DNA from: Phycisphaerales bacterium | Lineage (GTDB): Bacteria; Planctomycetota; Phycisphaerae; Phycisphaerales; SM1A02 | Length of the DNA: 64,000 bases | Direction: 5' to 3' | Assembly: GCA_029245245.1 (NCBI GenBank) | Contig: JAQWPT010000011.1 | Coordinates: 1-64,000 of the forward strand | Shown: piece by piece, positions 1 to 64,000 of the stretch | How the letters are laid out: the number at the start of each line of letters is the position of its first letter | How positions within the stretch are numbered: position 1 is the first letter of the stretch | Notes under the pieces: generated by a model | The model's input: the letters and a program-made list of their open reading frames with translations, nothing else | Databases searched by the model: none | What the model was told of the DNA's origin: nothing | Program-made: the position numbers and the translations under genes

Positions 1-21
1 AATCGAGGGTTGAAACGGTCC

Positions 22-3000
22 ATGCCGCGCCGCGACGACATCCACACCATTCTTGTACTTGGCTCGGGACCCATCGTCATCGGGCAAGGCTGTGAATTCG
101 ACTACTCCGGCACGCAGGCCTGCAAGGCCCTGCAGGAGGAGGGCTACCGAGTCGTCCTCGTGAATTCGAACCCGGCGACGATCATGACCGATCCCGCCTT
201 CTCGGATCGCACCTACATCGAGCCCATCACTGCTCCGGCGGTTCGACGCGTCCTGGAGAAGGAACGCGAGCGTGGTACGCCCGTCGATGCCCTCCTGCCG
301 ACCATCGGGGGACAGACGGCGCTCAACTGTGCCTGTGAACTCGATGAGGATGGGACACTCGAAGCGTTCGGGGTCCAGATGATCGGGGCCACCAGGGAAA
401 TCATCCACCGCGCCGAGGATCGCCAGGTCTTCCGGGAGATCGTCGAGGATCTCGGGCTGCACATGCCGCGGGCCAGGACCGTCAACACCGTCGAAGAGGG
501 ATTCGACTTCCTCGAGGAGATCGGGTTGCCGGCAATCCTTCGCCCCGCCTTCACCCTCGGTGGAAGTGGCGGTGGCGTCGCCTACAACCGCGACGAGTTC
601 GAGGACCTGCTGCGTCGAGGCCTTTCGGCGTCGCGCATCGACCAGGTGCAGATCGACGAATCGGCGCTGGGCTGGAAGGAGTTTGAACTCGAGGTCGTCC
701 GCGATCGAAACGACAACTGCGTCGTCGTCTGCGGCATCGAGAACATCGACGCGATGGGAGTGCATACCGGGGACTCGATCACCGTGGCCCCCATCCTCAC
801 GCTCACTGATCGCGAGTACCAGGTGATGCGGGATGCCGCCCTGGACATTCTCCGTGCCGTGGGCGTGGATACCGGCGGCTCCAACGTGCAGTTTGCCGTG
901 AACCCCCGCACCGGGGAGATGATCGTCATCGAGATGAATCCCCGCGTGTCGCGTTCATCGGCCCTGGCTTCGAAGGCCACCGGATTCCCGATCGCACGCA
1001 TCGCGGCCAAACTGGCCGTTGGCTACACGCTCGACGAACTTCGAAACGACATCACCGGGACCACCTCGGCCTGCTTCGAGCCCTCCATCGACTACGTCGT
1101 GACCAAGATGCCGCGATGGACATTCGAAAAGTTCCCCGAGGCCGACGAGACGCTCACGACTCAGATGAAATCCGTGGGCGAGGCAATGAGCATTGGTCGT
1201 ACCTTCAAGGAGAGCTTCCAGAAGGCGATCCGCTCCATGGAGGTCAAGCGGTTCGGCTTCGGCCTCGATGAGAACGATCGCTGGCTGCAGGGCCACGAGC
1301 GGGGAGAGGGGGAGCACTGGCCCATCGACGAGGAGACCATCTCCCGGAAACTCAGCGTTCCCTGCCAGGGACGGATGTACTACATCCGCTACGCGTTGAA
1401 GGCCGGATGGACTCCCGATCGCATCCACGAACTCACAGGCATCGATCCCTGGTTCATTGACCAGTTCGCCCAGCTTGTGGAGTTCGAATCGAAGTTGCTG
1501 GCCGTCGATGCTCTGGAGGATCTTTCCGAGGAGACGTTCCGGACCGCCAAGCAGTTGGGCTACTCCGATCCCCAGTTGGCTCGGCTGTACCTGGGATCGA
1601 TCCAGACCGACACCATCCTTGCGGTCCGCAGCCGGCGCAAGGCCCTGGGCATCGAGCCGGTCTACAAACTGGTGGATACCTGTGCGGCCGAGTTCGAGGC
1701 GGTCACTCCTTACTACTACTCCACCTATGAGCACCCGTTCCACGTCGACGGGAAGTCGGTGCAGGATGACGAGATCCGCGTCACTGATCGCAAGAAGATC
1801 GTGATTCTTGGTGGAGGTCCCAATCGCATCGGCCAGGGAATCGAGTTCGACTACTGCTGTTGCCAAGCGTCCTTCGCCTGCCGTGAAATCGGCTTCGAGT
1901 CCGTGATGATCAACTCCAACCCGGAGACCGTCAGCACCGACTACGACACTTCGGACCTGCTCTTCTTCGAGCCACTGACCCTCGAGGACACCCTGAACAT
2001 CCTGGAACGACTCAATGGGGGTGGGATTGAGATCGAGGGCCGTGCCGGCGGTGTGCTGGGCTGCATCGTGCAGTTCGGCGGCCAGACCCCGTTGAACCTC
2101 GCCCACGGCCTGGCCCGGGCTGGGGTTCCTCTCATCGGAACCGGGCTGGATTCCATCGATGCGGCCGAGGATCGTGACCGGTTCAAGGACATCCTCAATG
2201 AACTCGGGCTGAAGCAGCCTGAATCCGGAATCGCCTACTCCATGGAAGAGGCCAGGGTCATCGCTGCCGACATCGGGTACCCGGTCCTGGTTCGCCCTTC
2301 GTACGTACTTGGCGGTCGGGGCATGGAGATCTGCTTCGACGAGGAGGCTCTGGCCCGATACATGCGAAACGCCGTCGATGTCTCTGAGCTGTCAAACGCC
2401 CCGGTCCTGATCGATCGATTCCTCTCCGAAGCGATCGAGGTGGATATCGATGTCGTGGCCGACTTCCAGCCCCATGCCGATACGGTCTGTCGACAGCTGG
2501 AGATGGCCGATGATCCTCCCCAGGCGGTCATCTGCGGCATCATGGAGCACATCGAGGAGGCCGGGGTCCATTCCGGCGATTCCTCCTGCACCATTCCAAC
2601 GAACACGCTCTCGAAGGCGATCGTCCGCCAGATCGAGGACAACGCCCGCCAACTCGCCCAGCGGCTGAGTGTCCGTGGGCTCATGAACGTCCAGATGGCG
2701 GTCAAGGATGACACCATCTATGTGATCGAGGTCAATCCTCGCGCATCTCGCACCGTGCCGTACGTTGCCAAGGCGAAGGGCATTCCCTTCGCCCGCATCG
2801 CCGCCAAGGTGATGATGGGGCGGTCCCTGGCGGACATGGACATCAAGCATCGGCCTGACACCGGGTATTTCGCGGTCAAGGAGCCGATCTTCCCCTTCGA
2901 CAAGTTCCCCGGAGTCGACGTGGTCCTGGGGCCGGAAATGCGATCCACCGGCGAGGTCATGGGTACGGACCGTTCTCTGCCCATCGCTCTGGCCAAGGCC

Positions 3001-3501
3001 AAGATGGCGGTCGGCCAGTCCCTTCCCACCGAGGGAGACGTCTTCATCTCGGTTCGGGATTCCGACAAGCCCAGCCTCATCGAGACGGCCCGGATGCTGG
3101 TGTCCATGGGCTTCACCGTGCACACCACGCTGGGGACACACCAGTTGTTGTCCAGCCACAGCATCGAGACCAGCCTGATCCGCAAGATCTCCGAGGGCGT
3201 CCGGCCCAACATCCTGGACCGCCTCGCCAACGGGGAGATCGACCTCATCATCAACACGCCCACTCGCAAGGGTGGTGAGACCGATGAAGGGCGGATCCGG
3301 GCCATGGCGGTTCGCTGCCGGGTGCCCATGATCACAACCATGACCGGGGCATGGGCCGCGGTCCAGGCGATCACCGCCCTGCGGGCCGGCAGCTGGTCCG
3401 TCGCGGCCATGCAGGACATCTTCCCCGACCTCGCCCGCCCCGAAACAACGCCCCGGGACATTCCCGCGCCGTGGTTGGATCCGGTGACTTCCGGTTCCTG
3501 A
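22..3501 (+). CDS. carB: carbamoyl-phosphate synthase large subunit
   Basis: This is the large, ammonia-using subunit of carbamoyl-phosphate synthase, which makes carbamoyl phosphate from bicarbonate, ammonia and two ATP for pyrimidine and arginine synthesis in the cytoplasm. The protein has two homologous halves. Each opens with a nucleotide-binding signature: [17 protein letters not shown] near residue 15 and [17 protein letters not shown] near residue 600. Each half contains an ATP-grasp domain, and an MGS-like allosteric domain starts around residue 1005. At 1159 residues it is some 85 longer than E. coli CarB. The ATG at 22 is preferred because it begins the usual M-P-x-R-x-D-I start and has GAGGG 12 bases upstream; an in-frame TTG lies at 10. 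No carA is visible nearby. Family assignment is certain; only the exact start is open. Confidence 0.97.
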
Positions 3502-3541
3502 GCGGTGCGTGGGGAGTGATCTCCATTACACTGCACCTCCC

Positions 3542-4741
3542 ATGCCTCCTTGGCTTCCCCAATTCATCACCTCGATGATCGTGATTCTGGTCGTGCTGCA
3601 CCTGGCGCTTGGTGCAGCGGCGTACCTGATCCTGCTTGAGCGGAAGATCTGTGCGTGGGTGCAGGACCGGTGCGGTCCCAATCGTGTGGGTCCCATGGGT
3701 CTGCTGCAGCCGATTGCCGACGGCGTGAAACTGTTTCTGAAGGAAGACTTCATGCCACGCGGGGTCGACCGGGCCCTGTTCATCCTCGCTCCGGCATTCT
3801 CAGCCATTCCGGCTCTGATCGGCTTCGTCATCATCCCCTGGGCCGGCCTGCTCGAGATCGGCGATGGCAAGACGGTTGCGATCATGGGAGCGAACATCAA
3901 CATCGGAATCATCTACCTGGTGGCGACGGCTTCGCTGGGGGTCTATGGCGTCGGCCTTGGTGGCTGGGCATCCAACAACAAGTACTCGTTCATCGGGGGG
4001 CTTCGCGCTGCGGCCCAGATGATCAGTTACGAGATCCCCATGGGCCTGGCCCTGCTGTGCGTGATCCTGACTGCGGGAACCCTGCTGCCGATGGAGATCG
4101 TCCGCCAGCAACTTGATGGCCAGTGGTTCCTCATCCAGCAGCCCCTGGCTGCCGCCCTCTTCTTCGTCTGCATGCTGGCGGAGGCCAACCGAGCCCCCTT
4201 CGACCTGGCTGAGGCCGAACAGGAACTCGTTGGTGGCTGGCATACCGAGTATTCCTCGATGAAGTGGGCCCTGTTCTTCCTGGGCGAGTACGTCCACGTC
4301 TTCGTCGGCGCGGCCTTCTTCGCGATGCTGTTCCTTGGCGGCTGGTCGATCAACCCGGTCACGGGCTGGGATCTCCCGGTGGCCGGTGCCTGGTGGATGA
4401 TTCTCATCCAGTTCGGCATCGTGCTGGCGAAGGTGTTCCTGATCGTCGCGTTCGGAATGATGATTCGCTGGACCCTGCCGAGGTTCCGATTCGATCAACT
4501 GATGAAGCTTGCCTGGGAGGGCATGATCCCCCTCGGGCTGGTGCTGCTGTTGATGACCTCGTTCTTCGTCTTCGTGGGGTGGACCGCCTGGCTCTGGACC
4601 GGCTCGTTGGTCCTGCTTGCGATCCTCTGGTTCCTGCTGCCGGCATTGCCGAGACAGGCGAACCCGAATCGACGCATCGGTCTCATCGGTTCGCGTTTCA
4701 GCCCACCTCTGGATGACGCATCCGCTCGCCTTGAAGGTTGA
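3542..4741 (+). CDS. nuoH: NADH-quinone oxidoreductase subunit H (standalone)
   Basis: NuoH is the membrane subunit of complex I that joins the hydrophilic arm to the proton-pumping arm and helps form the quinone chamber. The sequence shows the family signatures GPNRVGPMGLLQPIADGVKL near residue 45 and AEANRAPFDLAEAEQELVGG near residue 215, the latter followed by H-T-E-Y-S. About eight membrane segments are present. The 399-residue length from the ATG at 3542 fits the family. An upstream in-frame GTG at 3509 would add 11 residues; neither start has a well-spaced ribosome site, so the start is tentative. It begins 40 bases after carB, and no other nuo gene occurs in the window. A formate-hydrogenlyase-type homologue is possible but less likely given the complex I style of both motifs. 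Confidence 0.93.
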   Translation: MPPWLPQFITSMIVILVVLHLALGAAAYLILLERKICAWVQDRCGPNRVGPMGLLQPIADGVKLFLKEDFMPRGVDRALFILAPAFSAIPALIGFVIIPWAGLLEIGDGKTVAIMGANINIGIIYLVATASLGVYGVGLGGWASNNKYSFIGGLRAAAQMISYEIPMGLALLCVILTAGTLLPMEIVRQQLDGQWFLIQQPLAAALFFVCMLAEANRAPFDLAEAEQELVGGWHTEYSSMKWALFFLGEYVHVFVGAAFFAMLFLGGWSINPVTGWDLPVAGAWWMILIQFGIVLAKVFLIVAFGMMIRWTLPRFRFDQLMKLAWEGMIPLGLVLLLMTSFFVFVGWTAWLWTGSLVLLAILWFLLPALPRQANPNRRIGLIGSRFSPPLDDASARLEG

Positions 4742-4746
4742 GTGCG

Positions 4747-4814
4747 GCAACGTAAAAAGAACAGGCGCCAATCGAGTCGGAGCATCGATCAGCGCCTGTG
4801 TTCTTCTGCGTTGC
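4747..4814 (+). terminator. long imperfect hairpin after nuoH
   Basis: Just after the nuoH stop there is a large inverted repeat. GCAACG (4747-4752) pairs with CGTTGC (4809-4814), and AAGAACAGGCGC (4757-4768) pairs with GCGCCTGTGTTCTT (4792-4805) apart from a two-base bulge. It is positioned to end the carB-nuoH transcript. It lacks a following T-tract, so it may be a processing or stabilising hairpin rather than a classic intrinsic terminator. Confidence 0.45.
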
Positions 4815-5406
4815 AATGAATACTAGTCATGGATGCATGGTGATCGCAAGCGCACGGCGCATGCGTCTGCTTCGCCATGCGTGGTGAGACGTGATGCGTT
4901 GGGTGATCCAAACGTGGTACGCTGCGCCACGATGTGGCATCGAGTACATGGATTCGTCACCGGCCTGCTGGGCCTTGGACTTGTTTTCCTCCGGTACCGG
5001 GGGCGATTTCGCGGTTCCTACTGGGCATGGCGGCATGCCACCGCGTTCGGGGCGGATCCATCCGGCTGGCCATCTCCAGGTCAGCGGCGCCGATCACTCC
5101 TTCACTACGGGGCGTGGGCCTGGTCGATACGCCGCGTTTGAGGCCTTCCAGACAGGGTTTTCCCTATCGGACCCTCTGCAAGTCCACAGAAAAGCAGCCT
5201 CCAGCCCCCCATAGAGCAGTTTTTTGCCCTGATGCCCCTCGAGGCCTTGTCAATGGCCTGGGGAGCACTGTTTTTTGTTTTCTATGGGGCAAACGGCTCA
5301 AATGCATTGTTTACAGCGGTTTACGGCGATTCATTGCATTATGTGCATACATTTTTCGCCGAATCAGGGCCAGAACGTAGCCGTCGGGCAGGAAATCAGT
5401 ACTATC

Positions 5407-5445
5407 TCGCCTTCAACTCATCGGCCACGGTTGGCCGATAGGCGA
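5407..5445 (+). promoter_or_regulatory. hairpin in the porin leader
   Basis: TCGCCT (5407-5412) pairs with AGGCGA (5440-5445), and inside it ATCGGCC (5420-5426) pairs with GGCCGAT (5433-5439), giving 13 base pairs with a seven-base bulge on one side. It lies about 120 bases before the porin start. It may be an mRNA leader structure or an operator; the sequence alone does not decide. Confidence 0.4.
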
Positions 5446-5503
5446 AGGTCACGTTCCGTGCCAGGCCGTGTGTGCTTGGGTATTGCGGGACTAATGATGA
5501 AGA

Positions 5504-5540
5504 GTGACGCGTAGTGGCTGGGAGTCGGTCACGCGTTCAC
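5504..5540 (+). promoter_or_regulatory. second hairpin just upstream of the porin ribosome site
   Basis: GTGACGCGT (5504-5512) pairs with ACGCGTTCAC (5531-5540) with one bulged base and an 18-base loop. It ends about eight bases before the AGGAG ribosome site of the porin, so it could affect translation or mRNA stability. Function is inferred from position only. Confidence 0.35.
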
Positions 5541-5561
5541 GAGTAATAGGAGAGTCAACAG

Positions 5562-6962
5562 ATGAGTCTCACGACCAAGGTTGGCTTCCTCGCGGGAGCT
5601 GCGGCAACGACCATTGCTGGTTCTGCTTTCGCGGGTACCTCTGCAAACGTCAGCTACGAAGACCTGCAGCAGCGGCTTGATGCCGCTGAGGCCAAGATCG
5701 CCGAGCTGTCGACCACTCAGAACGCTGACTGGTTGACTGAACAGCGTGCGGATGAAATCCGCGGTCTGGTGCAGGACGTACTGGCAGATGCCGATACCCG
5801 CGCGAGCCTTCAGGGATCCGGCATGCAGGCCGGGTACAACAATGGATTCGTTATTTCCTCCAATGATGGCCAGTGGATGCTCCGTATCAACGGACTTCTC
5901 CAAAACCGTTTCGTGGTCAGCCACACTCGGGATGATCAGAACCCCCTCGCGGGCGGTTTTGGACCCGGTGAAAAGACTCACGATGGTTTCGAGACCACTC
6001 GAGCTGTCCTGAACTTCAGCGGTACGGTCGCCAAGGATTACCACTTCAACGTGCGTTTGAACTGGTCCCCGTACAGCGATGGCAACACGCCCTCCCCGAG
6101 CGAGCTCGAGTGGGCATATGCCAGCATGGACCTCTCTGATGAGTTCAATCTTCAGATTGGTAAGCAGAAGTACGACGTAATGCGTGAATACATGGTCAAC
6201 GCTGAATTCCAGCAGACCATCGAACGCTCGCTTTACACCTACTACTGGGGCACTTCGTCCATCACCAACGGCATCAAGTTGAACTATTCCAACGACATGC
6301 TCCGTGCTAACGTGATGTACAGCAACGGTGGTACCGCCCAGACCTGGAACAATGCTTCCAGCAACGGCGCCTATTCCCAGAATCCAGCTGACTGGGCCTT
6401 CTCCGGCCGCGTCGCCTGGAAGCCCAGTGGCACTTGGGAACAGTTTGATGAGATGACCAGTCCCCAGGGCACCGAAGCCGGCATCCTTGTCGGTATGGGT
6501 TGGGCAGTCATGGACGGCGACGACAAGTTGACCGGCAATGACACCAGCACTCAGTGGATGCTCTCTTGGGATGCATCACTCGACTTCGGCGGTTGGAACG
6601 TGTTCGGCTCCATCACCCTCGGTGATGACAAGCAGAACGCATTCGGCCAGAATGTCGATGGCAACCAGTGGGGCTGGGAAGTCCAGGCTGGTTACTACCT
6701 GACCGAAGATCTTGAGATCTACGGTCGTTGGGAATGGCTCGATCCTCGCGTCTCAGGCATTTCGCATGATGACATCGAGATCATGACCTTTGGTGCCAAC
6801 TGGTACCTCGCCGGTCAGAATGCCAAGCTCAGCATCGATTGGGGTTACAACTTCGATAAGACCATCACGGCCGGCGTCGGCGGTGGCGGTTACACGAACT
6901 GGTTGAACTCCAGCATGCGGAACGAATGGGTGCTTCGCACTCAGCTGCAGCTCTACTTCTGA
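5562..6962 (+). CDS. outer-membrane porin with N-terminal coiled coil (paralog 1)
   Basis: This is a secreted beta-barrel protein, most likely an outer-membrane porin. Residues 1-25 form a signal peptide ending A-F-A before G-T. Next comes a short heptad-like helix (about 30-55), then the segment DWLTEQRADEIRGLVQDVLA and a repetitive barrel region. The chain ends in L-Q-L-Y-F, the aromatic C-terminus recognised by the BAM machinery. The overall pattern resembles phosphate-selective OprO/OprP-type porins, but substrate cannot be deduced. Codon use is biased toward C- and T-ending codons such as GGT and AAC more than in neighbours, which suggests high expression. AGGAGAG lies eight bases before the ATG. 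A strong terminator follows, so it is probably monocistronic. A paralog sits downstream at 7352. Confidence 0.85.
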   Translation: MSLTTKVGFLAGAAATTIAGSAFAGTSANVSYEDLQQRLDAAEAKIAELSTTQNADWLTEQRADEIRGLVQDVLADADTRASLQGSGMQAGYNNGFVISSNDGQWMLRINGLLQNRFVVSHTRDDQNPLAGGFGPGEKTHDGFETTRAVLNFSGTVAKDYHFNVRLNWSPYSDGNTPSPSELEWAYASMDLSDEFNLQIGKQKYDVMREYMVNAEFQQTIERSLYTYYWGTSSITNGIKLNYSNDMLRANVMYSNGGTAQTWNNASSNGAYSQNPADWAFSGRVAWKPSGTWEQFDEMTSPQGTEAGILVGMGWAVMDGDDKLTGNDTSTQWMLSWDASLDFGGWNVFGSITLGDDKQNAFGQNVDGNQWGWEVQAGYYLTEDLEIYGRWEWLDPRVSGISHDDIEIMTFGANWYLAGQNAKLSIDWGYNFDKTITAGVGGGGYTNWLNSSMRNEWVLRTQLQLYF

Positions 6963-6986
6963 TCTGCACCGCAACCTGAGTTGTCC

Positions 6987-7020
6987 AGCCGGCCCTCCTC
7001 GGAGGGCCGGCTGTCTTTTT
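6987..7020 (+). terminator. strong intrinsic terminator after porin 1
   Basis: AGCCGGCCCTCC (6987-6998) and GGAGGGCCGGCT (7001-7012) form a perfect 12-bp GC-rich stem followed by G-T-C and five T residues. It is a textbook intrinsic terminator for the porin. Confidence 0.93.
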
Positions 7021-7050
7021 GCCAGGTCTCGGCTTGGCCAGAAACGGAAA

Positions 7051-7078
7051 GGCCCCGGCGAGATGCCGAGGCCTTATT
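7051..7078 (+). terminator. second, weaker hairpin after porin 1
   Basis: GGCCCCGGC (7051-7059) and GCCGAGGCC (7065-7073) pair with one mismatch around a GAGAT loop and are followed by TTATT. It would back up the stronger terminator upstream. In the other orientation the hairpin is followed by TTT, so it could also act on the minus strand. Confidence 0.5.
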
Positions 7079-7083
7079 CCGAT

Positions 7084-7130
7084 GGAGAGAGGAGGAGAGA
7101 GGGGGAGAGAGGAGGAGAGAGGAGGAGAGA
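7084..7130. repeat. 10-bp polypurine tandem repeat
   Basis: Forty-seven consecutive purines occur on the plus strand. They consist of nearly five copies of a 10-base unit with consensus GGAGGAGAGA; one copy reads GGGGGAGAGA. The period equals about one helical turn. The tract lies between the porin 1 terminators and the porin 2 gene. It is too short and lacks spacers for a CRISPR array. Uninterrupted homopurine tracts can form triplex DNA and are prone to slippage. Confidence 0.9.
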
Positions 7131-7351
7131 TCTGTGTGTGAGAAGAGGAGGGAGTCGGAAAGTTCGTCCTTCACCTTCCACTACGTCGGGGAGCTGGATT
7201 TGTGTGGTGGAATCTGCAATCGGGCATAAAACTGCCTCAACAAGTGCTCAGGGCCACCCTCAGAGGGTTCCCTTTCCTTGGAGGGCGATAACCTCAAGGG
7301 TCGATAACTCACGAATAGGGCCACAGGAGGTGGCCCAGAGGAGCGAAATGG

Positions 7352-8848
7352 ATGTCGCATCGTCTGACCGTGGCCGGACTGGGGGGTCCCAGGCTCATTC
7401 AAGTATTCATTGGAACCTCCCTGCTGGCCTTGTGCGGCCTTCCCGGGGGAGATGCCCTCGCAGATGAAGGCAGTACCAGTCAGGTCCTGGAAGCCATTCA
7501 GGAGGAGCTCAGGCACGTCAGGGAGGAGAACAGGGCCATGCGGCAGGAGATCGATCTCCTGCAGGTCGAGAACTCTGATGACTGGATGACGGAGCAGCGT
7601 GCCGAGCAGATCAAGGGCCTGGTCCAGGATGTCCTGGCCGATGCCGACACACGATCTTCCCTGGCAGGAAACGGCCTGATGGCCGGATGGTCCGACCATT
7701 TCTTCCTGGCCAGCGCCGATGGCCGGTTCCTGCTTCGACTGGGCACCTTGGTCCAGAACCGTTTCATCGTCAACCACCGTGATTCCACGGAAGAGTCGTC
7801 GACGACGGAGTTGGACCCCTGGGTATGGGGGTTCGAAACCACCACCGCTCGGCTGAACTTTTCGGGCCATGTCTTCGGTGAGGATGTCCAGTATCGAGTC
7901 AGCCTTGGCTACGGGCGTTCGGATCCCTACAAGTTCACGAACAACGATACGGTTTTCTCCGCTCGCCTCTACGAAGCCTGGACGCGACTTCGCATCACGG
8001 ACGAATGGTCCGTCAAGATGGGGCTCATGAAGATCCCCTTCACCCGGGAGTTCCTCGTCTACGAAGGTCGCCAGTTGGCGGTTGAACGATCAACGATCGA
8101 CTGGCGCATGGGACTGGGGCGCACGATGGGTGTCGAGTTGGACTACATCGATGACAACTTGCGAGGAATGTTGTCGTTCAACTCCGGCTCCGGCTCCTAC
8201 TTCACCCGGTTGACTCTCGACCCGGTCCCGCCATGGGCCTGGAGCGTCGACGCAGCGGAGATCTCGGTGCAGGGGAGGCTCGAGTTCCTGCTGGCCGGTG
8301 AATGGCAGCAGTTCAAGCAGTTCACCAGTCCTCCCGGGCAGGAGTTCGGCATGATGCTCGGCATCGCCGGTGGCGGCATCAAGGGCGAACGCACGTCGGT
8401 GGGTGGCAACCAGGACAAGGGTGACGTCTGGGCCGCGACGGGTGATGTCTCGATGATGTTTGGTGGAGCGAGCCTGTTCGCATCCTTCACCTTCGCAAGT
8501 CAGAGCAACCTGACCCAGACGATCGATTCGGTCAACTGGTATGGCGCGGTCGTGCAGGGAAGCGTCTACCTGGATCAGAAGACGGAATTGTATGCCCGGT
8601 ACGAGTGGGGCGGACCGATCGAGGTTGAGCAGCCCGGCGAACAGTTCCCGACCGAGCCGATCAGCATTCTCATGGCCGGGATCAACTACTACATCGACGG
8701 ACAGGATGTGAAGCTCACGATCGACGGCGGCATCGCCTTCAATCCGATCAGCCAGGTCATGACCATCAACCAGACCGGCTGGCGTGAAGAGGCGGAGGAA
8801 CACAATGCGGAGTTCCTGATCCGGACGCAGTTGCAGTTGATGTTCTGA
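7352..8848 (+). CDS. outer-membrane porin with N-terminal coiled coil (paralog 2)
   Basis: This is a second beta-barrel protein of the same family as the one at 5562. After a signal region ending near A-L-A (residues 30-37) comes a long heptad helix (about 42-68, rich in E and R), then DWMTEQRAEQIKGLVQDVLA, nearly the same as in paralog 1. A barrel region follows, with a C-terminal L-Q-L-M-F end. Mid-barrel segments such as F-T-R-E-F-L-V-Y resemble OprO/OprP-like porins. GAGGAG at 7338-7343 lies eight bases before the ATG and fixes the start. Codon bias is closer to the genome average than in paralog 1, suggesting lower expression. Substrate is unknown. Confidence 0.83.
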   Translation: MSHRLTVAGLGGPRLIQVFIGTSLLALCGLPGGDALADEGSTSQVLEAIQEELRHVREENRAMRQEIDLLQVENSDDWMTEQRAEQIKGLVQDVLADADTRSSLAGNGLMAGWSDHFFLASADGRFLLRLGTLVQNRFIVNHRDSTEESSTTELDPWVWGFETTTARLNFSGHVFGEDVQYRVSLGYGRSDPYKFTNNDTVFSARLYEAWTRLRITDEWSVKMGLMKIPFTREFLVYEGRQLAVERSTIDWRMGLGRTMGVELDYIDDNLRGMLSFNSGSGSYFTRLTLDPVPPWAWSVDAAEISVQGRLEFLLAGEWQQFKQFTSPPGQEFGMMLGIAGGGIKGERTSVGGNQDKGDVWAATGDVSMMFGGASLFASFTFASQSNLTQTIDSVNWYGAVVQGSVYLDQKTELYARYEWGGPIEVEQPGEQFPTEPISILMAGINYYIDGQDVKLTIDGGIAFNPISQVMTINQTGWREEAEEHNAEFLIRTQLQLMF

Positions 8849-8854
8849 TTCGGC

Positions 8855-10078
8855 TCAGCCGCCGGGTACCTGCACGGACGCCTGGACACCATTGTCGACC
8901 CAGAGGGTGCTGACGCCCTCCGTCATGACCTCGTAGAGCACGTCGATCTCACCGTCTCGCATCCGGACGCAGCCCATCGATTCGTTGCGGCCGATGGAGC
9001 CGGGGTCGATGGTGCCATGCATTCCGAAGCCGGCCTCCTGCCTGTTGTGCTCGCTGATGCCTTCCAATCCAAGCCAGAACTCACCGATGGGATTGTCCGG
9101 GTCATTGGCGGCATAGTGCTCGCGTGTCCGGGGATTGGTCCAAGGTGGGTTGATGAGCTTGGAGTGCGTTCGCACCCGGAAGAGTCCACTGGGAGTGCAG
9201 TGGTGTTCCCCGAGGCCGACAAGGAATTCCTTGACAAAGACCTCGTTGGGACCTTCCCCGAGATAGAGGTCGAGGCGGTGGTTGTTGCGGGCGATGGCTC
9301 CATGGAAGGGGCCGGTGACGACTTTCAGGACCTGTCCGGGCTGGATCTGGTCCGGTCGGGCCAGGCCGTTGACCCGCTGCAGCAACCGCCAGTCGACCTG
9401 GACACCAAGGGACTTGACGATCTTGGCAAGCGAGTCGCCCGGGCGAACCGTGTAGGCGATGGTGAAGGGGTCGCCGGGCACGATCTCGCTGGAAAAGACG
9501 AGTCGATCATTGATCGAGGAGAGCATGTACCTCGCCTCATCCTTCTCAGCCGGAGTGAGGCCACCTTCGGCGAGGTTGGCCGACAACAGGGCCCGGGCTT
9601 CTACTGGCTGATCCTGCGCGAGCAGTTGCCTGGCCCGTTGGAGCGCTTCCGATGGTGCTTGTCCGGAAGGGAGGAAGTTCGAGGGAGCCGAGTTGGCAGC
9701 CGGTGCCTGTGTTGGCATCGGGGTGGGAACTGGTGCAGCAGTGACTGTGGCCGGAGCAGGTGGGGCCGCGGCAGGTGCCGTCCAGCCGGAAGGCGGGGGC
9801 GGCGACTGCAAGGTTGTTTCCAAGGTGCGGGATCGCCGCTGGGCATCGAAGTTGGAAGCGGAGGAAGTCGGCTCTGCAACCGGCTCAACTGCGGCTTGGA
9901 GGGGTTCGGTGGTTTCCTGGTCGGTGCCCGAGTAGGCATCAAGGGCCCACCAGACGCCACCACAGATGACGAGGGCCACGATGGTGACGGCCACCATCGG
10001 GAAGCGATGGCGTCGGCGACGGCGGTACATGTACCGGCCGCGTGCATTTTGGGAGACGCTCTGGCTTGGAAGTGCCAT
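8855..10078 (-). CDS. LysM and L,D-transpeptidase (YkuD) protein
   Basis: This is a membrane-anchored periplasmic enzyme expected to cross-link peptidoglycan or attach proteins to it. An Arg-rich cytoplasmic stretch near residue 15 precedes one membrane segment (about 28-45). A long Pro/Ala linker leads to a LysM domain (about 205-255, V-R-P-G-D-S-L start) and then a YkuD catalytic domain. The active-site motif is intact: HGTIDPGSIGRNESMGCVRM holds His354 and the nucleophile Cys370. The ATG at 10078 is chosen because AAGGAGGAA lies ideally upstream; an open frame extends 23 codons further but without a ribosome site. It is convergent with porin 2, six bases apart. Planctomycetes were long thought to lack peptidoglycan, so an intact enzyme of this family is informative. 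Confidence 0.92.
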   Translation of the reverse strand: MALPSQSVSQNARGRYMYRRRRRHRFPMVAVTIVALVICGGVWWALDAYSGTDQETTEPLQAAVEPVAEPTSSASNFDAQRRSRTLETTLQSPPPPSGWTAPAAAPPAPATVTAAPVPTPMPTQAPAANSAPSNFLPSGQAPSEALQRARQLLAQDQPVEARALLSANLAEGGLTPAEKDEARYMLSSINDRLVFSSEIVPGDPFTIAYTVRPGDSLAKIVKSLGVQVDWRLLQRVNGLARPDQIQPGQVLKVVTGPFHGAIARNNHRLDLYLGEGPNEVFVKEFLVGLGEHHCTPSGLFRVRTHSKLINPPWTNPRTREHYAANDPDNPIGEFWLGLEGISEHNRQEAGFGMHGTIDPGSIGRNESMGCVRMRDGEIDVLYEVMTEGVSTLWVDNGVQASVQVPGG

Positions 10079-10203
10079 GCTCGTTCCTCCTTGAACGGGG
10101 GTTCGGGTTCCTTCCCCTCCGGCAATGGCATGCCGGCTTTCGGCCACGAGTACGGAAACCCGTTGACCGCATCGAGTGTACTTCAGATCTCCACTGTGGA
10201 GGA

Positions 10204-10809
10204 TCAGTCGGCAGGCAATGTGGATGAACCCAGCTCGATGAAGCCGGAGTCCGTAATGACCATCGGCAGTGGGATATCAGAAGGACCAGTTTCGATCCGC
10301 TCCAGCACCTGTTGCTGGAACCCGATGCCCACGGGGAGGATGTGCTCGGGGCATGTGGCCAGGAGCCGGTCGTAGAACCCGCCCCCGCGACCCAGTCGAC
10401 GGCCGGCAGTATCGAATCCGAGTCCAGGCACCAGGATCACCGAAAGTTCATCGAGGCCGATGGGTTCTCCTGGAACGGGTTCCGCCACGCTGTGCCTGCC
10501 GATGTGGAGATGTTCCGGCCCCAGTCCCTGCAGCTTTGCGGGGGTCATCAGCCGCTGGTCCCAGTCGACCCGCGGCAGGCAGACGGTGGTGCCTTGTTCA
10601 AGCAGTTCCATCAGCAGGGGCAGGATGTCCGGTTCCCCGGGAAGCGGATGGAAGGCCAGTACCCCGCCGGCCAGTTGCCCATCGAGTCGTGCCCGGACGT
10701 TGTCCACGATCGCAGCAGATGCCGTGGAACGCTGATCCGGGGACAGAGCCGCCAAGTGCTGGCGGAGGGCCTTGCGTTGCTGCTGCTTGGCCGCAGTTGG
10801 ATCAGGCAT
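10204..10809 (-). CDS. 5-formyltetrahydrofolate cyclo-ligase
   Basis: The 201-residue protein converts 5-formyl-THF to 5,10-methenyl-THF with ATP, returning this storage folate to one-carbon metabolism. Family features are the basic N-terminal helix (K-Q-Q-Q-R-K-A-L-R), the PGEPDI-type segment, VPGLGFD, and the phosphate-binding R-L-G-R-G-G-G-F-Y-D-R (about residues 142-152). The ATG at 10809 overlaps the end of rarA by eight bases, which indicates translational coupling in a rarA operon. The longer open frame upstream reads through rarA out of frame and is not real. Confidence 0.93.
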   Translation of the reverse strand: MPDPTAAKQQQRKALRQHLAALSPDQRSTASAAIVDNVRARLDGQLAGGVLAFHPLPGEPDILPLLMELLEQGTTVCLPRVDWDQRLMTPAKLQGLGPEHLHIGRHSVAEPVPGEPIGLDELSVILVPGLGFDTAGRRLGRGGGFYDRLLATCPEHILPVGIGFQQQVLERIETGPSDIPLPMVITDSGFIELGSSTLPAD

Positions 10810-12136
10810 GCGTGGATTCCTCCCCGGCGGAGTCCCTGGGCATGCGGCGGGCGACCTTGCTCTCGAAGCCCTGATCGGTCGGTTCGTAGTAGGTTCGGTC
10901 CACGCCCAGGTAGTCCTGGGTACCGGCATCGGCGTCGGCATGTGGGTTGCGGTAGTCCGTGCCATGCTCGATCGCGTCCGCTCCGGCGTAGTGGCTGTCA
11001 CGGAGGAACCGGGGAACGGGAACGGTCCGCCCATCACGCACATCGGCCATGGCGGTCCAGATGGCCTGGGCGGTGGCATTGGATTTGGGGCACGTGGCAA
11101 GGTAGATCGCCAGTTCCGAGAGTGTCAGCTGGCACTCGGGCATCCCGACACGTTCCGTGACCGTCCACGCGGCGGCCGCCATCTGCAGGGCCTGGGGTGA
11201 GGCGAGGCCGATGTCCTCCGACGCAAGAATGGCAAGTCGGCGACAGATGAATCGAGGGTCTTCGCCAGAGGACAGCATGCACGCCAGCCAGTAGACCGCG
11301 GCATCCGGATCGGAGCCACGGATCGACTTGATCAGGGCGCTGGCATGGTCGTAATGCCCGTCTCCATCGCGGTCATAGCGAAGCGCCTTGGCCTGGATGG
11401 ATTGCTCCGCTGTTTCCAGGTCGATGCAGATGCGGGGTTGGCTGGTCGCTTCCCCGTCGAGTTGGCTGCAGACCGCGACCTCCATGGCATTGAGGGCTCG
11501 CCTGGCGTCGCCATCACTGATGCGGACCCAGTGCTCGATCGCTTCGGCGCTGATCTCGAGTTCCATTCCACCGAATCCACGCTCGTGGGTCATGGCCCGC
11601 GTGAGGATCCGGTGGATGTCCTCTTCGCCAAGTGGTTCGAACTGGAACAGGGTGGATCGGGAGATCAGGGCGGAGTTGACCGTGAAGAAGGGGTTTTCCG
11701 TGGTCGCTCCGATGAGGGTGATCAGCCCTGCTTCCACGTCCGCGAGCAGGACGTCCTGCTGGTTGCGTGCGAAGCGGTGGATCTCATCCAGGAACAGGAT
11801 GGTGCGGCCTCCACCGGTCTCGACTCGACTCCGTGCATCCTGGAGGATCTGCCGGATGTCCTTGACTCCCACGAGTGCGGCATTGGCCTGGACGAAGTGG
11901 CAGCCGGTATGGCCGGCGATGATTCCCGAGAGGGCGGTCTTGCCGGTACCGGGTGGTCCCCAGAAGAGCACCGAGGTCAGCCGGTCGGCGGCGAGCATCC
12001 TCGTCAAGAGTTGGTCGGATCCCAGGAAATGCCGCTGCCCGGAGAACTCTTCCAGGGATGTGGGGCGCATCCTCGCGGCCAGCGGTTGTGCGGCATCGCG
12101 GTGTTGTGCTCGTTGCTGGGCCCAGAGATCCGACAT
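10802..12136 (-). CDS. rarA: replication-associated recombination protein A, AAA+ ATPase
   Basis: RarA/MgsA is a clamp-loader-like AAA+ ATPase that acts at stalled replication forks together with SSB. The 444-residue sequence shows Walker A GPPGTGKTA (about residue 48), Walker B LFLDEIHRF (about 100), the sensor region I-G-A-T-T-E-N-P and the C-terminal oligomerisation domain (about 270-420). The start at 12136 gives MSDLWAQQR, matching usual family starts; no clear ribosome site is present. It is divergent from glmS with a 133-base gap and co-directional with the overlapping folate cyclo-ligase gene. The C-terminal Y-R-N-P-H-A and Y-Y-E-P segments are typical of the family. Confidence 0.95.
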   Translation of the reverse strand: MSDLWAQQRAQHRDAAQPLAARMRPTSLEEFSGQRHFLGSDQLLTRMLAADRLTSVLFWGPPGTGKTALSGIIAGHTGCHFVQANAALVGVKDIRQILQDARSRVETGGGRTILFLDEIHRFARNQQDVLLADVEAGLITLIGATTENPFFTVNSALISRSTLFQFEPLGEEDIHRILTRAMTHERGFGGMELEISAEAIEHWVRISDGDARRALNAMEVAVCSQLDGEATSQPRICIDLETAEQSIQAKALRYDRDGDGHYDHASALIKSIRGSDPDAAVYWLACMLSSGEDPRFICRRLAILASEDIGLASPQALQMAAAAWTVTERVGMPECQLTLSELAIYLATCPKSNATAQAIWTAMADVRDGRTVPVPRFLRDSHYAGADAIEHGTDYRNPHADADAGTQDYLGVDRTYYEPTDQGFESKVARRMPRDSAGEESTHA

Positions 12137-12269
12137 GACACGGATTGTACGAGGGGGGCGAGCCTCAAAGCGTGCTGCGGGGTACAATTCGTCCGGCGAA
12201 CATTCCCGGGACCTCCGTGGATCCTCGCTGCACCACGGCCGGGTGATCCGGCTGCAGGAGATTTGTCCC

Positions 12270-14111
12270 ATGTGTGGAATCGTCGCCTACATCGGCACCT
12301 CCACGGCCACTCCACTGCTGCTGGAGGGGCTCAAGCGGCTTGAGTACCGGGGCTACGACTCCGCCGGGATCGCCGTTCTTGACGGCTCCAATGCTCTCCA
12401 GATGATGAAGTCCGCCGGCCGCGTGCTCGTTCTTGAGGAACGCATCGAGGCCGCCGGAGGGCTTGGTGGTTCCATGGGCATTGCGCACACTCGCTGGGCA
12501 ACTCATGGCGTACCCAATGACATCAATGCGCACCCCCATACGGACAGGGGCGACAGTGGCCATGGCATTGCACTGGTCCACAACGGCATCATCGAGAACC
12601 ATCGCTCCATCAAGACCTATCTGAAGGAGCATGGTCACGTCTTCGAATCCGAAACCGATACCGAGGTGCTGACGCACCTCATCAGCGAACTCTACGACGG
12701 CGACCTTGAGGCCGCCGTCCAGTCGGCACTGAAGGAGGTCACCGGGGCCTATGCCATTGCGGTGATCTGCGAGAAGGAACCCGGGGTCCTCGTCGCCGCT
12801 CGCAAGGGCGCGCCGCTGATGGTCGGAGTCGGGCAGGACGAGTACATCGTTGCATCCGATTCCAGCGCAATCGTGGCGCACACCAAGCAGGCGGTCGAAC
12901 TGGAGGATGGCACGGTCGTTCGCCTGACCGCCGATACCTTCCGGACCACGACGGTCGACAATGTTCCAGTGACCACCCAGTTGATGGAACTTGAGGTCGA
13001 CCTCGAGCAGATCGAGCTGGGCGATTTCGATCACTACATGCTCAAGGAGATCCACGAGCAGCCTGAGGCGATTCGCCGCAGTTTCAGGGGCCGCATCGAT
13101 GCGGCGTCCGGGCGTGTCGTGCTTGGCGGAGTCGCCGACTACGCACAGCAGTTGATGAGGGCGAACAAGGTGGTCCTGCTCGGACAGGGGACGGCCCTGC
13201 ACTCGGCCATGGTGGGCGAATACATCTTCGAGCAACTGGCCGGCATTCCCGCCGAGGTCGATTACGCCAGCGAGTTCCGCTACCGGAATCCGATCGTCGA
13301 AGAGGGCACGGTGGTCATCGCCATCAGCCAGTCCGGCGAGACGCTTGACACGCTCGAGGCGATGCGCGAGGCGCGGCAGCGCGGGGCGCTGACGCTCGGT
13401 CTCGTCAACGTCGTGGGCTCCACGATTGCACGGGAGACCGACGCGGGTGTCTACCTGCGGGTCGGGCCGGAGATCGGCGTGGCTTCCACCAAGGCCTTTG
13501 TCGGCCAACTGGCGACCATCACGATGCTCGCCGCTTTCGTCGGTCGGCAGCGGACGCTCTCGGCGGAGACGGTGTCCGAACTGCTGAACCAGTTGGAACG
13601 ACTGCCCGGGCATATCCAGGGCGTGATCGACCAGAGCGAAGCCATCCGGGACGTCACCGCAAAGTACGTGAACCGGGAGAACTGGCTGTTCCTTGGTCGC
13701 GGGTTCAACTTCCCCGTCGCGCTCGAAGGCGCATTGAAGTTGAAGGAGATCAGCTACATCCATGCCGAGGGCATGCCCGCAGCGGAGATGAAGCATGGAC
13801 CCATCGCGCTGATCGACGACGGGATGCCGGTGGTGTTCGTGGCCACCCGCAACAGCCAGTACGAGAAGGTCGTCTCGAACATCGAGGAGGTTCGCAGTCG
13901 CGGGGGTCACGTCATCGCCGTGGCCACCGAGGGCGACGAGGAGATCCGGAACCTGTGTGAAGACGTGTTCTACGTCCCCGATGTTCCTGAGGTCCTGCAA
14001 CCGATGCTCACCGTCGTACCACTGCAACTGCTGGCCTATCACGCCGCGGTTCTTCGAGGCAAGGACGTCGACAAGCCCCGCAACCTGGCCAAGTCCGTCA
14101 CCGTGGAATGA
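12270..14111 (+). CDS. glmS: glutamine-fructose-6-phosphate aminotransferase
   Basis: GlmS makes glucosamine-6-phosphate from fructose-6-phosphate and glutamine, the first step to UDP-GlcNAc. The sequence begins M-C-G-I-V-A-Y-I-G with the N-terminal nucleophile Cys2. A class II glutaminase domain (1-230) follows with RWATHG near residue 73, then two SIS sugar-isomerase domains (about 290-600), ending in K-S-V-T-V-E. At 613 residues it matches the 609 of E. coli. The ATG at 12270 has AGGAG nine bases upstream. The leader holds a TACAAT box at 12183 and two hairpins (12215-12238 and 12238-12252), but nothing like the glmS ribozyme. It overlaps folP by an ATGA junction. Confidence 0.98.
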   Translation: MCGIVAYIGTSTATPLLLEGLKRLEYRGYDSAGIAVLDGSNALQMMKSAGRVLVLEERIEAAGGLGGSMGIAHTRWATHGVPNDINAHPHTDRGDSGHGIALVHNGIIENHRSIKTYLKEHGHVFESETDTEVLTHLISELYDGDLEAAVQSALKEVTGAYAIAVICEKEPGVLVAARKGAPLMVGVGQDEYIVASDSSAIVAHTKQAVELEDGTVVRLTADTFRTTTVDNVPVTTQLMELEVDLEQIELGDFDHYMLKEIHEQPEAIRRSFRGRIDAASGRVVLGGVADYAQQLMRANKVVLLGQGTALHSAMVGEYIFEQLAGIPAEVDYASEFRYRNPIVEEGTVVIAISQSGETLDTLEAMREARQRGALTLGLVNVVGSTIARETDAGVYLRVGPEIGVASTKAFVGQLATITMLAAFVGRQRTLSAETVSELLNQLERLPGHIQGVIDQSEAIRDVTAKYVNRENWLFLGRGFNFPVALEGALKLKEISYIHAEGMPAAEMKHGPIALIDDGMPVVFVATRNSQYEKVVSNIEEVRSRGGHVIAVATEGDEEIRNLCEDVFYVPDVPEVLQPMLTVVPLQLLAYHAAVLRGKDVDKPRNLAKSVTVE

Positions 14112-15037
14112 GTGAAGCGGCTCCCGTGCACTGGCAACTGGCTCCGGACCACGTGTTCGCGCTGGATCGTTGCCGGGTCATCGGGATCCTGAACATCACG
14201 CCCGACAGTTTTTCCGATGGCGGCATGTACGCCGATATCGACCGGGCGATCGGTCGGACGGTGTCCATGGTCCATGAAGGCGCCGCGATGATCGACATCG
14301 GAGGCGAATCGACACGCCCCGGGGCCGAGCCCGTGGAGGCGGCCGAGCAGGTCCGCCGAGTGGTTCCGGTGATCGAGGCCATTCGGCGCCGCTTTGAAAC
14401 CCCCATCTCAATCGACACCACCTCGGCCGTCGTGGCCGAAGCGGCCCTCGATGCCGGTGCCACCGCCATCAACGACGTCTCCGCCGGGGAGGACGATCCC
14501 GGCATGTTTCCACTGGCGGCGCAGCGGCGTTGCGGGTTGATCCTGATGCACCGTCGGTGTCGTCCCGCTGAGGATTCCTGGTCCGACGCGTACGAGCGGG
14601 CCCCCGCCTACGACGACGTCGTTCACGCGGTGCGGTCCCGGCTCCTGGAGCGTGCCGACTCCGCCATCACTGCCGGGGTGGATCCCGCTTCGATCGTGCT
14701 GGATCCGGGCCTGGGATTCGGCAAGAACGTGGGACAGAATGCCCGCTTGATTGCCGCCGCCGCATCCTTCGTCGATACGGGCTACCCGGTCCTGTGTGCA
14801 GCCAGTCGGAAAAGTTTCATCGGGGCCGTCACCGGCCAGACCAATCCGGGAGACCGGATTGCCGGTTCGGTGGCCATTGCACTCTGGCAGGCGGCACGGG
14901 GGGTCCGACTGTTCCGGGTCCACGACGTGTCAGCCCATGTGGGGGCCCTGTCCACCTTCGATCGGGGGCATGGGGGAGTCCGGGCCCTTGGAGCCGCCTG
15001 GCGAACACTGCTCGATTCGACGGTTGAGACTGGTTGA
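14108..15037 (+). CDS. folP: dihydropteroate synthase
   Basis: This enzyme condenses p-aminobenzoate with dihydropterin pyrophosphate to form dihydropteroate; it is the sulfonamide target. The 309-residue TIM-barrel shows both signatures, IGILNITPDSFSDGG (about residue 24) and MIDIGGESTRPGAEPVE (about 61), then I-N-D-V-S and the C-terminal F-R-V-H-D-V pattern. It is about 30 residues longer than E. coli FolP. Its ATG overlaps the glmS stop as ATGA, so translation is likely coupled. Confidence 0.97.
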   Translation: MSEAAPVHWQLAPDHVFALDRCRVIGILNITPDSFSDGGMYADIDRAIGRTVSMVHEGAAMIDIGGESTRPGAEPVEAAEQVRRVVPVIEAIRRRFETPISIDTTSAVVAEAALDAGATAINDVSAGEDDPGMFPLAAQRRCGLILMHRRCRPAEDSWSDAYERAPAYDDVVHAVRSRLLERADSAITAGVDPASIVLDPGLGFGKNVGQNARLIAAAASFVDTGYPVLCAASRKSFIGAVTGQTNPGDRIAGSVAIALWQAARGVRLFRVHDVSAHVGALSTFDRGHGGVRALGAAWRTLLDSTVETG

Positions 15038-15051
15038 GAGGGTGGTACCAT
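15024..15051 (+). promoter_or_regulatory. candidate sigma70 promoter for trxA
   Basis: TTGAGA (15024-15029) and TACCAT (15046-15051) are separated by 16 bases at the very end of folP, about 50 bases before the trxA start. This would let trxA be expressed independently of the folate genes. Confidence 0.35.
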
Positions 15052-15102
15052 GGCCTCCTTGTCTTGACATGCCCGAACCCCCCACCTGTTGGAGATTCCA
15101 AA

Positions 15103-15432
15103 GTGGCCAGTGAAGCAGTGGTGAACCTGACGGACGATTCATTTGAAACCGAAGTACTCAATTCACAGGAGCCGGTCCTCGTCGACTTCTGGGCCGAGTG
15201 GTGCCAGCCGTGCAAGATGCTCTCGCCGACCCTGGATGAGATCGCCGACGAGTATGTCGGTCGAGCCAAGGTCACGAAGATGAACATCGACGACAACCGC
15301 CAGGTGGCCACCCAGTTCGGCATCATGTCCATTCCGACCGTGCTGCTCTTCCAGAACGGTGAGGTGAAGAACACGTTCGTCGGTCTCTCCGGCAAGGACA
15401 AGTTCTCCGGCGCGTTGGATGAACTGCTCTAG
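15103..15432 (+). CDS. trxA: thioredoxin
   Basis: Thioredoxin is a small cytoplasmic disulfide reductase supplying ribonucleotide reductase and many other enzymes. The 109-residue protein has the active site W-C-Q-P-C with Cys34 and Cys37, preceded by VDFWAE, and the cis-proline motif M-S-I-P-T-V. The GTG at 15103 is chosen as start because TTGGAG lies eight bases upstream and it yields exactly the usual family length; the frame remains open 23 codons further. The Q in place of the common G in the WCGPC motif could shift the redox potential. The downstream secreted S9-like gene overlaps its end. Confidence 0.95.
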   Translation: MASEAVVNLTDDSFETEVLNSQEPVLVDFWAEWCQPCKMLSPTLDEIADEYVGRAKVTKMNIDDNRQVATQFGIMSIPTVLLFQNGEVKNTFVGLSGKDKFSGALDELL

Positions 15433-17536
15433 GGTGCGCCGGGTTCCAGTGATCCTGCTGCCGTTGATCGCCTGTGTGACCTGGTGTGTTGCGCCGGCCA
15501 GTGGACAGCCGACACCCGCGGTCGCGGCGATCGACATCGCCGACCTGCATCAACTTCGAAGCATCGAGTCCGTGAGCGTGTCTCCAGATGGAGCATGGGT
15601 CGCCTGCTCCGTGCACCAGCCGCTCGGCGATGCTCCGGGTGCCACGGGGCTGGTTCGTCGACTCTGGCTGGTGGATCTGCTGCACCAGGACCGGGAAGCG
15701 GTGCCGCTGACATCCGGTGTCCGCGATGATCGGCAGCCGGTGTTCGCGCCGGATTCACGACGGGTGGCGTTCTACCGAGTAAATGACCAGGGGCTGCACC
15801 AGGCCCACGTGATTCCAGCCGACGGTGGTGAGCCCATCGCCCTGGGCCAACTGCCTTCCGGCATCGATGCCGGGAGTCCTCCAGCCTGGTCACCCGACGG
15901 CAGCACGCTCCTGGTGACCGGGTGGGTCGAGCCTGACGCCGAGCCTGGACCCTTGGTCGAGAGAATCGGCGATGCCCCGATGTTCGTGGACCCTCGATCA
16001 CCTCGTCGTGGCCTCTGGATCCTGGATGCATCCGGGGTCGACCGGGAGCCCGTTGGCGGTCCGCTGTTTGGTTTCCCGGATTGCGGTGATGGCGTGTTCG
16101 CCCGGGATGGTCGAACCATCTACTGCACGGTCGTGCTCCAGGAGGAACCGGAACCCGGCCTTCCCCGGCGGACTGCGATCGGTCGCATCGGCGTCAGCGA
16201 CAAGGTGCCTGTCATGAGTGCCGACAAGGCTGCAGCAGGCGCGACCAGCTATCGAATCAGCGTCAACAACCAGATCATCGCCATCGAAGACAGCGAGTTC
16301 GATCTCTTTCAACCCCGTCTCTCGGATTCAGGTGATGCCCTGGCATTCCTCGGTCGTTCCCGTCGTGCAACGTTCTTCGAGCCCGTGCGACTGGGACTGT
16401 GCGAACTGACGCAATCTTCGTCTCTGTCCCCGAACTGGTTGACGGGCCCCAGCGGATTCGACCGCGGTATCGAAGCGTTCCAGTGGCGAGCAGGGCAGGA
16501 CAGCCTGCTGCTGACGGCCCTCGATGACGGCGGGATCGACCTGCTGACCATCACCCGCACACTTCTGTCCCAGCCCCGGGTCATCGTGTCGCATGAGGAT
16601 GACCTCCCGATCGGCATTACCTCGTTCTCCAGCGGTGGCGGAGTGGTCGCCATGGCACGTTCTGCCGTCGATGCCCCTTCGGAATTGTGGGTGCTGGATG
16701 GCCGTGGTGAACGGTTGGTCTGGAATCCCAATCAATGGGTACGGTCGCGGGTGCTGTCCATTCCGCAGGCGGGGTGGGTGACGCCACGTGGCGAGGATCC
16801 GATTCCCTACTGGTTGTACCTGCCACCGGATGTGGGTACGGACGATGAACTGTCGATCATCACCTGGGTTGGTGCGGGTCCGGGCTCCATGCTCGGCCCC
16901 GGCATCGAGACGGACTGGTTTTCAACCCAGTTGCTTGCCGGCCGCGGCTTCGCGGTGCTCCAGGTCAATCCCCGTGGTACAGCGGGTTATGGACGAACCG
17001 TCCTTCGTCGTGCCTACCGGGACTTCGTGCGTGGTCCATCACGTGACGTGATGGCCGTGCTGCAGCAGGTCCGTCAGCAGGACCAGCGCCTTGGGCGTGG
17101 GGGACAGGGATTGATGGCGACGTCCGTCGGCGCGATGGTCGGCTCGTGGATGCTCGTAGCGGATCAGGACTTCGACGTGGCCATCTTCGAGGATGGTGTC
17201 TACAACATCACGACGCACCTGGCCGAGCATCCGAACTGGCCGGACATGATCGATCTGCTTGGCGGCCTGCCCCAGGATCCGGGAGTCCTCTCGACGATGC
17301 GGGACATCGACCTCGCTGCGCACGTGGACCGAATCAAAACCCCCGTAATGCTGATGACGGGTTCGACGGGTGAGACGCCGACCGTGCTTGATACGCAGTT
17401 GATGTACCGGATGCTGTCGCTGGGTTTCAAGGATGTCCAACTGGTGTCCTACCCCGATGGCCCATCGGGGTGGCAGCAACGGGATCGATACGAGCGGATC
17501 CTCTCCTTCCTGGGGCGTCACCTGTCTGCACCCTAA
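15419..17536 (+). CDS. secreted S9-family (prolyl oligopeptidase-like) protein, triad apparently lost
   Basis: The 705-residue protein begins with a signal peptide (residues 1-29, ending A-S-G). A TolB/WD40-like beta-propeller follows (about 40-420, with V-S-V-S-P-D-G-A-W), then an alpha/beta-hydrolase domain (about 450-700) of the acylaminoacyl-peptidase type. The fold is clear from N-P-R-G-T-A-G-Y-G and the C-terminal helices. The catalytic residues are not intact. The nucleophile region reads A-T-S-V-G-A with Ser569 but without the preceding Gly. Where the family has H-G-x-x-D-x-x-V-P this protein has T-G-S-T-G-E-T-P-T, and the G-H-G segment with catalytic His reads G-P-S-G-W. It may therefore be a binding protein rather than a peptidase. 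Its start overlaps trxA by 14 bases; a GTG at 15434 is an alternative start. Confidence 0.8.
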   Translation: MNCSRVRRVPVILLPLIACVTWCVAPASGQPTPAVAAIDIADLHQLRSIESVSVSPDGAWVACSVHQPLGDAPGATGLVRRLWLVDLLHQDREAVPLTSGVRDDRQPVFAPDSRRVAFYRVNDQGLHQAHVIPADGGEPIALGQLPSGIDAGSPPAWSPDGSTLLVTGWVEPDAEPGPLVERIGDAPMFVDPRSPRRGLWILDASGVDREPVGGPLFGFPDCGDGVFARDGRTIYCTVVLQEEPEPGLPRRTAIGRIGVSDKVPVMSADKAAAGATSYRISVNNQIIAIEDSEFDLFQPRLSDSGDALAFLGRSRRATFFEPVRLGLCELTQSSSLSPNWLTGPSGFDRGIEAFQWRAGQDSLLLTALDDGGIDLLTITRTLLSQPRVIVSHEDDLPIGITSFSSGGGVVAMARSAVDAPSELWVLDGRGERLVWNPNQWVRSRVLSIPQAGWVTPRGEDPIPYWLYLPPDVGTDDELSIITWVGAGPGSMLGPGIETDWFSTQLLAGRGFAVLQVNPRGTAGYGRTVLRRAYRDFVRGPSRDVMAVLQQVRQQDQRLGRGGQGLMATSVGAMVGSWMLVADQDFDVAIFEDGVYNITTHLAEHPNWPDMIDLLGGLPQDPGVLSTMRDIDLAAHVDRIKTPVMLMTGSTGETPTVLDTQLMYRMLSLGFKDVQLVSYPDGPSGWQQRDRYERILSFLGRHLSAP

Positions 17537-17631
17537 AGGCGGTCAGGAGCCTTCTGGGGCCACCTGCCTCGGTCCGGCGGATTTCGCTATTCTATTCCCC
17601 CTGATCTCCATTCCGGGGAGATCCAGACAAC

Positions 17632-17704
17632 GGGGCCGTAGCTCAGTTGGGAGAGCGCCTGCATGGCATGCAGGAGGTCGTCGGTTCAAGCCCGATCGGC
17701 TCCA
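17632..17704 (+). tRNA. tRNA-Ala (GGC)
   Basis: The 73-base gene folds as a standard cloverleaf. The acceptor stem GGGGCCG pairs with CGGCTCC and includes the G3-U70 wobble that identifies alanine tRNAs. The anticodon stem CCTGC/GCAGG encloses ATGGCAT, so the anticodon is GGC, and the T-loop is TTCAAGC. The discriminator is A73 and no CCA is encoded. A 7-bp inverted repeat (GATCTCC 17603-17609, GGAGATC 17617-17623) sits just upstream. Confidence 0.97.
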
Positions 17705-17710
17705 CTTCAT

Positions 17711-17736
17711 GGGCCCGCCGTCAGGCGGGCCCTTTT
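17711..17736 (+). terminator. intrinsic terminator of tRNA-Ala
   Basis: GGGCCCGCC (17711-17719) and GGCGGGCCC (17724-17732) form a perfect nine-pair stem with loop GTCA and are followed by TTTT. It lies seven bases after the tRNA. Confidence 0.92.
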
Positions 17737-17762
17737 AAATTCACACTAGGGAGTACTGAAAC

Positions 17763-18026
17763 ATGCCGACTCCATGGAGTACCACTCGCAGGGTCATCCT
17801 GTATTGCTGGCTGATACTCGTCGCAGTGATCGTCTTCTACCCACCCGCAACGGGGACCACGTGGCGGACCCAGCGGTTCACACCCAAGGTTGAGAATGGC
17901 ATGAAGGTCAAGCCACACACCACCGCATTCGGCATCGAGTTGCTGGCGGTTTCCGGGATCGCGGCGCTGGGCCTGGTAATCTTTTCGCCTGGTGAGGACC
18001 AGGAGGCACCCCCAAAAAAAGGGTAG
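17763..18026 (+). CDS. small two-helix membrane protein, unknown
   Basis: The 87-residue protein is not one I recognise. It has a first membrane segment at residues 10-28 (R-V-I-L-Y-C-W-L-I-L-V-A-V-I-V-F-Y), a polar loop of about 30 residues, and a second segment at about 56-75 (I-E-L-L-A-V-S-G-I-A-A-L-G-L-V-I-F). The tail is Pro/Lys-rich (P-P-K-K-G). AGGGAG nine bases before the ATG supports the start. It lies directly after the tRNA-Ala terminator and has its own short leader. The charged loop and topology would place both ends on the same side of the inner membrane. Confidence 0.72.
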   Translation: MPTPWSTTRRVILYCWLILVAVIVFYPPATGTTWRTQRFTPKVENGMKVKPHTTAFGIELLAVSGIAALGLVIFSPGEDQEAPPKKG

Positions 18027-18160
18027 TTGGGGGAGGCATCGGGCAATTTGTCCATTTCAGAGGATGGCCCCGGTGTGGAATCCCGTACAACAGGAACAAC
18101 CCGCCGATTGCGCGATCGCCGCATGGAACGACGGAGCCCGGGGAAGGGAACACGCAAGAC

Positions 18161-20950
18161 ATGAAGAATCGAACTGCAATGGGATGTGGAATCATCACGG
18201 CCCTCCTCGTCTCCATGATCACGGGCCAGGTCCGTTCGGAGACCGGCCAGTCCAGTGAACTGCGAGCCGAGTTCGCTCGCCAGCACCCGGGCACCGGCAT
18301 GCTCAACAGTGCGGATGGTCGGATCCACCGGATCTACGGTCGGGCATTTTCCAATGGCGATTCGCCCATCGAATCCGCCAACGCCTTCATTGACCGGTGG
18401 TCCCGGCTCTACGACGTTCCGACCCAGCAGATCATGCCGGGAGGACTCGACTCGGGTCGCATCCATGAGCAGCCGATCTACTACCTCCCGGAAAGCGATT
18501 CCTACCGGTTCACCGGCGTCTATCACCAGCAGGCCATCGATGGTGTTCCGGTCTTCGGATCGAGACTGCTCGTGCTGGTGCGCAACGAGCCGGGCTTCCC
18601 GGCCGTGCTCGCAGGTTCGGACCTCAAACCCATCGGCTCCTGGCGCCCGCAGGGACACCGTGCAGCCCCTCCCGCGTCCGCTGCGATCGACGCTGCGGAG
18701 CGGTTCTTCGGTGAACCGGCTCAACTCGTGGCCGAGCCGTCCTGGCTTGTCTTCGCCGGTGGTGAAGACGAGGCCCTTGCGCCGCGCCTCGTCATGCGGG
18801 TCGAAGCAATGGCGGGGGAGCGATTTGGTGAAAACTATCGACGCTGGCTGCTCCTGGTGGATGCGGAAACCAACGCGATCCTCTACGAGGAAGATCGAAT
18901 TCTCAACTGCTTTCCGACCGGCACGCCCAGGGCCCTGTCCGCGCTGGCGGCAGGTGACATCACGGGAACCGTGGAAGGCTACGTGACCACCAGCAGTGCC
19001 GCCGACGAGTGCGAACCTGAAAGCATCCAGGGACTTCCCTACCTCCGCGTGACGGGAGATGACGGGTCCTGGACCTATGCGAATGCCAACGGAGACTTCA
19101 CGTTGATCACGGATCCCGGAGAGTCGCTCCAGCTCACAAGTGCGTTGGAGGGTCGCTGGTTCCGGGTGAACAACCAGATCGGCGACAACACCAGCGTGTC
19201 CCAGGCCGCAACGGACGGTGACACGGTTGGACTCCTGCACAACGCCGACAACGAGGAGGAGTACGTGCTTGCGCAGGCGAATGCGTACATCCAGGCGAAC
19301 ATCGTGCGTGACTTCGTGCTCCAGTATTCCCCGGCGTACCCGATCATCGTCGATCAGCTCGAGTTCCCGACGAACGTCAACATCGACGATTCGTGCAATG
19401 CCTACTACGACTACAGTTCGACCAACTACTACATTCGCGCCGGCAGTTGCAACAACACCGCCTTCTCCGGTGTCGTCCACCATGAGTACGGCCATCACCT
19501 CGTCAGTTGCGCCGGCAGCGGGCAGGGCGCCTACGGCGAAGGCATGGGAGATGTCATGAGTGTGCTCGTGACGCTCGACAACTACCTCGGCCGCGGGTTC
19601 TACCAGGGGCAGTGCACGACCGGAATCCGCAATGCCGACAACACCTGCCAGTTCAGTTCCAACTGCTCGACCTGCGGCAGCGAGATCCATGCCTGCGGAC
19701 AACTGATCTCCGGGTGCGTCTGGAGCACGCGTGAGCATTTGCTGGCCGGCGGGCCCAACGGTCACGCCATCATCAGCAGCCTCGCCATCAACGCGATGCT
19801 GCTTCACACCGGCACCGCCATCAATGAAAGCATCGTCATCGATTTCCTGACCCTGAATGATGATGACACCGACATCGGCAACGGGACTCCGCATTACCAG
19901 GCGATCAGCACGGGCTTCGGTGAGCATGGACTCGATGCTCCCCAACTCGATTTTCTGTCGTTCTCCTTCCCGGAAGGCCTGCCAGATCAGGTGAATCCCA
20001 ATGGCGGCACGGTGCTTCGCTTCGGAATCGAGTCGAATATCTCGGAGTTCGATCCGGGCACCGAAGAAGTCTGGATCGACGGCGGTGGGGGGTTCGTGCT
20101 CGCCGACGTTCAGGAGAGTTCCTCCGGCGACTACGAGGTGGAGTTCCCATCCGCTGAATGCGGAACGCAGATCCGGTACTACTTCAAGGCCGTCACGACC
20201 GACGGCACCTGGGTGTTCAACCCCGCCGACTGGCCGGACACGTTGTACGGCGCCTACTCGGCCTACGACGTGGACGTTGCCATCGATGATCACTTCCAGA
20301 CCGACCAGGGGTGGTCTCCCAGCGGAACGTCGCCGACACCATGGGTTCGCAGCGCACCGCAGGAAACCAACGGCAGCTGGCGCCCGGACGCCGACTTCGA
20401 TGGCGACGGGGGACTGTGCTACCACATCACGCAACCGGAACTCGACGGAACGGCGATCCTGACATCACCGGCAATCGATGCCGGTGGAGGTGGCGAACTG
20501 ACCTTCGCTTTCTGGCTCGGCCAGCGTCAGAACAACCCGGCCCAGGCCGACGATGGCCTGCAGTTGCTGGCATCGATCAACAACGGCCAGGACTGGACCG
20601 TGGTGAGGGACTGGCACACCTATCAGAATGCCTGGAGGACGGATTCACTGGTCATCGGCCCCGATGGCGAGTTGCCGGCCAGCTCATCTCTTCGGTTGCG
20701 GTTCGTCGCCATGGATGAAGACGTCGACAACCGGGTCTCCGTGGCTATCGACGCCTTCGAGATGATCGCGGTCGATTGCGAGCAGGGCCCCTGCCCAAGT
20801 GACTTCAGTTCCGACGGCATCACTGGTGTCGACGATCTGCTCTGGCTGATCGGCAGCTGGGGTGGTCCCGATGGGGATCTCGACGGCAGTGGATCCACCG
20901 GCGTGGACGACCTGCTGATCCTGATCCAGAATTGGGGCCCCTGCTCCTGA
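18161..20950 (+). CDS. secreted zinc metalloprotease with C-terminal dockerin-like tail
   Basis: The 929-residue protein looks like a secreted gluzincin-type protease related to the M4/M36 families. A signal peptide (about 1-27) precedes a propeptide with an FTP-like region (Y-R-F-T-G-V-Y-H-Q-Q near 125). The zinc site is HEYGH at His441, Glu442 and His445, with Glu460 in E-G-M-G-D as the probable third ligand. A beta-rich region follows (about 590-720), then a jelly-roll-like domain. The tail holds two copies of a Ca-binding loop followed by D-D-L-L-x-L-I-x-x-W (about 875-929), ending W-G-P-C-S. GGAAGGGA upstream supports the start. The tail resembles the GC-type dockerin found in Phycisphaerales proteins and is shared with four other proteins in this window. 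Confidence 0.85.
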   Translation: MKNRTAMGCGIITALLVSMITGQVRSETGQSSELRAEFARQHPGTGMLNSADGRIHRIYGRAFSNGDSPIESANAFIDRWSRLYDVPTQQIMPGGLDSGRIHEQPIYYLPESDSYRFTGVYHQQAIDGVPVFGSRLLVLVRNEPGFPAVLAGSDLKPIGSWRPQGHRAAPPASAAIDAAERFFGEPAQLVAEPSWLVFAGGEDEALAPRLVMRVEAMAGERFGENYRRWLLLVDAETNAILYEEDRILNCFPTGTPRALSALAAGDITGTVEGYVTTSSAADECEPESIQGLPYLRVTGDDGSWTYANANGDFTLITDPGESLQLTSALEGRWFRVNNQIGDNTSVSQAATDGDTVGLLHNADNEEEYVLAQANAYIQANIVRDFVLQYSPAYPIIVDQLEFPTNVNIDDSCNAYYDYSSTNYYIRAGSCNNTAFSGVVHHEYGHHLVSCAGSGQGAYGEGMGDVMSVLVTLDNYLGRGFYQGQCTTGIRNADNTCQFSSNCSTCGSEIHACGQLISGCVWSTREHLLAGGPNGHAIISSLAINAMLLHTGTAINESIVIDFLTLNDDDTDIGNGTPHYQAISTGFGEHGLDAPQLDFLSFSFPEGLPDQVNPNGGTVLRFGIESNISEFDPGTEEVWIDGGGGFVLADVQESSSGDYEVEFPSAECGTQIRYYFKAVTTDGTWVFNPADWPDTLYGAYSAYDVDVAIDDHFQTDQGWSPSGTSPTPWVRSAPQETNGSWRPDADFDGDGGLCYHITQPELDGTAILTSPAIDAGGGGELTFAFWLGQRQNNPAQADDGLQLLASINNGQDWTVVRDWHTYQNAWRTDSLVIGPDGELPASSSLRLRFVAMDEDVDNRVSVAIDAFEMIAVDCEQGPCPSDFSSDGITGVDDLLWLIGSWGGPDGDLDGSGSTGVDDLLILIQNWGPCS

Positions 20951-21309
20951 GAGGTATCTGGAGGGGCGAAGGGGCTGAAATCCGGCCCGCATCGGCGTCT
21001 GGCTGAAACAAAGGAAGGCCTGGGGCGATTGTCCCGGTGAACCTGGATCGATTGGTCACAGACCCTTGAAGATTCGGAACTTCCGAGCCAGTCGGTGCGT
21101 ATAGTTCAATGGTCGGAGATGGATGAAGTGGGATGACGGGGCCTTCCGGGGAGCGGGGTTCTTCCGTACCACTCGTTTCCGACCACGCACAGGTTTCATA
21201 GGCGGATCATGGCGTGTGCCTGCTTCGTCATCCGTGCCAAGGGGCACTGGCGGGATATCACCTGCGCGGTCGATGTGTTCGTGTCCTCACTGTTTGAAAG
21301 GAGAACTCC
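20951..21309. other. gene-free stretch with candidate promoter
   Basis: No protein or RNA gene is supported here. A perfect 13-base palindrome TCGGAACTTCCGA (21074-21086) lies 13 bases upstream of a TATAGT box (21100-21105), so a repressor site overlapping a -35 region is plausible. The rest would be a leader of about 200 bases for the gene at 21310. Confidence 0.4.
21074..21105 (+). promoter_or_regulatory. palindromic operator-like site with -10 box
   Basis: TCGGAA and TTCCGA flank a single C, forming a 13-base palindrome at 21074-21086. TATAGT follows at 21100-21105 and matches a sigma70 -10 element. There is no good -35 box, which would suit an activator-dependent or repressor-overlapped promoter. 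Confidence 0.35.
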
Positions 21310-21705
21310 GTGGCTGATTCAAAACGAACCATCAGTGATCTTCGAAATCGCGATCGTGGCCGGGACGAGGCCTTTCTCGAGGGATACACGGATGTCGATT
21401 GGGAGATGGTCTCCATTCTCTGGGTCGATGCCGAGTCCGACGGCGGCAGTGGGTGGCAGGATCCCGAGGAAATGATGGAATACGCCCGTCGTCCGCTGCC
21501 CGTGATCCACACCGTCGGGCTGCTGGTGCATGAGGATGACGACCAGATCGCAGTGACCGATTCCAAGGGGCCCGAGGAGATGGGATCCGTCACCAAGATC
21601 CCCCGGCACTGGGTCAAGGCCTTCCATCGGCTGGCCCCGGTTGCCAGCAAGCAGGCCGCCATGGCACCGCAACCGGAGTTCAAACCCGATCAACTGGCTG
21701 GTTGA
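21310..21705 (+). CDS. small soluble protein, unknown
   Basis: The 131-residue acidic protein is not recognised with confidence. It starts M-A-D-S-K-R-T-I-S-D-L-R-N with a charged N-terminus. The middle reads S-I-L-W-V-D-A-E-S and then GLLVHEDDDQIAVTD, followed by a positively charged helix (K-I-P-R-H-W-V-K-A-F). No signal peptide or membrane segment is seen. The layout, a W-V-D stretch followed by H-E-D-D and an I-P motif, recalls small proteins seen in phages, but I cannot confirm that. AAAGGAG sits six bases before the GTG start. It stands alone between a long leader and tRNA-Glu. Confidence 0.7.
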   Translation: MADSKRTISDLRNRDRGRDEAFLEGYTDVDWEMVSILWVDAESDGGSGWQDPEEMMEYARRPLPVIHTVGLLVHEDDDQIAVTDSKGPEEMGSVTKIPRHWVKAFHRLAPVASKQAAMAPQPEFKPDQLAG

Positions 21706-21735
21706 TGCCGGCTGCACGCATCTTCCGGATCAGGC

Positions 21736-21741
21736 TAGAAT
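21736..21741 (+). promoter_or_regulatory. -10 box of tRNA-Glu
   Basis: TAGAAT lies 15 bases before the tRNA 5' end, the right distance for a sigma70 -10 element giving a short leader. The -35 position (TGCACG at 21713) is a poor match. Confidence 0.4.
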
Positions 21742-21755
21742 GCGCCGTTCACGAC

Positions 21756-21830
21756 GGCCCCATCGTCTAGCTCGGTTCAGGACGCCAGGTTCTCATCCTG
21801 GAAACAGGGGTTCGAATCCCCTTGGGGTCA
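21756..21830 (+). tRNA. tRNA-Glu (CTC)
   Basis: The 75-base gene folds as a cloverleaf with acceptor GGCCCCA paired to TGGGGTC (one G-U pair). The anticodon stem CCAGG/CCTGG encloses TTCTCAT, so the anticodon is CTC. The T-arm is CAGGGGTTCGAATCCCCTT. No CCA is encoded. Confidence 0.96.
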
Positions 21831-21859
21831 CTTTCGCGTTTCGCGACCCGATTCGTCAA

Positions 21860-21895
21860 CCCTCGCTCCTCTAAAGGAGCGAGGGATTTCGTTTT
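21860..21895 (+). terminator. intrinsic terminator of tRNA-Glu
   Basis: CCCTCGCTCCT (21860-21870) and AGGAGCGAGGG (21875-21885) form a perfect 11-pair stem with loop CTAA, followed by ATTTCGTTTT. Confidence 0.9.
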
Positions 21896-21948
21896 GGGAC
21901 TTGCCTTTCGGCCGTTCTGCGGCTTGAATGGAAGTGGAGGAGCACACC

Positions 21949-22116
21949 ATGTCGCCCCAGCAGAAGGAACGTCTCTACACCATCATGCGCGAGATGTACG
22001 ATGGACTCGGCAAGGAAGTCGATGACCTCGTGCTTCTGGCGGAGATCAACGAGCAGGCTCGGATCAACATGGATCGGATCTGGGCCGAGGAACGCCTGGC
22101 CCGGACTCTCGACTGA
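21949..22116 (+). CDS. 55-residue helical charged protein, unknown
   Basis: The small protein M-S-P-Q-Q-K-E-R-L-Y-T-I-M-R-E-M-Y is almost entirely amphipathic helix. It is rich in E, R, L and I and has no membrane segment. GGAGGAG six bases before the ATG at 21949 is one of the strongest ribosome sites in the window, which argues for a real gene. An upstream ATG at 21928 lacks such a site. It may be a regulator or adaptor; function is unknown. It lies between the tRNA-Glu terminator and the convergent transglutaminase operon. Confidence 0.68.
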   Translation: MSPQQKERLYTIMREMYDGLGKEVDDLVLLAEINEQARINMDRIWAEERLARTLD

Positions 22117-22133
22117 TCGGCGTCCTGAACGTT

Positions 22134-23099
22134 CTACTGTTGCTGCTGCTGTGATGCAGCGGCTTCCCCAGCAGTCAATTCGGCGGCCCCTTCCCGCTCC
22201 GGTGGTTCGCGGTATACCGGGAGGTCGATGTGCATGCTGTCTTCGTCGAGTTGAGGGTGTTCACGGCTGGTCGCCGGTCTCGTGATCACCTTGGCGTCCA
22301 GGCGTTCGGCCGCCGCGCCGGAGTAGATGCCCTGGTTCGGGGGCACGTCGTTGTATGAGCGCCCGTATCCCACGATTACATATTGTTCGTCCGGTTGGCG
22401 ATTGTGGGTGGGGTCGAATGACATCCACCCATTTGCGGGTGACCACAACTCGATCCAGGCATGGCTCTGCGACGGCTCGATGTCCTGGGTGTCCACGTGC
22501 AGGTAGCCGCTGACGTATCGGCAGGGAATGCCGGTGGTCCGGAGCAGGCCGAGACTGAGATGTGCAAAGTCCTGGCAGACGCCGCCTCGCTGTTTCAGGA
22601 AATCATCCGTGGTGGAATCAAACCTGGTGACATTCTTCTGGTACTCGAATTTCGAGGCCAGCCCATCTCCGAGCATTCGTACGCACTCCCCGATGGATGG
22701 TGCGTTGGAGAGGCCGAGTTCCGACTGCAACTGCAGCAGTGCATCACTGTGGATGATCGGACCGCTGCAGAGCGTGAAGTCGTAGAGGGGGAGGGGTGCC
22801 GGCTCCGAGGGGATCGGGTCCATGCATTCCAGGGGCTTGACCTGGTCGGTGAGGGTGTCCACGATCGACTGGACAAGCAGTTCGATGCGATTGTGGTAGT
22901 CGGTGATGGAGAACCAGTGCACCGCGTTTCCCATCCAGTCCTCGAAGCGAGTGATGCGGGCGTTTGGTCCAAGGGTGAGTCGGAAGTCGTGGAGGATCTG
23001 GCCGGATTGCGATCGCGGTTCCACTCGGACCTCCAGGTGCGATTCACGGATGAACTGCTCGTAGGAGAACTTGAGGTGATGTTCGATCTCCAGCAGCAC
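22134..23099 (-). CDS. transglutaminase-like cysteine protease-fold protein
   Basis: The 321-residue protein has a bacterial transglutaminase N-terminal beta domain (about 1-90) and a transglutaminase-like catalytic core. The triad is visible: Cys in R-G-G-V-C-Q-D-F-A-H, His in S-H-A-W-I-E, and Asp in F-D-P-T-H-N. It ends in a low-complexity run of glutamines. The GTG at 23099 has AGGAG seven bases upstream; the open frame continues upstream only over the previous gene. It is the third gene of a three-gene operon with the CP-ATP-grasp and alpha-E genes, a conserved combination. In established comparative work this set has been proposed to make or process a small peptide or amide-linked product. 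Confidence 0.9.
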   Translation of the reverse strand: MLLEIEHHLKFSYEQFIRESHLEVRVEPRSQSGQILHDFRLTLGPNARITRFEDWMGNAVHWFSITDYHNRIELLVQSIVDTLTDQVKPLECMDPIPSEPAPLPLYDFTLCSGPIIHSDALLQLQSELGLSNAPSIGECVRMLGDGLASKFEYQKNVTRFDSTTDDFLKQRGGVCQDFAHLSLGLLRTTGIPCRYVSGYLHVDTQDIEPSQSHAWIELWSPANGWMSFDPTHNRQPDEQYVIVGYGRSYNDVPPNQGIYSGAAAERLDAKVITRPATSREHPQLDEDSMHIDLPVYREPPEREGAAELTAGEAAASQQQQQ

Positions 23100-23109
23100 G
23101 GGGCAACTC

Positions 23110-24075
23110 CTAGACGGTGAAGTAGAGGCGGGAAATGGCGTCGTGGACTTCGTTGATGTCGCCAGCAAGTTCGTGGCAGACGCGATCGAGCTCGCTGCTT
23201 GCGAGGATCTCCTGCTCTTCAAACTCGAGTCGAGCCGCGATCTTGCCCAGCAGCCGGGCGGGGTTGGTCAGTGGTGATCCGACCTCGAGTTCATCAAGGT
23301 GCTGCTTCAGTTCCCGCATGCAGACATGCACGGAATGGGGAGCACGACGATCGAAGAGGAGGAAGTGCGATACGCGCATGGGATCGAGGTCCGCCCCGTA
23401 GTTCCGGCGGTAGTTCTCAAGCGAAGCGACGGATTTCAATGCGGCGCGGATGCGGGCGTAGTAGACGGGCAGATCGACCTGGTCGGTGGCCGAGAGCATG
23501 AAGGGAAGTTTTACTCCCAGCAGCAGCAGTGTGCGATAGGCGCGTTCCGTCACGGAACCCATGTCCAGGAAGAGGAGCCCCTCGTCGCGGGTGAAGGTCT
23601 GCTGGATCGCGCCCTGGATCCCGAAGATCTCCTGCCGCGTGCTGCTGAGTATCGACCTCATCCGCATCACGTTCATGTCGGGCTCGTTCATGTAGCCCTG
23701 GAGCCGAAGGTGGCATTCGTTGAGCAGGACAAATGTTTCGCGGGTGAGATTTTCCCTGATCACCCTGGCATTCTCACGTGCGCTGCGGATCGAGTATGCC
23801 ACCGACAGTTGGTTGTCGAACGACATCAGGAAGGCGTGGATGTAGGCCTCGGTCACGGCATCCGGGTCCGTGCTCTCGGGAGTCGGCACCAGCGAGCCGG
23901 GATACATCTCCTGGAGGTGCTTCCAGATGTTGAGGGCGAGATCGGGATCAAGGCCGCGGATCTCCAGGCTCAGCTGGTCCATGCACTGGACCATTCGGGC
24001 GGCACTTTCGGCTCGTTCCAGGTATCGCCCCAGCCAGTAGATGTTTTCCGCAGCGCGGGCGAGCATGCCGATCAT
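23110..24075 (-). CDS. alpha-E domain protein (DUF403)
   Basis: The 321-residue, almost all-helical protein matches the alpha-E family, whose start M-L-A-R-A-A-E-N-I-Y-W-L-G-R-Y-L-E-R-A-E is diagnostic. Further conserved features are A-R-E-N-A-R near residue 110 and the C-terminal Leu-rich helices. Its biochemical role is not known. Members almost always lie beside a circularly permuted ATP-grasp protein and a transglutaminase, as here. The ATG at 24075 overlaps the stop of the ATP-grasp gene (ATGA), and the next gene begins ten bases after its stop, so all three are translationally linked. Confidence 0.93.
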   Translation of the reverse strand: MIGMLARAAENIYWLGRYLERAESAARMVQCMDQLSLEIRGLDPDLALNIWKHLQEMYPGSLVPTPESTDPDAVTEAYIHAFLMSFDNQLSVAYSIRSARENARVIRENLTRETFVLLNECHLRLQGYMNEPDMNVMRMRSILSSTRQEIFGIQGAIQQTFTRDEGLLFLDMGSVTERAYRTLLLLGVKLPFMLSATDQVDLPVYYARIRAALKSVASLENYRRNYGADLDPMRVSHFLLFDRRAPHSVHVCMRELKQHLDELEVGSPLTNPARLLGKIAARLEFEEQEILASSELDRVCHELAGDINEVHDAISRLYFTV

Positions 24076-25508
24076 GATTCCTGCTCCGCGAGGATCCAGG
24101 TGTCCTTGCTTCCGCCGCCCTGGGAGGAGTTCACCACGTAGGAGCCTTCCTCCATCGCCACCCGGGTCAAGCCGCCGGGGAGCACCTTGACCCCGTCGCC
24201 GAAGAGGGCGAACGGACGCAGGTCGACTCGGCGAGGCGCGAAGTTCCCACCGGTATAGGTCGGGTGGTGGGAGAACTCGATGAGGGGTTGGGCGATGTAG
24301 TCCTGAGGCCGGGCATCGAATTGGGCGCGAAAGGCCTTGATCTCCGCGGCCGACGCGGTGGGGCCCACGAGCATTCCATACCCGCCGGCTCCCCCACAGA
24401 GTTTCACCACCAGTTCCGGCAAGTGTTCGGAGATGTACTTCCGGTCGTCTTCCCGGCGACCCAGCCATGTGTGGACCTGCGGAAGGATGATGTCCTCATC
24501 GAGGTAGAGGCGGATCAGATCCGGGACGTAGGGGTAGATCGACTTGTTGTCCGCGATGCCCGCCCCCGGGGCATTGGCGATCGCCACGTTGCCGCGGCGG
24601 TAGGCGTGGATCAGGCCGGGAACGCCGAGCATGCTGTTCATCTCGAAGACAACCGGGTCCAGGTAGACGTCATCGATGCGGCGGTAGATCACGTCCACCC
24701 GCTGCTTGCCCCGGGTCGTTCGCATGAAGACCTGGTCGTCTTCGACGATCAGGTCCCGCCCCTCGACCAGCGGTACGCCCATTTCCCGGGCGAGGAAGGA
24801 GTGCTCGAAGTAGGCCGAGTTGTAGATGCCGGGGGTCAACACGGCCACGACCGGGTTTTCACGTCCTCGCGGTGCGCTGTACCGGAGTGCCTCCAGCAGC
24901 ATCTGCGGGTAGCGCTCGACCTGTCGGACCGCGTACCGATTGAACAGTTCGGGAAAGACTCTGAAGAGGAGGTTCCTGTTTTCCAGGACGTACGAGACGC
25001 CGCTGGGGTTTCGGCAGTTGTCCTCGAGCACGAGGAAGCCGCCATGGTCGTCCCGGAGCAGGTCCGTTCCCACCACGTGGGTGTAGATTCCGTGGCGGGG
25101 TCGGGTTCCGATCAGTTCACGACGGAACTCGTCGCTGCCGAGAATGAGTTCATGGGGCACGATGCCTTCACGCAGGCAGTGCTGTTCCGAGTAGAGGTCC
25201 ACCAGGAAGTGGTTGATCGCGGTGACGCGTTGAACGATGCCACGCTCCACGAGGTTCCAGTCCTCGCTGGAAATGATTCGTGGAACGAAGTCGAAAGGAA
25301 AGATGCGTTCGACGCCTTCCTCCTCGCCATAGACCGTGAAGGTGATGCCCTGGTTGACCAGTGACATTTCCTGGAGTTTTTCACGGCGGACGAGTTCCTG
25401 TTCAGACAGGCCGCGGAACGTGCCGATCAGTTCCTCGTAGATGGGGCGAATGTCCCCCTTCGAGTCGAACGCCTCGTCAAAGCCCTGTGAGGCGTGCTTC
25501 CAGTCCAT
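24072..25508 (-). CDS. circularly permuted ATP-grasp protein (DUF404/DUF407)
   Basis: The 478-residue enzyme belongs to the circularly permuted type 2 ATP-grasp family, expected to form an amide or peptide bond with ATP. Family segments include R-R-E-K-L-Q-E-M-S-L-V-N-Q-G-I-T-F near residue 48, F-P-F-D-F-V-P-R near 80, V-L-E-D-N-C-R-N-P-S-G-V-S-Y near 165, M-N-S-M-L-G-V-P-G near 300 and the C-terminal V-V-N-S-S-Q-G-G-G-S-K-D-T-W. It heads the operon with alpha-E and transglutaminase. The ATG at 25508 starts a natural N-terminus (M-D-W-K-H-A); the further upstream frame is Pro/Cys-rich and unlikely. Substrate and product are unknown. Confidence 0.93.
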   Translation of the reverse strand: MDWKHASQGFDEAFDSKGDIRPIYEELIGTFRGLSEQELVRREKLQEMSLVNQGITFTVYGEEEGVERIFPFDFVPRIISSEDWNLVERGIVQRVTAINHFLVDLYSEQHCLREGIVPHELILGSDEFRRELIGTRPRHGIYTHVVGTDLLRDDHGGFLVLEDNCRNPSGVSYVLENRNLLFRVFPELFNRYAVRQVERYPQMLLEALRYSAPRGRENPVVAVLTPGIYNSAYFEHSFLAREMGVPLVEGRDLIVEDDQVFMRTTRGKQRVDVIYRRIDDVYLDPVVFEMNSMLGVPGLIHAYRRGNVAIANAPGAGIADNKSIYPYVPDLIRLYLDEDIILPQVHTWLGRREDDRKYISEHLPELVVKLCGGAGGYGMLVGPTASAAEIKAFRAQFDARPQDYIAQPLIEFSHHPTYTGGNFAPRRVDLRPFALFGDGVKVLPGGLTRVAMEEGSYVVNSSQGGGSKDTWILAEQES

Positions 25509-25627
25509 GTGGCCAGTGTAGCAATCGTGCGCGTGCAGTGAGCCCCAGGGCGAGGGGTTCCGCCCGGCTTCGCCGGGACCGTTGGACTTGGTTATGATGC
25601 AGATGAACCCATGGAGTCTTTCTGAAC

Positions 25628-25792
25628 ATGAAATCCAAGGCACACGTTGCTGTTCAATGGATCCTGCTGCTGCTGTCGATCATTTTCTGGGTGCTCTACC
25701 TTCGGGGAGACATCGAGACACCGGCCGTGATCATCGCGAGCATCAGTTCAGTCGCCTTCGGGGTGATGTTCTGTTATCAATTGTTTGATTGA
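25628..25792 (+). CDS. 54-residue membrane protein, unknown
   Basis: A small open frame reads M-K-S-K-A-H-V-A-V-Q-W-I-L-L-L-L-S-I-I-F and continues with a second hydrophobic stretch ending C-Y-Q-L-F-D. Two membrane segments are predicted (about residues 9-25 and 33-51) with a short R-G-D-I-E-T loop. A GGAG lies 11 bases before the ATG. It is placed divergently from the ATP-grasp operon and immediately before the PqiA-like gene, about 30 bases apart, so co-transcription with the latter is likely. It is too short to assign to a family. Confidence 0.6.
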   Translation: MKSKAHVAVQWILLLLSIIFWVLYLRGDIETPAVIIASISSVAFGVMFCYQLFD

Positions 25793-25823
25793 ACGGCACC
25801 GGGAGCCTCCCAGCCCAGTTCGG

Positions 25824-26882
25824 ATGACAGACCTTCCCTTGCAAGATGACGCCAGACTTTTCACCCGCTACGGGGCCCGTGGTTGGTGGATTCCTGTCCT
25901 GCTGACGATCGCACTCGTCTTCAACGTCCTTGCCCTGACCATACCGTTCCTGGAACTCTCGATGCTCCTGGAGCCGGTGATGATCTACGACCTTCCCCGG
26001 TCGGTCTGGCTGATGTGGCAGCAGGGGCTGTACCTGATCTCGATCCTGATCCTCGGATTCTCGATCATCTTCCCGCTCCTGAAGATTGCGGGCATGTTTA
26101 CGGCCTGGTTCATCCCGCGATCGTTTCGCAAGCAGGAGCGGATTCTTGGCCTGGTGAAGAACCTTGGCAAGTGGTCGTTCATGGACATCCTCGTGGTGTC
26201 CCTGCTGCTGGCCATGACCAATGACCAGTGGGCGATCAGCGCAACACCCCGCATCGGGGTGTATTTCTTCATCCTGTCCATCATCATCAGCATGACGACC
26301 TCCGAGATCCTGCACATGATGATGCTGCGATTGAGCGTGCGACTGGGCCACGAGTCGCCCCCCAAGGATCCGAACATGCTCGGTTGTCCGCTCGTGTCCT
26401 TCCGCTGGCGTGGTTGGTTCATCGGGGTCATGCTGGTTCTTGCGATGCTGACCTACATCGCCGCCGTCGGCTTCCCGTTCCTCCGGATCCGCCAGGCGAT
26501 GCTCTCCGATCTCTCCTACAACATCCTCGAGGTGATCCAGGCCGTGCGATCCCAGCACCAGCCGATCATCGCCATCGTGCTCCTGCTGTGCCTGGTGATC
26601 TTTCCCGGCATCCGGATCATCGGTTCCATCGTCCTCTGGTTCGGCCTCTTCAAGGAGCGAACCCGCAGGCGGCTGTATCGCTGGGTCGGGCGGATTGCAC
26701 GCTGCTCGATGCTGGACGTGCTCGGCCTGGCCCTGTTCCTGGTGATGACCGAGGGGCAGCGGATGATCAAGACCGAGTTGCTGGTCGGCCTGTACTTCGT
26801 GATCTGCTCGATCCTGCTCGCGGTGGTCCTGCCGCTGCTGGCCAGTCGACTGGATCCCTCCAACCGGTGCCTGGCCACCTGA
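25824..26882 (+). CDS. PqiA-family membrane protein
   Basis: The 352-residue inner-membrane protein carries two PqiA-like repeats of about four membrane segments each. Each has the family motif after segment four: K-W-S-F-M-D-I-L-V-V-S near residue 117 and R-C-S-M-L-D-V-L-G-L-A near 295. PqiA/YebS/LetA proteins work with MCE-domain proteins in lipid transport between membranes. Unlike E. coli PqiA, no Cys-x-x-Cys zinc ribbons precede the repeats, and no MCE gene is adjacent. The ATG at 25824 begins a plausible cytoplasmic N-terminus (M-T-D-L-P-L-Q-D-D); an in-frame TTG lies at 25785. Confidence 0.85.
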   Translation: MTDLPLQDDARLFTRYGARGWWIPVLLTIALVFNVLALTIPFLELSMLLEPVMIYDLPRSVWLMWQQGLYLISILILGFSIIFPLLKIAGMFTAWFIPRSFRKQERILGLVKNLGKWSFMDILVVSLLLAMTNDQWAISATPRIGVYFFILSIIISMTTSEILHMMMLRLSVRLGHESPPKDPNMLGCPLVSFRWRGWFIGVMLVLAMLTYIAAVGFPFLRIRQAMLSDLSYNILEVIQAVRSQHQPIIAIVLLLCLVIFPGIRIIGSIVLWFGLFKERTRRRLYRWVGRIARCSMLDVLGLALFLVMTEGQRMIKTELLVGLYFVICSILLAVVLPLLASRLDPSNRCLAT

Positions 26883-26891
26883 CGAGCAGGC

Positions 26892-29465
26892 TCACTGCCC
26901 CAGTGGTCGCCACTGGAGGGCTTCGATCTCCAGGCGGGCTTCCGGATTCGTGGTCGTGAGTGCCAGGACCTCCGTCGATGGTTCGACGGCATGGGGGCCA
27001 GCCCATTCGTTGATGAGTACCCCATTGACGAAGACCTGCACGCTCGACTCATCTCCTCGTCGTCGACGGTCGATCCTCAGTGAGAACGGCAGTTCGGGTG
27101 CGAGCAGTTCGGTGTAGATCTCGTTGCCGTTGATGCTGCCGGTCCGAGGATTCCAGGCGACCGAGTTGTTGAGGGCTATCGAGGTGTCGCCCAGCGTCAG
27201 GACTGCCCGCCCGCCCTCGTTGATGCGAATGCGTGCGCGGATGGATACGTCGTCGGGGAGCGGGCCACAGAGTACGAGCGTGCCCTCCTCCGGGCCATGC
27301 AGGACGTTGTCGGCATGGTCAAGACTGAATGCATCGCCACCGTCAGGCATCTTCCAGTCCATTGGCTCGACGAGAGTCCATCCGTCATTGCCCGACCATT
27401 CGGTGTCCAGTGGTTTGATCCGGATGTCGGCGATGCCGATCGGTCCCTGGCTGCCGATGATTGCCAGCGGGCTTCGCCTCGCCTCGACCGGACCCAGTGG
27501 GACGTCCAGGTGCAGGACGGTGCCGTCGATCGAGATGGATTCGGCCACGGCCTCTTCCACCATGATTCCCTCGGCGTTGAATCGCGGTGCCCGGATGGTG
27601 GCGTGCAGTTCATGCCACATGCCCGCGCCCTGGTAAGCGTTGGTCGCTGGTTCGATGCGGGTGCCGTCGGCGAGCAGCAGGATGCCGCTGGTGGCGGGAT
27701 ACCCCGGCAGGTGGGCGTTGTCGCCGAGTTCGATGATCGGCCCATCGAGCAGGCGGATGCCTGAAGTGGATCGCTCGGGCAGCATGAACTTCAACTGCAT
27801 CTGCATGTCACCGAAGGTGCCTCGACTGACGAAGTCCGTGGGCAGTGATCCGGAGTTCACGATCGCAGAGTTGCCCTCGCGTGTCGAGAACATGGTTCGA
27901 TCCGCTCCGTCGAGTTCAGCTTCACCGAGTGTCCAGCCATCGGAGTTCCACTGCTCGAACACGCTGCCCCAGGTCAGTCGCAGCCAGTCAGCTTCGCGAT
28001 CATCACGATCTGCTGGCGGTTCGACCCGCATGGCCACCGTCTTCGTGGGCGGACCAGCTCCCGGCACCCGGTTGATGGTGTAACTCAGTTCATCGTGCAG
28101 CAGGGGAGTGCCGTCACTGGCTGCAATGTCATCGAGTCGCATCCGGATGCACCACCCCGCCTCGATGGGGGCTTTCACGTGCAGGGTTCGGCGATCGTCC
28201 GACATCGATGTCGACGTCACGGGCATGGCATGCACGTGCTGCTCGGGTGAACCGTAGTCCCACCACCAGTTGTAGTCGTAGGCGGTCATGGTGACATCAT
28301 CGGGCTCGACATCGCCGGCAAGCGGTTTCGTGAACTCCAGGTCGAAGCCGTCGGGCTGGATCGAGACCCGATCGATCTCCATCGGTTCGATGTCGTTGTA
28401 GCGGACCCGGGCCAGGCCATGGCCGGGGGGGTAGCCTCCCCAGCCTCGATTGGTGAAGCCGACGATCAGCGAGCCATCGGGCGCGAAGACGACACGGCAG
28501 GCCGAGCCCAGTCGCTGCATGAACTTGAAGCAGGCTCCCTGGGTGACGCCGTCGACTTCCTCCAACTGGGCCCGCAGGAGCATGCCGTTGGTCAACTCGG
28601 CAACCAGCAGCTGGTCCTGGAACGGGCCGAAGGCGCCGTTGGTGGTGTCCGGTACCAGGTTGCCTGCGGAACGGGACCATGCGTAGGGCATCCAGATCGC
28701 AGGGGGGTCCGGTTCCATGTTCGGGGGAATCGTGGTGCTCGGTGATTCATTCGAGTCGTACGAGTCCGTCCACTGCAGCGAGGCGGGATGCCCGTAGAAC
28801 CCACCGTCGCGAACATGCACGATCGGGCAGGCGGCCATCCAGTCACCCTGGTTGTCCGTGGACAGCAGCCTCCCCTCGCTGTCGATTCCAAGACCGCAGG
28901 GGCTTCGCAGGCCCGAGGCGACGGGCGTGATCGTTCCATCGGGGGCAATGCGCAGCACCCACCCCCGCCAGGGAGCCTGGGATCGTCCGTGCCACCACTC
29001 GGGGTTCCAGAAGCCGACGTTGAGCGAGACGTAGACGTTGCCGGCTTCATCCTGTGGCAGCCCGAAGGCGAACTCGTGGTAGTTGCCGGTCATCCCCCAG
29101 TCCTGGGTGATGGTGTCGATCGTCTCGAAGTCGCCATCGTGGTCGAGGTCGCGCAGTCGGGAGAGTTCGCCTCGCTGTACGAGCAGAACATCCTCACCGA
29201 CCACCTTCAAGCCGAGTCCCTCGTGAAGTCCTTCGGCGGCAAGGTGAAAGACCGCGTCGCTCGGATCGTCGGCCAGCGCATGCTCGATCGTCCAGACCTG
29301 CCCTCGTCGTGTGCTGACGACCAGACGCCCGTCGGGCAGAAAGTCCATTCCCCCGACCTCGAGGATCTCGCCGTCGGGGCTCGTGAAGTGTTCCAGTGTC
29401 CAGTAGTCGGACTCGACCACGGGACCATTGGCGGCCAGCAGCATTGCCAGGAGAAACACGCTCAC
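26892..29465 (-). CDS. secreted beta-propeller with two DUF1080-like domains
   Basis: The 857-residue protein has a short signal peptide (about 1-14) and an N-terminal six-blade-type propeller (about 20-345). The propeller resembles PQQ-type sugar or sorbosone dehydrogenases, with G-M-D-F-L-P-D-G-R-L-V-V-S near residue 38 and S-G-L-R-S-P-C-G-L-G near 185. A short beta domain (about 355-460) and two concanavalin-like DUF1080 domains (about 500-705 and 705-857) follow; such domains occur in planctomycete carbohydrate enzymes. The GTG start overlaps the stop of the cytochrome c gene (GTGA), so the two are co-translated. Electron transfer from a sugar or alcohol to the cytochrome is a reasonable inference. 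Confidence 0.82.
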   Translation of the reverse strand: MSVFLLAMLLAANGPVVESDYWTLEHFTSPDGEILEVGGMDFLPDGRLVVSTRRGQVWTIEHALADDPSDAVFHLAAEGLHEGLGLKVVGEDVLLVQRGELSRLRDLDHDGDFETIDTITQDWGMTGNYHEFAFGLPQDEAGNVYVSLNVGFWNPEWWHGRSQAPWRGWVLRIAPDGTITPVASGLRSPCGLGIDSEGRLLSTDNQGDWMAACPIVHVRDGGFYGHPASLQWTDSYDSNESPSTTIPPNMEPDPPAIWMPYAWSRSAGNLVPDTTNGAFGPFQDQLLVAELTNGMLLRAQLEEVDGVTQGACFKFMQRLGSACRVVFAPDGSLIVGFTNRGWGGYPPGHGLARVRYNDIEPMEIDRVSIQPDGFDLEFTKPLAGDVEPDDVTMTAYDYNWWWDYGSPEQHVHAMPVTSTSMSDDRRTLHVKAPIEAGWCIRMRLDDIAASDGTPLLHDELSYTINRVPGAGPPTKTVAMRVEPPADRDDREADWLRLTWGSVFEQWNSDGWTLGEAELDGADRTMFSTREGNSAIVNSGSLPTDFVSRGTFGDMQMQLKFMLPERSTSGIRLLDGPIIELGDNAHLPGYPATSGILLLADGTRIEPATNAYQGAGMWHELHATIRAPRFNAEGIMVEEAVAESISIDGTVLHLDVPLGPVEARRSPLAIIGSQGPIGIADIRIKPLDTEWSGNDGWTLVEPMDWKMPDGGDAFSLDHADNVLHGPEEGTLVLCGPLPDDVSIRARIRINEGGRAVLTLGDTSIALNNSVAWNPRTGSINGNEIYTELLAPELPFSLRIDRRRRGDESSVQVFVNGVLINEWAGPHAVEPSTEVLALTTTNPEARLEIEALQWRPLGQ

Positions 29466-30667
29466 TGCGTACCTCCCTGCAGGGCGGCGTGCACGGTGTC
29501 GTCCCAGGTGGGCCGGATGAGAGTGGTCAGTACCAGGGTGGCCTCGCCATTCTCGGGAAGGGTCACGAGGATGTCACGTCCCTCGATGTCATTGATGGCA
29601 ATCGGGCCGGCGACTGCCTGCAGGAGAAACTGTCCGTCGCTGCGCTGCCGGATGAACCAGGTCTGCCGCATTCCCGTCGCATCGACATGCTGGACCATGT
29701 TGACCAGCGACAGGTGTGCACCGGGCAGTTGAAGGTGGGGATCGGGGCAGTCTCCGGTCCGCAGCAGTTCCAGGTGCCGGCGGTACCCGGAACCGACGGG
29801 AAGACTCATTGCTTCGCCCCATTCGGAGGCCTCGATGGTTCCGTCGGTTCCCGGCGCGCCGACCTGGAATCGTACGAGGGCATGGTCGTCGAGTGCCGTT
29901 GTTCCCTGCAGTCGCATCGTGGTGCCCGGGCCGAGATCAAGCAGCGGAGTCCCTCGCCCATCGTCGACAAGGTCGATGACCTGGCCCAGGGGTTTCAGGG
30001 TGGAGCCGCCTCGGCCGGTCCAGTCGGTTCGTTCGACGAAGTCGCCTTGTCGAACTGCGAGCAGCCGGACATCATCCGCCGCGTACTCGAACGTCAGGCC
30101 GTCGATCGAGCCAAGCAGGATTCCGCGTGGGTGCTCGGGGTACCCCTCGGCCAGCGAAGGAAGATGTCCCCGGACGATTCGAGGCACGTCGGAGACGACC
30201 ATGATCGTGTCGGATGCGTTCACCTCGATCGTGTCGGGGCCGAGTGAACGGACGTACTCGGCGAGTTTCCTGCGATCGGTCGGCGAAAGTGATTTCGCGT
30301 ACCCGGGCATCGGCGTTCCGCCGATTCCGTTCGAGATCGTCCGGTACAGGGCCTCGGGGGTGTTGCCGAAGGAAAATCCGCCATCAAGGAAACTTCGTGC
30401 GGGCCGATCAAGTTGCCGTGTGCCCTGGCCATCGCCGGATTCACCATGGCATTGTGCGCAGTAGACGAGGTAGAGGGTGCGTGGTGAGGTGGGGATGCTG
30501 GCCGCGGTTGCTACCGGTCGAGTCCGCGGGGCGAGGCTGCGGGTGGTTGCCGCGATCCGGTCGCCAGTGAGTTGGTGTGCCGCCCACCACGGCCCCAGCA
30601 ACAGGATCACGATGCCCAGTGGTGCGAGCAGGAATACAGCGATGAATGGCATGGTGGGGCGGGGCAT
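29462..30667 (-). CDS. membrane-anchored mono-haem cytochrome c protein
   Basis: The 401-residue protein begins with a membrane segment (about 6-25) that acts as anchor or uncleaved signal. It has one haem site C-A-Q-C-H (about residue 70), and the axial Met is probably in T-P-M-P-G-Y near 120. The remaining C-terminal 240 residues are beta-rich and not recognised. It may accept electrons from the co-translated propeller protein, since the two genes overlap by four bases. The ATG at 30667 gives M-P-R-P-T-M-P-F-I-A; an internal ATG at 30652 is also possible. No clear ribosome site is visible. Confidence 0.85.
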   Translation of the reverse strand: MPRPTMPFIAVFLLAPLGIVILLLGPWWAAHQLTGDRIAATTRSLAPRTRPVATAASIPTSPRTLYLVYCAQCHGESGDGQGTRQLDRPARSFLDGGFSFGNTPEALYRTISNGIGGTPMPGYAKSLSPTDRRKLAEYVRSLGPDTIEVNASDTIMVVSDVPRIVRGHLPSLAEGYPEHPRGILLGSIDGLTFEYAADDVRLLAVRQGDFVERTDWTGRGGSTLKPLGQVIDLVDDGRGTPLLDLGPGTTMRLQGTTALDDHALVRFQVGAPGTDGTIEASEWGEAMSLPVGSGYRRHLELLRTGDCPDPHLQLPGAHLSLVNMVQHVDATGMRQTWFIRQRSDGQFLLQAVAGPIAINDIEGRDILVTLPENGEATLVLTTLIRPTWDDTVHAALQGGTQ

Positions 30668-30832
30668 GGGTGGGCCAGACAGTCTACGGTCCACCGGAGG
30701 CCCCCGCCCATGGCGGAGAAACAGCGGCTTTGCGTGTTCAGCAGGTGAATTTTCCACCAGAGACGGTGTTGGAAGAGTGATTTCCATTGACTCGACACTC
30801 GAATGATGATCGAATCGAGGGATCGTGTAGGA

Positions 30833-30842
30833 GGGGGGGGGG
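30833..30842. repeat. run of ten G residues
   Basis: Ten consecutive G bases occur 66 bases upstream of the S1-type protease start. Runs this long are prone to slippage and can change promoter spacing between cells, and they are also a common site of sequencing error. Confidence 0.85.
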
Positions 30843-30859
30843 AGAGATCGCGCAAGCGG

Positions 30860-30903
30860 GACTCCTGAATACCTCCTGTGTTCGTTATCAGGAAAGAGGA
30901 GTC
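30860..30903 (+). promoter_or_regulatory. hairpin that buries the protease ribosome site
   Basis: GACTCCT (30860-30866) pairs with AGGAGTC (30897-30903), which contains the AGGAG ribosome site of the protease at 30909. An inner stem CCTG (30875-30878) with CAGG (30889-30892) extends it. The structure would mask the ribosome site and could act as an on/off switch or thermosensor; this is inferred from base pairing only. Confidence 0.5.
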
Positions 30904-30908
30904 TAGTC

Positions 30909-33458
30909 GTGTTGAATCATCGATCGATCGCATGCGGTGCCGCCCTCGGGCTCACCAGCATTCTTGCCGTGGCCGGTTCCACCCTTGGCGCACCTGCAGA
31001 TGCAGGACTCATGCACAAGGGACTCGTGGGTGAAACCCTGGACTGGCCAACGGGTGAACTGGACTTCCTTGGAATCAACAGTGGCTCCTTGGCGAACCTG
31101 ACCAAGGGCCATGTTGCGGTCTACGACAAGACCATCAGCGTTCCAGTCGCCGGTTGGATCCGCCTCTACTTCGGCGAGGTCAACCTCGAAAAGGGCAGCG
31201 TCCTTCGGGTCACCTCTCTCTTTGACGATGAGGTGCAGGTCCTTGATGCAGGCACCCTCGATCGCTGGGACAACACGACGGCCTACTTCAACGGCAGTGC
31301 CGTTCGTGTCGAGTTGATCGCTGCTCCCGGAAGCCGGGACAACTCGCTCGAGATCGAGTACGTGGCCTTCCAGGACGTGGCAACCATCGAGCGTGGTGAC
31401 GGATGCGGAATCTGCGGAGCAGATGATCGCCAGCCCACCAGCAGCGACCTGTTCGCACGGCTCTACCCATATGGATGCTCGGCAACGCTGTACAACGAGG
31501 AAAGCTGCCTCGTGACGGCAGGTCACTGCCTGTCCGGACAGACCGTTGTCCAGTTCCGGGTTCCCAACTCGAACTCGAACTGCTACACGAACAACCCCGG
31601 GGTCGCGGACCAGTTCCCGATCACCGCCAGTGACGGGGTCGACGGTGGCGTTGGTGTCGACTTCGGCGCAATCCAGGTGGGAGCCAACAGCTCCGGCCAG
31701 TTGCCCTATGACCGCTACGGCGTCTACATGGAGCCTGCAACTTCCATCCCTGGTTCCGGCAGTGCCTCGGTGTCCGGATACGGCGTGGATGACGAGTGCG
31801 TCTACTCGCAGACGCTCCAGACCCATACCGGTTCGATCTCCGGTGTCGGCGGAACGACCCTCTACTACGACATCGATGGAACCTACGGCAACTCCGGATC
31901 ATCGATCGTCGCCAACAACCAGATCATCGGTGTCATGACCCACTGCAGCTACAGTTGTGAGAACTACGGCACGACGATCACCAGCAGCGCCTTCCAGGCT
32001 GCGATGGCCAGCGCCTGTGCAGGTGGCGGCGGAGGTGGTGGCGAATGTCCGACGGGTGAGATCGAAGACTGCTTCGGCAACTGCTGCCCGGAATCCTGGG
32101 TCGCCGACGGCTACTGCGATGATGGCACCTACGAGCACAACGGCGTGGCGATCTACCTCAACTGCGACGAGTTCAACTGCGACGGCGGCGACTGCGACCC
32201 CAGCCAGTGTGACGGTGGCGGTGGTGGTGGCGGCCCTGGAGCGTGCTGTCAGGCCGATGACACATGCAGCGACGGCTGGAGTTCAGACGACTGCTCTGCC
32301 TTCGGCGGCACCTACCAGGGTGACGACACCAGCTGCAGCAGCGTCGAGTGCGGTGGCGGTGGCGGTGGTCCCTGCGATGCCGGCTGGTCAGCCGACTGCG
32401 TGGGAACCTGCTTCCCGGACGAGGTCTTCGATGCATGGATTGGCGACGGCTTCTGCGATGACGGCTCGTACATCCCCTACGACTACGGGTGCACCGAGTG
32501 TCCCCCTGGCGTCGGCATGTACCTCAACTGCGACGAGTTCGACTGCGACAGCGGCGACTGCGACCCCAGCCAGTGTGAGGGTGGCGGTGGTGGCGGCACC
32601 GGAGCGTGCTGTCAGGCCGATGACACATGCAGCGACGGCTGGAGTTCGGACGACTGCTCTGCCTTCGGCGGCACCTACCAGGGTGACGACACCAGCTGCA
32701 GCAGCGTCGAGTGCGGTGGCGGTGGCGGTGGCGATGGCGATGCCTGTGGCGATGCCGTGGTGGCTTTGGTTGGAGGCAACGCCTTCAGCACGTCAGGCAA
32801 CAGTGACAGTGGCTTCGGTTCACCGGATGACAGCCAGTGTGCCGACACCTTCCTCGACTGGGGTGCAAGCCCCGATGCCTGGTTCGTCTGGACAGCTCCC
32901 GGTGACGGTACGGCTTCGTTCAATACCTGCGACACGTCTTCCTACGACACATCGCTGGTCCTCTACGAAGGCGATGCCTGTGAGTCCCTGGTCCAGATCG
33001 CCTGCAACGGCGACGCTGCCGATGACACGGGCTGCCAAGCGTACCACTCGAGAATCGAAGGCATTGCCGTCCTCGAGGGCGATGTGTATCACATCCGCCT
33101 TGGTGGATGGGGAGGCGAATCCGGTTCGGGAACCCTCACGATCGAGGGTGACTTCACCGAGCCGCAGACCGGTGCCTGCTGCCTCGACAACGATTGCCAG
33201 CCCGGGTACTCGGAGGCTGACTGCGACTATCTCAAGGGCGAGTTCCAGGGCATCGGTACTTCCTGTAATGAGGACACCTGCGCGTCGCCATGTGACGGCG
33301 ATGCCAACGGCGACGATTTGGTCAATGTGACCGATCTGCTGGGCGTCATCGGCGAATGGCAGTGCAGCAGTGGCTGTTCATTCGATGTCAATGGTGACGG
33401 GGTGGTCAATGTGACCGACCTGCTGGCAGTGATTGGAAATTGGGGGCCCTGCTCCTGA
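30909..33458 (+). CDS. secreted trypsin-like serine protease with Cys-rich modules and dockerin-like tail
   Basis: The 849-residue protein has a signal peptide (about 1-27), a beta-rich prodomain (about 30-155) and an S1-type protease domain. His206 lies in T-A-G-H-C, Asp251 in V-D-F-G-A and Ser329 in G-N-S-G-S-S. Poly-Gly linkers separate two kinds of Cys-rich module, each present twice. One resembles Lin-12/Notch repeats (G-Y-C-D-D-G, N-C-D-G-G-D-C); the other starts A-C-C-Q-A-D-D-T-C. A CUB- or PPC-like beta domain follows (about 615-735), then the duplicated Ca-binding tail ending W-G-P-C-S. AGGAG lies seven bases before the GTG start. The two following genes share its tail and direction, so they may be substrates or partners. 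Confidence 0.88.
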   Translation: MLNHRSIACGAALGLTSILAVAGSTLGAPADAGLMHKGLVGETLDWPTGELDFLGINSGSLANLTKGHVAVYDKTISVPVAGWIRLYFGEVNLEKGSVLRVTSLFDDEVQVLDAGTLDRWDNTTAYFNGSAVRVELIAAPGSRDNSLEIEYVAFQDVATIERGDGCGICGADDRQPTSSDLFARLYPYGCSATLYNEESCLVTAGHCLSGQTVVQFRVPNSNSNCYTNNPGVADQFPITASDGVDGGVGVDFGAIQVGANSSGQLPYDRYGVYMEPATSIPGSGSASVSGYGVDDECVYSQTLQTHTGSISGVGGTTLYYDIDGTYGNSGSSIVANNQIIGVMTHCSYSCENYGTTITSSAFQAAMASACAGGGGGGGECPTGEIEDCFGNCCPESWVADGYCDDGTYEHNGVAIYLNCDEFNCDGGDCDPSQCDGGGGGGGPGACCQADDTCSDGWSSDDCSAFGGTYQGDDTSCSSVECGGGGGGPCDAGWSADCVGTCFPDEVFDAWIGDGFCDDGSYIPYDYGCTECPPGVGMYLNCDEFDCDSGDCDPSQCEGGGGGGTGACCQADDTCSDGWSSDDCSAFGGTYQGDDTSCSSVECGGGGGGDGDACGDAVVALVGGNAFSTSGNSDSGFGSPDDSQCADTFLDWGASPDAWFVWTAPGDGTASFNTCDTSSYDTSLVLYEGDACESLVQIACNGDAADDTGCQAYHSRIEGIAVLEGDVYHIRLGGWGGESGSGTLTIEGDFTEPQTGACCLDNDCQPGYSEADCDYLKGEFQGIGTSCNEDTCASPCDGDANGDDLVNVTDLLGVIGEWQCSSGCSFDVNGDGVVNVTDLLAVIGNWGPCS
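32154..32731 (+). repeat. intragenic tandem duplication, period about 363 bp
   Basis: Bases 32238-32368 and 32601-32731 (131 bases) are identical except for one change, A versus G. The preceding stretch beginning at 32154 is repeated from 32520 with a few changes. The unit covers a Notch-repeat-like module plus an A-C-C-Q module. Near identity at synonymous sites shows that the duplication is recent or maintained by gene conversion. Confidence 0.93.
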
Positions 33459-33484
33459 GTCCGGAAACCTTCGTTCTGAGCCCT

Positions 33485-33509
33485 CCTTCCCGTCTCCCCG
33501 ACGGGAAGG
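33485..33509 (+). terminator. perfect hairpin after the serine protease
   Basis: CCTTCCCGTC (33485-33494) and GACGGGAAGG (33500-33509) form a perfect ten-pair stem with loop TCCCC. G residues rather than T residues follow, so this may be a stabilising 3' hairpin or a partial terminator. Confidence 0.5.
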
Positions 33510-33620
33510 GGGCAGACGAGGGATCTGATGCGGCCAAATTTCTGGATGTCCGTAGTCGCACTACCGTTGGTGCAGTAGGATAAATCTGCTGGTGCCAACC
33601 AGCCACGGAATTGTGCAGCC

Positions 33621-33635
33621 TGCCTGATTCAGGCA
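33621..33635 (+). promoter_or_regulatory. palindrome just before a ribosome site
   Basis: TGCCTG and CAGGCA surround ATT as a perfect palindrome, ending a few bases before the A/G-rich ribosome site of the gene at 33654. It may be an operator or leader hairpin. Confidence 0.3.
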
Positions 33636-33653
33636 CCTCAAGGAAGGAAGAGC

Positions 33654-35183
33654 ATGTTGAAGACAGCCCTGTCAGCCGCCATCGCCCTGGTTGGAATGAT
33701 CCTGATTGCGGAGACCGTCGTGACCGCAGATCGTGGCCTTGGAAACAACGGAACGGACTGCTTCCGGTTCGGCGGCCCGGATGTGATCGTTGGGGATCTC
33801 CGTGGCGTATCCAATTACAGTTCCGTCGACGGCATCGAAGCATTTGCCTTCGGCACGGAATCGTGCAATGTCGGTGACGAGGTGCTGCTCTGGAACGAGG
33901 GGACGAACCAGAAGCCCGTCATCGGGCAGTCCTTCTACCAGTACAAGGACGGTCGGATCCGCATGCTTGGCCAAGGTTGGCTGAAGCACGGCTTCTTCGC
34001 TCTCTCCGACAACTGGTGCGGCTGTGGCTGCACGGGGACCGATGGCACGGTGCTCGGCATCGGCTGCTCGGACCTCTACTCATCCGGCCTCAATGGCCAG
34101 CAGAGCAACATGGGTCCCAAGTACGAGGTGAACGCCTTCACCGGCGAGTATCCCTATCCTCCGACCAACGGATCTGCGACCGGCAATGGCATCTACAAGC
34201 GCGTGCAGGTCAAGATCTCGGATCTGGACCCGGCCCAGAATGGCGGAGGCATCTACTTTGTCGAGGCCCAGTACGTGTCACCCGACGATGCCGCGGCGGG
34301 AAATCACTTCAACAACTCCTCCTGGACCTTCGCCGAAGTGACCGGAAGCGGTGATTCGTGGTACATCAACCCCGGCTTCACCAACACCGTTCGCGAAAGC
34401 CAGGTCCTTCGTGTCTGGCCCTTCCTTGATCTGGATGCAGCCGTCCATGACGTCTACGTTGAAAATGAGGGCCTGGTCCTCGTCGCCTGCAAGGTGCGTC
34501 CCTACGGAGACGGAACCTGGCAGTACGACTACGCGATCCAGAACTTCAACTCTGACCGCTGCATCAGTTCCTTCGAGATCCCACTGGCTCCCGGAGCCGA
34601 GGTGACGGAGGTCGGGTTCCACGACGTGGACTACCACAGCGGTTCGCCCGTCGATGGTACGGACTGGAGTTGGGCCGTTGGCTCCGACAAGATCCGCTGG
34701 GAATGCCCGGAAGAGTACGACGACAACATCTGGGCCAACGCCATTCGTTGGGGAACGACCTACAGTTTCCAGTTCGTATGCAACGTGAACCCGGAGGAAG
34801 CCGAATCAACACTCGGAGTCTTCAAGCCGCCCGTCGCCGACAGCAAGGCCATGTCGACTTCGGTCGTCCTCCGAACGCCAACCGGCAACACGGATCCCAC
34901 TGGCTCATGCTGCATCGTCTCGCATTGCGAGATGAAGTCCGAGGTCGCCTGCCTGGCCGAAGGTGGCGACTACCAGGGTGACTGGGAACTCTGCGACATC
35001 TACGTCTGCATGGATTCCTGTGAAGGTGACTACGATGGAAACAACGCCGTCGATGTCAACGATCTGCTCGGCGTGATCGGCGAGTGGGGCTGCATCGGTG
35101 CCTGCTCGGCCGACTTCAACAGTGACGGACAGGTCACGGTCGAGGATCTCCTGATCGTGATCGCCAACTGGGGATCCTGTTGA
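33654..35183 (+). CDS. secreted protein of unknown family with dockerin-like tail (paralog A)
   Basis: The 509-residue protein has a signal peptide (about 1-25) and a large beta-rich body (about 30-415). The body is strongly similar to the next gene, with identical blocks such as LNGQQSNMGPKYEVNAFTGE near residue 145 and W-L-K-H-G-F-F-A-L-S-D-N near 108. A C-G-C-G-C cluster sits beside it. A Cys-rich link (about 420-455, G-S-C-C-I-V) precedes two Ca-binding dockerin-like loops ending W-G-S-C. The body family is not one I recognise. The ATG at 33654 follows AAGGAAGGAAGAG. It is third-party to the upstream protease only by neighbourhood, with a 195-base gap between them. Confidence 0.82.
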   Translation: MLKTALSAAIALVGMILIAETVVTADRGLGNNGTDCFRFGGPDVIVGDLRGVSNYSSVDGIEAFAFGTESCNVGDEVLLWNEGTNQKPVIGQSFYQYKDGRIRMLGQGWLKHGFFALSDNWCGCGCTGTDGTVLGIGCSDLYSSGLNGQQSNMGPKYEVNAFTGEYPYPPTNGSATGNGIYKRVQVKISDLDPAQNGGGIYFVEAQYVSPDDAAAGNHFNNSSWTFAEVTGSGDSWYINPGFTNTVRESQVLRVWPFLDLDAAVHDVYVENEGLVLVACKVRPYGDGTWQYDYAIQNFNSDRCISSFEIPLAPGAEVTEVGFHDVDYHSGSPVDGTDWSWAVGSDKIRWECPEEYDDNIWANAIRWGTTYSFQFVCNVNPEEAESTLGVFKPPVADSKAMSTSVVLRTPTGNTDPTGSCCIVSHCEMKSEVACLAEGGDYQGDWELCDIYVCMDSCEGDYDGNNAVDVNDLLGVIGEWGCIGACSADFNSDGQVTVEDLLIVIANWGSC

Positions 35184-35294
35184 GTGAGGCTGCACGCCGG
35201 CTCCGCAGCCGTCTCGAGAGATGGCTGGCATCCACATGAAGGAAGCGTGGGTTTGCCTGCAGCACTGATTTGGGGATGATTGAAGGCTATTTCC

Positions 35295-35338
35295 TCGTTC
35301 AAGATCAATTTTCATCACCAATTGCCGAAATTGAACGA
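35295..35338. promoter_or_regulatory. nested inverted repeat
   Basis: TCGTTCAA (35295-35302) matches TTGAACGA (35331-35338) in inverse. Inside it CAATT (35306-35310) matches AATTG (35320-35324). It could be a binding site pair or an RNA hairpin about 170 bases before the start codon. Confidence 0.4.
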
Positions 35339-35403
35339 AGCCGGATCGGGAAAGAAATTGTACTTTGAAGGGTCGGAATGCTGGTTGGGCGGAGAGCCTG
35401 CCA

Positions 35404-35419
35404 GCATGTTCGAACATGC
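35404..35419. promoter_or_regulatory. 16-bp perfect palindrome, operator candidate
   Basis: GCATGTTCGAACATGC is a perfect 16-base palindrome located 92 bases before the start of the gene at 35511. Such sites typically bind a dimeric regulator. Confidence 0.45.
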
Positions 35420-35510
35420 CGGGGGGCATGCGTGAGTCGGAGAGAACCGTAGGATCACTGCCCCCGGACACCGGGTGACGGCAAGACACTTCTCAGGAGA
35501 GAGAGATCAA

Positions 35511-37871
35511 ATGTTGAAGACAGTCATTACTGCAGGCCTGCTGTGCGCAGGCATCGTGCTGGTTGTTCAGGACGATGTCACCGCTGGTGGCAACGGGGGA
35601 ACGATCTGCTTTGAGACCCTGGGACCGGATGTCATCGTTGGTGATGTCACTGGAATCTCCAACTACAGTTCCGTGGGAGGCATCGAGGCATTTGCGTTCG
35701 GGACCGAATCCTGCAACATCGGCACCGAGGAACTTCTCTGGAACTCGAGTTCGCCGAACAAGCCGGTCATCGGCCAGACGGTCTTCCGTCTCAAGGATGG
35801 TCGATTCGAGCAACTTGGACAGGGGTGGCTCAAGCACGGCTTCTTCGCGCTCTCCGACAACCTCTGCGGCTGCGGCTGCTCGGGAACGGACGGTTCCATG
35901 CTCGGCGTGGGGTGCTCGGACCTCTACTCGTCCGGTCTCAACGGCCAGCAGAGCAACATGGGTCCCAAGTACGAAGTGAACGCCTTCACCGGCGAGTATC
36001 CCTATCCCCCGACCAATGGCAGTGCCACGGGTGACGGCATCTACAAGCGTGTCCAGATCCGGATTTCCGACATCGATCCCGCTCAGGATGGCGGCGGCGC
36101 ACAGTTCTTCGTTGAAGGCCAGTACGTTTCGCCCGACGATGCTGCTGCCGGCAACTCGGACAACAACTCGTCCTATCGTGAACTGTCCGTCAGTGGCAGT
36201 GGTTCCTCCTGGAACTTCAGCTATGTCGGAAGCACGGTTCGAGAGCAGCAGGGCATCTACGCCTGGGCTGCGAACGATCCTGATGTCCAGATCTACTCCG
36301 TGCGGGTTCAGAACGAAGGCCTCGTGCTGCTGGGCTCCAAGGTCACTGATCTCGGTGGCGGCCTCTACGACTACGAATACGCGGTTCAGAACTTCACATC
36401 GGATCGTTCCATCGGTTCGGTCATCGTCCCCATCACGGACGGTGCCCAGGTTTCGAACATCGACTTCCATGATGTCGATTACCACAGTGGTTCACCCATC
36501 GACGGCACTGACTGGACGGGATCCGTCGGTGGCGGCTACGTGATCTGGGAGTGCCCGGAAGAGTACGACGACAACATCTGGGCCAACGCCATTCGGTGGG
36601 GGACCCTGTACAACTTCCGTTTCCGTGCCAATGTCACGCCCAACTTCCAGTTGATGGACCTCGGGGTCTTCAAGCCGCCCTCAGGCGACAGTACCGCCAT
36701 GGTGGCCCAGGGGCGTGCCTACATTCCCACCGGTGATGTCCAGTTCGTTGATTGCAACGACAACGGCATTTCCGATGATCAGGACATCAACGATGGCACC
36801 AGCAACGACTGCAACACCAACGGGCTTCCCGATGAGTGCGAAACCGATCTCGAGTGTCCTCCGGATCTGTCCATCGAACTCGTGAGCGATGCCCCCGCGG
36901 TACTCGATCCCATGGGTGGAACCGAGGTAATCGTCCAGGTCGAGGAACTTCTCGGCACGCTGGACAGCATCAGCCTCGACTACACCGCGGATGGAACGCC
37001 CGGATCGGCTGCCTTCAGTTCGATCGGTGGCGGCCAGTACGCTGCGTCCTTCCCTGCGTTCGCCTGTGAAACACAGGTCGCCTGGAGCGCCACGGCCTCC
37101 TCGGCCGAGGGCAATGACTACAGCACCGACGAGTACAACTCGATCGCGACCGTCTACATCGTCGTCTTTGAGGACGATGGTGAAGCCGACGCGGGATGGG
37201 ATGTCGGTTGTGCGGCAACAGACGGCTGCTGGGATCGCGGCGTGCCCGCCGGTGGCGGTGACCGTGGTGATCCGCCGACCGACTGCGATGGCAGTGGCAG
37301 CTGCTGGCTGACTGACAACATCGACGGCAACAGTGATGTCGATGGAGGCGCGACGACTCTGACGTCACCCTCACTCGATGCCAACGTGCCTGGGGCGGTT
37401 CTGTCCTACTGCCGCTGGTTCTCGAACGACTTCGGCGCTGCTCCCAACGAGGACGTCTTCGTCGTCGAAGTCTCCGATGATGGTGGTGCCAGTTGGGTCG
37501 TCGTTGAAACCGTCGGCCCGACCGGACCGGAAACCAGTGGTGGCTGGTACACGTCCGAGTTCGCTCTTTCAGACATCCCGGGCATTACACCCAGCGACGA
37601 GTTCCAGGTTCGCTTCACCGTTTCGGACGAAGGGTCCGGCTCGGTCATCGAGGCTGGTGTCGACGGCATCATGATCAGTGCCAGCGACTGCGAGGACGTC
37701 GGTTGCCCCGAGGACGTCACTGGTGACATGTCCGTTACCGTGGAGGATCTGCTGGCCGTCATCGGCGAGTGGAACTGCACCGGTACCTGTGCTGCCGACA
37801 TCAACAATGACGGCACCGTGAATGTCTCGGATCTTCTGATGGTGATCGCCGCCTGGGGCAACTGCGGCTGA
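35511..37871 (+). CDS. secreted protein of unknown family with dockerin-like tail (paralog B)
   Basis: The 786-residue protein is the larger relative of the one at 33654. After a signal peptide (about 1-25) it shares the entire beta-rich body to about residue 410 with long identical blocks, including D-L-Y-S-S-G-L-N-G-Q-Q and EECPEEYDDNIWANAIRWG-like segments. It then adds a Ca-binding-type linker (about 415-455, C-N-D-N-G-I-S-D-D-Q-D-I) and an Ig-like or jelly-roll domain (about 460-725). The usual two-loop tail ends W-G-N-C-G. AGGAG 11 bases before the ATG at 35511 fixes the start; upstream in-frame codons have none. The strong conservation suggests a structural or adhesive function, but this is not established. 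Confidence 0.82.
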   Translation: MLKTVITAGLLCAGIVLVVQDDVTAGGNGGTICFETLGPDVIVGDVTGISNYSSVGGIEAFAFGTESCNIGTEELLWNSSSPNKPVIGQTVFRLKDGRFEQLGQGWLKHGFFALSDNLCGCGCSGTDGSMLGVGCSDLYSSGLNGQQSNMGPKYEVNAFTGEYPYPPTNGSATGDGIYKRVQIRISDIDPAQDGGGAQFFVEGQYVSPDDAAAGNSDNNSSYRELSVSGSGSSWNFSYVGSTVREQQGIYAWAANDPDVQIYSVRVQNEGLVLLGSKVTDLGGGLYDYEYAVQNFTSDRSIGSVIVPITDGAQVSNIDFHDVDYHSGSPIDGTDWTGSVGGGYVIWECPEEYDDNIWANAIRWGTLYNFRFRANVTPNFQLMDLGVFKPPSGDSTAMVAQGRAYIPTGDVQFVDCNDNGISDDQDINDGTSNDCNTNGLPDECETDLECPPDLSIELVSDAPAVLDPMGGTEVIVQVEELLGTLDSISLDYTADGTPGSAAFSSIGGGQYAASFPAFACETQVAWSATASSAEGNDYSTDEYNSIATVYIVVFEDDGEADAGWDVGCAATDGCWDRGVPAGGGDRGDPPTDCDGSGSCWLTDNIDGNSDVDGGATTLTSPSLDANVPGAVLSYCRWFSNDFGAAPNEDVFVVEVSDDGGASWVVVETVGPTGPETSGGWYTSEFALSDIPGITPSDEFQVRFTVSDEGSGSVIEAGVDGIMISASDCEDVGCPEDVTGDMSVTVEDLLAVIGEWNCTGTCAADINNDGTVNVSDLLMVIAAWGNCG

Positions 37872-37895
37872 GTTTCACCTCAACGTGATTTGCTG

Positions 37896-37932
37896 CGACC
37901 CCGGTACCTTGGTGCCGGGGTCGTTTCTTTTT
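37896..37932. terminator. strong terminator between convergent genes
   Basis: CGACCCCGG (37896-37904) pairs with CCGGGGTCG (37915-37923), with further A-C-C/G-G-T pairing inside, followed by TTTCTTTTT. It ends the plus-strand gene and may also serve the convergent panD transcript. Confidence 0.9.
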
Positions 37933-37946
37933 GCATGCGGTGTCAC

Positions 37947-38324
37947 TCAGGCCGGGCAGGGGTCGTAGGAGATCGCTTCCTTGACCGTGTTGTCCGGATT
38001 CATCAGCAGCACGCGTGGATGGTGGTGCGCGGCTTCGTCTTCGTTCATGTGGGCCCAGTGGATGATGATCACCCGGTCGCCCGGGGAAGCAAGGTGGGCG
38101 GCGGCACCGTTGATGCCAATGGTGCCCGAGCCGGGTTCGCCGCGGAAGATGTAGGTTTCAAACCGGGCGCCGGTTTCACAGTTGGCCACCAGGATCGCGT
38201 CGTTGGGACGCATGCCCGTCTGTTCCAGGAGCGTCGCGTCAATGGTGAGCGAGCCCTGGTAGTCGGGGCGGGCCTCGGTGACGACGGCCTGGTGAATCTT
38301 GCTGTGCAGGACCTTGCGGATCAT
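37947..38324 (-). CDS. panD: aspartate 1-decarboxylase
   Basis: PanD makes beta-alanine from aspartate for pantothenate and coenzyme A synthesis. The 125-residue precursor self-cleaves between Gly24 and Ser25 to form its pyruvoyl cofactor, and Y-Q-G-S-L-T-I-D is present at exactly that position. Other conserved parts are K-I-H-Q-A-V-V-T, T-Y-I-F-R-G-E and N-G-A-A-A-H. The ATG at 38324 gives the standard M-I-R-K-V-L start. It lies 26 bases after dCMP deaminase on the same strand. Confidence 0.97.
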   Translation of the reverse strand: MIRKVLHSKIHQAVVTEARPDYQGSLTIDATLLEQTGMRPNDAILVANCETGARFETYIFRGEPGSGTIGINGAAAHLASPGDRVIIIHWAHMNEDEAAHHHPRVLLMNPDNTVKEAISYDPCPA

Positions 38325-38350
38325 GAGAGCGAAGCAGTATAGCTTTCCGG

Positions 38351-38812
38351 TCAGTCGCTCGAAACCGGGAGAGGCCTCGGAAGCATCAGGAACTCGATGC
38401 CGGCTTCCGTGAGCATGGTTCGTGACTTCTCGATACTGTCGAACCAGTGCTCGTCTCCTTCGGCGCCTTCCCAGGCAACGACCCTGCTGATCCCGGCCTG
38501 GATGATCGCAAGGGTGCACTGGATGCATGGGAAGAAGGTCGAGTAGAGGGTGGATCCCGTCGGCGAGACGCCATGCCTGGCGCAGTGGATGATCGCATTG
38601 AGTTCCGCGTGACAGATCAGGTCGTACTTTGCCGGTCGGGTCAGCCGCTCGGGCAGATCCTCGACACCGCTGGGAAGCCCGTTGAAGCCGGTGCTGCAGA
38701 TCCTGTTTTCACGTGAGACGATGACGCATCCGACGCCCCGGCTCGGATCCTTGCTCCAGGTGGCGATGCAGTCGGCCAACTCGAGAAATCGGATGTCCCA
38801 CTTGGGTTCCAT
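38351..38812 (-). CDS. dCMP deaminase family protein
   Basis: The 153-residue zinc enzyme belongs to the cytidine/deoxycytidylate deaminase family and likely converts dCMP to dUMP for thymidylate synthesis. The zinc site is intact: His68-Ala-Glu70 and Pro95-Cys96-x-x-Cys99. G-V-G-C-V-I-V and T-G-F-N-G-L-P-S-G are typical of the ComEB/dCMP type. It is followed by panD in a probable two-gene operon. No ribosome site is evident at the ATG at 38812. Confidence 0.93.
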   Translation of the reverse strand: MEPKWDIRFLELADCIATWSKDPSRGVGCVIVSRENRICSTGFNGLPSGVEDLPERLTRPAKYDLICHAELNAIIHCARHGVSPTGSTLYSTFFPCIQCTLAIIQAGISRVVAWEGAEGDEHWFDSIEKSRTMLTEAGIEFLMLPRPLPVSSD

Positions 38813-38880
38813 CCCACCATGTTACATCGCGTTGCTGGCCTGCATCTGGTACAAGATTGGACATGCAGGGGACTTCTTCC

Positions 38881-39852
38881 ATGCCTGACCTGGCCCTGAT
38901 CATCGTTGGCGGCCCTGCCATGGACCCGGTCGAACTGGACCTGGAAAAACCACGGACGGCAGGCCGTTCCAGCAGTTGCGACGTCGTGTTCGACGATCCG
39001 AGCATCTCGAGGGTGCACGTCGAATTCGGCAAAGATGCCGCCGGGATCTTCATCACCGACATGGAGAGCCGTGGGGGCGTCTTCCTGAACCGTGTTCGCC
39101 TGGAGGCGGGGCAGCAGGAGCATCTCTCGAACCGTGACCTCCTGGTCATGGGGCCCTGGAGCATGTTGGTTCGGCTGGCATCCGATGCAACCCCGGAGCC
39201 GGCTCTCGAGGACACCGAGTCACCCACGGAGGTGCCGGAGGCCCAGGAGGATTCGTCACGGGAAGACGCGATGTATGCGACCCGGGCAAGCATCTTCATG
39301 CGACTGCGGGCAGACGGTACGCTCGACCGTGAGGTGGGCTGGAACGAGTTCGCCGAGAAGTACTCCCGGGTAATCGCGGGATTCGCGAGAAATGCCGGGC
39401 TGCGGTCGCAGGATGCCGACGACGTCCTCCAGGACGTGCTCATGGGATTCTTCCGCGTATCCGCGGACTTCGCCTACGATCCGGCAAAGGGACGATTTCG
39501 CGGCTACCTCAAGCGGGTGACGCTCAACGCCATCCGGTCGCGCCACCGCCGGCGCCGGCCGGACCTGAACCTGGATCCGGACTGGGAGCTCCCGGCGATG
39601 GATCAGTCCACCGATGCGATCTGGGATCGCCAGTGGACGGAGCAACTGCTCAACCGGGCCATGGACCAGGTGCGTGAGAGCGTCGAAGATCGGACCTGGA
39701 AGGCGTTCGAACTCTATGGAATGCGTGGTACCGCAGTCGATGCGGTGGCGGACGACACCGGCATGACCGCGGAGGCCATCCGCCACGCGAAGATGCGGAT
39801 CACGAAGCAGATCCGTGAGATCGTCAACCGGCTCCGCGAAGAGGAAGGCTGA
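38881..39852 (+). CDS. ECF-type sigma factor fused to an N-terminal FHA domain
   Basis: The 323-residue protein joins two signalling modules. Residues 5-98 form an FHA phosphothreonine-binding domain with G-R (28-29), S-x-S-R-x-H (41-46) and the later N-R strand (70-71). An acidic Pro/Ser/Thr/Glu linker (101-130) follows. Residues 155-225 carry sigma region 2 with D-A-D-D-V-L-Q-D-V-L (178-187), and 255-318 carry region 4 with a helix-turn-helix. A reasonable reading is that a Ser/Thr kinase controls the sigma factor through the FHA domain. The ATG at 38881 is preferred because AGGGGA lies eight bases upstream; TTG 38857 and ATG 38863 are alternatives. No kinase or anti-sigma gene is adjacent. 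Confidence 0.88.
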   Translation: MPDLALIIVGGPAMDPVELDLEKPRTAGRSSSCDVVFDDPSISRVHVEFGKDAAGIFITDMESRGGVFLNRVRLEAGQQEHLSNRDLLVMGPWSMLVRLASDATPEPALEDTESPTEVPEAQEDSSREDAMYATRASIFMRLRADGTLDREVGWNEFAEKYSRVIAGFARNAGLRSQDADDVLQDVLMGFFRVSADFAYDPAKGRFRGYLKRVTLNAIRSRHRRRRPDLNLDPDWELPAMDQSTDAIWDRQWTEQLLNRAMDQVRESVEDRTWKAFELYGMRGTAVDAVADDTGMTAEAIRHAKMRITKQIREIVNRLREEEG

Positions 39853-39854
39853 GT

Positions 39855-41924
39855 TCAGCCGTCGGGCGATGCAGGCCGGCCATCGGCGAACATGGTGCCT
39901 GCTTCCGGAACCAGCAGTTCGATCGATCGGAACCGGACCTCCATGTCCTCGTTGCCATGCAGTTGCAGAGCGAGCAGCCCGCTCCGTCGTCCCTGTTCGT
40001 CGACGATGTCCGCGGTCTTGGTCCCATTGACATGCACGACGATGCGAGGGCCATCGGCAGTGATGGTCATGGTGTTCCACTGGTCGGGCCGGTAGGCATC
40101 GACGAAGGCCTCTGTTTCATCCTGCGATGGGACCATCCACTGGCGACCGCCGGTTTCGTACAGGCCGCCGGTCTTGCCGGATCGTCCGTCGATCTCGGCC
40201 TGGAAGCCCAGGACACCCGCTCGACCTCCACGATCGACTCGGAAGTACGCGCCGCTGTTGCCGCGGGGAGACATGAACTCGAACCTCAGGGTGAAGTCGT
40301 CGAGTGTCTGTTCGTGGATGAGATGGCCGTGCTCCGGATCGTCAGCCTGCTGGCGGCCAACAAGAATCCCGTCTTCGATGGTCCACGTGCCACCGCCGGA
40401 AGGTGTCCAGCCCTTCATCGTGGTGCCGTCCAGCAGCGGGCGCCAGGCGTGGCGACCCAGGTGCGTGAGGGCCACGTTCCGCCACTGCATGTCGCAGGAT
40501 CCACCATGCACCTGGAACGCGAGGATGCCCTCGAGATCCGTTGCATCGTATGCATCGACGCAGGGAATGCCGTTGACCCACGTTCGGACATGCGGTCCTT
40601 CCATGATGATTCGCATGTGATTCCAGCGATCCGGCATCAGTGCGGAGCGGGCGACGGGGTCGTCGTCCAGGGGCTCCAGCCATCCACGGCGAAGTTCGTC
40701 GTAGAGTCCGCCGGTCCAGGCGCGATCGGTCGTGTCGATCTCGACCTGGTATCCGCGCACGGCAAGGCCGTCTTCCGTCACCATGCTTCGAACCTGGATG
40801 CCCGAGTTGCTTCCCGGTTCCGGCTTGAACTCGAGTTCCAGTTCGAAGTCGGCCAGGGTCGGTCCTGCGAAGAACGAGTTGCGGGGTTCCTGCCCCCAGC
40901 CGCGCAGTGTTCCATCTGCGATCTCGTAGGAGGCGGTGCCGACCCGGGACCACGAGGTGGGTTCAAAGTCCTCGCCCAGGAGCATCATGCGATGTGCCGT
41001 GGGAGTCGATCGTCCTTGTTCCCGCATCCAGTTGGACCATGCCGTGCAGGCACTGCCGGCGGCAGGACCACGGTGGATCCACAACCGGTAGGAGCGGGTG
41101 ATCGATTCGCCCGGCTCGATGACGTACTGGCCGAGTCCCGGCCATGACATGCCGAGGATGCCGTAGTGCCGCAGTTGCCAGGACGGTGGGTAGTCCTCGC
41201 CGGCGGGGTCCGGAATCATCGTGATTCCCGAGGCCGCATGGGCGCCCTTGAAGGTGGCTGAGTAGTCCGCCCATCGGAACGGCAAACGATCACGATCACC
41301 GTCGATGACGCCCTGGTCGGTGGTGATGACCTCTCCGGTTCGCGGGCCGAACCGGATCAGGTGTCCACCGTAGCCCTTGGGTGGCGCTGCACCCTGGAGG
41401 GTGATCGGTTCAGCTCCGGCGGTGATGGTCGCAGACACGTCGATGGTCCGTCCCCAGTCCGTGCTCGGGTGCACTGCCCAGCGTGTCGTTTCACGTGCCA
41501 CCACCGTGCCATCGTCGAGTGTCCAGGCGTTCTCGGCGACGAGAATGGCGTTGCCGTCTTCGTGCTCCATGGCCACTCGCTCGTTGAGCGTGCGGATGCC
41601 GTCGATGTGCCAGTGATCGACCGGCCGGTCGCCCACCTTCATCCGCGGCCACATCATCGAGACGCCGCGATGGTGCAGGTGATCTGCGGGGAAGTCGTCG
41701 GTCAGGATTTCCCCGTGGGGCCCGTACAGCGGATGGACGTAGCAGGAGCGGGTTCGATCGGGCGACGCCCCTTCGGCCAGTTGGTCGCCCTGGTTGTACA
41801 CGAGGACCGGGCGTCCGTCTTCCTGAAGGAGGGTGCGACCACCTTCTTGCGGGTGCAGCGTGAACTCGGCGCCGGCGCCGGGCACGAGCATCAGCAGCGG
41901 CAGGATGACGGACACGCGATGCAT
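39855..41924 (-). CDS. secreted PmoA-like (DUF6807) protein with two DUF1080 domains
   Basis: The 689-residue protein has a signal peptide (about 1-19, ending G-A-G-A). An N-terminal domain of the PmoA/DUF6807 type (about 20-300) contains D-H-L-H-H-R-G-V near residue 81 and W-A-V-H-P. Two DUF1080 concanavalin-like domains follow (about 310-480 and 485-680), each with the G-x-N-S-G-x-x-x-R strand (S-N-S-G-I-Q-V-R and G-N-S-G-A-Y-F-R). DUF1080 proteins include 3-keto-disaccharide hydrolases, so a role in carbohydrate breakdown is likely. It is convergent with the FHA-sigma gene, two bases apart. Confidence 0.85.
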   Translation of the reverse strand: MHRVSVILPLLMLVPGAGAEFTLHPQEGGRTLLQEDGRPVLVYNQGDQLAEGASPDRTRSCYVHPLYGPHGEILTDDFPADHLHHRGVSMMWPRMKVGDRPVDHWHIDGIRTLNERVAMEHEDGNAILVAENAWTLDDGTVVARETTRWAVHPSTDWGRTIDVSATITAGAEPITLQGAAPPKGYGGHLIRFGPRTGEVITTDQGVIDGDRDRLPFRWADYSATFKGAHAASGITMIPDPAGEDYPPSWQLRHYGILGMSWPGLGQYVIEPGESITRSYRLWIHRGPAAGSACTAWSNWMREQGRSTPTAHRMMLLGEDFEPTSWSRVGTASYEIADGTLRGWGQEPRNSFFAGPTLADFELELEFKPEPGSNSGIQVRSMVTEDGLAVRGYQVEIDTTDRAWTGGLYDELRRGWLEPLDDDPVARSALMPDRWNHMRIIMEGPHVRTWVNGIPCVDAYDATDLEGILAFQVHGGSCDMQWRNVALTHLGRHAWRPLLDGTTMKGWTPSGGGTWTIEDGILVGRQQADDPEHGHLIHEQTLDDFTLRFEFMSPRGNSGAYFRVDRGGRAGVLGFQAEIDGRSGKTGGLYETGGRQWMVPSQDETEAFVDAYRPDQWNTMTITADGPRIVVHVNGTKTADIVDEQGRRSGLLALQLHGNEDMEVRFRSIELLVPEAGTMFADGRPASPDG

Positions 41925-41933
41925 GGCTGCATC

Positions 41934-43067
41934 CTAGTGCAGGCGGCGATCACTTGTCTCGATGCGGGTGCGTCGCAGGAAGTCCGCGTACTCGGTGCCA
42001 CCGGTCCCCATGGCCTGGGACGGGGCGGGCGCCTGTTTCGTGATGTAGCGAATCGTGATCTCCTGGTGGGTTCTGCGGAACCGGACCAGTTGCTCGATGC
42101 AGGCGTCGTAGCGGGATGCGAGACCTCCATCGTGTTCAACGATGTCTCGAAGCGACGCTCCCTTCTCAAGCCACTGGAGAAAGGCGCGATGCCGTGGAGG
42201 CATGTAGTGGCGCATCGCCTGCAGAAACGGACGGGTTCGCGGGTGGTCGTGGGGAACGTCGAGGCCTGCATCCAACGCGTTCAGCAGCGAGGACTGGGCG
42301 GCACTGCCTCCGTGCAGGGTGATCGGGTCATGCTCGAGTCCCTCGTACACGATGCCCGGTTCAGGCCAACCACTGAGAAACGGACGGATTCGATGGTAGA
42401 AGACGTCGTGTCGGCATCGTTCTTCCATGCGGACCAGCACGGTCGTCATGGCATCGATCGTGGACGCGATTGTTTCCAGGTCCGAACCCACGTGGTCGTG
42501 GTCGTGCGCATCCAGTTGCAATCGAATCCGGGCCAGGGCCGGCAACGCCGCCGCGCCGGTGGCCTCGATCTCCGCCGTCAGCAGGTAGAACCACTCCTCG
42601 TCGGGTCCGCCTCGAAAGCACTGGAGGGTTCGAAGATTCTCGGCGGCAATGGGTCCGGTCGCATCGATGCGTCGCCAGTTGTGCAGCACGATCGAAGCGT
42701 GCGAGATGATCATCGGTCGGTCAAGGCGTGCAGCCACGTCGTTCCAGGGGAGGCACAGGCAGGCCGGGAGCCGGGTTGCGATTTCACTCCGGCTGAAGAC
42801 GAAGGCGTTGCCGAAGACCGACAGCAGCAGCATGGCACGCCGAAGTTCCTGTTCCGATCCAAGACTCGACGCATCCAGTGTCGGTAGATTGCCGATGGCC
42901 TGCCGCGCGGTGCGGGTGGCGATCATTTCCGGAAGGTCGAATCCCAACTGTTCCCAGGCCAGCCAGGGCTGGGGAAGTCGGACCAGTGGGTCTTCCGGCG
43001 GGAGGAATCCGCGCAGGGGATCCACGTCGAAGCGAGCCAGTTCCTGTGTGATGCGATCCTCGATCAT
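41934..43067 (-). CDS. indoleamine 2,3-dioxygenase-type haem protein
   Basis: The 377-residue protein matches the IDO branch of the tryptophan dioxygenase superfamily. These haem enzymes open the indole ring of tryptophan to N-formylkynurenine. Diagnostic segments are L-P-W-N-D-V-A-A-R-L-D-R-P, S-H-A-S-I-V-L-H-N-W-R-R near residue 128, F-R-G-G-P-D-E-E-W-F, G-S-A-A-Q-S-S, R-H-Y-M-P-P-R-H-R and F-R-R-T-H with the probable proximal haem His. The C-terminal M-G-T-G-G-T motif is present. No other kynurenine-pathway gene is near. The ATG at 43067 gives a natural start; the upstream frame is unlikely. Confidence 0.88.
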   Translation of the reverse strand: MIEDRITQELARFDVDPLRGFLPPEDPLVRLPQPWLAWEQLGFDLPEMIATRTARQAIGNLPTLDASSLGSEQELRRAMLLLSVFGNAFVFSRSEIATRLPACLCLPWNDVAARLDRPMIISHASIVLHNWRRIDATGPIAAENLRTLQCFRGGPDEEWFYLLTAEIEATGAAALPALARIRLQLDAHDHDHVGSDLETIASTIDAMTTVLVRMEERCRHDVFYHRIRPFLSGWPEPGIVYEGLEHDPITLHGGSAAQSSLLNALDAGLDVPHDHPRTRPFLQAMRHYMPPRHRAFLQWLEKGASLRDIVEHDGGLASRYDACIEQLVRFRRTHQEITIRYITKQAPAPSQAMGTGGTEYADFLRRTRIETSDRRLH

Positions 43068-43086
43068 GGTGGAATCCAACCTGGTG

Positions 43087-44004
43087 TCAGGATACCGAAG
43101 TCGATCTGTCGGGCAGGAACGAACGACGAGTTCCCCGGTGTGCCTGGCACACCAGTACGGCAACAAGCATCAGTCCGCACCCGACGAGTTGAATGCTCGT
43201 GAGGCGATCGTCAAGGATCAGGTATCCCGCGACGGCTGCGAAGACGGCTTCCAGGCTCAGCAGCATCGCGGTGTGAGCAGGCGGTGCGCTCCGTTGGCCG
43301 ATGATCTGGAAGGTGAAGGCAACGGATGTCGCCATCACCGCGCTGTAGAGGAGGTACCAGCGGGCGGCCCAGATTGGTTCCATGGCAATGCCTTCCATGA
43401 TCAGTGCCGCCACCATGCAGACGACGGCGGCGACTCCGGTCTGGATGATGGCCAGGCGGATCGGATCCGATTTCCTGGTGGCCCAGCCGATGACGAGCAC
43501 CTGGAAGGCCCAGGCGAACGTGCCAAGCAGCACCAGAAGGTCACCGATGGACACCTTGGAAAGGTCATAGATGCTCAGCAGGTACAGGCCGACCGTGGCC
43601 AGCAGGATCCCCATCCAGGTGCGAGGAAGGATTCGATAGCCGACCGCCAGGCCCAGGACGGGAACCAGGACCACGTAGATGCTCGTGATGAAACCGGCGT
43701 TGCTGGCGGTGGTGGATTCAATGCCGATCTGCTGCAGCAGGCCACCAGCGGCAATGCCCAGTCCCGCAAGAACTCCACCCAGCAGCAGTGCCTTGGAAGA
43801 AGATCCGCCTCGCACCGCCTCCGCCTTACGCGTCTTGATCAGCAGCAACGGCAACAGGGCGATGGTCGCAACCAGGAACCGGATGCCGGTGTAGGCGTAG
43901 GGCCCGATGAACTCCATCCCCGCCTTCTGCGCAACGAATCCCACGCCCCAGATGATTGCGGCCAGCAGGAGCAGAGCATCGGCACGCAATGTGGCAAATT
44001 TCAT
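43087..44004 (-). CDS. EamA/DMT-family transporter
   Basis: The 305-residue protein has ten predicted membrane segments in two five-helix EamA repeats. The first starts L-L-L-L-A-A-I-I-W-G-V-G-F near residue 12; the second ends with the typical E-A-V-F-A-A-V-A-G-Y-L-I-L-D-D-R-L near residue 260. Such drug/metabolite exporters often export amino acids or related compounds, but the substrate cannot be told. It is divergent from the TauE-like permease, 49 bases apart, so a shared control region is likely. Confidence 0.9.
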   Translation of the reverse strand: MKFATLRADALLLLAAIIWGVGFVAQKAGMEFIGPYAYTGIRFLVATIALLPLLLIKTRKAEAVRGGSSSKALLLGGVLAGLGIAAGGLLQQIGIESTTASNAGFITSIYVVLVPVLGLAVGYRILPRTWMGILLATVGLYLLSIYDLSKVSIGDLLVLLGTFAWAFQVLVIGWATRKSDPIRLAIIQTGVAAVVCMVAALIMEGIAMEPIWAARWYLLYSAVMATSVAFTFQIIGQRSAPPAHTAMLLSLEAVFAAVAGYLILDDRLTSIQLVGCGLMLVAVLVCQAHRGTRRSFLPDRSTSVS

Positions 44005-44053
44005 TTCGAGTCCAGCATCGGTGGGGCACAGTCGATTCGATACACTCTTCGCC

Positions 44054-44875
44054 ATGCTACCGATCTGGGAGATATTCGCCCTGCTTCTTCTGGGCCTCTG
44101 CGCGGGCTCTCTGGGAGGGCTGATCGGAATCGGCGGTGGCGTGATCACCATCCCGGTTCTCAGCATCCTCTTCGGCAAGGACATCCACCTCGCCCAGGCG
44201 GCCTCGATGAACGTGGTCGTATTTGTTGCGGTGCCTGCGGCGATCCGGCACTTCAAGCAGGGGGAATTGCCCCGCGGTCTGCTCAAGTACATCATTCCCT
44301 TCGGAGTGATCGGGATCATCGTGGGGGTCTTCTCGAGCAACCATATTCCCGACGATGAGATGATGCTGATCTTCGGTCTGTTTCTCCTCTACGTGATCGT
44401 GGTGAACATCCTGAAGTTGCTCGGTCGCAAGCGTGAAACGACTCATGACGAGGCAAGAATCTCCGTTGCACGGGGGGCAGCCGTCGGCACCTCCGCCGGC
44501 TTCGGCGCGGGCCTGCTCGGAATCGGTGGTGGCTTGATCACCGTTCCCCTGGCCCAGCACATCTGTCGACTGACGTTGCCGCACGCCATCGCCATCTCGG
44601 CGGGCCTGATGTGCTTCACATCGATCATCGGGGCGGTCGTCAAGGATGCCACCCTGCACACCTTGAGCGACAGTGCCTCCGGTGCATCACTGCGACTCGG
44701 CGAGGCCCTGCAGATTGCAATCTGGATCTTTCCCACCGCGATCATCGGCGCCTGGATGGGGGCGAGGTTGACCCACATACTGCCGATCAAGTGGATCCGG
44801 GGCGTCTTCGTCATTGTCCTGGCCGCTGGCGCGGCCAAGATGCTCTGGCCCTGGATGGATCGACTCTGGTCCTGA
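44054..44875 (+). CDS. TauE/SafE-family permease
   Basis: The 273-residue protein has about eight membrane segments and two Gly-rich repeats, G-L-I-G-I-G-G-G-V-I-T-I-P near residue 24 and G-L-L-G-I-G-G-G-L-I-T-V-P near 155. These are diagnostic of sulfite/organosulfonate exporters of the TauE/SafE (DUF81) family. The ATG at 44054 gives the usual short N-terminus before the first helix. No sulfur-metabolism gene is close, so the substrate is open. Confidence 0.92.
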   Translation: MLPIWEIFALLLLGLCAGSLGGLIGIGGGVITIPVLSILFGKDIHLAQAASMNVVVFVAVPAAIRHFKQGELPRGLLKYIIPFGVIGIIVGVFSSNHIPDDEMMLIFGLFLLYVIVVNILKLLGRKRETTHDEARISVARGAAVGTSAGFGAGLLGIGGGLITVPLAQHICRLTLPHAIAISAGLMCFTSIIGAVVKDATLHTLSDSASGASLRLGEALQIAIWIFPTAIIGAWMGARLTHILPIKWIRGVFVIVLAAGAAKMLWPWMDRLWS

Positions 44876-44892
44876 CCAGTTGGCCGGGCACG

Positions 44893-45891
44893 TCAATCGT
44901 CGTGTTCGTCGGCGATCAGCCCGTCAGCCTTGAAGCGGGCGGCCATTTCAAGAAACTCGTCATCACCGGTGATGCTGGCAAGGAACTCAAGCTGCCTGGT
45001 ATGGATCCGGTGGTAGCCCTTGTCCTGAATCAGGGGATGCCTCAGGCAGTAGTGGCTGTACCCATCCTCGATCCGAAAGTTCGGGATCGTCTTCTTGATC
45101 GTGGCAATGGAGCCTCGAAGGACGTCTTCGGCCTCCTTGGATCCAGTGAGTTGTTGGTAGTCATAGATGCCGTAGATCGCGAAGAGCATCCCGTTGAGCG
45201 TATTGTTGGGAGGATCCATGGGGTATTCCTCCAGCCAGAGCAGCCCGTCCTCGCTGATGCAGGTGCACCAGGGTTCGGCCTCCAGATCCGACTCCGGGAG
45301 CAGTGTTCGGAAGATCCGATCGCTGATTTCCACGTATTCCTCGCGGGGCTCGATTTCATTGAGAGCGGCATAGAGCGAGAGCACCTGACCCTGTGCCATG
45401 GCTGAATACCAGGGAGCCTTCATGGTCTGGTCGTCGTACCCATGCAGGTCGAATTTGAAGGTGTACGGGAACCACATCTTCCCATCCTGCTTGAGCGCGG
45501 TTTCCGGAAGCTTGTCTCCGATGCGGCGGGCCAGATCGAGGTAGTCCTCATCTCCCGTTGTTCGGTACATCTCCAGGCTGTTCAGTCCGTACTGGGCGAG
45601 AAACACCGGGTGGTAGACAGGGTATTTCTTGCCGATCAGGAGCAGGGGGATTCCCTCGTCATCAAGTTTGTAGATACCTGTCTCCAGATCGCGTGATCCC
45701 ATTTGTTCGCGTTTCACGCGATAGGGATGCTCCTGGGCACTGATCGACTTGATGGGGCCTTCGTACTTCTCGTACTCCGGGGCCGAACTTCTCGGTGTGG
45801 TCGGCACGGTTCGTTCGGTCTCGGATTCCTGGCATCCAAAGAACAGTCCGGGCATGCAGCCCAGGCACAGAATGAGGCTCTTGTGGGTCAT
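44893..45891 (-). CDS. lipoprotein of the D-glucuronyl C5-epimerase type
   Basis: The 332-residue protein begins with a lipobox (about residues 1-20, F-F-G-C) and so is probably a membrane lipoprotein. Its body matches the C-terminal catalytic domain of D-glucuronyl C5-epimerases. P-W-Y-S-A-M-A-Q-G-Q near residue 165 and WLEEYPMDPPNNTLNGMLFA near 225 are the defining motifs, and conserved Tyr residues occur toward the end. In animals this enzyme turns glucuronate into iduronate in heparan; bacterial members are poorly studied. The ATG at 45891 with AAGGCAGCG upstream is preferred. A downstream convergent permease lies 17 bases away. Confidence 0.82.
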   Translation of the reverse strand: MTHKSLILCLGCMPGLFFGCQESETERTVPTTPRSSAPEYEKYEGPIKSISAQEHPYRVKREQMGSRDLETGIYKLDDEGIPLLLIGKKYPVYHPVFLAQYGLNSLEMYRTTGDEDYLDLARRIGDKLPETALKQDGKMWFPYTFKFDLHGYDDQTMKAPWYSAMAQGQVLSLYAALNEIEPREEYVEISDRIFRTLLPESDLEAEPWCTCISEDGLLWLEEYPMDPPNNTLNGMLFAIYGIYDYQQLTGSKEAEDVLRGSIATIKKTIPNFRIEDGYSHYCLRHPLIQDKGYHRIHTRQLEFLASITGDDEFLEMAARFKADGLIADEHDD

Positions 45892-45991
45892 GTCGCTGCC
45901 TTGCGTGCGGGTGTGGTCGGAGATCAATGCGTGCCGCCGTGTGACTGGAAGTCTATATGCATTTGGAGTGCCAGTGCGTACCACGCAGTGG

Positions 45992-47491
45992 TCATTCGCC
46001 TCGCAAAGTGAGGTCCAGTACCAGTGGAGCATGGTCAGATACCGCTGCGGAGTCTCCGGAGAAAAGTGCTCGCAGTTGGAGCGCACCGGGATCGACCCGA
46101 GCCGTGTCCAGAAGGAACGCGTTCCGCATCGCCAGGGTGGAAGGGCTGTAGAGCAGGTAGTCCAGTCGACCAGGCGTGAAGGACTTCTCCTTGTCACTCC
46201 ATGTCGCGTTGGAGCTGCCGTCCAGGTGCAGGGGGTCGGCGACAACGAGGTTGATTGGCCCGCTCCCGTCACCGAATCCGGCACGGTCACGGGACAGGAT
46301 GGTCAGCGGCGCTCCGCTTCCAACGAGATTCAGGTCGCCGCCGATGATCATCCCGGCCGCGCCGATTCCGGATCCAGTCGGCATGGGCTCGCCGAGCGCC
46401 TGGTGCAGTGCACGATTTCGCGCTTCCATCTCGTTCACGATGCCGTCGATGGCATGCCCGAGGGAGAGTGCCTCCGCCATGCGTTGGAGATCGGCTTCGT
46501 CACCAGGGCCTCCGCAGCATCGAAGGTGCACGGATGCCACGATGAGCGTGCCGTGTTCCGTCGGTACGCCGAGTACGGCAGCTCGGAGGAATCGCGTGGG
46601 ATCATCAAGCCGTGCAATGGTGCCGGCTGCAGGGAGGTGTACGCCACCACGTGCGGCGGCCATGGATCGCAGTCGGCTGCCGACGGGGGACGCCACGACG
46701 ATCCAGGGCGCCGGTTCACTGCCGAGGGTGGCGTTGAGCATGTCGGCGATCTCGCGAGGATCCTGCTCATCCTCGAGTTCCTGCAGCAGCAGGATGTCGG
46801 GATCGAGGGCTGCGAGTATTTTCCCCGCACGTTCGCGTTCGTGGATGAGATTTCCAAAGAGGACGTTCCAACTGACGACGCGCAGGACGTCGCCGGTGGC
46901 ATCGGCTGGCCAGTCGGCGTGTGTCACCGGTGGCGGAGGGGTCGCTGGTGCCTGGAAGACCGTCACCATCGGTGCCATGTCGGCACCAGGCCGCAGTGCC
47001 AGAGTGCCCCCGCCGGAGACCGGCATGCGCAGTGACATCTCGAACCGAGCCGCCGCGACGGTCGGTGCGAACTGAAAGTGAATGTCGTAGGGAGAATGGG
47101 GCCGTTCGCGGCCCTGGTCGATTTCGAAGGCACCAACCCCGTACCCCGCCTCGGCGGGACTGAAGACGATGCGCTGGGCGTTGGCGGAGGGGTCGTCGTA
47201 CGTGATGTCCAGGATCCATGGCTCGGCCAGGTTCTGGAGGCTCACCGGGGGCGTGCCAAGTCGCAGTTGGATCCAGAGCGTGCGGCCATCGGTCCGTGCG
47301 GTCAGTGGTGGCGCAGGGGGGTCCTGGTTCCATTCCTGAAACTGCCCGTCGATCACGCAGGGAATCGTCCCCACCCTCGGGGGGCCGGGTTGGGAGCGAT
47401 CGACTTGGCATCCCGTGACGCTCAGCAGGCCCAGCAGCAGCAGTGAAAAAAAGAAATGCCGCCGTGTGCGAAGCGAAGAGAACGGCGGCAT
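45992..47491 (-). CDS. lipoprotein with endonuclease/exonuclease/phosphatase domain
   Basis: The 499-residue protein has a lipobox near residue 28 (L-L-S-V-T-G-C) after an Arg-rich start. A beta-rich domain with I-D-G-Q-F-Q-E-W-N (about 45-210) resembles CBM9-like binding modules. The C-terminal domain (about 220-499) is of the EEP fold, with V-V-S-W-N-V-L near residue 222, L-L-Q-E-L near 255, G-G-D-L-N-L near 385 and S-D-H-A-P-L near 485 as metal and catalytic residues. It may cut nucleic acids or remove phosphate outside the cell. The ATG at 47491 is preferred for the signal; the frame is open further upstream. Confidence 0.85.
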   Translation of the reverse strand: MPPFSSLRTRRHFFFSLLLLGLLSVTGCQVDRSQPGPPRVGTIPCVIDGQFQEWNQDPPAPPLTARTDGRTLWIQLRLGTPPVSLQNLAEPWILDITYDDPSANAQRIVFSPAEAGYGVGAFEIDQGRERPHSPYDIHFQFAPTVAAARFEMSLRMPVSGGGTLALRPGADMAPMVTVFQAPATPPPPVTHADWPADATGDVLRVVSWNVLFGNLIHERERAGKILAALDPDILLLQELEDEQDPREIADMLNATLGSEPAPWIVVASPVGSRLRSMAAARGGVHLPAAGTIARLDDPTRFLRAAVLGVPTEHGTLIVASVHLRCCGGPGDEADLQRMAEALSLGHAIDGIVNEMEARNRALHQALGEPMPTGSGIGAAGMIIGGDLNLVGSGAPLTILSRDRAGFGDGSGPINLVVADPLHLDGSSNATWSDKEKSFTPGRLDYLLYSPSTLAMRNAFLLDTARVDPGALQLRALFSGDSAAVSDHAPLVLDLTLRGE

Positions 47492-47520
47492 TCCTGCTTT
47501 CAGTCCCTCCGAAATGGAAC

Positions 47521-47546
47521 GGATCACGAAAGAGGAAACGTGATCC
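47521..47546. promoter_or_regulatory. 8-bp inverted repeat upstream of the EEP lipoprotein
   Basis: GGATCACG and CGTGATCC flank a ten-base A/G-rich loop, 30 bases upstream of the minus-strand start at 47491. The spacing (18 bases centre to centre) fits a dimeric regulator or a leader hairpin. Confidence 0.4.
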
Positions 47547-47621
47547 GAAGGACCTGATGTCAGAGGCAATGAAGTGGGTGGCAAGAGCATTTCAGCGGGC
47601 TTCATGAACGAACATGCCGTT

Positions 47622-47674
47622 CTCGACCAAGTTGTGAAGGGTCCCTCGACCCACAAACCTGAACCTGCTCGACC
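47622..47674. repeat. three CTCGACC heptamers at 23-bp intervals
   Basis: CTCGACC occurs at 47622-47628, 47645-47651 and 47668-47674. The exact 23-base period places each copy a little over two helical turns from the next, the pattern expected of repeated binding sites. Intervening bases are not conserved. Confidence 0.55.
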
Positions 47675-47947
47675 TGAGCCGGGCAAGGCCGCATTCTGCT
47701 CAGCGACATGGATGCCAAAGCACCCCCCACCGTCGCCCTCTGGACCCATCGTAGCACTGACGCGTGCGGGCACGAAGAGGTAATTTCGTGATTCAGGCCA
47801 GGGAACGGGCAACTCTGGCCTTGGCAGAGCAGCAAGGGTCGATTTACGGTGGGCAGGGAGTTATCCACAATGTGTCCCCACGGCTTCTGCATGGCAGTCT
47901 TTGGGAAAGGGTGAATGGGTTCATCGACCATCGGTAGGCTGTCAGAG

Positions 47948-49174
47948 ATGATTCGATGGCTCCTGGTACTGGTTGTCCTGTGTTTCGGGCCCGTGACGGT
48001 CGCTGATCCTTCGCCGGCGGGGATGAAGACCCTGCAGACGCAGTCCTATGTGCTGCATACCGATCTGGAGCAGCCCGAGGCCGAGGCGATCGGTTCGCAT
48101 CTGGACACGATGAACGAGGCGTATCGCGAACTCTTCAGTGGCTTCCGGATGCCTCCCCGGGCACCGATGGATGTCTACGTGTTTCAGACCGAGGAGGCCT
48201 ACCTGCGGTTCCTGCGTGATTCCTTTGGTGGAGATGGAACTGGTTCCGGCGGCATGTTCGTCACGCGTGGCTCCAGGAAGGCACTGGTGTGCTGGAAAGG
48301 TGACGGGGGCATGGATTGGGTCCGGGAGGTGCTTCAGCACGAGGGCTTTCACCAGTTCGCTGCGGAACTCTTTCCCAGCATTCCCTTGTGGGCCAACGAG
48401 GGGTTCGCCGAACTCTTCGGACACGCGGTTGTGGTCGACGGCAAGGTGGTGCTGGGAGAGATTCCACCGGGCCCACTGGCTCGGTTGCAGCAGGCTCGCG
48501 CGGCGGATGCACTGGTGCCGTTCAACGACTTCTTCGAGATCGACTCCTCTGTCTGGGGTTCACATGTCCGAAGCGGATCGGCTGGCCTGCAGTACGCGCA
48601 GGCATGGTCCCTGGTGCATTTCTTCCTCTACGCCCAGGAAGGACGCTGGCAGCAGCAGTTCATGTCCTTCCTTGATCAGATGAATCATGGGATGGAATGG
48701 CAGTCCGCCTTCCGTTCAACCTTCAAGGTGAAGTCCTGGTCCGAGATCCAGCCGGCCTTTCTTGCCTACCTCGAGACCATGCAGGCTTCGGACTATCGGC
48801 GGGTGATCCAGCAGCTCGAGTTCCTGGCTTCGGGCATGCAGTTCCTGTCTCGGCAGGAGGTGTATCCGTCCACGCTGCAACTGCTTCGCCAGAATCTGCT
48901 GACCCGGCGGTTCGAGTTCACATCCCATCTTTTCGGTGCAGTGCTGCACATGAAGGCGGATGATGATTCGCTCTACCGCCTGCCCGGCACGGATGGTTCC
49001 ACTTCGATGCCGCACCTGGTTCTGGCTGATGATCGCGGCAGGCCGCTGCATGGTTCAACCGGTGGTGCACGGCGGCCGTGGAACATCGGAACCGTGGGGC
49101 TCGAGCCGAGGAATTTCATGGTCTGGTGGGATCGGGGACGTGACGGGTGGACCTTCCGTCTCGGTTACGAGTGA
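47948..49174 (+). CDS. DUF1570-family putative metallopeptidase, secreted
   Basis: The 408-residue protein has a signal peptide (about 1-19, ending V-A-D). A gluzincin-like domain follows with Q-H-E-G-F-H-Q-F near residue 137 as an HExxH zinc motif and W-A-N-E-G-F-A-E-L-F-G near 155 supplying the downstream Glu. This is the usual DUF1570 layout of planctomycetes, whose substrate is unknown. The C-terminal 180 residues are helical and then beta-rich. Start ATG 47948 gives the signal peptide; the upstream GTG/TTG codons do not. Its 3' end overlaps the convergent lipoprotein gene by ten bases. Confidence 0.85.
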   Translation: MIRWLLVLVVLCFGPVTVADPSPAGMKTLQTQSYVLHTDLEQPEAEAIGSHLDTMNEAYRELFSGFRMPPRAPMDVYVFQTEEAYLRFLRDSFGGDGTGSGGMFVTRGSRKALVCWKGDGGMDWVREVLQHEGFHQFAAELFPSIPLWANEGFAELFGHAVVVDGKVVLGEIPPGPLARLQQARAADALVPFNDFFEIDSSVWGSHVRSGSAGLQYAQAWSLVHFFLYAQEGRWQQQFMSFLDQMNHGMEWQSAFRSTFKVKSWSEIQPAFLAYLETMQASDYRRVIQQLEFLASGMQFLSRQEVYPSTLQLLRQNLLTRRFEFTSHLFGAVLHMKADDDSLYRLPGTDGSTSMPHLVLADDRGRPLHGSTGGARRPWNIGTVGLEPRNFMVWWDRGRDGWTFRLGYE

Positions 49175-49590
49175 TCCAACTCGTTGTGGCGAGGTTCCCA
49201 GACCTCGATCATCACATCGTAGGTCTTTGGATTCGTCTCGCTTGCAGGTTCTTCGGGATCCAGGAGGTAGGGGCCGACGATGCTGCGGACGTAGACCCGT
49301 GTGCCGCCCATGTTGCGGGCCGTGCGATCAATCCACAGGGTGACCTGATCCCGGGTCAAGCCATTGCTGAATCGGGTACCCAGCAGGTGCCCATTGGGTC
49401 TTGGGAGTGACTGGTAGGCGACCGTGCCATCGGGCTTGATCGAATACGGCCCGGGAGTCTCGATTGCCTCATCCGCGGAAACGGACTTCGTGGAGTTCGA
49501 TTCAAGGGGCTGGGCACGATTGACTTCGCACCCGATGCCCGTCAGCAGCAGCAGCATGGTGGAAGCCTGGAGTACGCGTCGGGTGTTCAT
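49165..49590 (-). CDS. small lipoprotein, unknown
   Basis: The 141-residue protein starts with a signal and lipobox (L-L-T-G-I-G-C near residue 20). The mature part is polar, with [18 protein letters not shown] in the middle and a beta-rich end. No family is recognised. It is convergent with the DUF1570 gene, overlapping by ten bases. The ATG at 49590 is chosen for the signal; upstream frame is not supported. Confidence 0.75.
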
Positions 49591-49690
49591 GAGCCCACAG
49601 TCTACCGAAGGGAGCGGCCCTGGAGGCTGGTGGCGGGTCGGCCCCGTGGCTTCTATGCTCGGGTGCGGGTCTCGAATCTGGAGCACGATC

Positions 49691-51007
49691 ATGTCACAGG
49701 ACGCCTTTGCCGACATTCCGGTCATTGCCTACGAGGGCCCTGATTCACGCAATGCGCTGGCCTTCAAGCACTATGACGCGGAGGCGGTGGTGGAAGGGCG
49801 GAGCATGGCAGATCAGTTGCGTTTCGCCTGTGCCTACTGGCACACCATGCGGAATCCACTGGGTGATCCATTCGGGGTCGGGACGGCGCAGACTCCCTGG
49901 GATGACGGTACGGATTCGGTGGACAACGCGCTTCGGCGGGTGGACGTCTTCTTCGAGTTTCTCAGCAAGATCGGCATCCAGTGGTACTGCTTCCACGATC
50001 GAGACGTGGCGCCGGAGGGAGTCGATATTCCCTCCACGAACGACAATCTCCATCGTGTGGTCGAGGCCATGGCCAGCCACCAGCAGGCCGGCGGCCAACG
50101 GCTGCTGTGGGGAACGGCCTGCCTGTTCGCCCACCCGCGGTACGTGCACGGCGCGGCGACGTCCTGCCAGGTGGATGTCTTTGCCCATGCCGCATCGCAG
50201 GTGCGACGGGCCCTTGATGCGACGCATGCACTTGGTGGTCTGGGCTACGTGTTCTGGGGAGGCCGCGAGGGGTACTCCACGCTGCTGAATACCGACATGC
50301 ATCGCGAGCGGGAGCACCTTGCGTGCCTCCTGCACATGGCGGTGGACTACAAGCAGCGCATCGGGTTTTCGGGGGACTTCTTCATCGAGCCCAAGCCCAT
50401 GGAGCCGACCACGCACCAGTACGATTCCGATGCGGCGGCCTGCCTGAACTTCCTGAGGGAGTTCGGCCTCATGGACCACTTCACGCTCAACATCGAGACC
50501 AACCACGCGACGCTCGCCGGCCACAGCATGGAACATGAACTGGCCGTTGCGGCGGCAGCAGGGAGTCTGGGGTCCATCGATGCGAACATGGGACATCCCC
50601 ACCTGGGCTGGGACACGGACCAGTTTCCAACCGACCTTCAGTTGACCACCCGGATCATGCTTCAGGTTCTGGGCATGGGTGGCTTCACGAACGGGGGGTT
50701 GAATTTCGACGCCAAGCGTCGTCGCGAGTCCTTCGAGCCCGTGGACCTGTTCCATGCCCACATCAGCGGGATGGATGCCTTTGCGCGGGGTCTGAAGGCT
50801 GCGGCGGCCATCCGGGCCGATGGCCGGTTGGGGGAATTTCTCCAGGCCCGGTACGCCAGCTGGGACTCCGAGCTCGGCCAGCGGATCGAGTCGGGTGGCA
50901 TCACCCTCGAGGAGCTGGAGGGGCATGCATGTGAAGCTGGGGAACCTGGGCTGGTTTCCGGCCGCCAGGAGATGCTTGAAGCCCTCTTCAACGAGTTTCT
51001 CAGCTGA
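49691..51007 (+). CDS. xylA: xylose isomerase
   Basis: The 438-residue metal-dependent TIM-barrel enzyme converts xylose to xylulose, and often glucose to fructose. Signatures are C-F-H-D-R-D near residue 100, V-F-W-G-G-R-E-G-Y near 186, I-E-P-K-P-M-E-P-T near 235, [13 protein letters not shown] near 265 and [10 protein letters not shown] near 310. Length equals the E. coli type II enzyme (440). GGAG seven bases before the ATG at 49691 fixes the start; the upstream frame reads antisense to the lipoprotein. No xylulokinase or xylose transporter is adjacent. Confidence 0.97.
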
Positions 51008-51046
51008 AATCGGCCGTAAATCCTGCCGGAGTTCGGTTGGAAGTCC

Positions 51047-51074
51047 TTTACAAGCAAGGGGTTTCGAATATCAT
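51047..51074 (+). promoter_or_regulatory. sigma70-like promoter for the PEP-CTERM-like gene
   Basis: TTTACA (51047-51052) and TATCAT (51069-51074) are separated by 16 bases and lie 48 bases before the ATG at 51122. Both match sigma70 elements well. Confidence 0.55.
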
Positions 51075-51121
51075 TCCTTCAGGAAGAGCCTCTCGAGGGG
51101 GGCATGGAGAGAGGGAAACCC

Positions 51122-51790
51122 ATGAAATCATCACTGGTGCTGCTTGCTGTCACTGTCCCCTTGGTCGCCACGACCGCGGGTGCTGATTGGATCGATATCT
51201 TCAATGCCAATCGAGCCATCGATCTCACGGTCATGGACAAGGCATATGGAACGTCCTCCACGGAAACGGGCTTCTGGCTCTCGGACCTGGAAGTGACGGA
51301 GTCGGATTCGGTGCAGGCTGCAGTGCAGAGCTCGACCATTGATTCGAACTTCATCGGTTTCGGCAGTTTGGTGTCTTCGTACATCCCATGGACCGGCGAC
51401 GGTGCCGTAAACAACGCAAGCAGTTCCCTGTCGGCCAATGTTGAGTTGTTCGAATCCGGGACAGCCGCCATCGACTGGGAGTTCGATCTTGAAAGCACTG
51501 CATTCGGCAGTGCACTGGCCGAGATTACGATCTCGAACGTCAGGGGAGATCATGTCTTCGTCATGTCGGAAGTCGATGACACTGTGGGTTCCGAGGTCGT
51601 TGAACTCAATCCAGGACTCTACCTGGTCCAGATGCTCATTCGTTCCGAGGTGACCGATGATGAGGGCCGCGGAGTCACGGGTACTGCATCCGTGACTGGA
51701 ATCGGCACGATCACCTTCGTGCCGGCACCCGGCGCCCTGGCGCTGCTGGGCATGGGGCTGATGGGCCGTACCCGCCGTCGCCGACGCTGA
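51122..51790 (+). CDS. secreted PEP-CTERM-like protein (paralog 1)
   Basis: The 222-residue protein has a signal peptide (about 1-20, ending T-A-G-A). A beta-rich body carries W-I-D-I-F-N-A-N-R-A near the start and L-N-P-G-L-Y-L-V-Q-M-L near 165. A sorting tail V-P-A-P-G-A-L-A-L-L-G-M-G (about 201-213) is followed by an Arg-rich end, R-T-R-R-R-R-R. This is the planctomycete variant of PEP-CTERM. The next gene is a clear relative: the opening W-I-x-x-x-x-x-x-R-A and the L-N-P-G-x-Y-L-V segment are shared. A/G-rich bases precede the ATG at 51122. No exosortase gene occurs in the window. Confidence 0.8.
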   Translation: MKSSLVLLAVTVPLVATTAGADWIDIFNANRAIDLTVMDKAYGTSSTETGFWLSDLEVTESDSVQAAVQSSTIDSNFIGFGSLVSSYIPWTGDGAVNNASSSLSANVELFESGTAAIDWEFDLESTAFGSALAEITISNVRGDHVFVMSEVDDTVGSEVVELNPGLYLVQMLIRSEVTDDEGRGVTGTASVTGIGTITFVPAPGALALLGMGLMGRTRRRRR

Positions 51791-51945
51791 GCGTTCATTC
51801 AAATATCAGTCGAAGCAAGCAGGCTGTTCGTGTGCGCCAATTCTGCATCTTCTCCCGTCTCGACTTCATTTGAGGGCTAGATTGAAGGGTTGAGTGTCGC
51901 GTCTGGAGTGACCCTCAACGTTCTCCTTCTTGTCCGAGACAATCC

Positions 51946-52596
51946 ATGACCAAGTTGCTGCTTTCGGTGGGGGCGGCATTGTTCCTGCTGGTGATGCCCG
52001 TTTCCGCAGAGTGGATCCAGTGGGCTGAACCTCATCGTGCTTCCACGCTGAGTCTCTGGGATCGTGTGCACGAGATCGACACGTCCAGTGATGGGTACTG
52101 GTACGCCGACGTTGCAGTGGGCAATGGGACCGACATGGCTCGGGCGGTACAGGAATCGAACTTTGGCGGAAGCTGGGTTGATTTCATGGCCACGACCGTC
52201 GCCGAGTCCGGGGCGGGATCGGGAAACGTGGGGAGCCACTCGTCGCTGAGGGCCCAGATGTCCCTTGAGCAGGCGACCTGGCTGGACATCAGCTGGGCCT
52301 TCGAGGTTGAACGAGAAGGGGCGGCTGAGGGGGAGACGAGCCTCCGCATCGAGGAACTCGAAAGCGGATCACCGCTGCTGGAGATGTCAGTGAGTGTGAC
52401 TGGAAGCGGGGCTGCCTCCATCCAGTTGAATCCCGGAATCTACCTCGTCTCCATGCTCGTCAACAGCGAAGTGGAGTCGGGAGGGGCCGCCTCGTCAACG
52501 GCTTTCATCTTCATGGATTTCGTGGTTCCGGCTCCCGGGGGGCTGCTGTTGGGCTTCATGGTGCTGTTGCGAACTCGCCGTCGCCGCTGCCACTGA
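51946..52596 (+). CDS. secreted PEP-CTERM-like protein (paralog 2)
   Basis: The 216-residue protein has the same plan as the previous gene: a signal peptide (about 1-21, ending V-S-A), W-I-Q-W-A-E-P-H-R-A at the mature N-terminus, and L-N-P-G-I-Y-L-V-S-M-L near 165. A V-V-P-A-P-G-G-L-L-L-G-F tail precedes R-T-R-R-R-R-C-H. It arose by tandem duplication with strong divergence. The function of the beta-rich body is unknown. Confidence 0.8.
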   Translation: MTKLLLSVGAALFLLVMPVSAEWIQWAEPHRASTLSLWDRVHEIDTSSDGYWYADVAVGNGTDMARAVQESNFGGSWVDFMATTVAESGAGSGNVGSHSSLRAQMSLEQATWLDISWAFEVEREGAAEGETSLRIEELESGSPLLEMSVSVTGSGAASIQLNPGIYLVSMLVNSEVESGGAASSTAFIFMDFVVPAPGGLLLGFMVLLRTRRRRCH

Positions 52597-52704
52597 TTCC
52601 CTGAGGCTGAAATCAATCCAATCCGCAGGTGCGCTGGCTGCGTGCAACCCCACTTGATCTACACTGGTGGGATCACGATTTCAGCACCTGGGGAGAAGGA
52701 TTCA

Positions 52705-54414
52705 ATGACAATGCACGCGACGTTCCATTCGCTCGTCCTCCTGGCCACGACATGGCTGGGCACTTCACTCGATGCAGCCACGATGCCTGTCGGGGCCGAT
52801 CGCATCGACATCGAGGCATCCGGCAACATCATCGCCATCTTCATCGAGGGCCAGGTTGCCGTCGACCAGGTCGTCGATCGACTTGGTGAGCCTGGGATTA
52901 CTGCTTCGCATCTTGAGCCCAGCAGCGTACCGGGCTGGTTCTACGTGGATGTCTCGGGCCTCGCTGCCGACGATGGCGAGCGTGCCGTCGTGGCATCTCT
53001 CGTGCAGGCAGGGCGAGTCGATTTCGCCTCTGACGTCTACCTTGCCGGCACGCTGGGGCTGCCTTGGACGCCGACGCGGGACGTGATCATCGGTTTCGAT
53101 CCCGGACTGGGGGAGCAGGCATCACGTGACTTCATCAAGGCGGAACTCGGTGGGGTGGTTATCGACGAAGGCCTCGGGGGACTGCCCGGAACCTGGCTCG
53201 TCCAGACGGACATGGTCACTGGCCAGCAGGTCCTGGACCGGGTGAACCGTCTGAGCGGGCGGGGCGTGGTCCGGTTTGCACAACCGGATGCGATCACGAC
53301 CCACAGGCATTCGCTGATTCCCAACGACCCGATGTTCTCAAGCCAGTGGGCGCTCAACCAGGCCAGTGACATCGACATGGACGCGCCGGAAGCATGGGAT
53401 GTCACGATCGGGGACCAGTCCATCATGGTGGTCGTGCTCGATGATGGTGCCCAGCAGGGGCATCCCGACCTGCACCAGCTTCCCGGGAGCACCTTCACCG
53501 GGGCCAGCAGTGGCGGTGAGCATTCCACGCCCTGTGATGGGCACGGCACGATGGTGTCAAGCTGCATCTCTTCGACGATCAACAACAACCTCGATCTCGT
53601 GGGCGTGGCTCCGGGCTGCTTCACCCGCGGCGGCAAGATCTTCAACGCGATCGACTTCTTCGGATTCTGCTTCGGTCTGCTCGAGTCGCAGGATTCGTGG
53701 ATCGTCGACGGACTGGAATGGAGCGTCGACATCGGTGCACGGATCACGAACTCGTCATGGGGCGGCGGGGCCTCTTCCGCAGTGGTGGTGTCCGCGTTCG
53801 CCAATGCGCGGGCCCAGGGCGTGATCCACTTCGCGGCAGCAGGGAACGACGGCTCATCGACCATCGGCTTTCCTGCCAACCTGCCGACGGTCAATGCCGT
53901 GACCGCGATCGCCTCCAATGGTTCGCTCGCTTCGTTTTCGACCTACGGTTCGGGGACGTTCGTCGCGGCCCCCGGCGCTTCGGTGCTGGTCGCGGATCGT
54001 ACCGGAAGCGATGGCTTCGGCAGTGGTGACACGATCAACACTGACGGAACCTCGTTCGCATCCCCCTATGCTGCCGGCGTGGCGGCCCTGGTGCTCTCGA
54101 TGGACCCGGGCCTGGGTGTGGAGGAGGTCGAGTCGATTCTCATGAACCACTCCGTCGATGCAGGTTCTCCCGGCTACGACACTTCGTATGGTTACGGGAT
54201 CGTCAACGCCAATGAATCGGTGCTCGCGGTCGATGTCGAGGAACCCTGTACAGGAGATGTCGATGGATCCGGCTTCGTCGGAGTCGATGACCTGCTGCTG
54301 GTCGTCGGAGCCTGGGGCCCCTGTGCCGCCTGCACGGAGGACATCACCGGTGATGGAACCGTCGGAGTCGATGATCTGCTGCTGGTCATTTCCGGCTGGG
54401 GTGGATGTCCCTGA
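52705..54414 (+). CDS. subtilisin-like protease with dockerin-like tail
   Basis: The 569-residue secreted S8 protease has a signal peptide (about 1-22), a long propeptide-like region (about 25-200) and an intact triad. Asp246 lies in V-V-V-L-D-D-G, His280 in D-G-H-G-T-M and Ser450 in G-T-S-F-A-S-P. The oxyanion-hole Asn lies in A-A-G-N-D. The C-terminal 60 residues hold two D-x-D-x-x-G-x-x-G-V-D-D-L-L-L-V loops ending W-G-G-C-P, the tail shared with four other proteins here. AAGGA is placed for the ATG at 52705 or 52711. It sits between PEP-CTERM-like genes, so a processing role for these is possible but unproven. Confidence 0.9.
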   Translation: MTMHATFHSLVLLATTWLGTSLDAATMPVGADRIDIEASGNIIAIFIEGQVAVDQVVDRLGEPGITASHLEPSSVPGWFYVDVSGLAADDGERAVVASLVQAGRVDFASDVYLAGTLGLPWTPTRDVIIGFDPGLGEQASRDFIKAELGGVVIDEGLGGLPGTWLVQTDMVTGQQVLDRVNRLSGRGVVRFAQPDAITTHRHSLIPNDPMFSSQWALNQASDIDMDAPEAWDVTIGDQSIMVVVLDDGAQQGHPDLHQLPGSTFTGASSGGEHSTPCDGHGTMVSSCISSTINNNLDLVGVAPGCFTRGGKIFNAIDFFGFCFGLLESQDSWIVDGLEWSVDIGARITNSSWGGGASSAVVVSAFANARAQGVIHFAAAGNDGSSTIGFPANLPTVNAVTAIASNGSLASFSTYGSGTFVAAPGASVLVADRTGSDGFGSGDTINTDGTSFASPYAAGVAALVLSMDPGLGVEEVESILMNHSVDAGSPGYDTSYGYGIVNANESVLAVDVEEPCTGDVDGSGFVGVDDLLLVVGAWGPCAACTEDITGDGTVGVDDLLLVISGWGGCP

Positions 54415-54439
54415 GGCCAACGTACGAATCATGGATCAA

Positions 54440-54471
54440 CAAGGGCCGCCTCCCGGAAGAGTCGGCCCTTG
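54440..54471. terminator. hairpin between convergent genes
   Basis: CAAGGGCCG (54440-54448) and CGGCCCTTG (54463-54471) form a perfect nine-pair stem with a 14-base loop. No T-run follows in either direction, but the location between two convergent genes supports a terminator or 3' end hairpin. Confidence 0.55.
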
Positions 54472-54529
54472 CTGTTGCAGTCCGAGATCGGAACCCTTGT
54501 CAGGAGTTACGCGGGAGCCGATCTCCGGG

Positions 54530-55168
54530 TCAACGTCGTCTACGAGATGCCAGGAGGCAGGGGAGAAGGACTCCAAGCACCGCGGGTCCCGGAAGGGCTG
54601 TCATGCTGACGCCGTCGAGCAGGGTGCCGAGCGTATTGGACACGCTCATGTCGCTGAATCGCAGAGTGGTGATGTCACTGGAGGCGGTCACGATCAGTTC
54701 GTAGAGTTCCCAGGACGTGTTGTCGAGGCCGGTTCCCGATGCGGATGCTTCGAGGACCACCTCGTCGTCGAACTCCACGAGGAGCTGGTTGTCATTGACG
54801 CCGGGTCTGGCTGAGAAGGCGAAGGTCAACAGGTACTCACCACCGGGTATGGTTTCGATGCTCTGCTCAATCGAGCTGGAACCGCCCTCGCCGGAGAAGT
54901 GGCCGTTGCCAGGTCCGTTCTCATCGGAGTCAAGTTCGACCCATTGTTCGCCGTCATAGGCGGACCAGCCACCGACGCCTCGCTGGATCTCGATCGAGGG
55001 TCCCGAGACAAGTGACCATCCCGGGATCTCGCTGAAAATTTCCCAGGTGCCGCCGATGGCGGGTTCTTCGAAGTCGCCGTTGATGATGAGTTCGCCCAGG
55101 GCCGCTGGTGTGAACAGCAACAGGCAGGCACCTGGGACCCCCAGGAGCCATTTCGTTTTTCTCTTCAT
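54530..55168 (-). CDS. secreted DUF642-like protein with PEP-CTERM-like tail
   Basis: The 212-residue protein has a signal peptide (about 1-23). A galactose-binding-like or DUF642-like domain follows with I-I-N-G-D-F-E-E-P at the mature N-terminus, G-W-S-A-Y-D-G-E-Q-W-V-E-L and a beta-sandwich pattern. The tail L-P-G-P-A-V-L-G-V-L-L-P-C-L-L-A-S-R-R-R-R is a PEP-CTERM-type anchor with an Arg-rich end. GGAG nine bases before the ATG at 55168 supports the start. It may bind sugars at the cell surface. Confidence 0.8.
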   Translation of the reverse strand: MKRKTKWLLGVPGACLLLFTPAALGELIINGDFEEPAIGGTWEIFSEIPGWSLVSGPSIEIQRGVGGWSAYDGEQWVELDSDENGPGNGHFSGEGGSSSIEQSIETIPGGEYLLTFAFSARPGVNDNQLLVEFDDEVVLEASASGTGLDNTSWELYELIVTASSDITTLRFSDMSVSNTLGTLLDGVSMTALPGPAVLGVLLPCLLASRRRR

Positions 55169-55339
55169 GGTTCTGATCTCCAGTCCCCATCCGAAGAGGT
55201 ATGGGGGCTGAAAGCTCCTCAAGTGAGTATCCCGCCGCGCGTGATCGCGACTTCTTTGCTGCCTACATGTACGAGTATCAGGGGGGGTCTGGTTCCGTTT
55301 CGATGTGCATTTTGGGTGGAGAAAGGCTCTGGTGAGCCG

Positions 55340-56329
55340 ATGAAGGTGGTTCAACCTTTCTTGCAATGCGAATCGACTCCGCCGATGCCTGAACACTCAG
55401 CGCCGCTGCCATCGACTTCACGCGTACGAAGGATCATCGATCTGATCGGTTTTCTCGTGGGGATCGGCCTGCTGACGTGGCTGATCGTCATCGCGGTTCG
55501 TGATGGTGACTGGCAACGGGTCATGGAGGCCGATCGCCGGCTGCTTGTCGGCCTGGTGGGATGCACGGTGCTCAGTGCCGCTTTGACCGGGGCCACATTC
55601 TGGGTGACGGTTCGACCGGTCAAGCGGCTCGGGTTCATGGAGTTGCAGGGTGTCAACCTGGTTGCAAGCATGCTCAACTACGCACCGGTTCGACTCGGGA
55701 TGCTCTCGCGATTCGCATGGCACATGCGTGTCGATGCGATGCGCCTGCTGGATATCCTGGCCTGGTTCGCGTCCGTGGCCGTGCTCATCGCCGCCGGACT
55801 GGTGATCTGCAGCGTGGCGACGATTCTCATGCCGGGAGTCGGAGCGTTCTGGTGGATACTGATCCTGCTGGGCACGTTGGGAGCGGGATTGGTGCTCGGG
55901 CTCGTGCCCAGGATCCCCTTCGTGCAAAAGCACGGCCGGGGAGCGGATCAGATCCTTGCGTCGGGATCCGCACGCTGGGGCGGACTGGTCCTTCGCCTGC
56001 TCGACTTTGGAACCTTCGCAGGCCGCGTCGCCTTCGCCCTGGCCATTCTGGGCATCACCATGGCTCCGTCGCATGTCCTGGTGCTTGCGGTCGTGGCCCT
56101 GCTTGCCAACCTCATCCCGTTCGGACGTCTCGGTTTCCGCGAGTTCGCCGTGGCATGGGCGGCATCACGCCTGGGCTCGGACTCGGTGACGGGTGTCAAC
56201 TGGGAACAGCTGGCCCTCGTGGAGTCTGGTGGCGAGGTACTCGTCTTCCTTCCCCTGGGACTGCTGTGCTCACCCTGGTTCGCAATGCGGCTTCGGCGTG
56301 GTGCCGCCGGGAGAAGCATCGGAGTTTGA
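55340..56329 (+). CDS. membrane protein of the lysylphosphatidylglycerol-synthase TM type
   Basis: The 329-residue protein has about eight membrane segments and matches the flippase-like transmembrane domain found in MprF and AglD-like proteins. The late motif P-F-G-R-L-G-F-R-E-F near residue 263 is close to the family's G-x-G-x-R-E signature. It may help flip or transfer a lipid-linked sugar, in line with the convergent glycosyltransferase genes beyond it. Its 3' end overlaps the GT87 gene by 60 bases. ATG 55340 or 55385 could be the start; ribosome sites are weak. Confidence 0.72.
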   Translation: MKVVQPFLQCESTPPMPEHSAPLPSTSRVRRIIDLIGFLVGIGLLTWLIVIAVRDGDWQRVMEADRRLLVGLVGCTVLSAALTGATFWVTVRPVKRLGFMELQGVNLVASMLNYAPVRLGMLSRFAWHMRVDAMRLLDILAWFASVAVLIAAGLVICSVATILMPGVGAFWWILILLGTLGAGLVLGLVPRIPFVQKHGRGADQILASGSARWGGLVLRLLDFGTFAGRVAFALAILGITMAPSHVLVLAVVALLANLIPFGRLGFREFAVAWAASRLGSDSVTGVNWEQLALVESGGEVLVFLPLGLLCSPWFAMRLRRGAAGRSIGV

Positions 56330-57484
56330 ATCGGGGATCCAGGGACAGACCCTGATCACGATCAGCCCGATCAGCCACAGCCCGATCAGGAGTGTCAGCA
56401 GGGGGCACAGCCATGTCTCCCGTCCAGGGGTGACATGCTTGGTGAGCTCGAAGTTCGCAGCGATGAGCAGCATGAAGAGAGCCAGGATCCACCCGGCGAA
56501 CGTCCATCGACCGACCAGGAAACACCCCGCAGCGGTGGCAGCGATCACCGGGGCGATGATGACATAGGTGTTGTTTTCAGTCCGTGGGTTGAACAGCAGG
56601 ATGTACACCAGCGCCAGCAGCACCATGAACGTGGTACCGCCGACGCGACCAAATCGTCGCATCGCCACCCAGGATGCCAGAAGGGTGCCGAAGGCGGCGA
56701 GAACGCGGAGCGTGGTCTTCATCGATTCCGTGGCATCGATATCGAGGACCCGGATCGTGCCGAAGACATCGCTGTAGGACGTGTCGAATCCCGGGGAGCC
56801 GGCCACGTTCAACTTCTGGATGAATCGTCCATATGTTTCGGCGACGAACCCGGGGGACTGGAATCCGAAAGGCAGCAGCAGCATCACCGCGATGCCCACC
56901 GGGAGTCTCCACCACAGTGCAGGCTCAAGTACCAGTGCCAGCAGCAGAAGTACGACGGCAAGTGGTTTCAGGGCAACGGCCAGGCAGAGCCAGAAGACCG
57001 TCCACCACCAGCGGGTATCGGCGAAGGCTGCACCGGCAAGGAGCAGGCAGCCGCACATCGGCACGGTCATCTGGCCATTTCGAAATGCGGCAAGCGACGG
57101 CAGGATGGCAAGAAGGGTCATCAGCGGAAACAGTTCGACGCCGGAGATCTTCCCAAGGCACCGACTGAAACGAAAGAGCCCCCAGGCGAACAGGCCGATG
57201 GAGCCGATTCGCCACAGGCTGCCGCCGAGCCATGGTGGCAGTTGATCGAACGGGAGGTAGAGCAGTGCGGCCTGGGGGAGGTAGAGGAATCCATGGATGC
57301 CTTCGCGGTACAGGTCCGCGGAGTCCAGCCATCGTTCGGCACCGGCCGCATAGGCGCCGGTGACGCTGCGAGTGAATCCGGTGGCGATGGAGAGAATGCA
57401 GATGCCAAGGATCACGGCGCACCAGATGCCCCACGCATTGCGTACATCGTGGGGTCGGGTCAGGGTGAAACGTGGCTCACTCAC
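56270..57484 (-). CDS. GT87-family polyprenyl-sugar glycosyltransferase
   Basis: The 404-residue protein has about eleven membrane segments. The first periplasmic loop carries the family pattern G-A-E-R-W-L-D-S-A-D-L-Y with Y-L-P-Q-A-A-L-L-Y-L-P near residue 68. GT87 enzymes (DUF2029) use polyprenyl-phosphate sugars to glycosylate lipids or glycans outside the membrane. The GTG start overlaps the stop of the deacetylase gene (GTGA), indicating an operon with the deacetylase and GT2 gene upstream. The acceptor and sugar are unknown. Confidence 0.85.
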   Translation of the reverse strand: MSEPRFTLTRPHDVRNAWGIWCAVILGICILSIATGFTRSVTGAYAAGAERWLDSADLYREGIHGFLYLPQAALLYLPFDQLPPWLGGSLWRIGSIGLFAWGLFRFSRCLGKISGVELFPLMTLLAILPSLAAFRNGQMTVPMCGCLLLAGAAFADTRWWWTVFWLCLAVALKPLAVVLLLLALVLEPALWWRLPVGIAVMLLLPFGFQSPGFVAETYGRFIQKLNVAGSPGFDTSYSDVFGTIRVLDIDATESMKTTLRVLAAFGTLLASWVAMRRFGRVGGTTFMVLLALVYILLFNPRTENNTYVIIAPVIAATAAGCFLVGRWTFAGWILALFMLLIAANFELTKHVTPGRETWLCPLLTLLIGLWLIGLIVIRVCPWIPDSNSDASPGGTTPKPHCEPG

Positions 57485-58257
57485 GGCTGCTCCTCCCAGT
57501 GATCGGCGTACTCGCCCATGGTTCTGAAGCTGCCGTATTCAGCAATCCATTCCAGGAACCAGCACAGTCGATCCAGCAGGGCGGGGCCGCTGCCACGGCG
57601 CATCACCAGGGGCAGTCCGTGTGTCAGGGGCGTGAACTCCCATGGGTGGAAATAGAGGTTCAATTGCCCGTCGTGCCGGAGAGTGCGCAGGGCGCATCGT
57701 TGGAACAGCCGACGGGGATAATGTCGGAATGCAAGCCAGAACAGCGGCAGTCGGAGCCGGGGTGTGCAGGAGGCGGGAATGTTCAGAAGGGATCCGCTGC
57801 GGTACGGTTGGCGAGGGGCGCGCCGGTTGTTGTACCGGCCTGGGATCCAGACCGGATGCTCGGACGCGTTGTACACGTACCCGGCTTCGAGGATGTCCTC
57901 ATGGGGCGTAGCTTCCATGCGTGCGCGGCGAAAGCCGGTGACGGGTCGCTCGATGAGGCCCTCCAGCAGCGTGCGGGAGGCCAGGAGGTCTCCATCGGCC
58001 AGGGACTCGTGCACGAGGCCATGGGAAGCGACCTCGTGTCTCTCGGCGATGCGCTGCACGTGCTCCGTGCGTTCCCGGGCGAATCGCCCGGTGGTGAAGA
58101 AGGTCGCGGTGATGCCCATCTGCTGGAGTCGATCAAGGAGCGGATCCAGTCCGCGGCAGCAGCAGTCCAACTGGGTGTCGAGATCGATCTCGTGTCCATG
58201 CTCGAGTGGAGCATCGAATTCCTCAACGTCGAACGTCAGAAGAATGGAAGGCGGCAT
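57481..58257 (-). CDS. polysaccharide deacetylase-family protein
   Basis: The 258-residue protein has the NodB-fold signature L-L-T-F-D-V-E-E-F-D near residue 7 with the catalytic Asp. A metal-binding S-H-G-L-V-H-E-S (His x3 His) occurs near residue 80, R-R-A-R-M-E-A-T-P near 110 and F-H-P-W-E-F near 205. The last motif is typical of exopolysaccharide or lipid-sugar deacetylases of this subgroup. Lying between a GT2 and a GT87 gene, it may remove an acetyl group from a lipid-linked amino sugar, comparable to NaxD or ArnD. It ends overlapping the GT87 start. Confidence 0.9.
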   Translation of the reverse strand: MPPSILLTFDVEEFDAPLEHGHEIDLDTQLDCCCRGLDPLLDRLQQMGITATFFTTGRFARERTEHVQRIAERHEVASHGLVHESLADGDLLASRTLLEGLIERPVTGFRRARMEATPHEDILEAGYVYNASEHPVWIPGRYNNRRAPRQPYRSGSLLNIPASCTPRLRLPLFWLAFRHYPRRLFQRCALRTLRHDGQLNLYFHPWEFTPLTHGLPLVMRRGSGPALLDRLCWFLEWIAEYGSFRTMGEYADHWEEQP

Positions 58258-58292
58258 GGGTGGAAGGCGCCTGGGTGAGGACAAGCGGGGGT

Positions 58293-59111
58293 TCAGCTGA
58301 TGGGTTCTTCCGAAGCCATGGTGACCATTCCCTCGTGGTCGGCATGGGCTGCACACGCCTTCGACTCGACGATCGTGTTCGACTCGGACGGCTTTCGGAC
58401 CGCGTGGCGTGCTCGCACCTTGCATACGGACCAGAGCATGGTCAGGGGATCTCGGAACATGTTCATGGTCGACACCTTGTAGGAGTGGCGAACCGAGACA
58501 TGGGCGGGAATCTCCACCACTCGCATCTGTTCCTTCCGGGCCAGATAGAGCAGTTCGGCATCGAACGCGAAGTTGCGTGTCTTGAGCCTGCTGAAGAGGC
58601 GGGTGGCGGCTTCGAAGGTGAAGCCCTTGAGGCCGGCCTGGGTGTCGCGGTGGGGAATGCCCAGGATCAGGCGGACAAGCAGGTTGAATGTTTCGCCGAA
58701 GAGTCGGCGGTGCCAGGAGATGTTGCGTTGGCTGGCTCCGGCGAGGGCCCGGGAACCGATGGCCACATCGGCATCCTGCAGTGCCTCGAGCAGTTGATCG
58801 ACATGGTCGAGTGAGTAGGCGAGGTCACCGTCGGTGTAGCAGACCAGTGGATCCGTGGAATGCCGCAGGCCGGTGATGATCGCCTCCGCCTTGCCCTGGT
58901 TCCGCTCGTGCCGCAGCAGGGTGATCCTGTCGTGGTCGACCCTGCCCAGTCGTTCTCCAACAAGTTCCGGGGTCCGGTCGGTTGAGCCATCATCAACAAT
59001 CAGGATGTGCTGGTCGGGATGGGACTCGGCATGCTCGATGACCCGCGTCATGACCGACCCAATCAGCCATGCCTCGTTGTAGACCGGCAGAATAATTGTG
59101 ATGGTGGCCAT
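58293..59111 (-). CDS. GT2 glycosyltransferase (polyprenyl-phosphate sugar synthase type)
   Basis: The 272-residue cytoplasmic enzyme has the GT-A fold with I-I-L-P-V-Y-N-E near residue 5, V-D-D-G-S-T-D near 38 and the D-x-D metal site Y-T-D-G-D-L-A near 90. It lacks C-terminal membrane helices and resembles dolichol-phosphate mannose synthases. It probably makes the polyprenyl-phosphate sugar used by the downstream GT87 enzyme. AGGGA six bases before the ATG at 59111 fixes the start. It leads a three-gene operon with the deacetylase 35 bases downstream. Confidence 0.9.
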   Translation of the reverse strand: MATITIILPVYNEAWLIGSVMTRVIEHAESHPDQHILIVDDGSTDRTPELVGERLGRVDHDRITLLRHERNQGKAEAIITGLRHSTDPLVCYTDGDLAYSLDHVDQLLEALQDADVAIGSRALAGASQRNISWHRRLFGETFNLLVRLILGIPHRDTQAGLKGFTFEAATRLFSRLKTRNFAFDAELLYLARKEQMRVVEIPAHVSVRHSYKVSTMNMFRDPLTMLWSVCKVRARHAVRKPSESNTIVESKACAAHADHEGMVTMASEEPIS

Positions 59112-59330
59112 GGCGTTCCCTGCGTATCCCGTGATTCCCGGGGGGGCGTGCGTCCTGATGCCCCGGCTCGAAGTGACGAGTATACCGGGGCCCTCCGCTG
59201 CACCCTCATCCATGTTCTTCATCGGCGGTCAATCATCGATTTCAAGACGCTTGGATGTCTTTTTTCGTGCCTGCGACGGTTTGTTGCCGCACCATGGGGT
59301 GACTGGTAGGGTCTGCCACGGAGCCGTTTC

Positions 59331-62276
59331 ATGCACCTGCCCCAACGCGTACAACCTGATGAACAGGGTCGAATCGAGGCGATTCAACAGGCCCTGGCAT
59401 CCCGCATCCGGGGCGAGGTCCGGTTTGGCCGCCATGACCGGCTCCTGTACGCGACCGATGCCAGCCTCTACCAGGTGGAGCCACTGGGGGTCGTCGTGCC
59501 CCGGGATGCAGCGGACGTACTCACCACGGTGCAGTGTTGCCGGGAGTTCCAGTTTCCCCTGCTGCCTCGAGGGGGGGGAACGTCGCTCTCGGGGCAGACC
59601 GTCAATCGGGCCATTGTGCTTGACTGCTCGGCCTGGATGACGGGGATCAATGTAGATCTCGAGCACGGGGTCCTGGTCGCCGAGCCCGGCGCAGTGCTCG
59701 ACGACGTGAACCGGGCCCTGGCGTCTACGCCCCTGGCATTTGGTCCGGAGGTGTCCTCTTCGGCCCAGGCGACGATCGGCGGGATGATCGCCAACTGCTC
59801 CGCGGGCCTGCATTCGCTGGTGTACGGGATGACCGACGAGCACGTGCTGTCCCTGGACGTGGTTCTGCCCGATGGAAGCACCGTGCACCTGGCCGAGGGC
59901 GCTTCGGAAACCGATCCGGTGGTGGCGGATCTGACCCACCGCGTGGCCGAGATCGTCGCCGAATCGGCGGCACGGATCGATGCCCGGTTCCCCGCGACGC
60001 GCCGCAATGTCGGCGGGTACGCGCTGGGCACCATGCTTCGACAACTGCGGGCCTCGACGCCGGGAACGTACGACCGGATGAACCTTGCTCAGCTCGTGAC
60101 CGGCTCGGAGGGAACGCTGGGTCTCGTGACCAGCGCGAGGATGCGGCTTGTTGCGCGTCCGGCCCGTACCGGGTTGGCGGTACTTGGATTTTCCGACGTG
60201 CACTCGGCCATGCAGTGCTTGACGAAGATTCTCGCGGCTGGCCCTTCGGCGGTCGAGCTGCTCGATGCAACCGTGATCGATGCGGCGGCCGCACACGCGC
60301 AGTATCGGGAACTCCTTGAACTCCTTCCGGAGATCGACGGACGGACCGCGCCGGTGGTGCTGTACGTCGACTTCTTCGCCGACGACGAAGCATCCCTGGT
60401 CTCCAGTCTCGATCAGTTGAAGCGATCCGTTCCCCACGCGACGTTCGTGGCCTGCACGGATGCTGCATCGCAGCAACGCCTCTGGTTTCTTCGCAAGGTG
60501 TCATTGGGACTGATTGCCGGGTCCAGGGGGGATGAAAAACCCGTCGGGATGCTCGAGGACATGGCGGTGCCGCCGGAGTCGCTCTGTGCGTTCCAGCAGG
60601 ACATTGATTCGATGCTTCGCCGGCATGGCTTGGAGGCCACCTGGTACGCGCACGCCAGCGTCGGGTTGCTGCACATCCGTCCGAGAATGAACCTGCGTGA
60701 TCGGGCCAACCACGACCTGCTTCGAACGATCGGGCTCGAAGCCGTCGAAATCGTCCGCGGGTATGGAGGAACCGTTTCGGGGGAACATGGAGATGGCCGG
60801 ATCCGCCGGGAGATGGTCAACGCCTTCTATGGTCCGGAACTGGTGGAGGTCTTCCGTCGCATCAAGTCCGTCTTCGATCCTGCAGGCATGCTCAATCCCG
60901 GCATCATCGTCGGCGAGCCGGGCCCGATGCAGGACCTCCGTCTGTTTCCCCATGGGCATTCACTGGACGCCAGGGTCGATGACACCTGTTTCGATTGGAG
61001 CCAGGAGGGTGGACTGACCGCCGCATCCGAGGCGTGCAATGGCAACGGCCTCTGCCGTCGGTCGGGAACGGGCGCGATGTGCCCCTCGTACCGGGCGACA
61101 CGTGATGAGCGCCACGCAACGCGTGGGCGAGGCAATGCACTGCGGCTCGCCATCACCGGACAGTTCGTTGGTGATGGAACACCGGACTTCGACGATGCCG
61201 ACACCATGGAGACGCTTGACCTCTGTCTCGGCTGCAAGGCCTGTCGATACGAGTGTCCGAGCCACGTGGATGTCACGAAACTCAAGGCCGAATACGAGGC
61301 CCAGCGATTTCGAAGCGGGCGGCGTGTGTCTCTGGGTGATCGACTTGTGGGCCATGTCCGAACCATCAACCGGCTGGGGTCGCTCATTGCACCGGTGGCC
61401 AACGCACTGCAGGCAACGCCACCGTTTTCGTGGATCGTTCGTCGCATGCTCGATGTGGCGCCCCGTCGGACGCTTCCGGCATTTTCCCGCTCGATTCATG
61501 GTTGGATGCGCCGGCGGTCCGTGAACGTCGATGCTCCGGTGGTGTTCCTGCTGCCTGATTGCTTCACCACCTACGGCGAAACGGGAATCGCCCGCAGCGC
61601 CGTGGAACTGCTGGAGGCGTTCGGGTACCGGGTGATCCTGCCGGAGATGGGTTGCTGTGGTCGGACGCGCTGCAGCACGGGCATGCTGGATGCGGCTCGC
61701 CGGACCATCGAACGTTCCGCGGCTGCATTGATGCGGGCCATCGCTGCCCACGAACCCGTCGCCGTACTGGGCACCGAGCCCAGCTGCGTCACGACACTGC
61801 AGCAGGAATGGGTCGAACTGAATACCGATGTTGCTCCAGCGGATCGGAATCGGATCGCGGCGATGACATCGACCGTCGAGCACTTCATCGTCACGGCCTG
61901 GGACCGACACCCACATCGGCCGGACTTCTCGCCCGATGCGTCGACCCTGCCGCTGCACGTGCATTGCCACCAGAAGCCCGACGGCCAGACCATCGCCGAG
62001 TTCCTGCGTCGCTGTGGCTGGCCGGGTGTCCAGTTGCTTGATTCAGGCTGCTGTGGCATGGCCGGTTCATTCGGATACCACGCCCGGCACTACGACCTGT
62101 CGATGCAGATCGCCGAGCAGTCACTCGGTTCGGCGCTGGGTGATTCCGGTGCCGGCCCAGTCGCCGCCAACGGCACCAGTTGCCGCCACCAGATTCACGA
62201 TGCCTTTGCCCGTGGTTCCAGTCATCCCGTCGAGTTGGCCATGCAGCGGCTCGTTTCCGGTGGTGGCAGCACATGA
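59331..62276 (+). CDS. YdiJ-like FAD-linked oxidase with Fe-S and CCG domains
   Basis: The 981-residue protein is a fused FAD and iron-sulfur dehydrogenase of the GlcD/GlpC, YdiJ-like type, which oxidises 2-hydroxy acids such as D-lactate or D-2-hydroxyglutarate. A PCMH FAD domain (about 40-270) contains L-L-P-R-G-G-G-T-S-L-S-G near residue 76 and T-G-S-E-G-T-L-G near 258. An FAD-oxidase C domain follows to about 530. Two 4Fe-4S motifs, C-N-G-N-G-L-C (about 570) and C-L-G-C-K-A-C-R-Y-E-C-P (about 635), precede two CCG cysteine-rich domains, with G-C-C-G-R near 770 and S-G-C-C-G-M near 905. GGAG eight bases before the ATG supports the start. It overlaps the HAD gene by ATGA. Confidence 0.93.
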   Translation: MHLPQRVQPDEQGRIEAIQQALASRIRGEVRFGRHDRLLYATDASLYQVEPLGVVVPRDAADVLTTVQCCREFQFPLLPRGGGTSLSGQTVNRAIVLDCSAWMTGINVDLEHGVLVAEPGAVLDDVNRALASTPLAFGPEVSSSAQATIGGMIANCSAGLHSLVYGMTDEHVLSLDVVLPDGSTVHLAEGASETDPVVADLTHRVAEIVAESAARIDARFPATRRNVGGYALGTMLRQLRASTPGTYDRMNLAQLVTGSEGTLGLVTSARMRLVARPARTGLAVLGFSDVHSAMQCLTKILAAGPSAVELLDATVIDAAAAHAQYRELLELLPEIDGRTAPVVLYVDFFADDEASLVSSLDQLKRSVPHATFVACTDAASQQRLWFLRKVSLGLIAGSRGDEKPVGMLEDMAVPPESLCAFQQDIDSMLRRHGLEATWYAHASVGLLHIRPRMNLRDRANHDLLRTIGLEAVEIVRGYGGTVSGEHGDGRIRREMVNAFYGPELVEVFRRIKSVFDPAGMLNPGIIVGEPGPMQDLRLFPHGHSLDARVDDTCFDWSQEGGLTAASEACNGNGLCRRSGTGAMCPSYRATRDERHATRGRGNALRLAITGQFVGDGTPDFDDADTMETLDLCLGCKACRYECPSHVDVTKLKAEYEAQRFRSGRRVSLGDRLVGHVRTINRLGSLIAPVANALQATPPFSWIVRRMLDVAPRRTLPAFSRSIHGWMRRRSVNVDAPVVFLLPDCFTTYGETGIARSAVELLEAFGYRVILPEMGCCGRTRCSTGMLDAARRTIERSAAALMRAIAAHEPVAVLGTEPSCVTTLQQEWVELNTDVAPADRNRIAAMTSTVEHFIVTAWDRHPHRPDFSPDASTLPLHVHCHQKPDGQTIAEFLRRCGWPGVQLLDSGCCGMAGSFGYHARHYDLSMQIAEQSLGSALGDSGAGPVAANGTSCRHQIHDAFARGSSHPVELAMQRLVSGGGST

Positions 62277-62947
62277 GCATGCGGCCCGAACTCGTGCTCT
62301 TCGATATCGCGGGAACACTGATCCACGACTCTTCCCGGACCGTCGATGCCTACCGCGTGGTGCTGGATGCCGAAGGCATTCCCATGAATCCCGACTGGAT
62401 CCGGGAGCGCATCGGCTGTTCCAAGGCGGCGGTCTTCACCGAACTGCTCGGCATGCATGGGCGTTCGCCGGACGCGGCGCAGGGCCTGGCCCGCCGCTTT
62501 GCGCAGGCCCTCGAGGCGTCGATGGCCGTCGATCCGCCTGAGCCCTTTCCCGAGGTGGATGACCTCCTCGCCTTGCTCTGCCGGGCGGACATCCCCGTGG
62601 CACTGATCACGGGATTCGATGCGGGGACGGCCGAGTTCATCCGCGGAATCTGCCAGTGGCCCGTGCATGCCGTGGTGGGTTCCGACGAGGTCGCTCACGG
62701 CCGGCCGGCTCCCGACCTGGTACTGGAAGCCATGAGGCGTTGCGACATTGCAGCGGTTTCGCACGTCGCCGTGGTGGGGGATACCCCCCGGGACCTCCAG
62801 CTTGGAGTGGCCGCTGGATGCGGTTGGAACATCGGTGTTGCAAGCGGGTCCTACAGCATGAAGGAACTTCGCCTGCATGCCCACACGCACGTGCTTGGGT
62901 CCCTGGAGGAATTGCCCGAGGCGATCGGGCTTCGAGGTGTAGACTGA
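62273..62947 (+). CDS. HAD-family hydrolase, phosphonatase-like
   Basis: The 224-residue protein is a HAD phosphatase with nucleophile motif F-D-I-A-G-T-L near residue 10, L-I-T-G-F (motif II) near 105 and V-V-G-D-T-P-R-D (motif IV) near 165. The A-G-T variant instead of D-G-T is typical of phosphonoacetaldehyde-hydrolase-like members, but the helical cap gives no proof of substrate. Start codon ATG overlaps the previous stop, so it is co-translated with the dehydrogenase. It could remove a damaging phosphorylated metabolite from the same pathway. Confidence 0.88.
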   Translation: MSMRPELVLFDIAGTLIHDSSRTVDAYRVVLDAEGIPMNPDWIRERIGCSKAAVFTELLGMHGRSPDAAQGLARRFAQALEASMAVDPPEPFPEVDDLLALLCRADIPVALITGFDAGTAEFIRGICQWPVHAVVGSDEVAHGRPAPDLVLEAMRRCDIAAVSHVAVVGDTPRDLQLGVAAGCGWNIGVASGSYSMKELRLHAHTHVLGSLEELPEAIGLRGVD

Positions 62948-62951
62948 GCCC

Positions 62952-63782
62952 ATGATTCGACTGCTGCTGATACCGTTGTTGTCCCTCCCGCTGCTCCAAT
63001 GTGGTTGTCACCGTGTCGTCGGCACGGGGCGAGCGCAGGTCAACATGCTGTCCGAGTCGCAGGAAGCGGCACTGGGACGCGAGACGTTCGAGGCAGCGAC
63101 GGCCAATGCGACGATCGTTCGAACCGGTCCGGATGCGGAGATGGTCCGTCGCGTCGGGATGCGCATCGTCCGTGCTGCGAGCGAACTGTATCCCTCGAAC
63201 CCGGCCGATCGCTACGACTGGACATTCGTGCTTCTCAAGGATGACATCGTCAACGCCTGGGCGGCACCCGGAGGCAAGGTCGCGGTGTACAGCGGGCTGC
63301 TTTCCGTGACGAAGGATGAGGCGGGATTGGCCGTGGTCCTCGGCCACGAGGTCGCCCACGTGCTCGCACGACACAGTGGTGAACAGGTCAGCCAGGCCTT
63401 GATCATGAACGGGGCGCTGACGATCGGCTCCTCTGCGCTTGGTGACATGGACCCGGCATCACGTGAACTGGTGATGCAGGCCATGGGAGCTGGCAGTCAC
63501 TACGGGGTGGCATTGCCGTTCAGTCGGCTGCATGAGGCGGAGGCGGACGAGATCGGCCTCTTTCTCACGGCAGAAGCGTGCTACGACCCGCGTGCCGCCA
63601 TCGGGGTCTGGAAGCGGATGTCGGCATTGAGCTCGTCGCGGCCGCCGGAGTTCCTCTCGACCCACCCTGATCCGGACAACCGGATCGAAGAACTGTCGGA
63701 ACTCATGCCTGGAGCAATGGCGATCTACGAGCGTTGCGGTGCGTCGGATTCCCGCTCCGGTCGATCCGGTGGTCGCAACTGA
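62952..63782 (+). CDS. M48-family metalloprotease lipoprotein
   Basis: The 276-residue protein has a lipobox (L-L-Q-C near residue 17) and an M48 protease domain. Zinc motif G-H-E-V-A-H near residue 135, the downstream E-A-E-A-D-E-I-G near 195 and the S-T-H-P-D-P-D-N-R-I-E segment near 240 are conserved. It resembles LoiP and YcaL/BepA-type proteases that survey outer-membrane proteins. It begins four bases after the HAD gene and is probably in the same transcript. The Ser-Gly-rich tail is unusual. Confidence 0.92.
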   Translation: MIRLLLIPLLSLPLLQCGCHRVVGTGRAQVNMLSESQEAALGRETFEAATANATIVRTGPDAEMVRRVGMRIVRAASELYPSNPADRYDWTFVLLKDDIVNAWAAPGGKVAVYSGLLSVTKDEAGLAVVLGHEVAHVLARHSGEQVSQALIMNGALTIGSSALGDMDPASRELVMQAMGAGSHYGVALPFSRLHEAEADEIGLFLTAEACYDPRAAIGVWKRMSALSSSRPPEFLSTHPDPDNRIEELSELMPGAMAIYERCGASDSRSGRSGGRN

Positions 63783-64000
63783 TCACGGGGTTCCGGGGCC
63801 CCGGCCCGGGACAGGGGGCGGAGGAGGACCAAATCCAGGTTGTGGGCGCCCTTCGCCCTCCGGGGGAGGTCCGTGTGGCTGCTTGCTTCCCTTGCCCTGG
63901 TCCATGTTGCCGCGCTGCGTTCTCATCCAATCGTGGAAGGCCCGGTTCTCCTCGCGGGAGAGCGTGCCATCGCCGTCGACGTCGAACTGCTGTCGCATTG
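63783..64000 (-). CDS. EF-hand protein with Pro-rich tail, 5' end outside window
   Basis: The open frame continues past the right edge of the window, so the N-terminus is missing. An EF-hand loop D-V-D-G-D-G-T-L-S-R-E-E is visible near the left of the fragment. It is followed by a charged helix and a Pro/Gly-rich C-terminus (G-F-G-P-P-P-P-P-V-P-G). Calcium-binding, secreted or surface function is likely for this type, but the family is not assigned. It is convergent with the M48 gene and abuts its stop codon. Confidence 0.65.
   Translation of the reverse strand, partial: MRQQFDVDGDGTLSREENRAFHDWMRTQRGNMDQGKGSKQPHGPPPEGEGRPQPGFGPPPPPVPGRGPGTP

Follow-up and report, generated by a model that had tools for sequence, protein, structure and literature searches.

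An FHA domain fused to an ECF sigma factor in Phycisphaerae and its probable coupling to Hanks-type Ser/Thr kinases

ECF sigma factors linked to Ser/Thr kinases are already known (PMC8999054). Groups ECF43, ECF59, ECF61, ECF62, ECF217, and ECF283 have a Ser/Thr kinase encoded nearby and no anti-sigma gene, and the members given as examples for ECF59, 61, 62, and 217 come from planctomycetes (PMC8999054). Many planctomycete ECF sigma factors have a kinase next door and no anti-sigma gene, and the route of phosphorylation is known only for ECF43 (PMC8999054). In the sigma2.2 region of ECF43 proteins, a phosphorylatable threonine within QTTA or STTA replaces the acidic motif (PMC8999054), and phosphorylation of threonine there switches the sigma factor on (PMC8999054, PMC13147305). 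Some ECF sigma factors carry fused extensions, and the known ones are C-terminal SnoaL-like, TPR-like, or WD40 domains (PMC8999054, with part of this being general knowledge).

Transcription regulators bearing FHA domains are also known. EmbR needs its FHA domain both to interact with PknH, which is encoded in the same operon, and to be phosphorylated by it (PMC9239209). A keyword search of the open literature returned no published FHA-ECF fusion; the main ECF reclassification paper lies outside the literature covered, and an earlier notice there is possible. Within the literature searched, the FHA-ECF fusion described here is a new combination.

Domain layout of the fusion and its upstream elements

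The gene is a single unbroken open reading frame (ORF) at 38881 to 39852 (+) of the window, the whole 64-kb stretch of DNA analyzed, with its ATG at 38881 and its stop codon ending at 39852. Based on the ORF call, Pfam and NCBIfam matches, and its relatives, it encodes a 323-amino-acid FHA-ECF sigma fusion, whose parts all lie on the same strand. The FHA domain comprises residues 5 to 98 (38893 to 39174), with a Pfam match at residues 26 to 91 (E 2.3e-14), G-R at residues 28 and 29, and S-I-S-R-V-H at 41 to 46. After an acidic linker of low identity at residues 99 to 130 (39175 to 39270), sigma region 2 occupies residues 150 to 226 (39328 to 39558), where Pfam Sigma70_r2 matched residues 158 to 226 (E 3.1e-10), and sigma region 4 occupies residues 257 to 322 (39649 to 39846). 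No Pfam r4 match was reported for region 4 of the fusion protein. The region is instead included in the NCBIfam match to TIGR02937 (sigma70-ECF), which spans residues 154 to 313 with 60 bits against a cutoff of 42.9, and it falls among model helices at residues 242 to 322. With this match above the cutoff and these helices, the protein has the ECF layout of sigma2 plus sigma4 and no sigma3. When solved structures were searched by sequence, the FHA half matched Dun1, GarA, and OdhI, and the sigma half matched CnrH and SigE.

An AlphaFold model of the protein, built from an alignment of 60 fusions, has a confident FHA sandwich (pLDDT of about 90 or more), the helices of sigma2 and sigma4, and a disordered linker (pLDDT 42 to 50, near 45 overall), in which stretches 102 to 109 and 113 to 129 fall below 50. 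The profile match and the beta-sandwich fold both place the N-terminal domain in the FHA family (PF00498). Its nearest folds by VIA-align were the FHA domain of DgcB (Z 17.5), GarA (17.1), the FHA domain of EmbR (16.9), and OdhI (16.9). The FHA domains of DgcB, GarA, and OdhI bind their own phosphorylated tails. A first-pass annotation made from the sequence alone had proposed an FHA fold with G-R and S-x-S-R-x-H motifs at residues 5 to 98, joined by an acidic linker to an ECF sigma factor; profile matches, motif residues, model, and fold comparisons all agree with that description. It had also suggested modeling the FHA-sigma interface, and here the outcome was partial: the domains were modeled, but no fixed contact between them appeared (pTM 0.45), and the model does not set their relative placement.

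Upstream of the gene, AGGGGA lies 8 bases before the ATG and is a plausible ribosome-binding site. The 11-bp sequence CTGGTACAAGA at 38846 to 38856 (+) was perfectly conserved in an alignment of the six nearest relatives, while the flanking sequence differed. It resembles an extended -10 promoter element (TG-n-TACAAG), its presumed function, and TATGAT, TATCAT, or TACAAT-like elements occur at similar places in other clades. We rejected an ECF-type autoregulatory promoter, as the only elements in the upstream alignments were -10-like and of the housekeeping type.

Conservation of the fusion and of its predicted phosphothreonine site

In a search of 61 relatives, full-length fusions at 35 to 73% identity were found in about a dozen genomes, ruling out a fusion created by chance or by assembly. 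A scan of 84,980 species genomes returned 79 loci, mostly fusions, nearly all in metagenome-assembled genomes (MAGs) of Phycisphaerae or other Planctomycetota. This survey covered relatives of the window's sigma family, and 63 distinct FHA-sigma ORFs were recovered, all from Planctomycetota and nearly all from Phycisphaerae MAGs. Among the matches listed from 397 class genomes and 392 phylum genomes, full-length ones occurred only in the window's own family. The first-pass annotation had called for a search for this domain order in other genomes and had allowed that the fusion might be an artifact, with the domains encoded separately in relatives. The fusion is conserved, and we saw no relative with two separately encoded domains; two rows that seemed to lack an FHA domain end at contig ends (L110 and L120; locus numbers are our own), and a third locus, L035, is broken. 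The latter (L035:8674-9695) is an FHA-sigma locus interrupted by stops or frameshifts, through decay or assembly error, and it adjoins a dCMP deaminase gene as the window's fusion does. At another locus (L122:8896-9810), the sigma domain groups with FHA-less relatives and the FHA domain with a GspE-type FHA domain, so that it is possibly an independent fusion, given weak support and long branches.

The predicted phosphothreonine-binding site spans residues G28 to N70 (38962 to 39090). In the alignment of 60 fusions, where mean identity across the FHA domain is 38%, G28, R29, S43, R44, H46, D60, S63, and G66 are invariant and N70 is present in 56. The window belongs to a clade of 22 rows without linked kinases, in which FHA identity averages 48%, pairwise linker identity 22%, and mean identity of sigma region 2 86%. 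Despite the divergence of FHA domain and linker, G28, R29, S43, R44, H46, S63, G66, and N70 are each present in 22/22 of these sequences, and selection thus appears to keep the phosphothreonine site in the kinase-less clade.

A paralogous ECF sigma factor in the window's own genome (L034:7717-8640, contig C8, at about 15.7 to 16.6 kb) begins with a region similar to the last part of an FHA domain. In this paralogue G-R, S-R-x-H, and a Pfam FHA match are all absent, and there is a kinase gene at a distance of about 1 kb; judged by its sequence, it may be a degenerate FHA-sigma. Could the window's FHA domain itself be a relict, or purely structural, leaving an orphan sigma factor controlled by its own expression alone? 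The loss of kinase adjacency in the window clade, the sigma70-like extended -10 element, and the missing FHA motif residues of the paralogue would fit such a view, but eight site residues held at 22/22 while the remaining FHA domain drifts make it very improbable.

One position tempers confidence in ligand binding. The asparagine of S-x-N-G, which follows position 64, is common in FHA domains, and we take it to be the equivalent of Rad53 N107. In the window this residue is Gly65, most of the window clade has Gly or Ala, and just 2 of the 60 fusions have Asn, so peptide binding may be altered. The residue is semi-conserved and is no requirement for FHA membership, and its replacement bears solely on the certainty of ligand binding.

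The sigma half also retains its acidic sigma2.2 motif, DADD, at D178 to D181 (39412 to 39423). D181 is present in 60/60 fusions and D180 in 54, with Glu in 5 others. With D-A-D-D kept, the sigma factor can probably engage RNA polymerase and might not need phosphorylation to be active; activation through sigma2.2 phosphorylation, as in ECF43, was rejected on the same grounds. We infer that any control would work through tethering, masking, or a second phosphosite.

Kinase linkage and a proposed mode of control

The window's fusion is flanked by genes for aspartate decarboxylase, dCMP deaminase, and DUF6807/3-keto-disaccharide hydrolase. As first noted from the sequence, no anti-sigma gene is adjacent to it, and a local HMM search found no kinase genes in the whole window. 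The syntenic set (aspartate decarboxylase, dCMP deaminase, DUF6807, IDO, EamA, and TauE) is common to close relatives only. Also in the window, at 41934 to 43166 (-), is an indoleamine 2,3-dioxygenase family protein (Pfam E 6e-100), of a family mainly known from eukaryotes.

Kinases are frequent beside the relatives. A Hanks-type kinase ORF lies within 500 bp in 24 of the 63 distinct fusions and within 3.5 kb in 31, related loci in this count not being independent, against a chance expectation of about 0.02 kinases per locus (our own estimate, from 13 kinases in the 2.69-Mb own genome). Three main arrangements occur: the kinase gene directly precedes the fusion in the same direction, 3 to 47 bp away (L083 to L094 and L026), is divergent from it (L028 and L098 to L106), or directly follows it in the same direction (second copies in L069 and L075, and L116). 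These differences argue against one frozen locus. The second copies are divergent FHA-sigma genes (L069:13259-14227 and L075:12832-14187) located about 3 to 4 kb downstream of a window-type fusion, directly preceding a kinase gene of about 1,100 amino acids. Among the nearest FHA-less relatives, 18/21 have a kinase within 3.5 kb, and paralogues in the window's own genome lie beside kinases at C10:47 kb, C10:154 kb, and C8:16 kb. Each of the 15 kinases inspected carries HRD and DFG motifs. A single hydrophobic, transmembrane-like stretch follows the kinase domain, and TPR repeats are present in many of the proteins.

The window, like nearly all members of its subclade, lacks an adjacent kinase. 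A tree of sigma domains, with moderate support (SH-aLRT 94) and some long-branched rows, groups nearly all fusions on the same side; there, the window's kinase-less clade neighbors a kinase-operon clade. The simplest reading, at that moderate level of support, is that the ancestor was kinase linked and that the linkage was later lost, making the window lineage an orphaned branch with a perfect FHA site. We also asked whether one of the 13 kinases of the own genome stands out as the cognate partner; a kinase tree gave no clear candidate or orthologue.

We favor, with a probability of about 60%, a mode of control like that of EmbR and PknH, in which the FHA domain would dock the sigma factor on a phosphothreonine of a membrane Hanks-type Ser/Thr kinase or its substrate. 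The N-terminal FHA domain would bind phosphothreonine on the autophosphorylated kinase, or on a protein that the kinase has phosphorylated, and this binding would recruit the sigma factor to the kinase or hold it there. Access of sigma to RNA polymerase would thereby depend on how active the kinase is, in a way similar to the coupling of EmbR to PknH through the FHA domain of EmbR. Ancestral and sister lineages would have the kinase gene next to the fusion; in the window lineage, where the pair would have split, the partner kinase would have to be encoded elsewhere and act in trans. This docking is suggested by seven phosphosite residues that are invariant in 60 fusions at 38% FHA identity, by kinases adjoining fusions, FHA-less sisters, and several own-genome paralogues, by the lack of an anti-sigma gene next to the window's fusion, and by an FHA fold close to those of EmbR, GarA, OdhI, and DgcB, together with the EmbR-PknH precedent. 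Against it stand the missing adjoining kinase in the window and nearly all its subclade, the lack of a clear orthologue in the kinase tree, the replaced S-x-N-G asparagine, and the intact sigma2.2 motif, with which sigma may be active in unphosphorylated form.

A bolder and rather unlikely reading is that a Hanks kinase phosphorylates the fusion itself, and that binding of FHA to phosphothreonine, either on its own linker (in cis) or on another sigma molecule (in trans), directly opens or closes sigma to RNA polymerase without an anti-sigma factor. If true, this one-protein phospho-switch would add a new way of controlling ECF sigma factors, in a lineage whose kinases are scattered.

The first-pass annotation had named the linker as a potential phosphorylation target. 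The candidate is T112 (39214 to 39216, +), a clade-specific threonine in an acidic context that is conserved in 6/6 nearest sequences. The motif EP[SAG]L[ED]xT[ED]xP is common to the window, L021, L022, L023, L064, and L065, and the rest of the linker is unconserved. Other clades have their own conserved linker threonine, as in D[DE][VI]PTLVRT (L098-type clade) or EETH[IV]AP, and the linker alignment contained none in clades L029/L121, L030/L115/L117, and L077/L082. The proposal thus has partial support, confined to single clades, and the linker threonine as a universal target was rejected. By analogy with OdhI, GarA, and DgcB, the switch could be intramolecular: a kinase would phosphorylate T112, the protein's own FHA domain would bind it, and the accessibility of sigma would change. 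The motif in the six nearest sequences, the linker threonines of other clades, and the closeness of the FHA fold to DgcB, GarA, and OdhI are consistent with such a switch. However, clades without a conserved linker threonine could not share it as a mechanism, and the model resolved no FHA-sigma contact; we therefore consider it unlikely.

The FHA ligand could also be a third phosphorylated protein rather than the kinase, such as an unlinked inhibitor or a regulator that is dephosphorylated by an FHA-GAF-SpoIIE phosphatase. The most similar FHA domain in the own genome is on such a phosphatase (E 1.6e-29 versus 8e-20 for the next), and the window clade has no linked kinase. This reading seems quite unlikely, as the gene that recurs beside the fusions is a kinase and no conserved third gene was seen alongside them across clades. 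The phosphatase is encoded at L036:8137-9897 (contig C30), and many relatives have ORFs of similar length with FHA matches; by sequence similarity, it is a possible source of the fusion's FHA domain or a possible pathway partner. The own genome also encodes FHA domains fused to a type II/IV secretion ATPase (L181:4808-6553) and to a histidine kinase (L172:3429-5153), so FHA domains serve several signaling outputs there.

To return to docking on a kinase or its substrate, the occurrence of the fusion in dozens of relatives, often beside a membrane Ser/Thr kinase gene, makes it probable that the fusion reads phosphorylation by the kinase and turns genes on or off accordingly. This agrees with the tie to Ser/Thr kinase signaling first proposed from the sequence, now joined by Hanks kinases beside the relatives' fusions and invariant FHA phosphosite residues. 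It suggests that an FHA domain can serve as the connection between two pillars of bacterial signaling, Hanks kinases and ECF sigma factors. With a phosphothreonine reader fused to sigma, often adjoining a kinase gene, the route of phosphorylation to the sigma factor becomes directly testable.

Comparison with known systems

The fusion resembles the kinase-linked ECF groups in the Ser/Thr kinase near its relatives' genes and the absent anti-sigma gene; it differs in its FHA domain, which is unmentioned for those groups in PMC8999054. The adjacent kinase that characterizes them is absent from the window copy but present in relatives of the same sigma clade. It is not ECF43-like by mechanism, since it keeps D-A-D-D. 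As in ECF sigma factors with fused extensions, a fused domain takes the place of an anti-sigma factor, but here it is an N-terminal FHA domain, whereas the known extensions are C-terminal.

GarA, OdhI, and Bdellovibrio DgcB have the nearest FHA folds and share the placement of a bacterial FHA domain beside a phosphorylatable tail. There, enzymes are regulated, whereas the output here is a sigma factor and the linker threonine is conserved within clades only. Like EmbR of Mycobacterium tuberculosis, the fusion is an FHA-bearing transcription regulator with a kinase gene alongside, in the window's relatives, and the FHA folds are alike. EmbR, however, belongs to the SARP/OmpR-type activators and not to the sigma factors, its FHA domain is C-terminal, and its kinase gene is alongside; the fusion joins an N-terminal FHA domain to an ECF sigma factor, and its window copy stands apart from any adjacent kinase.
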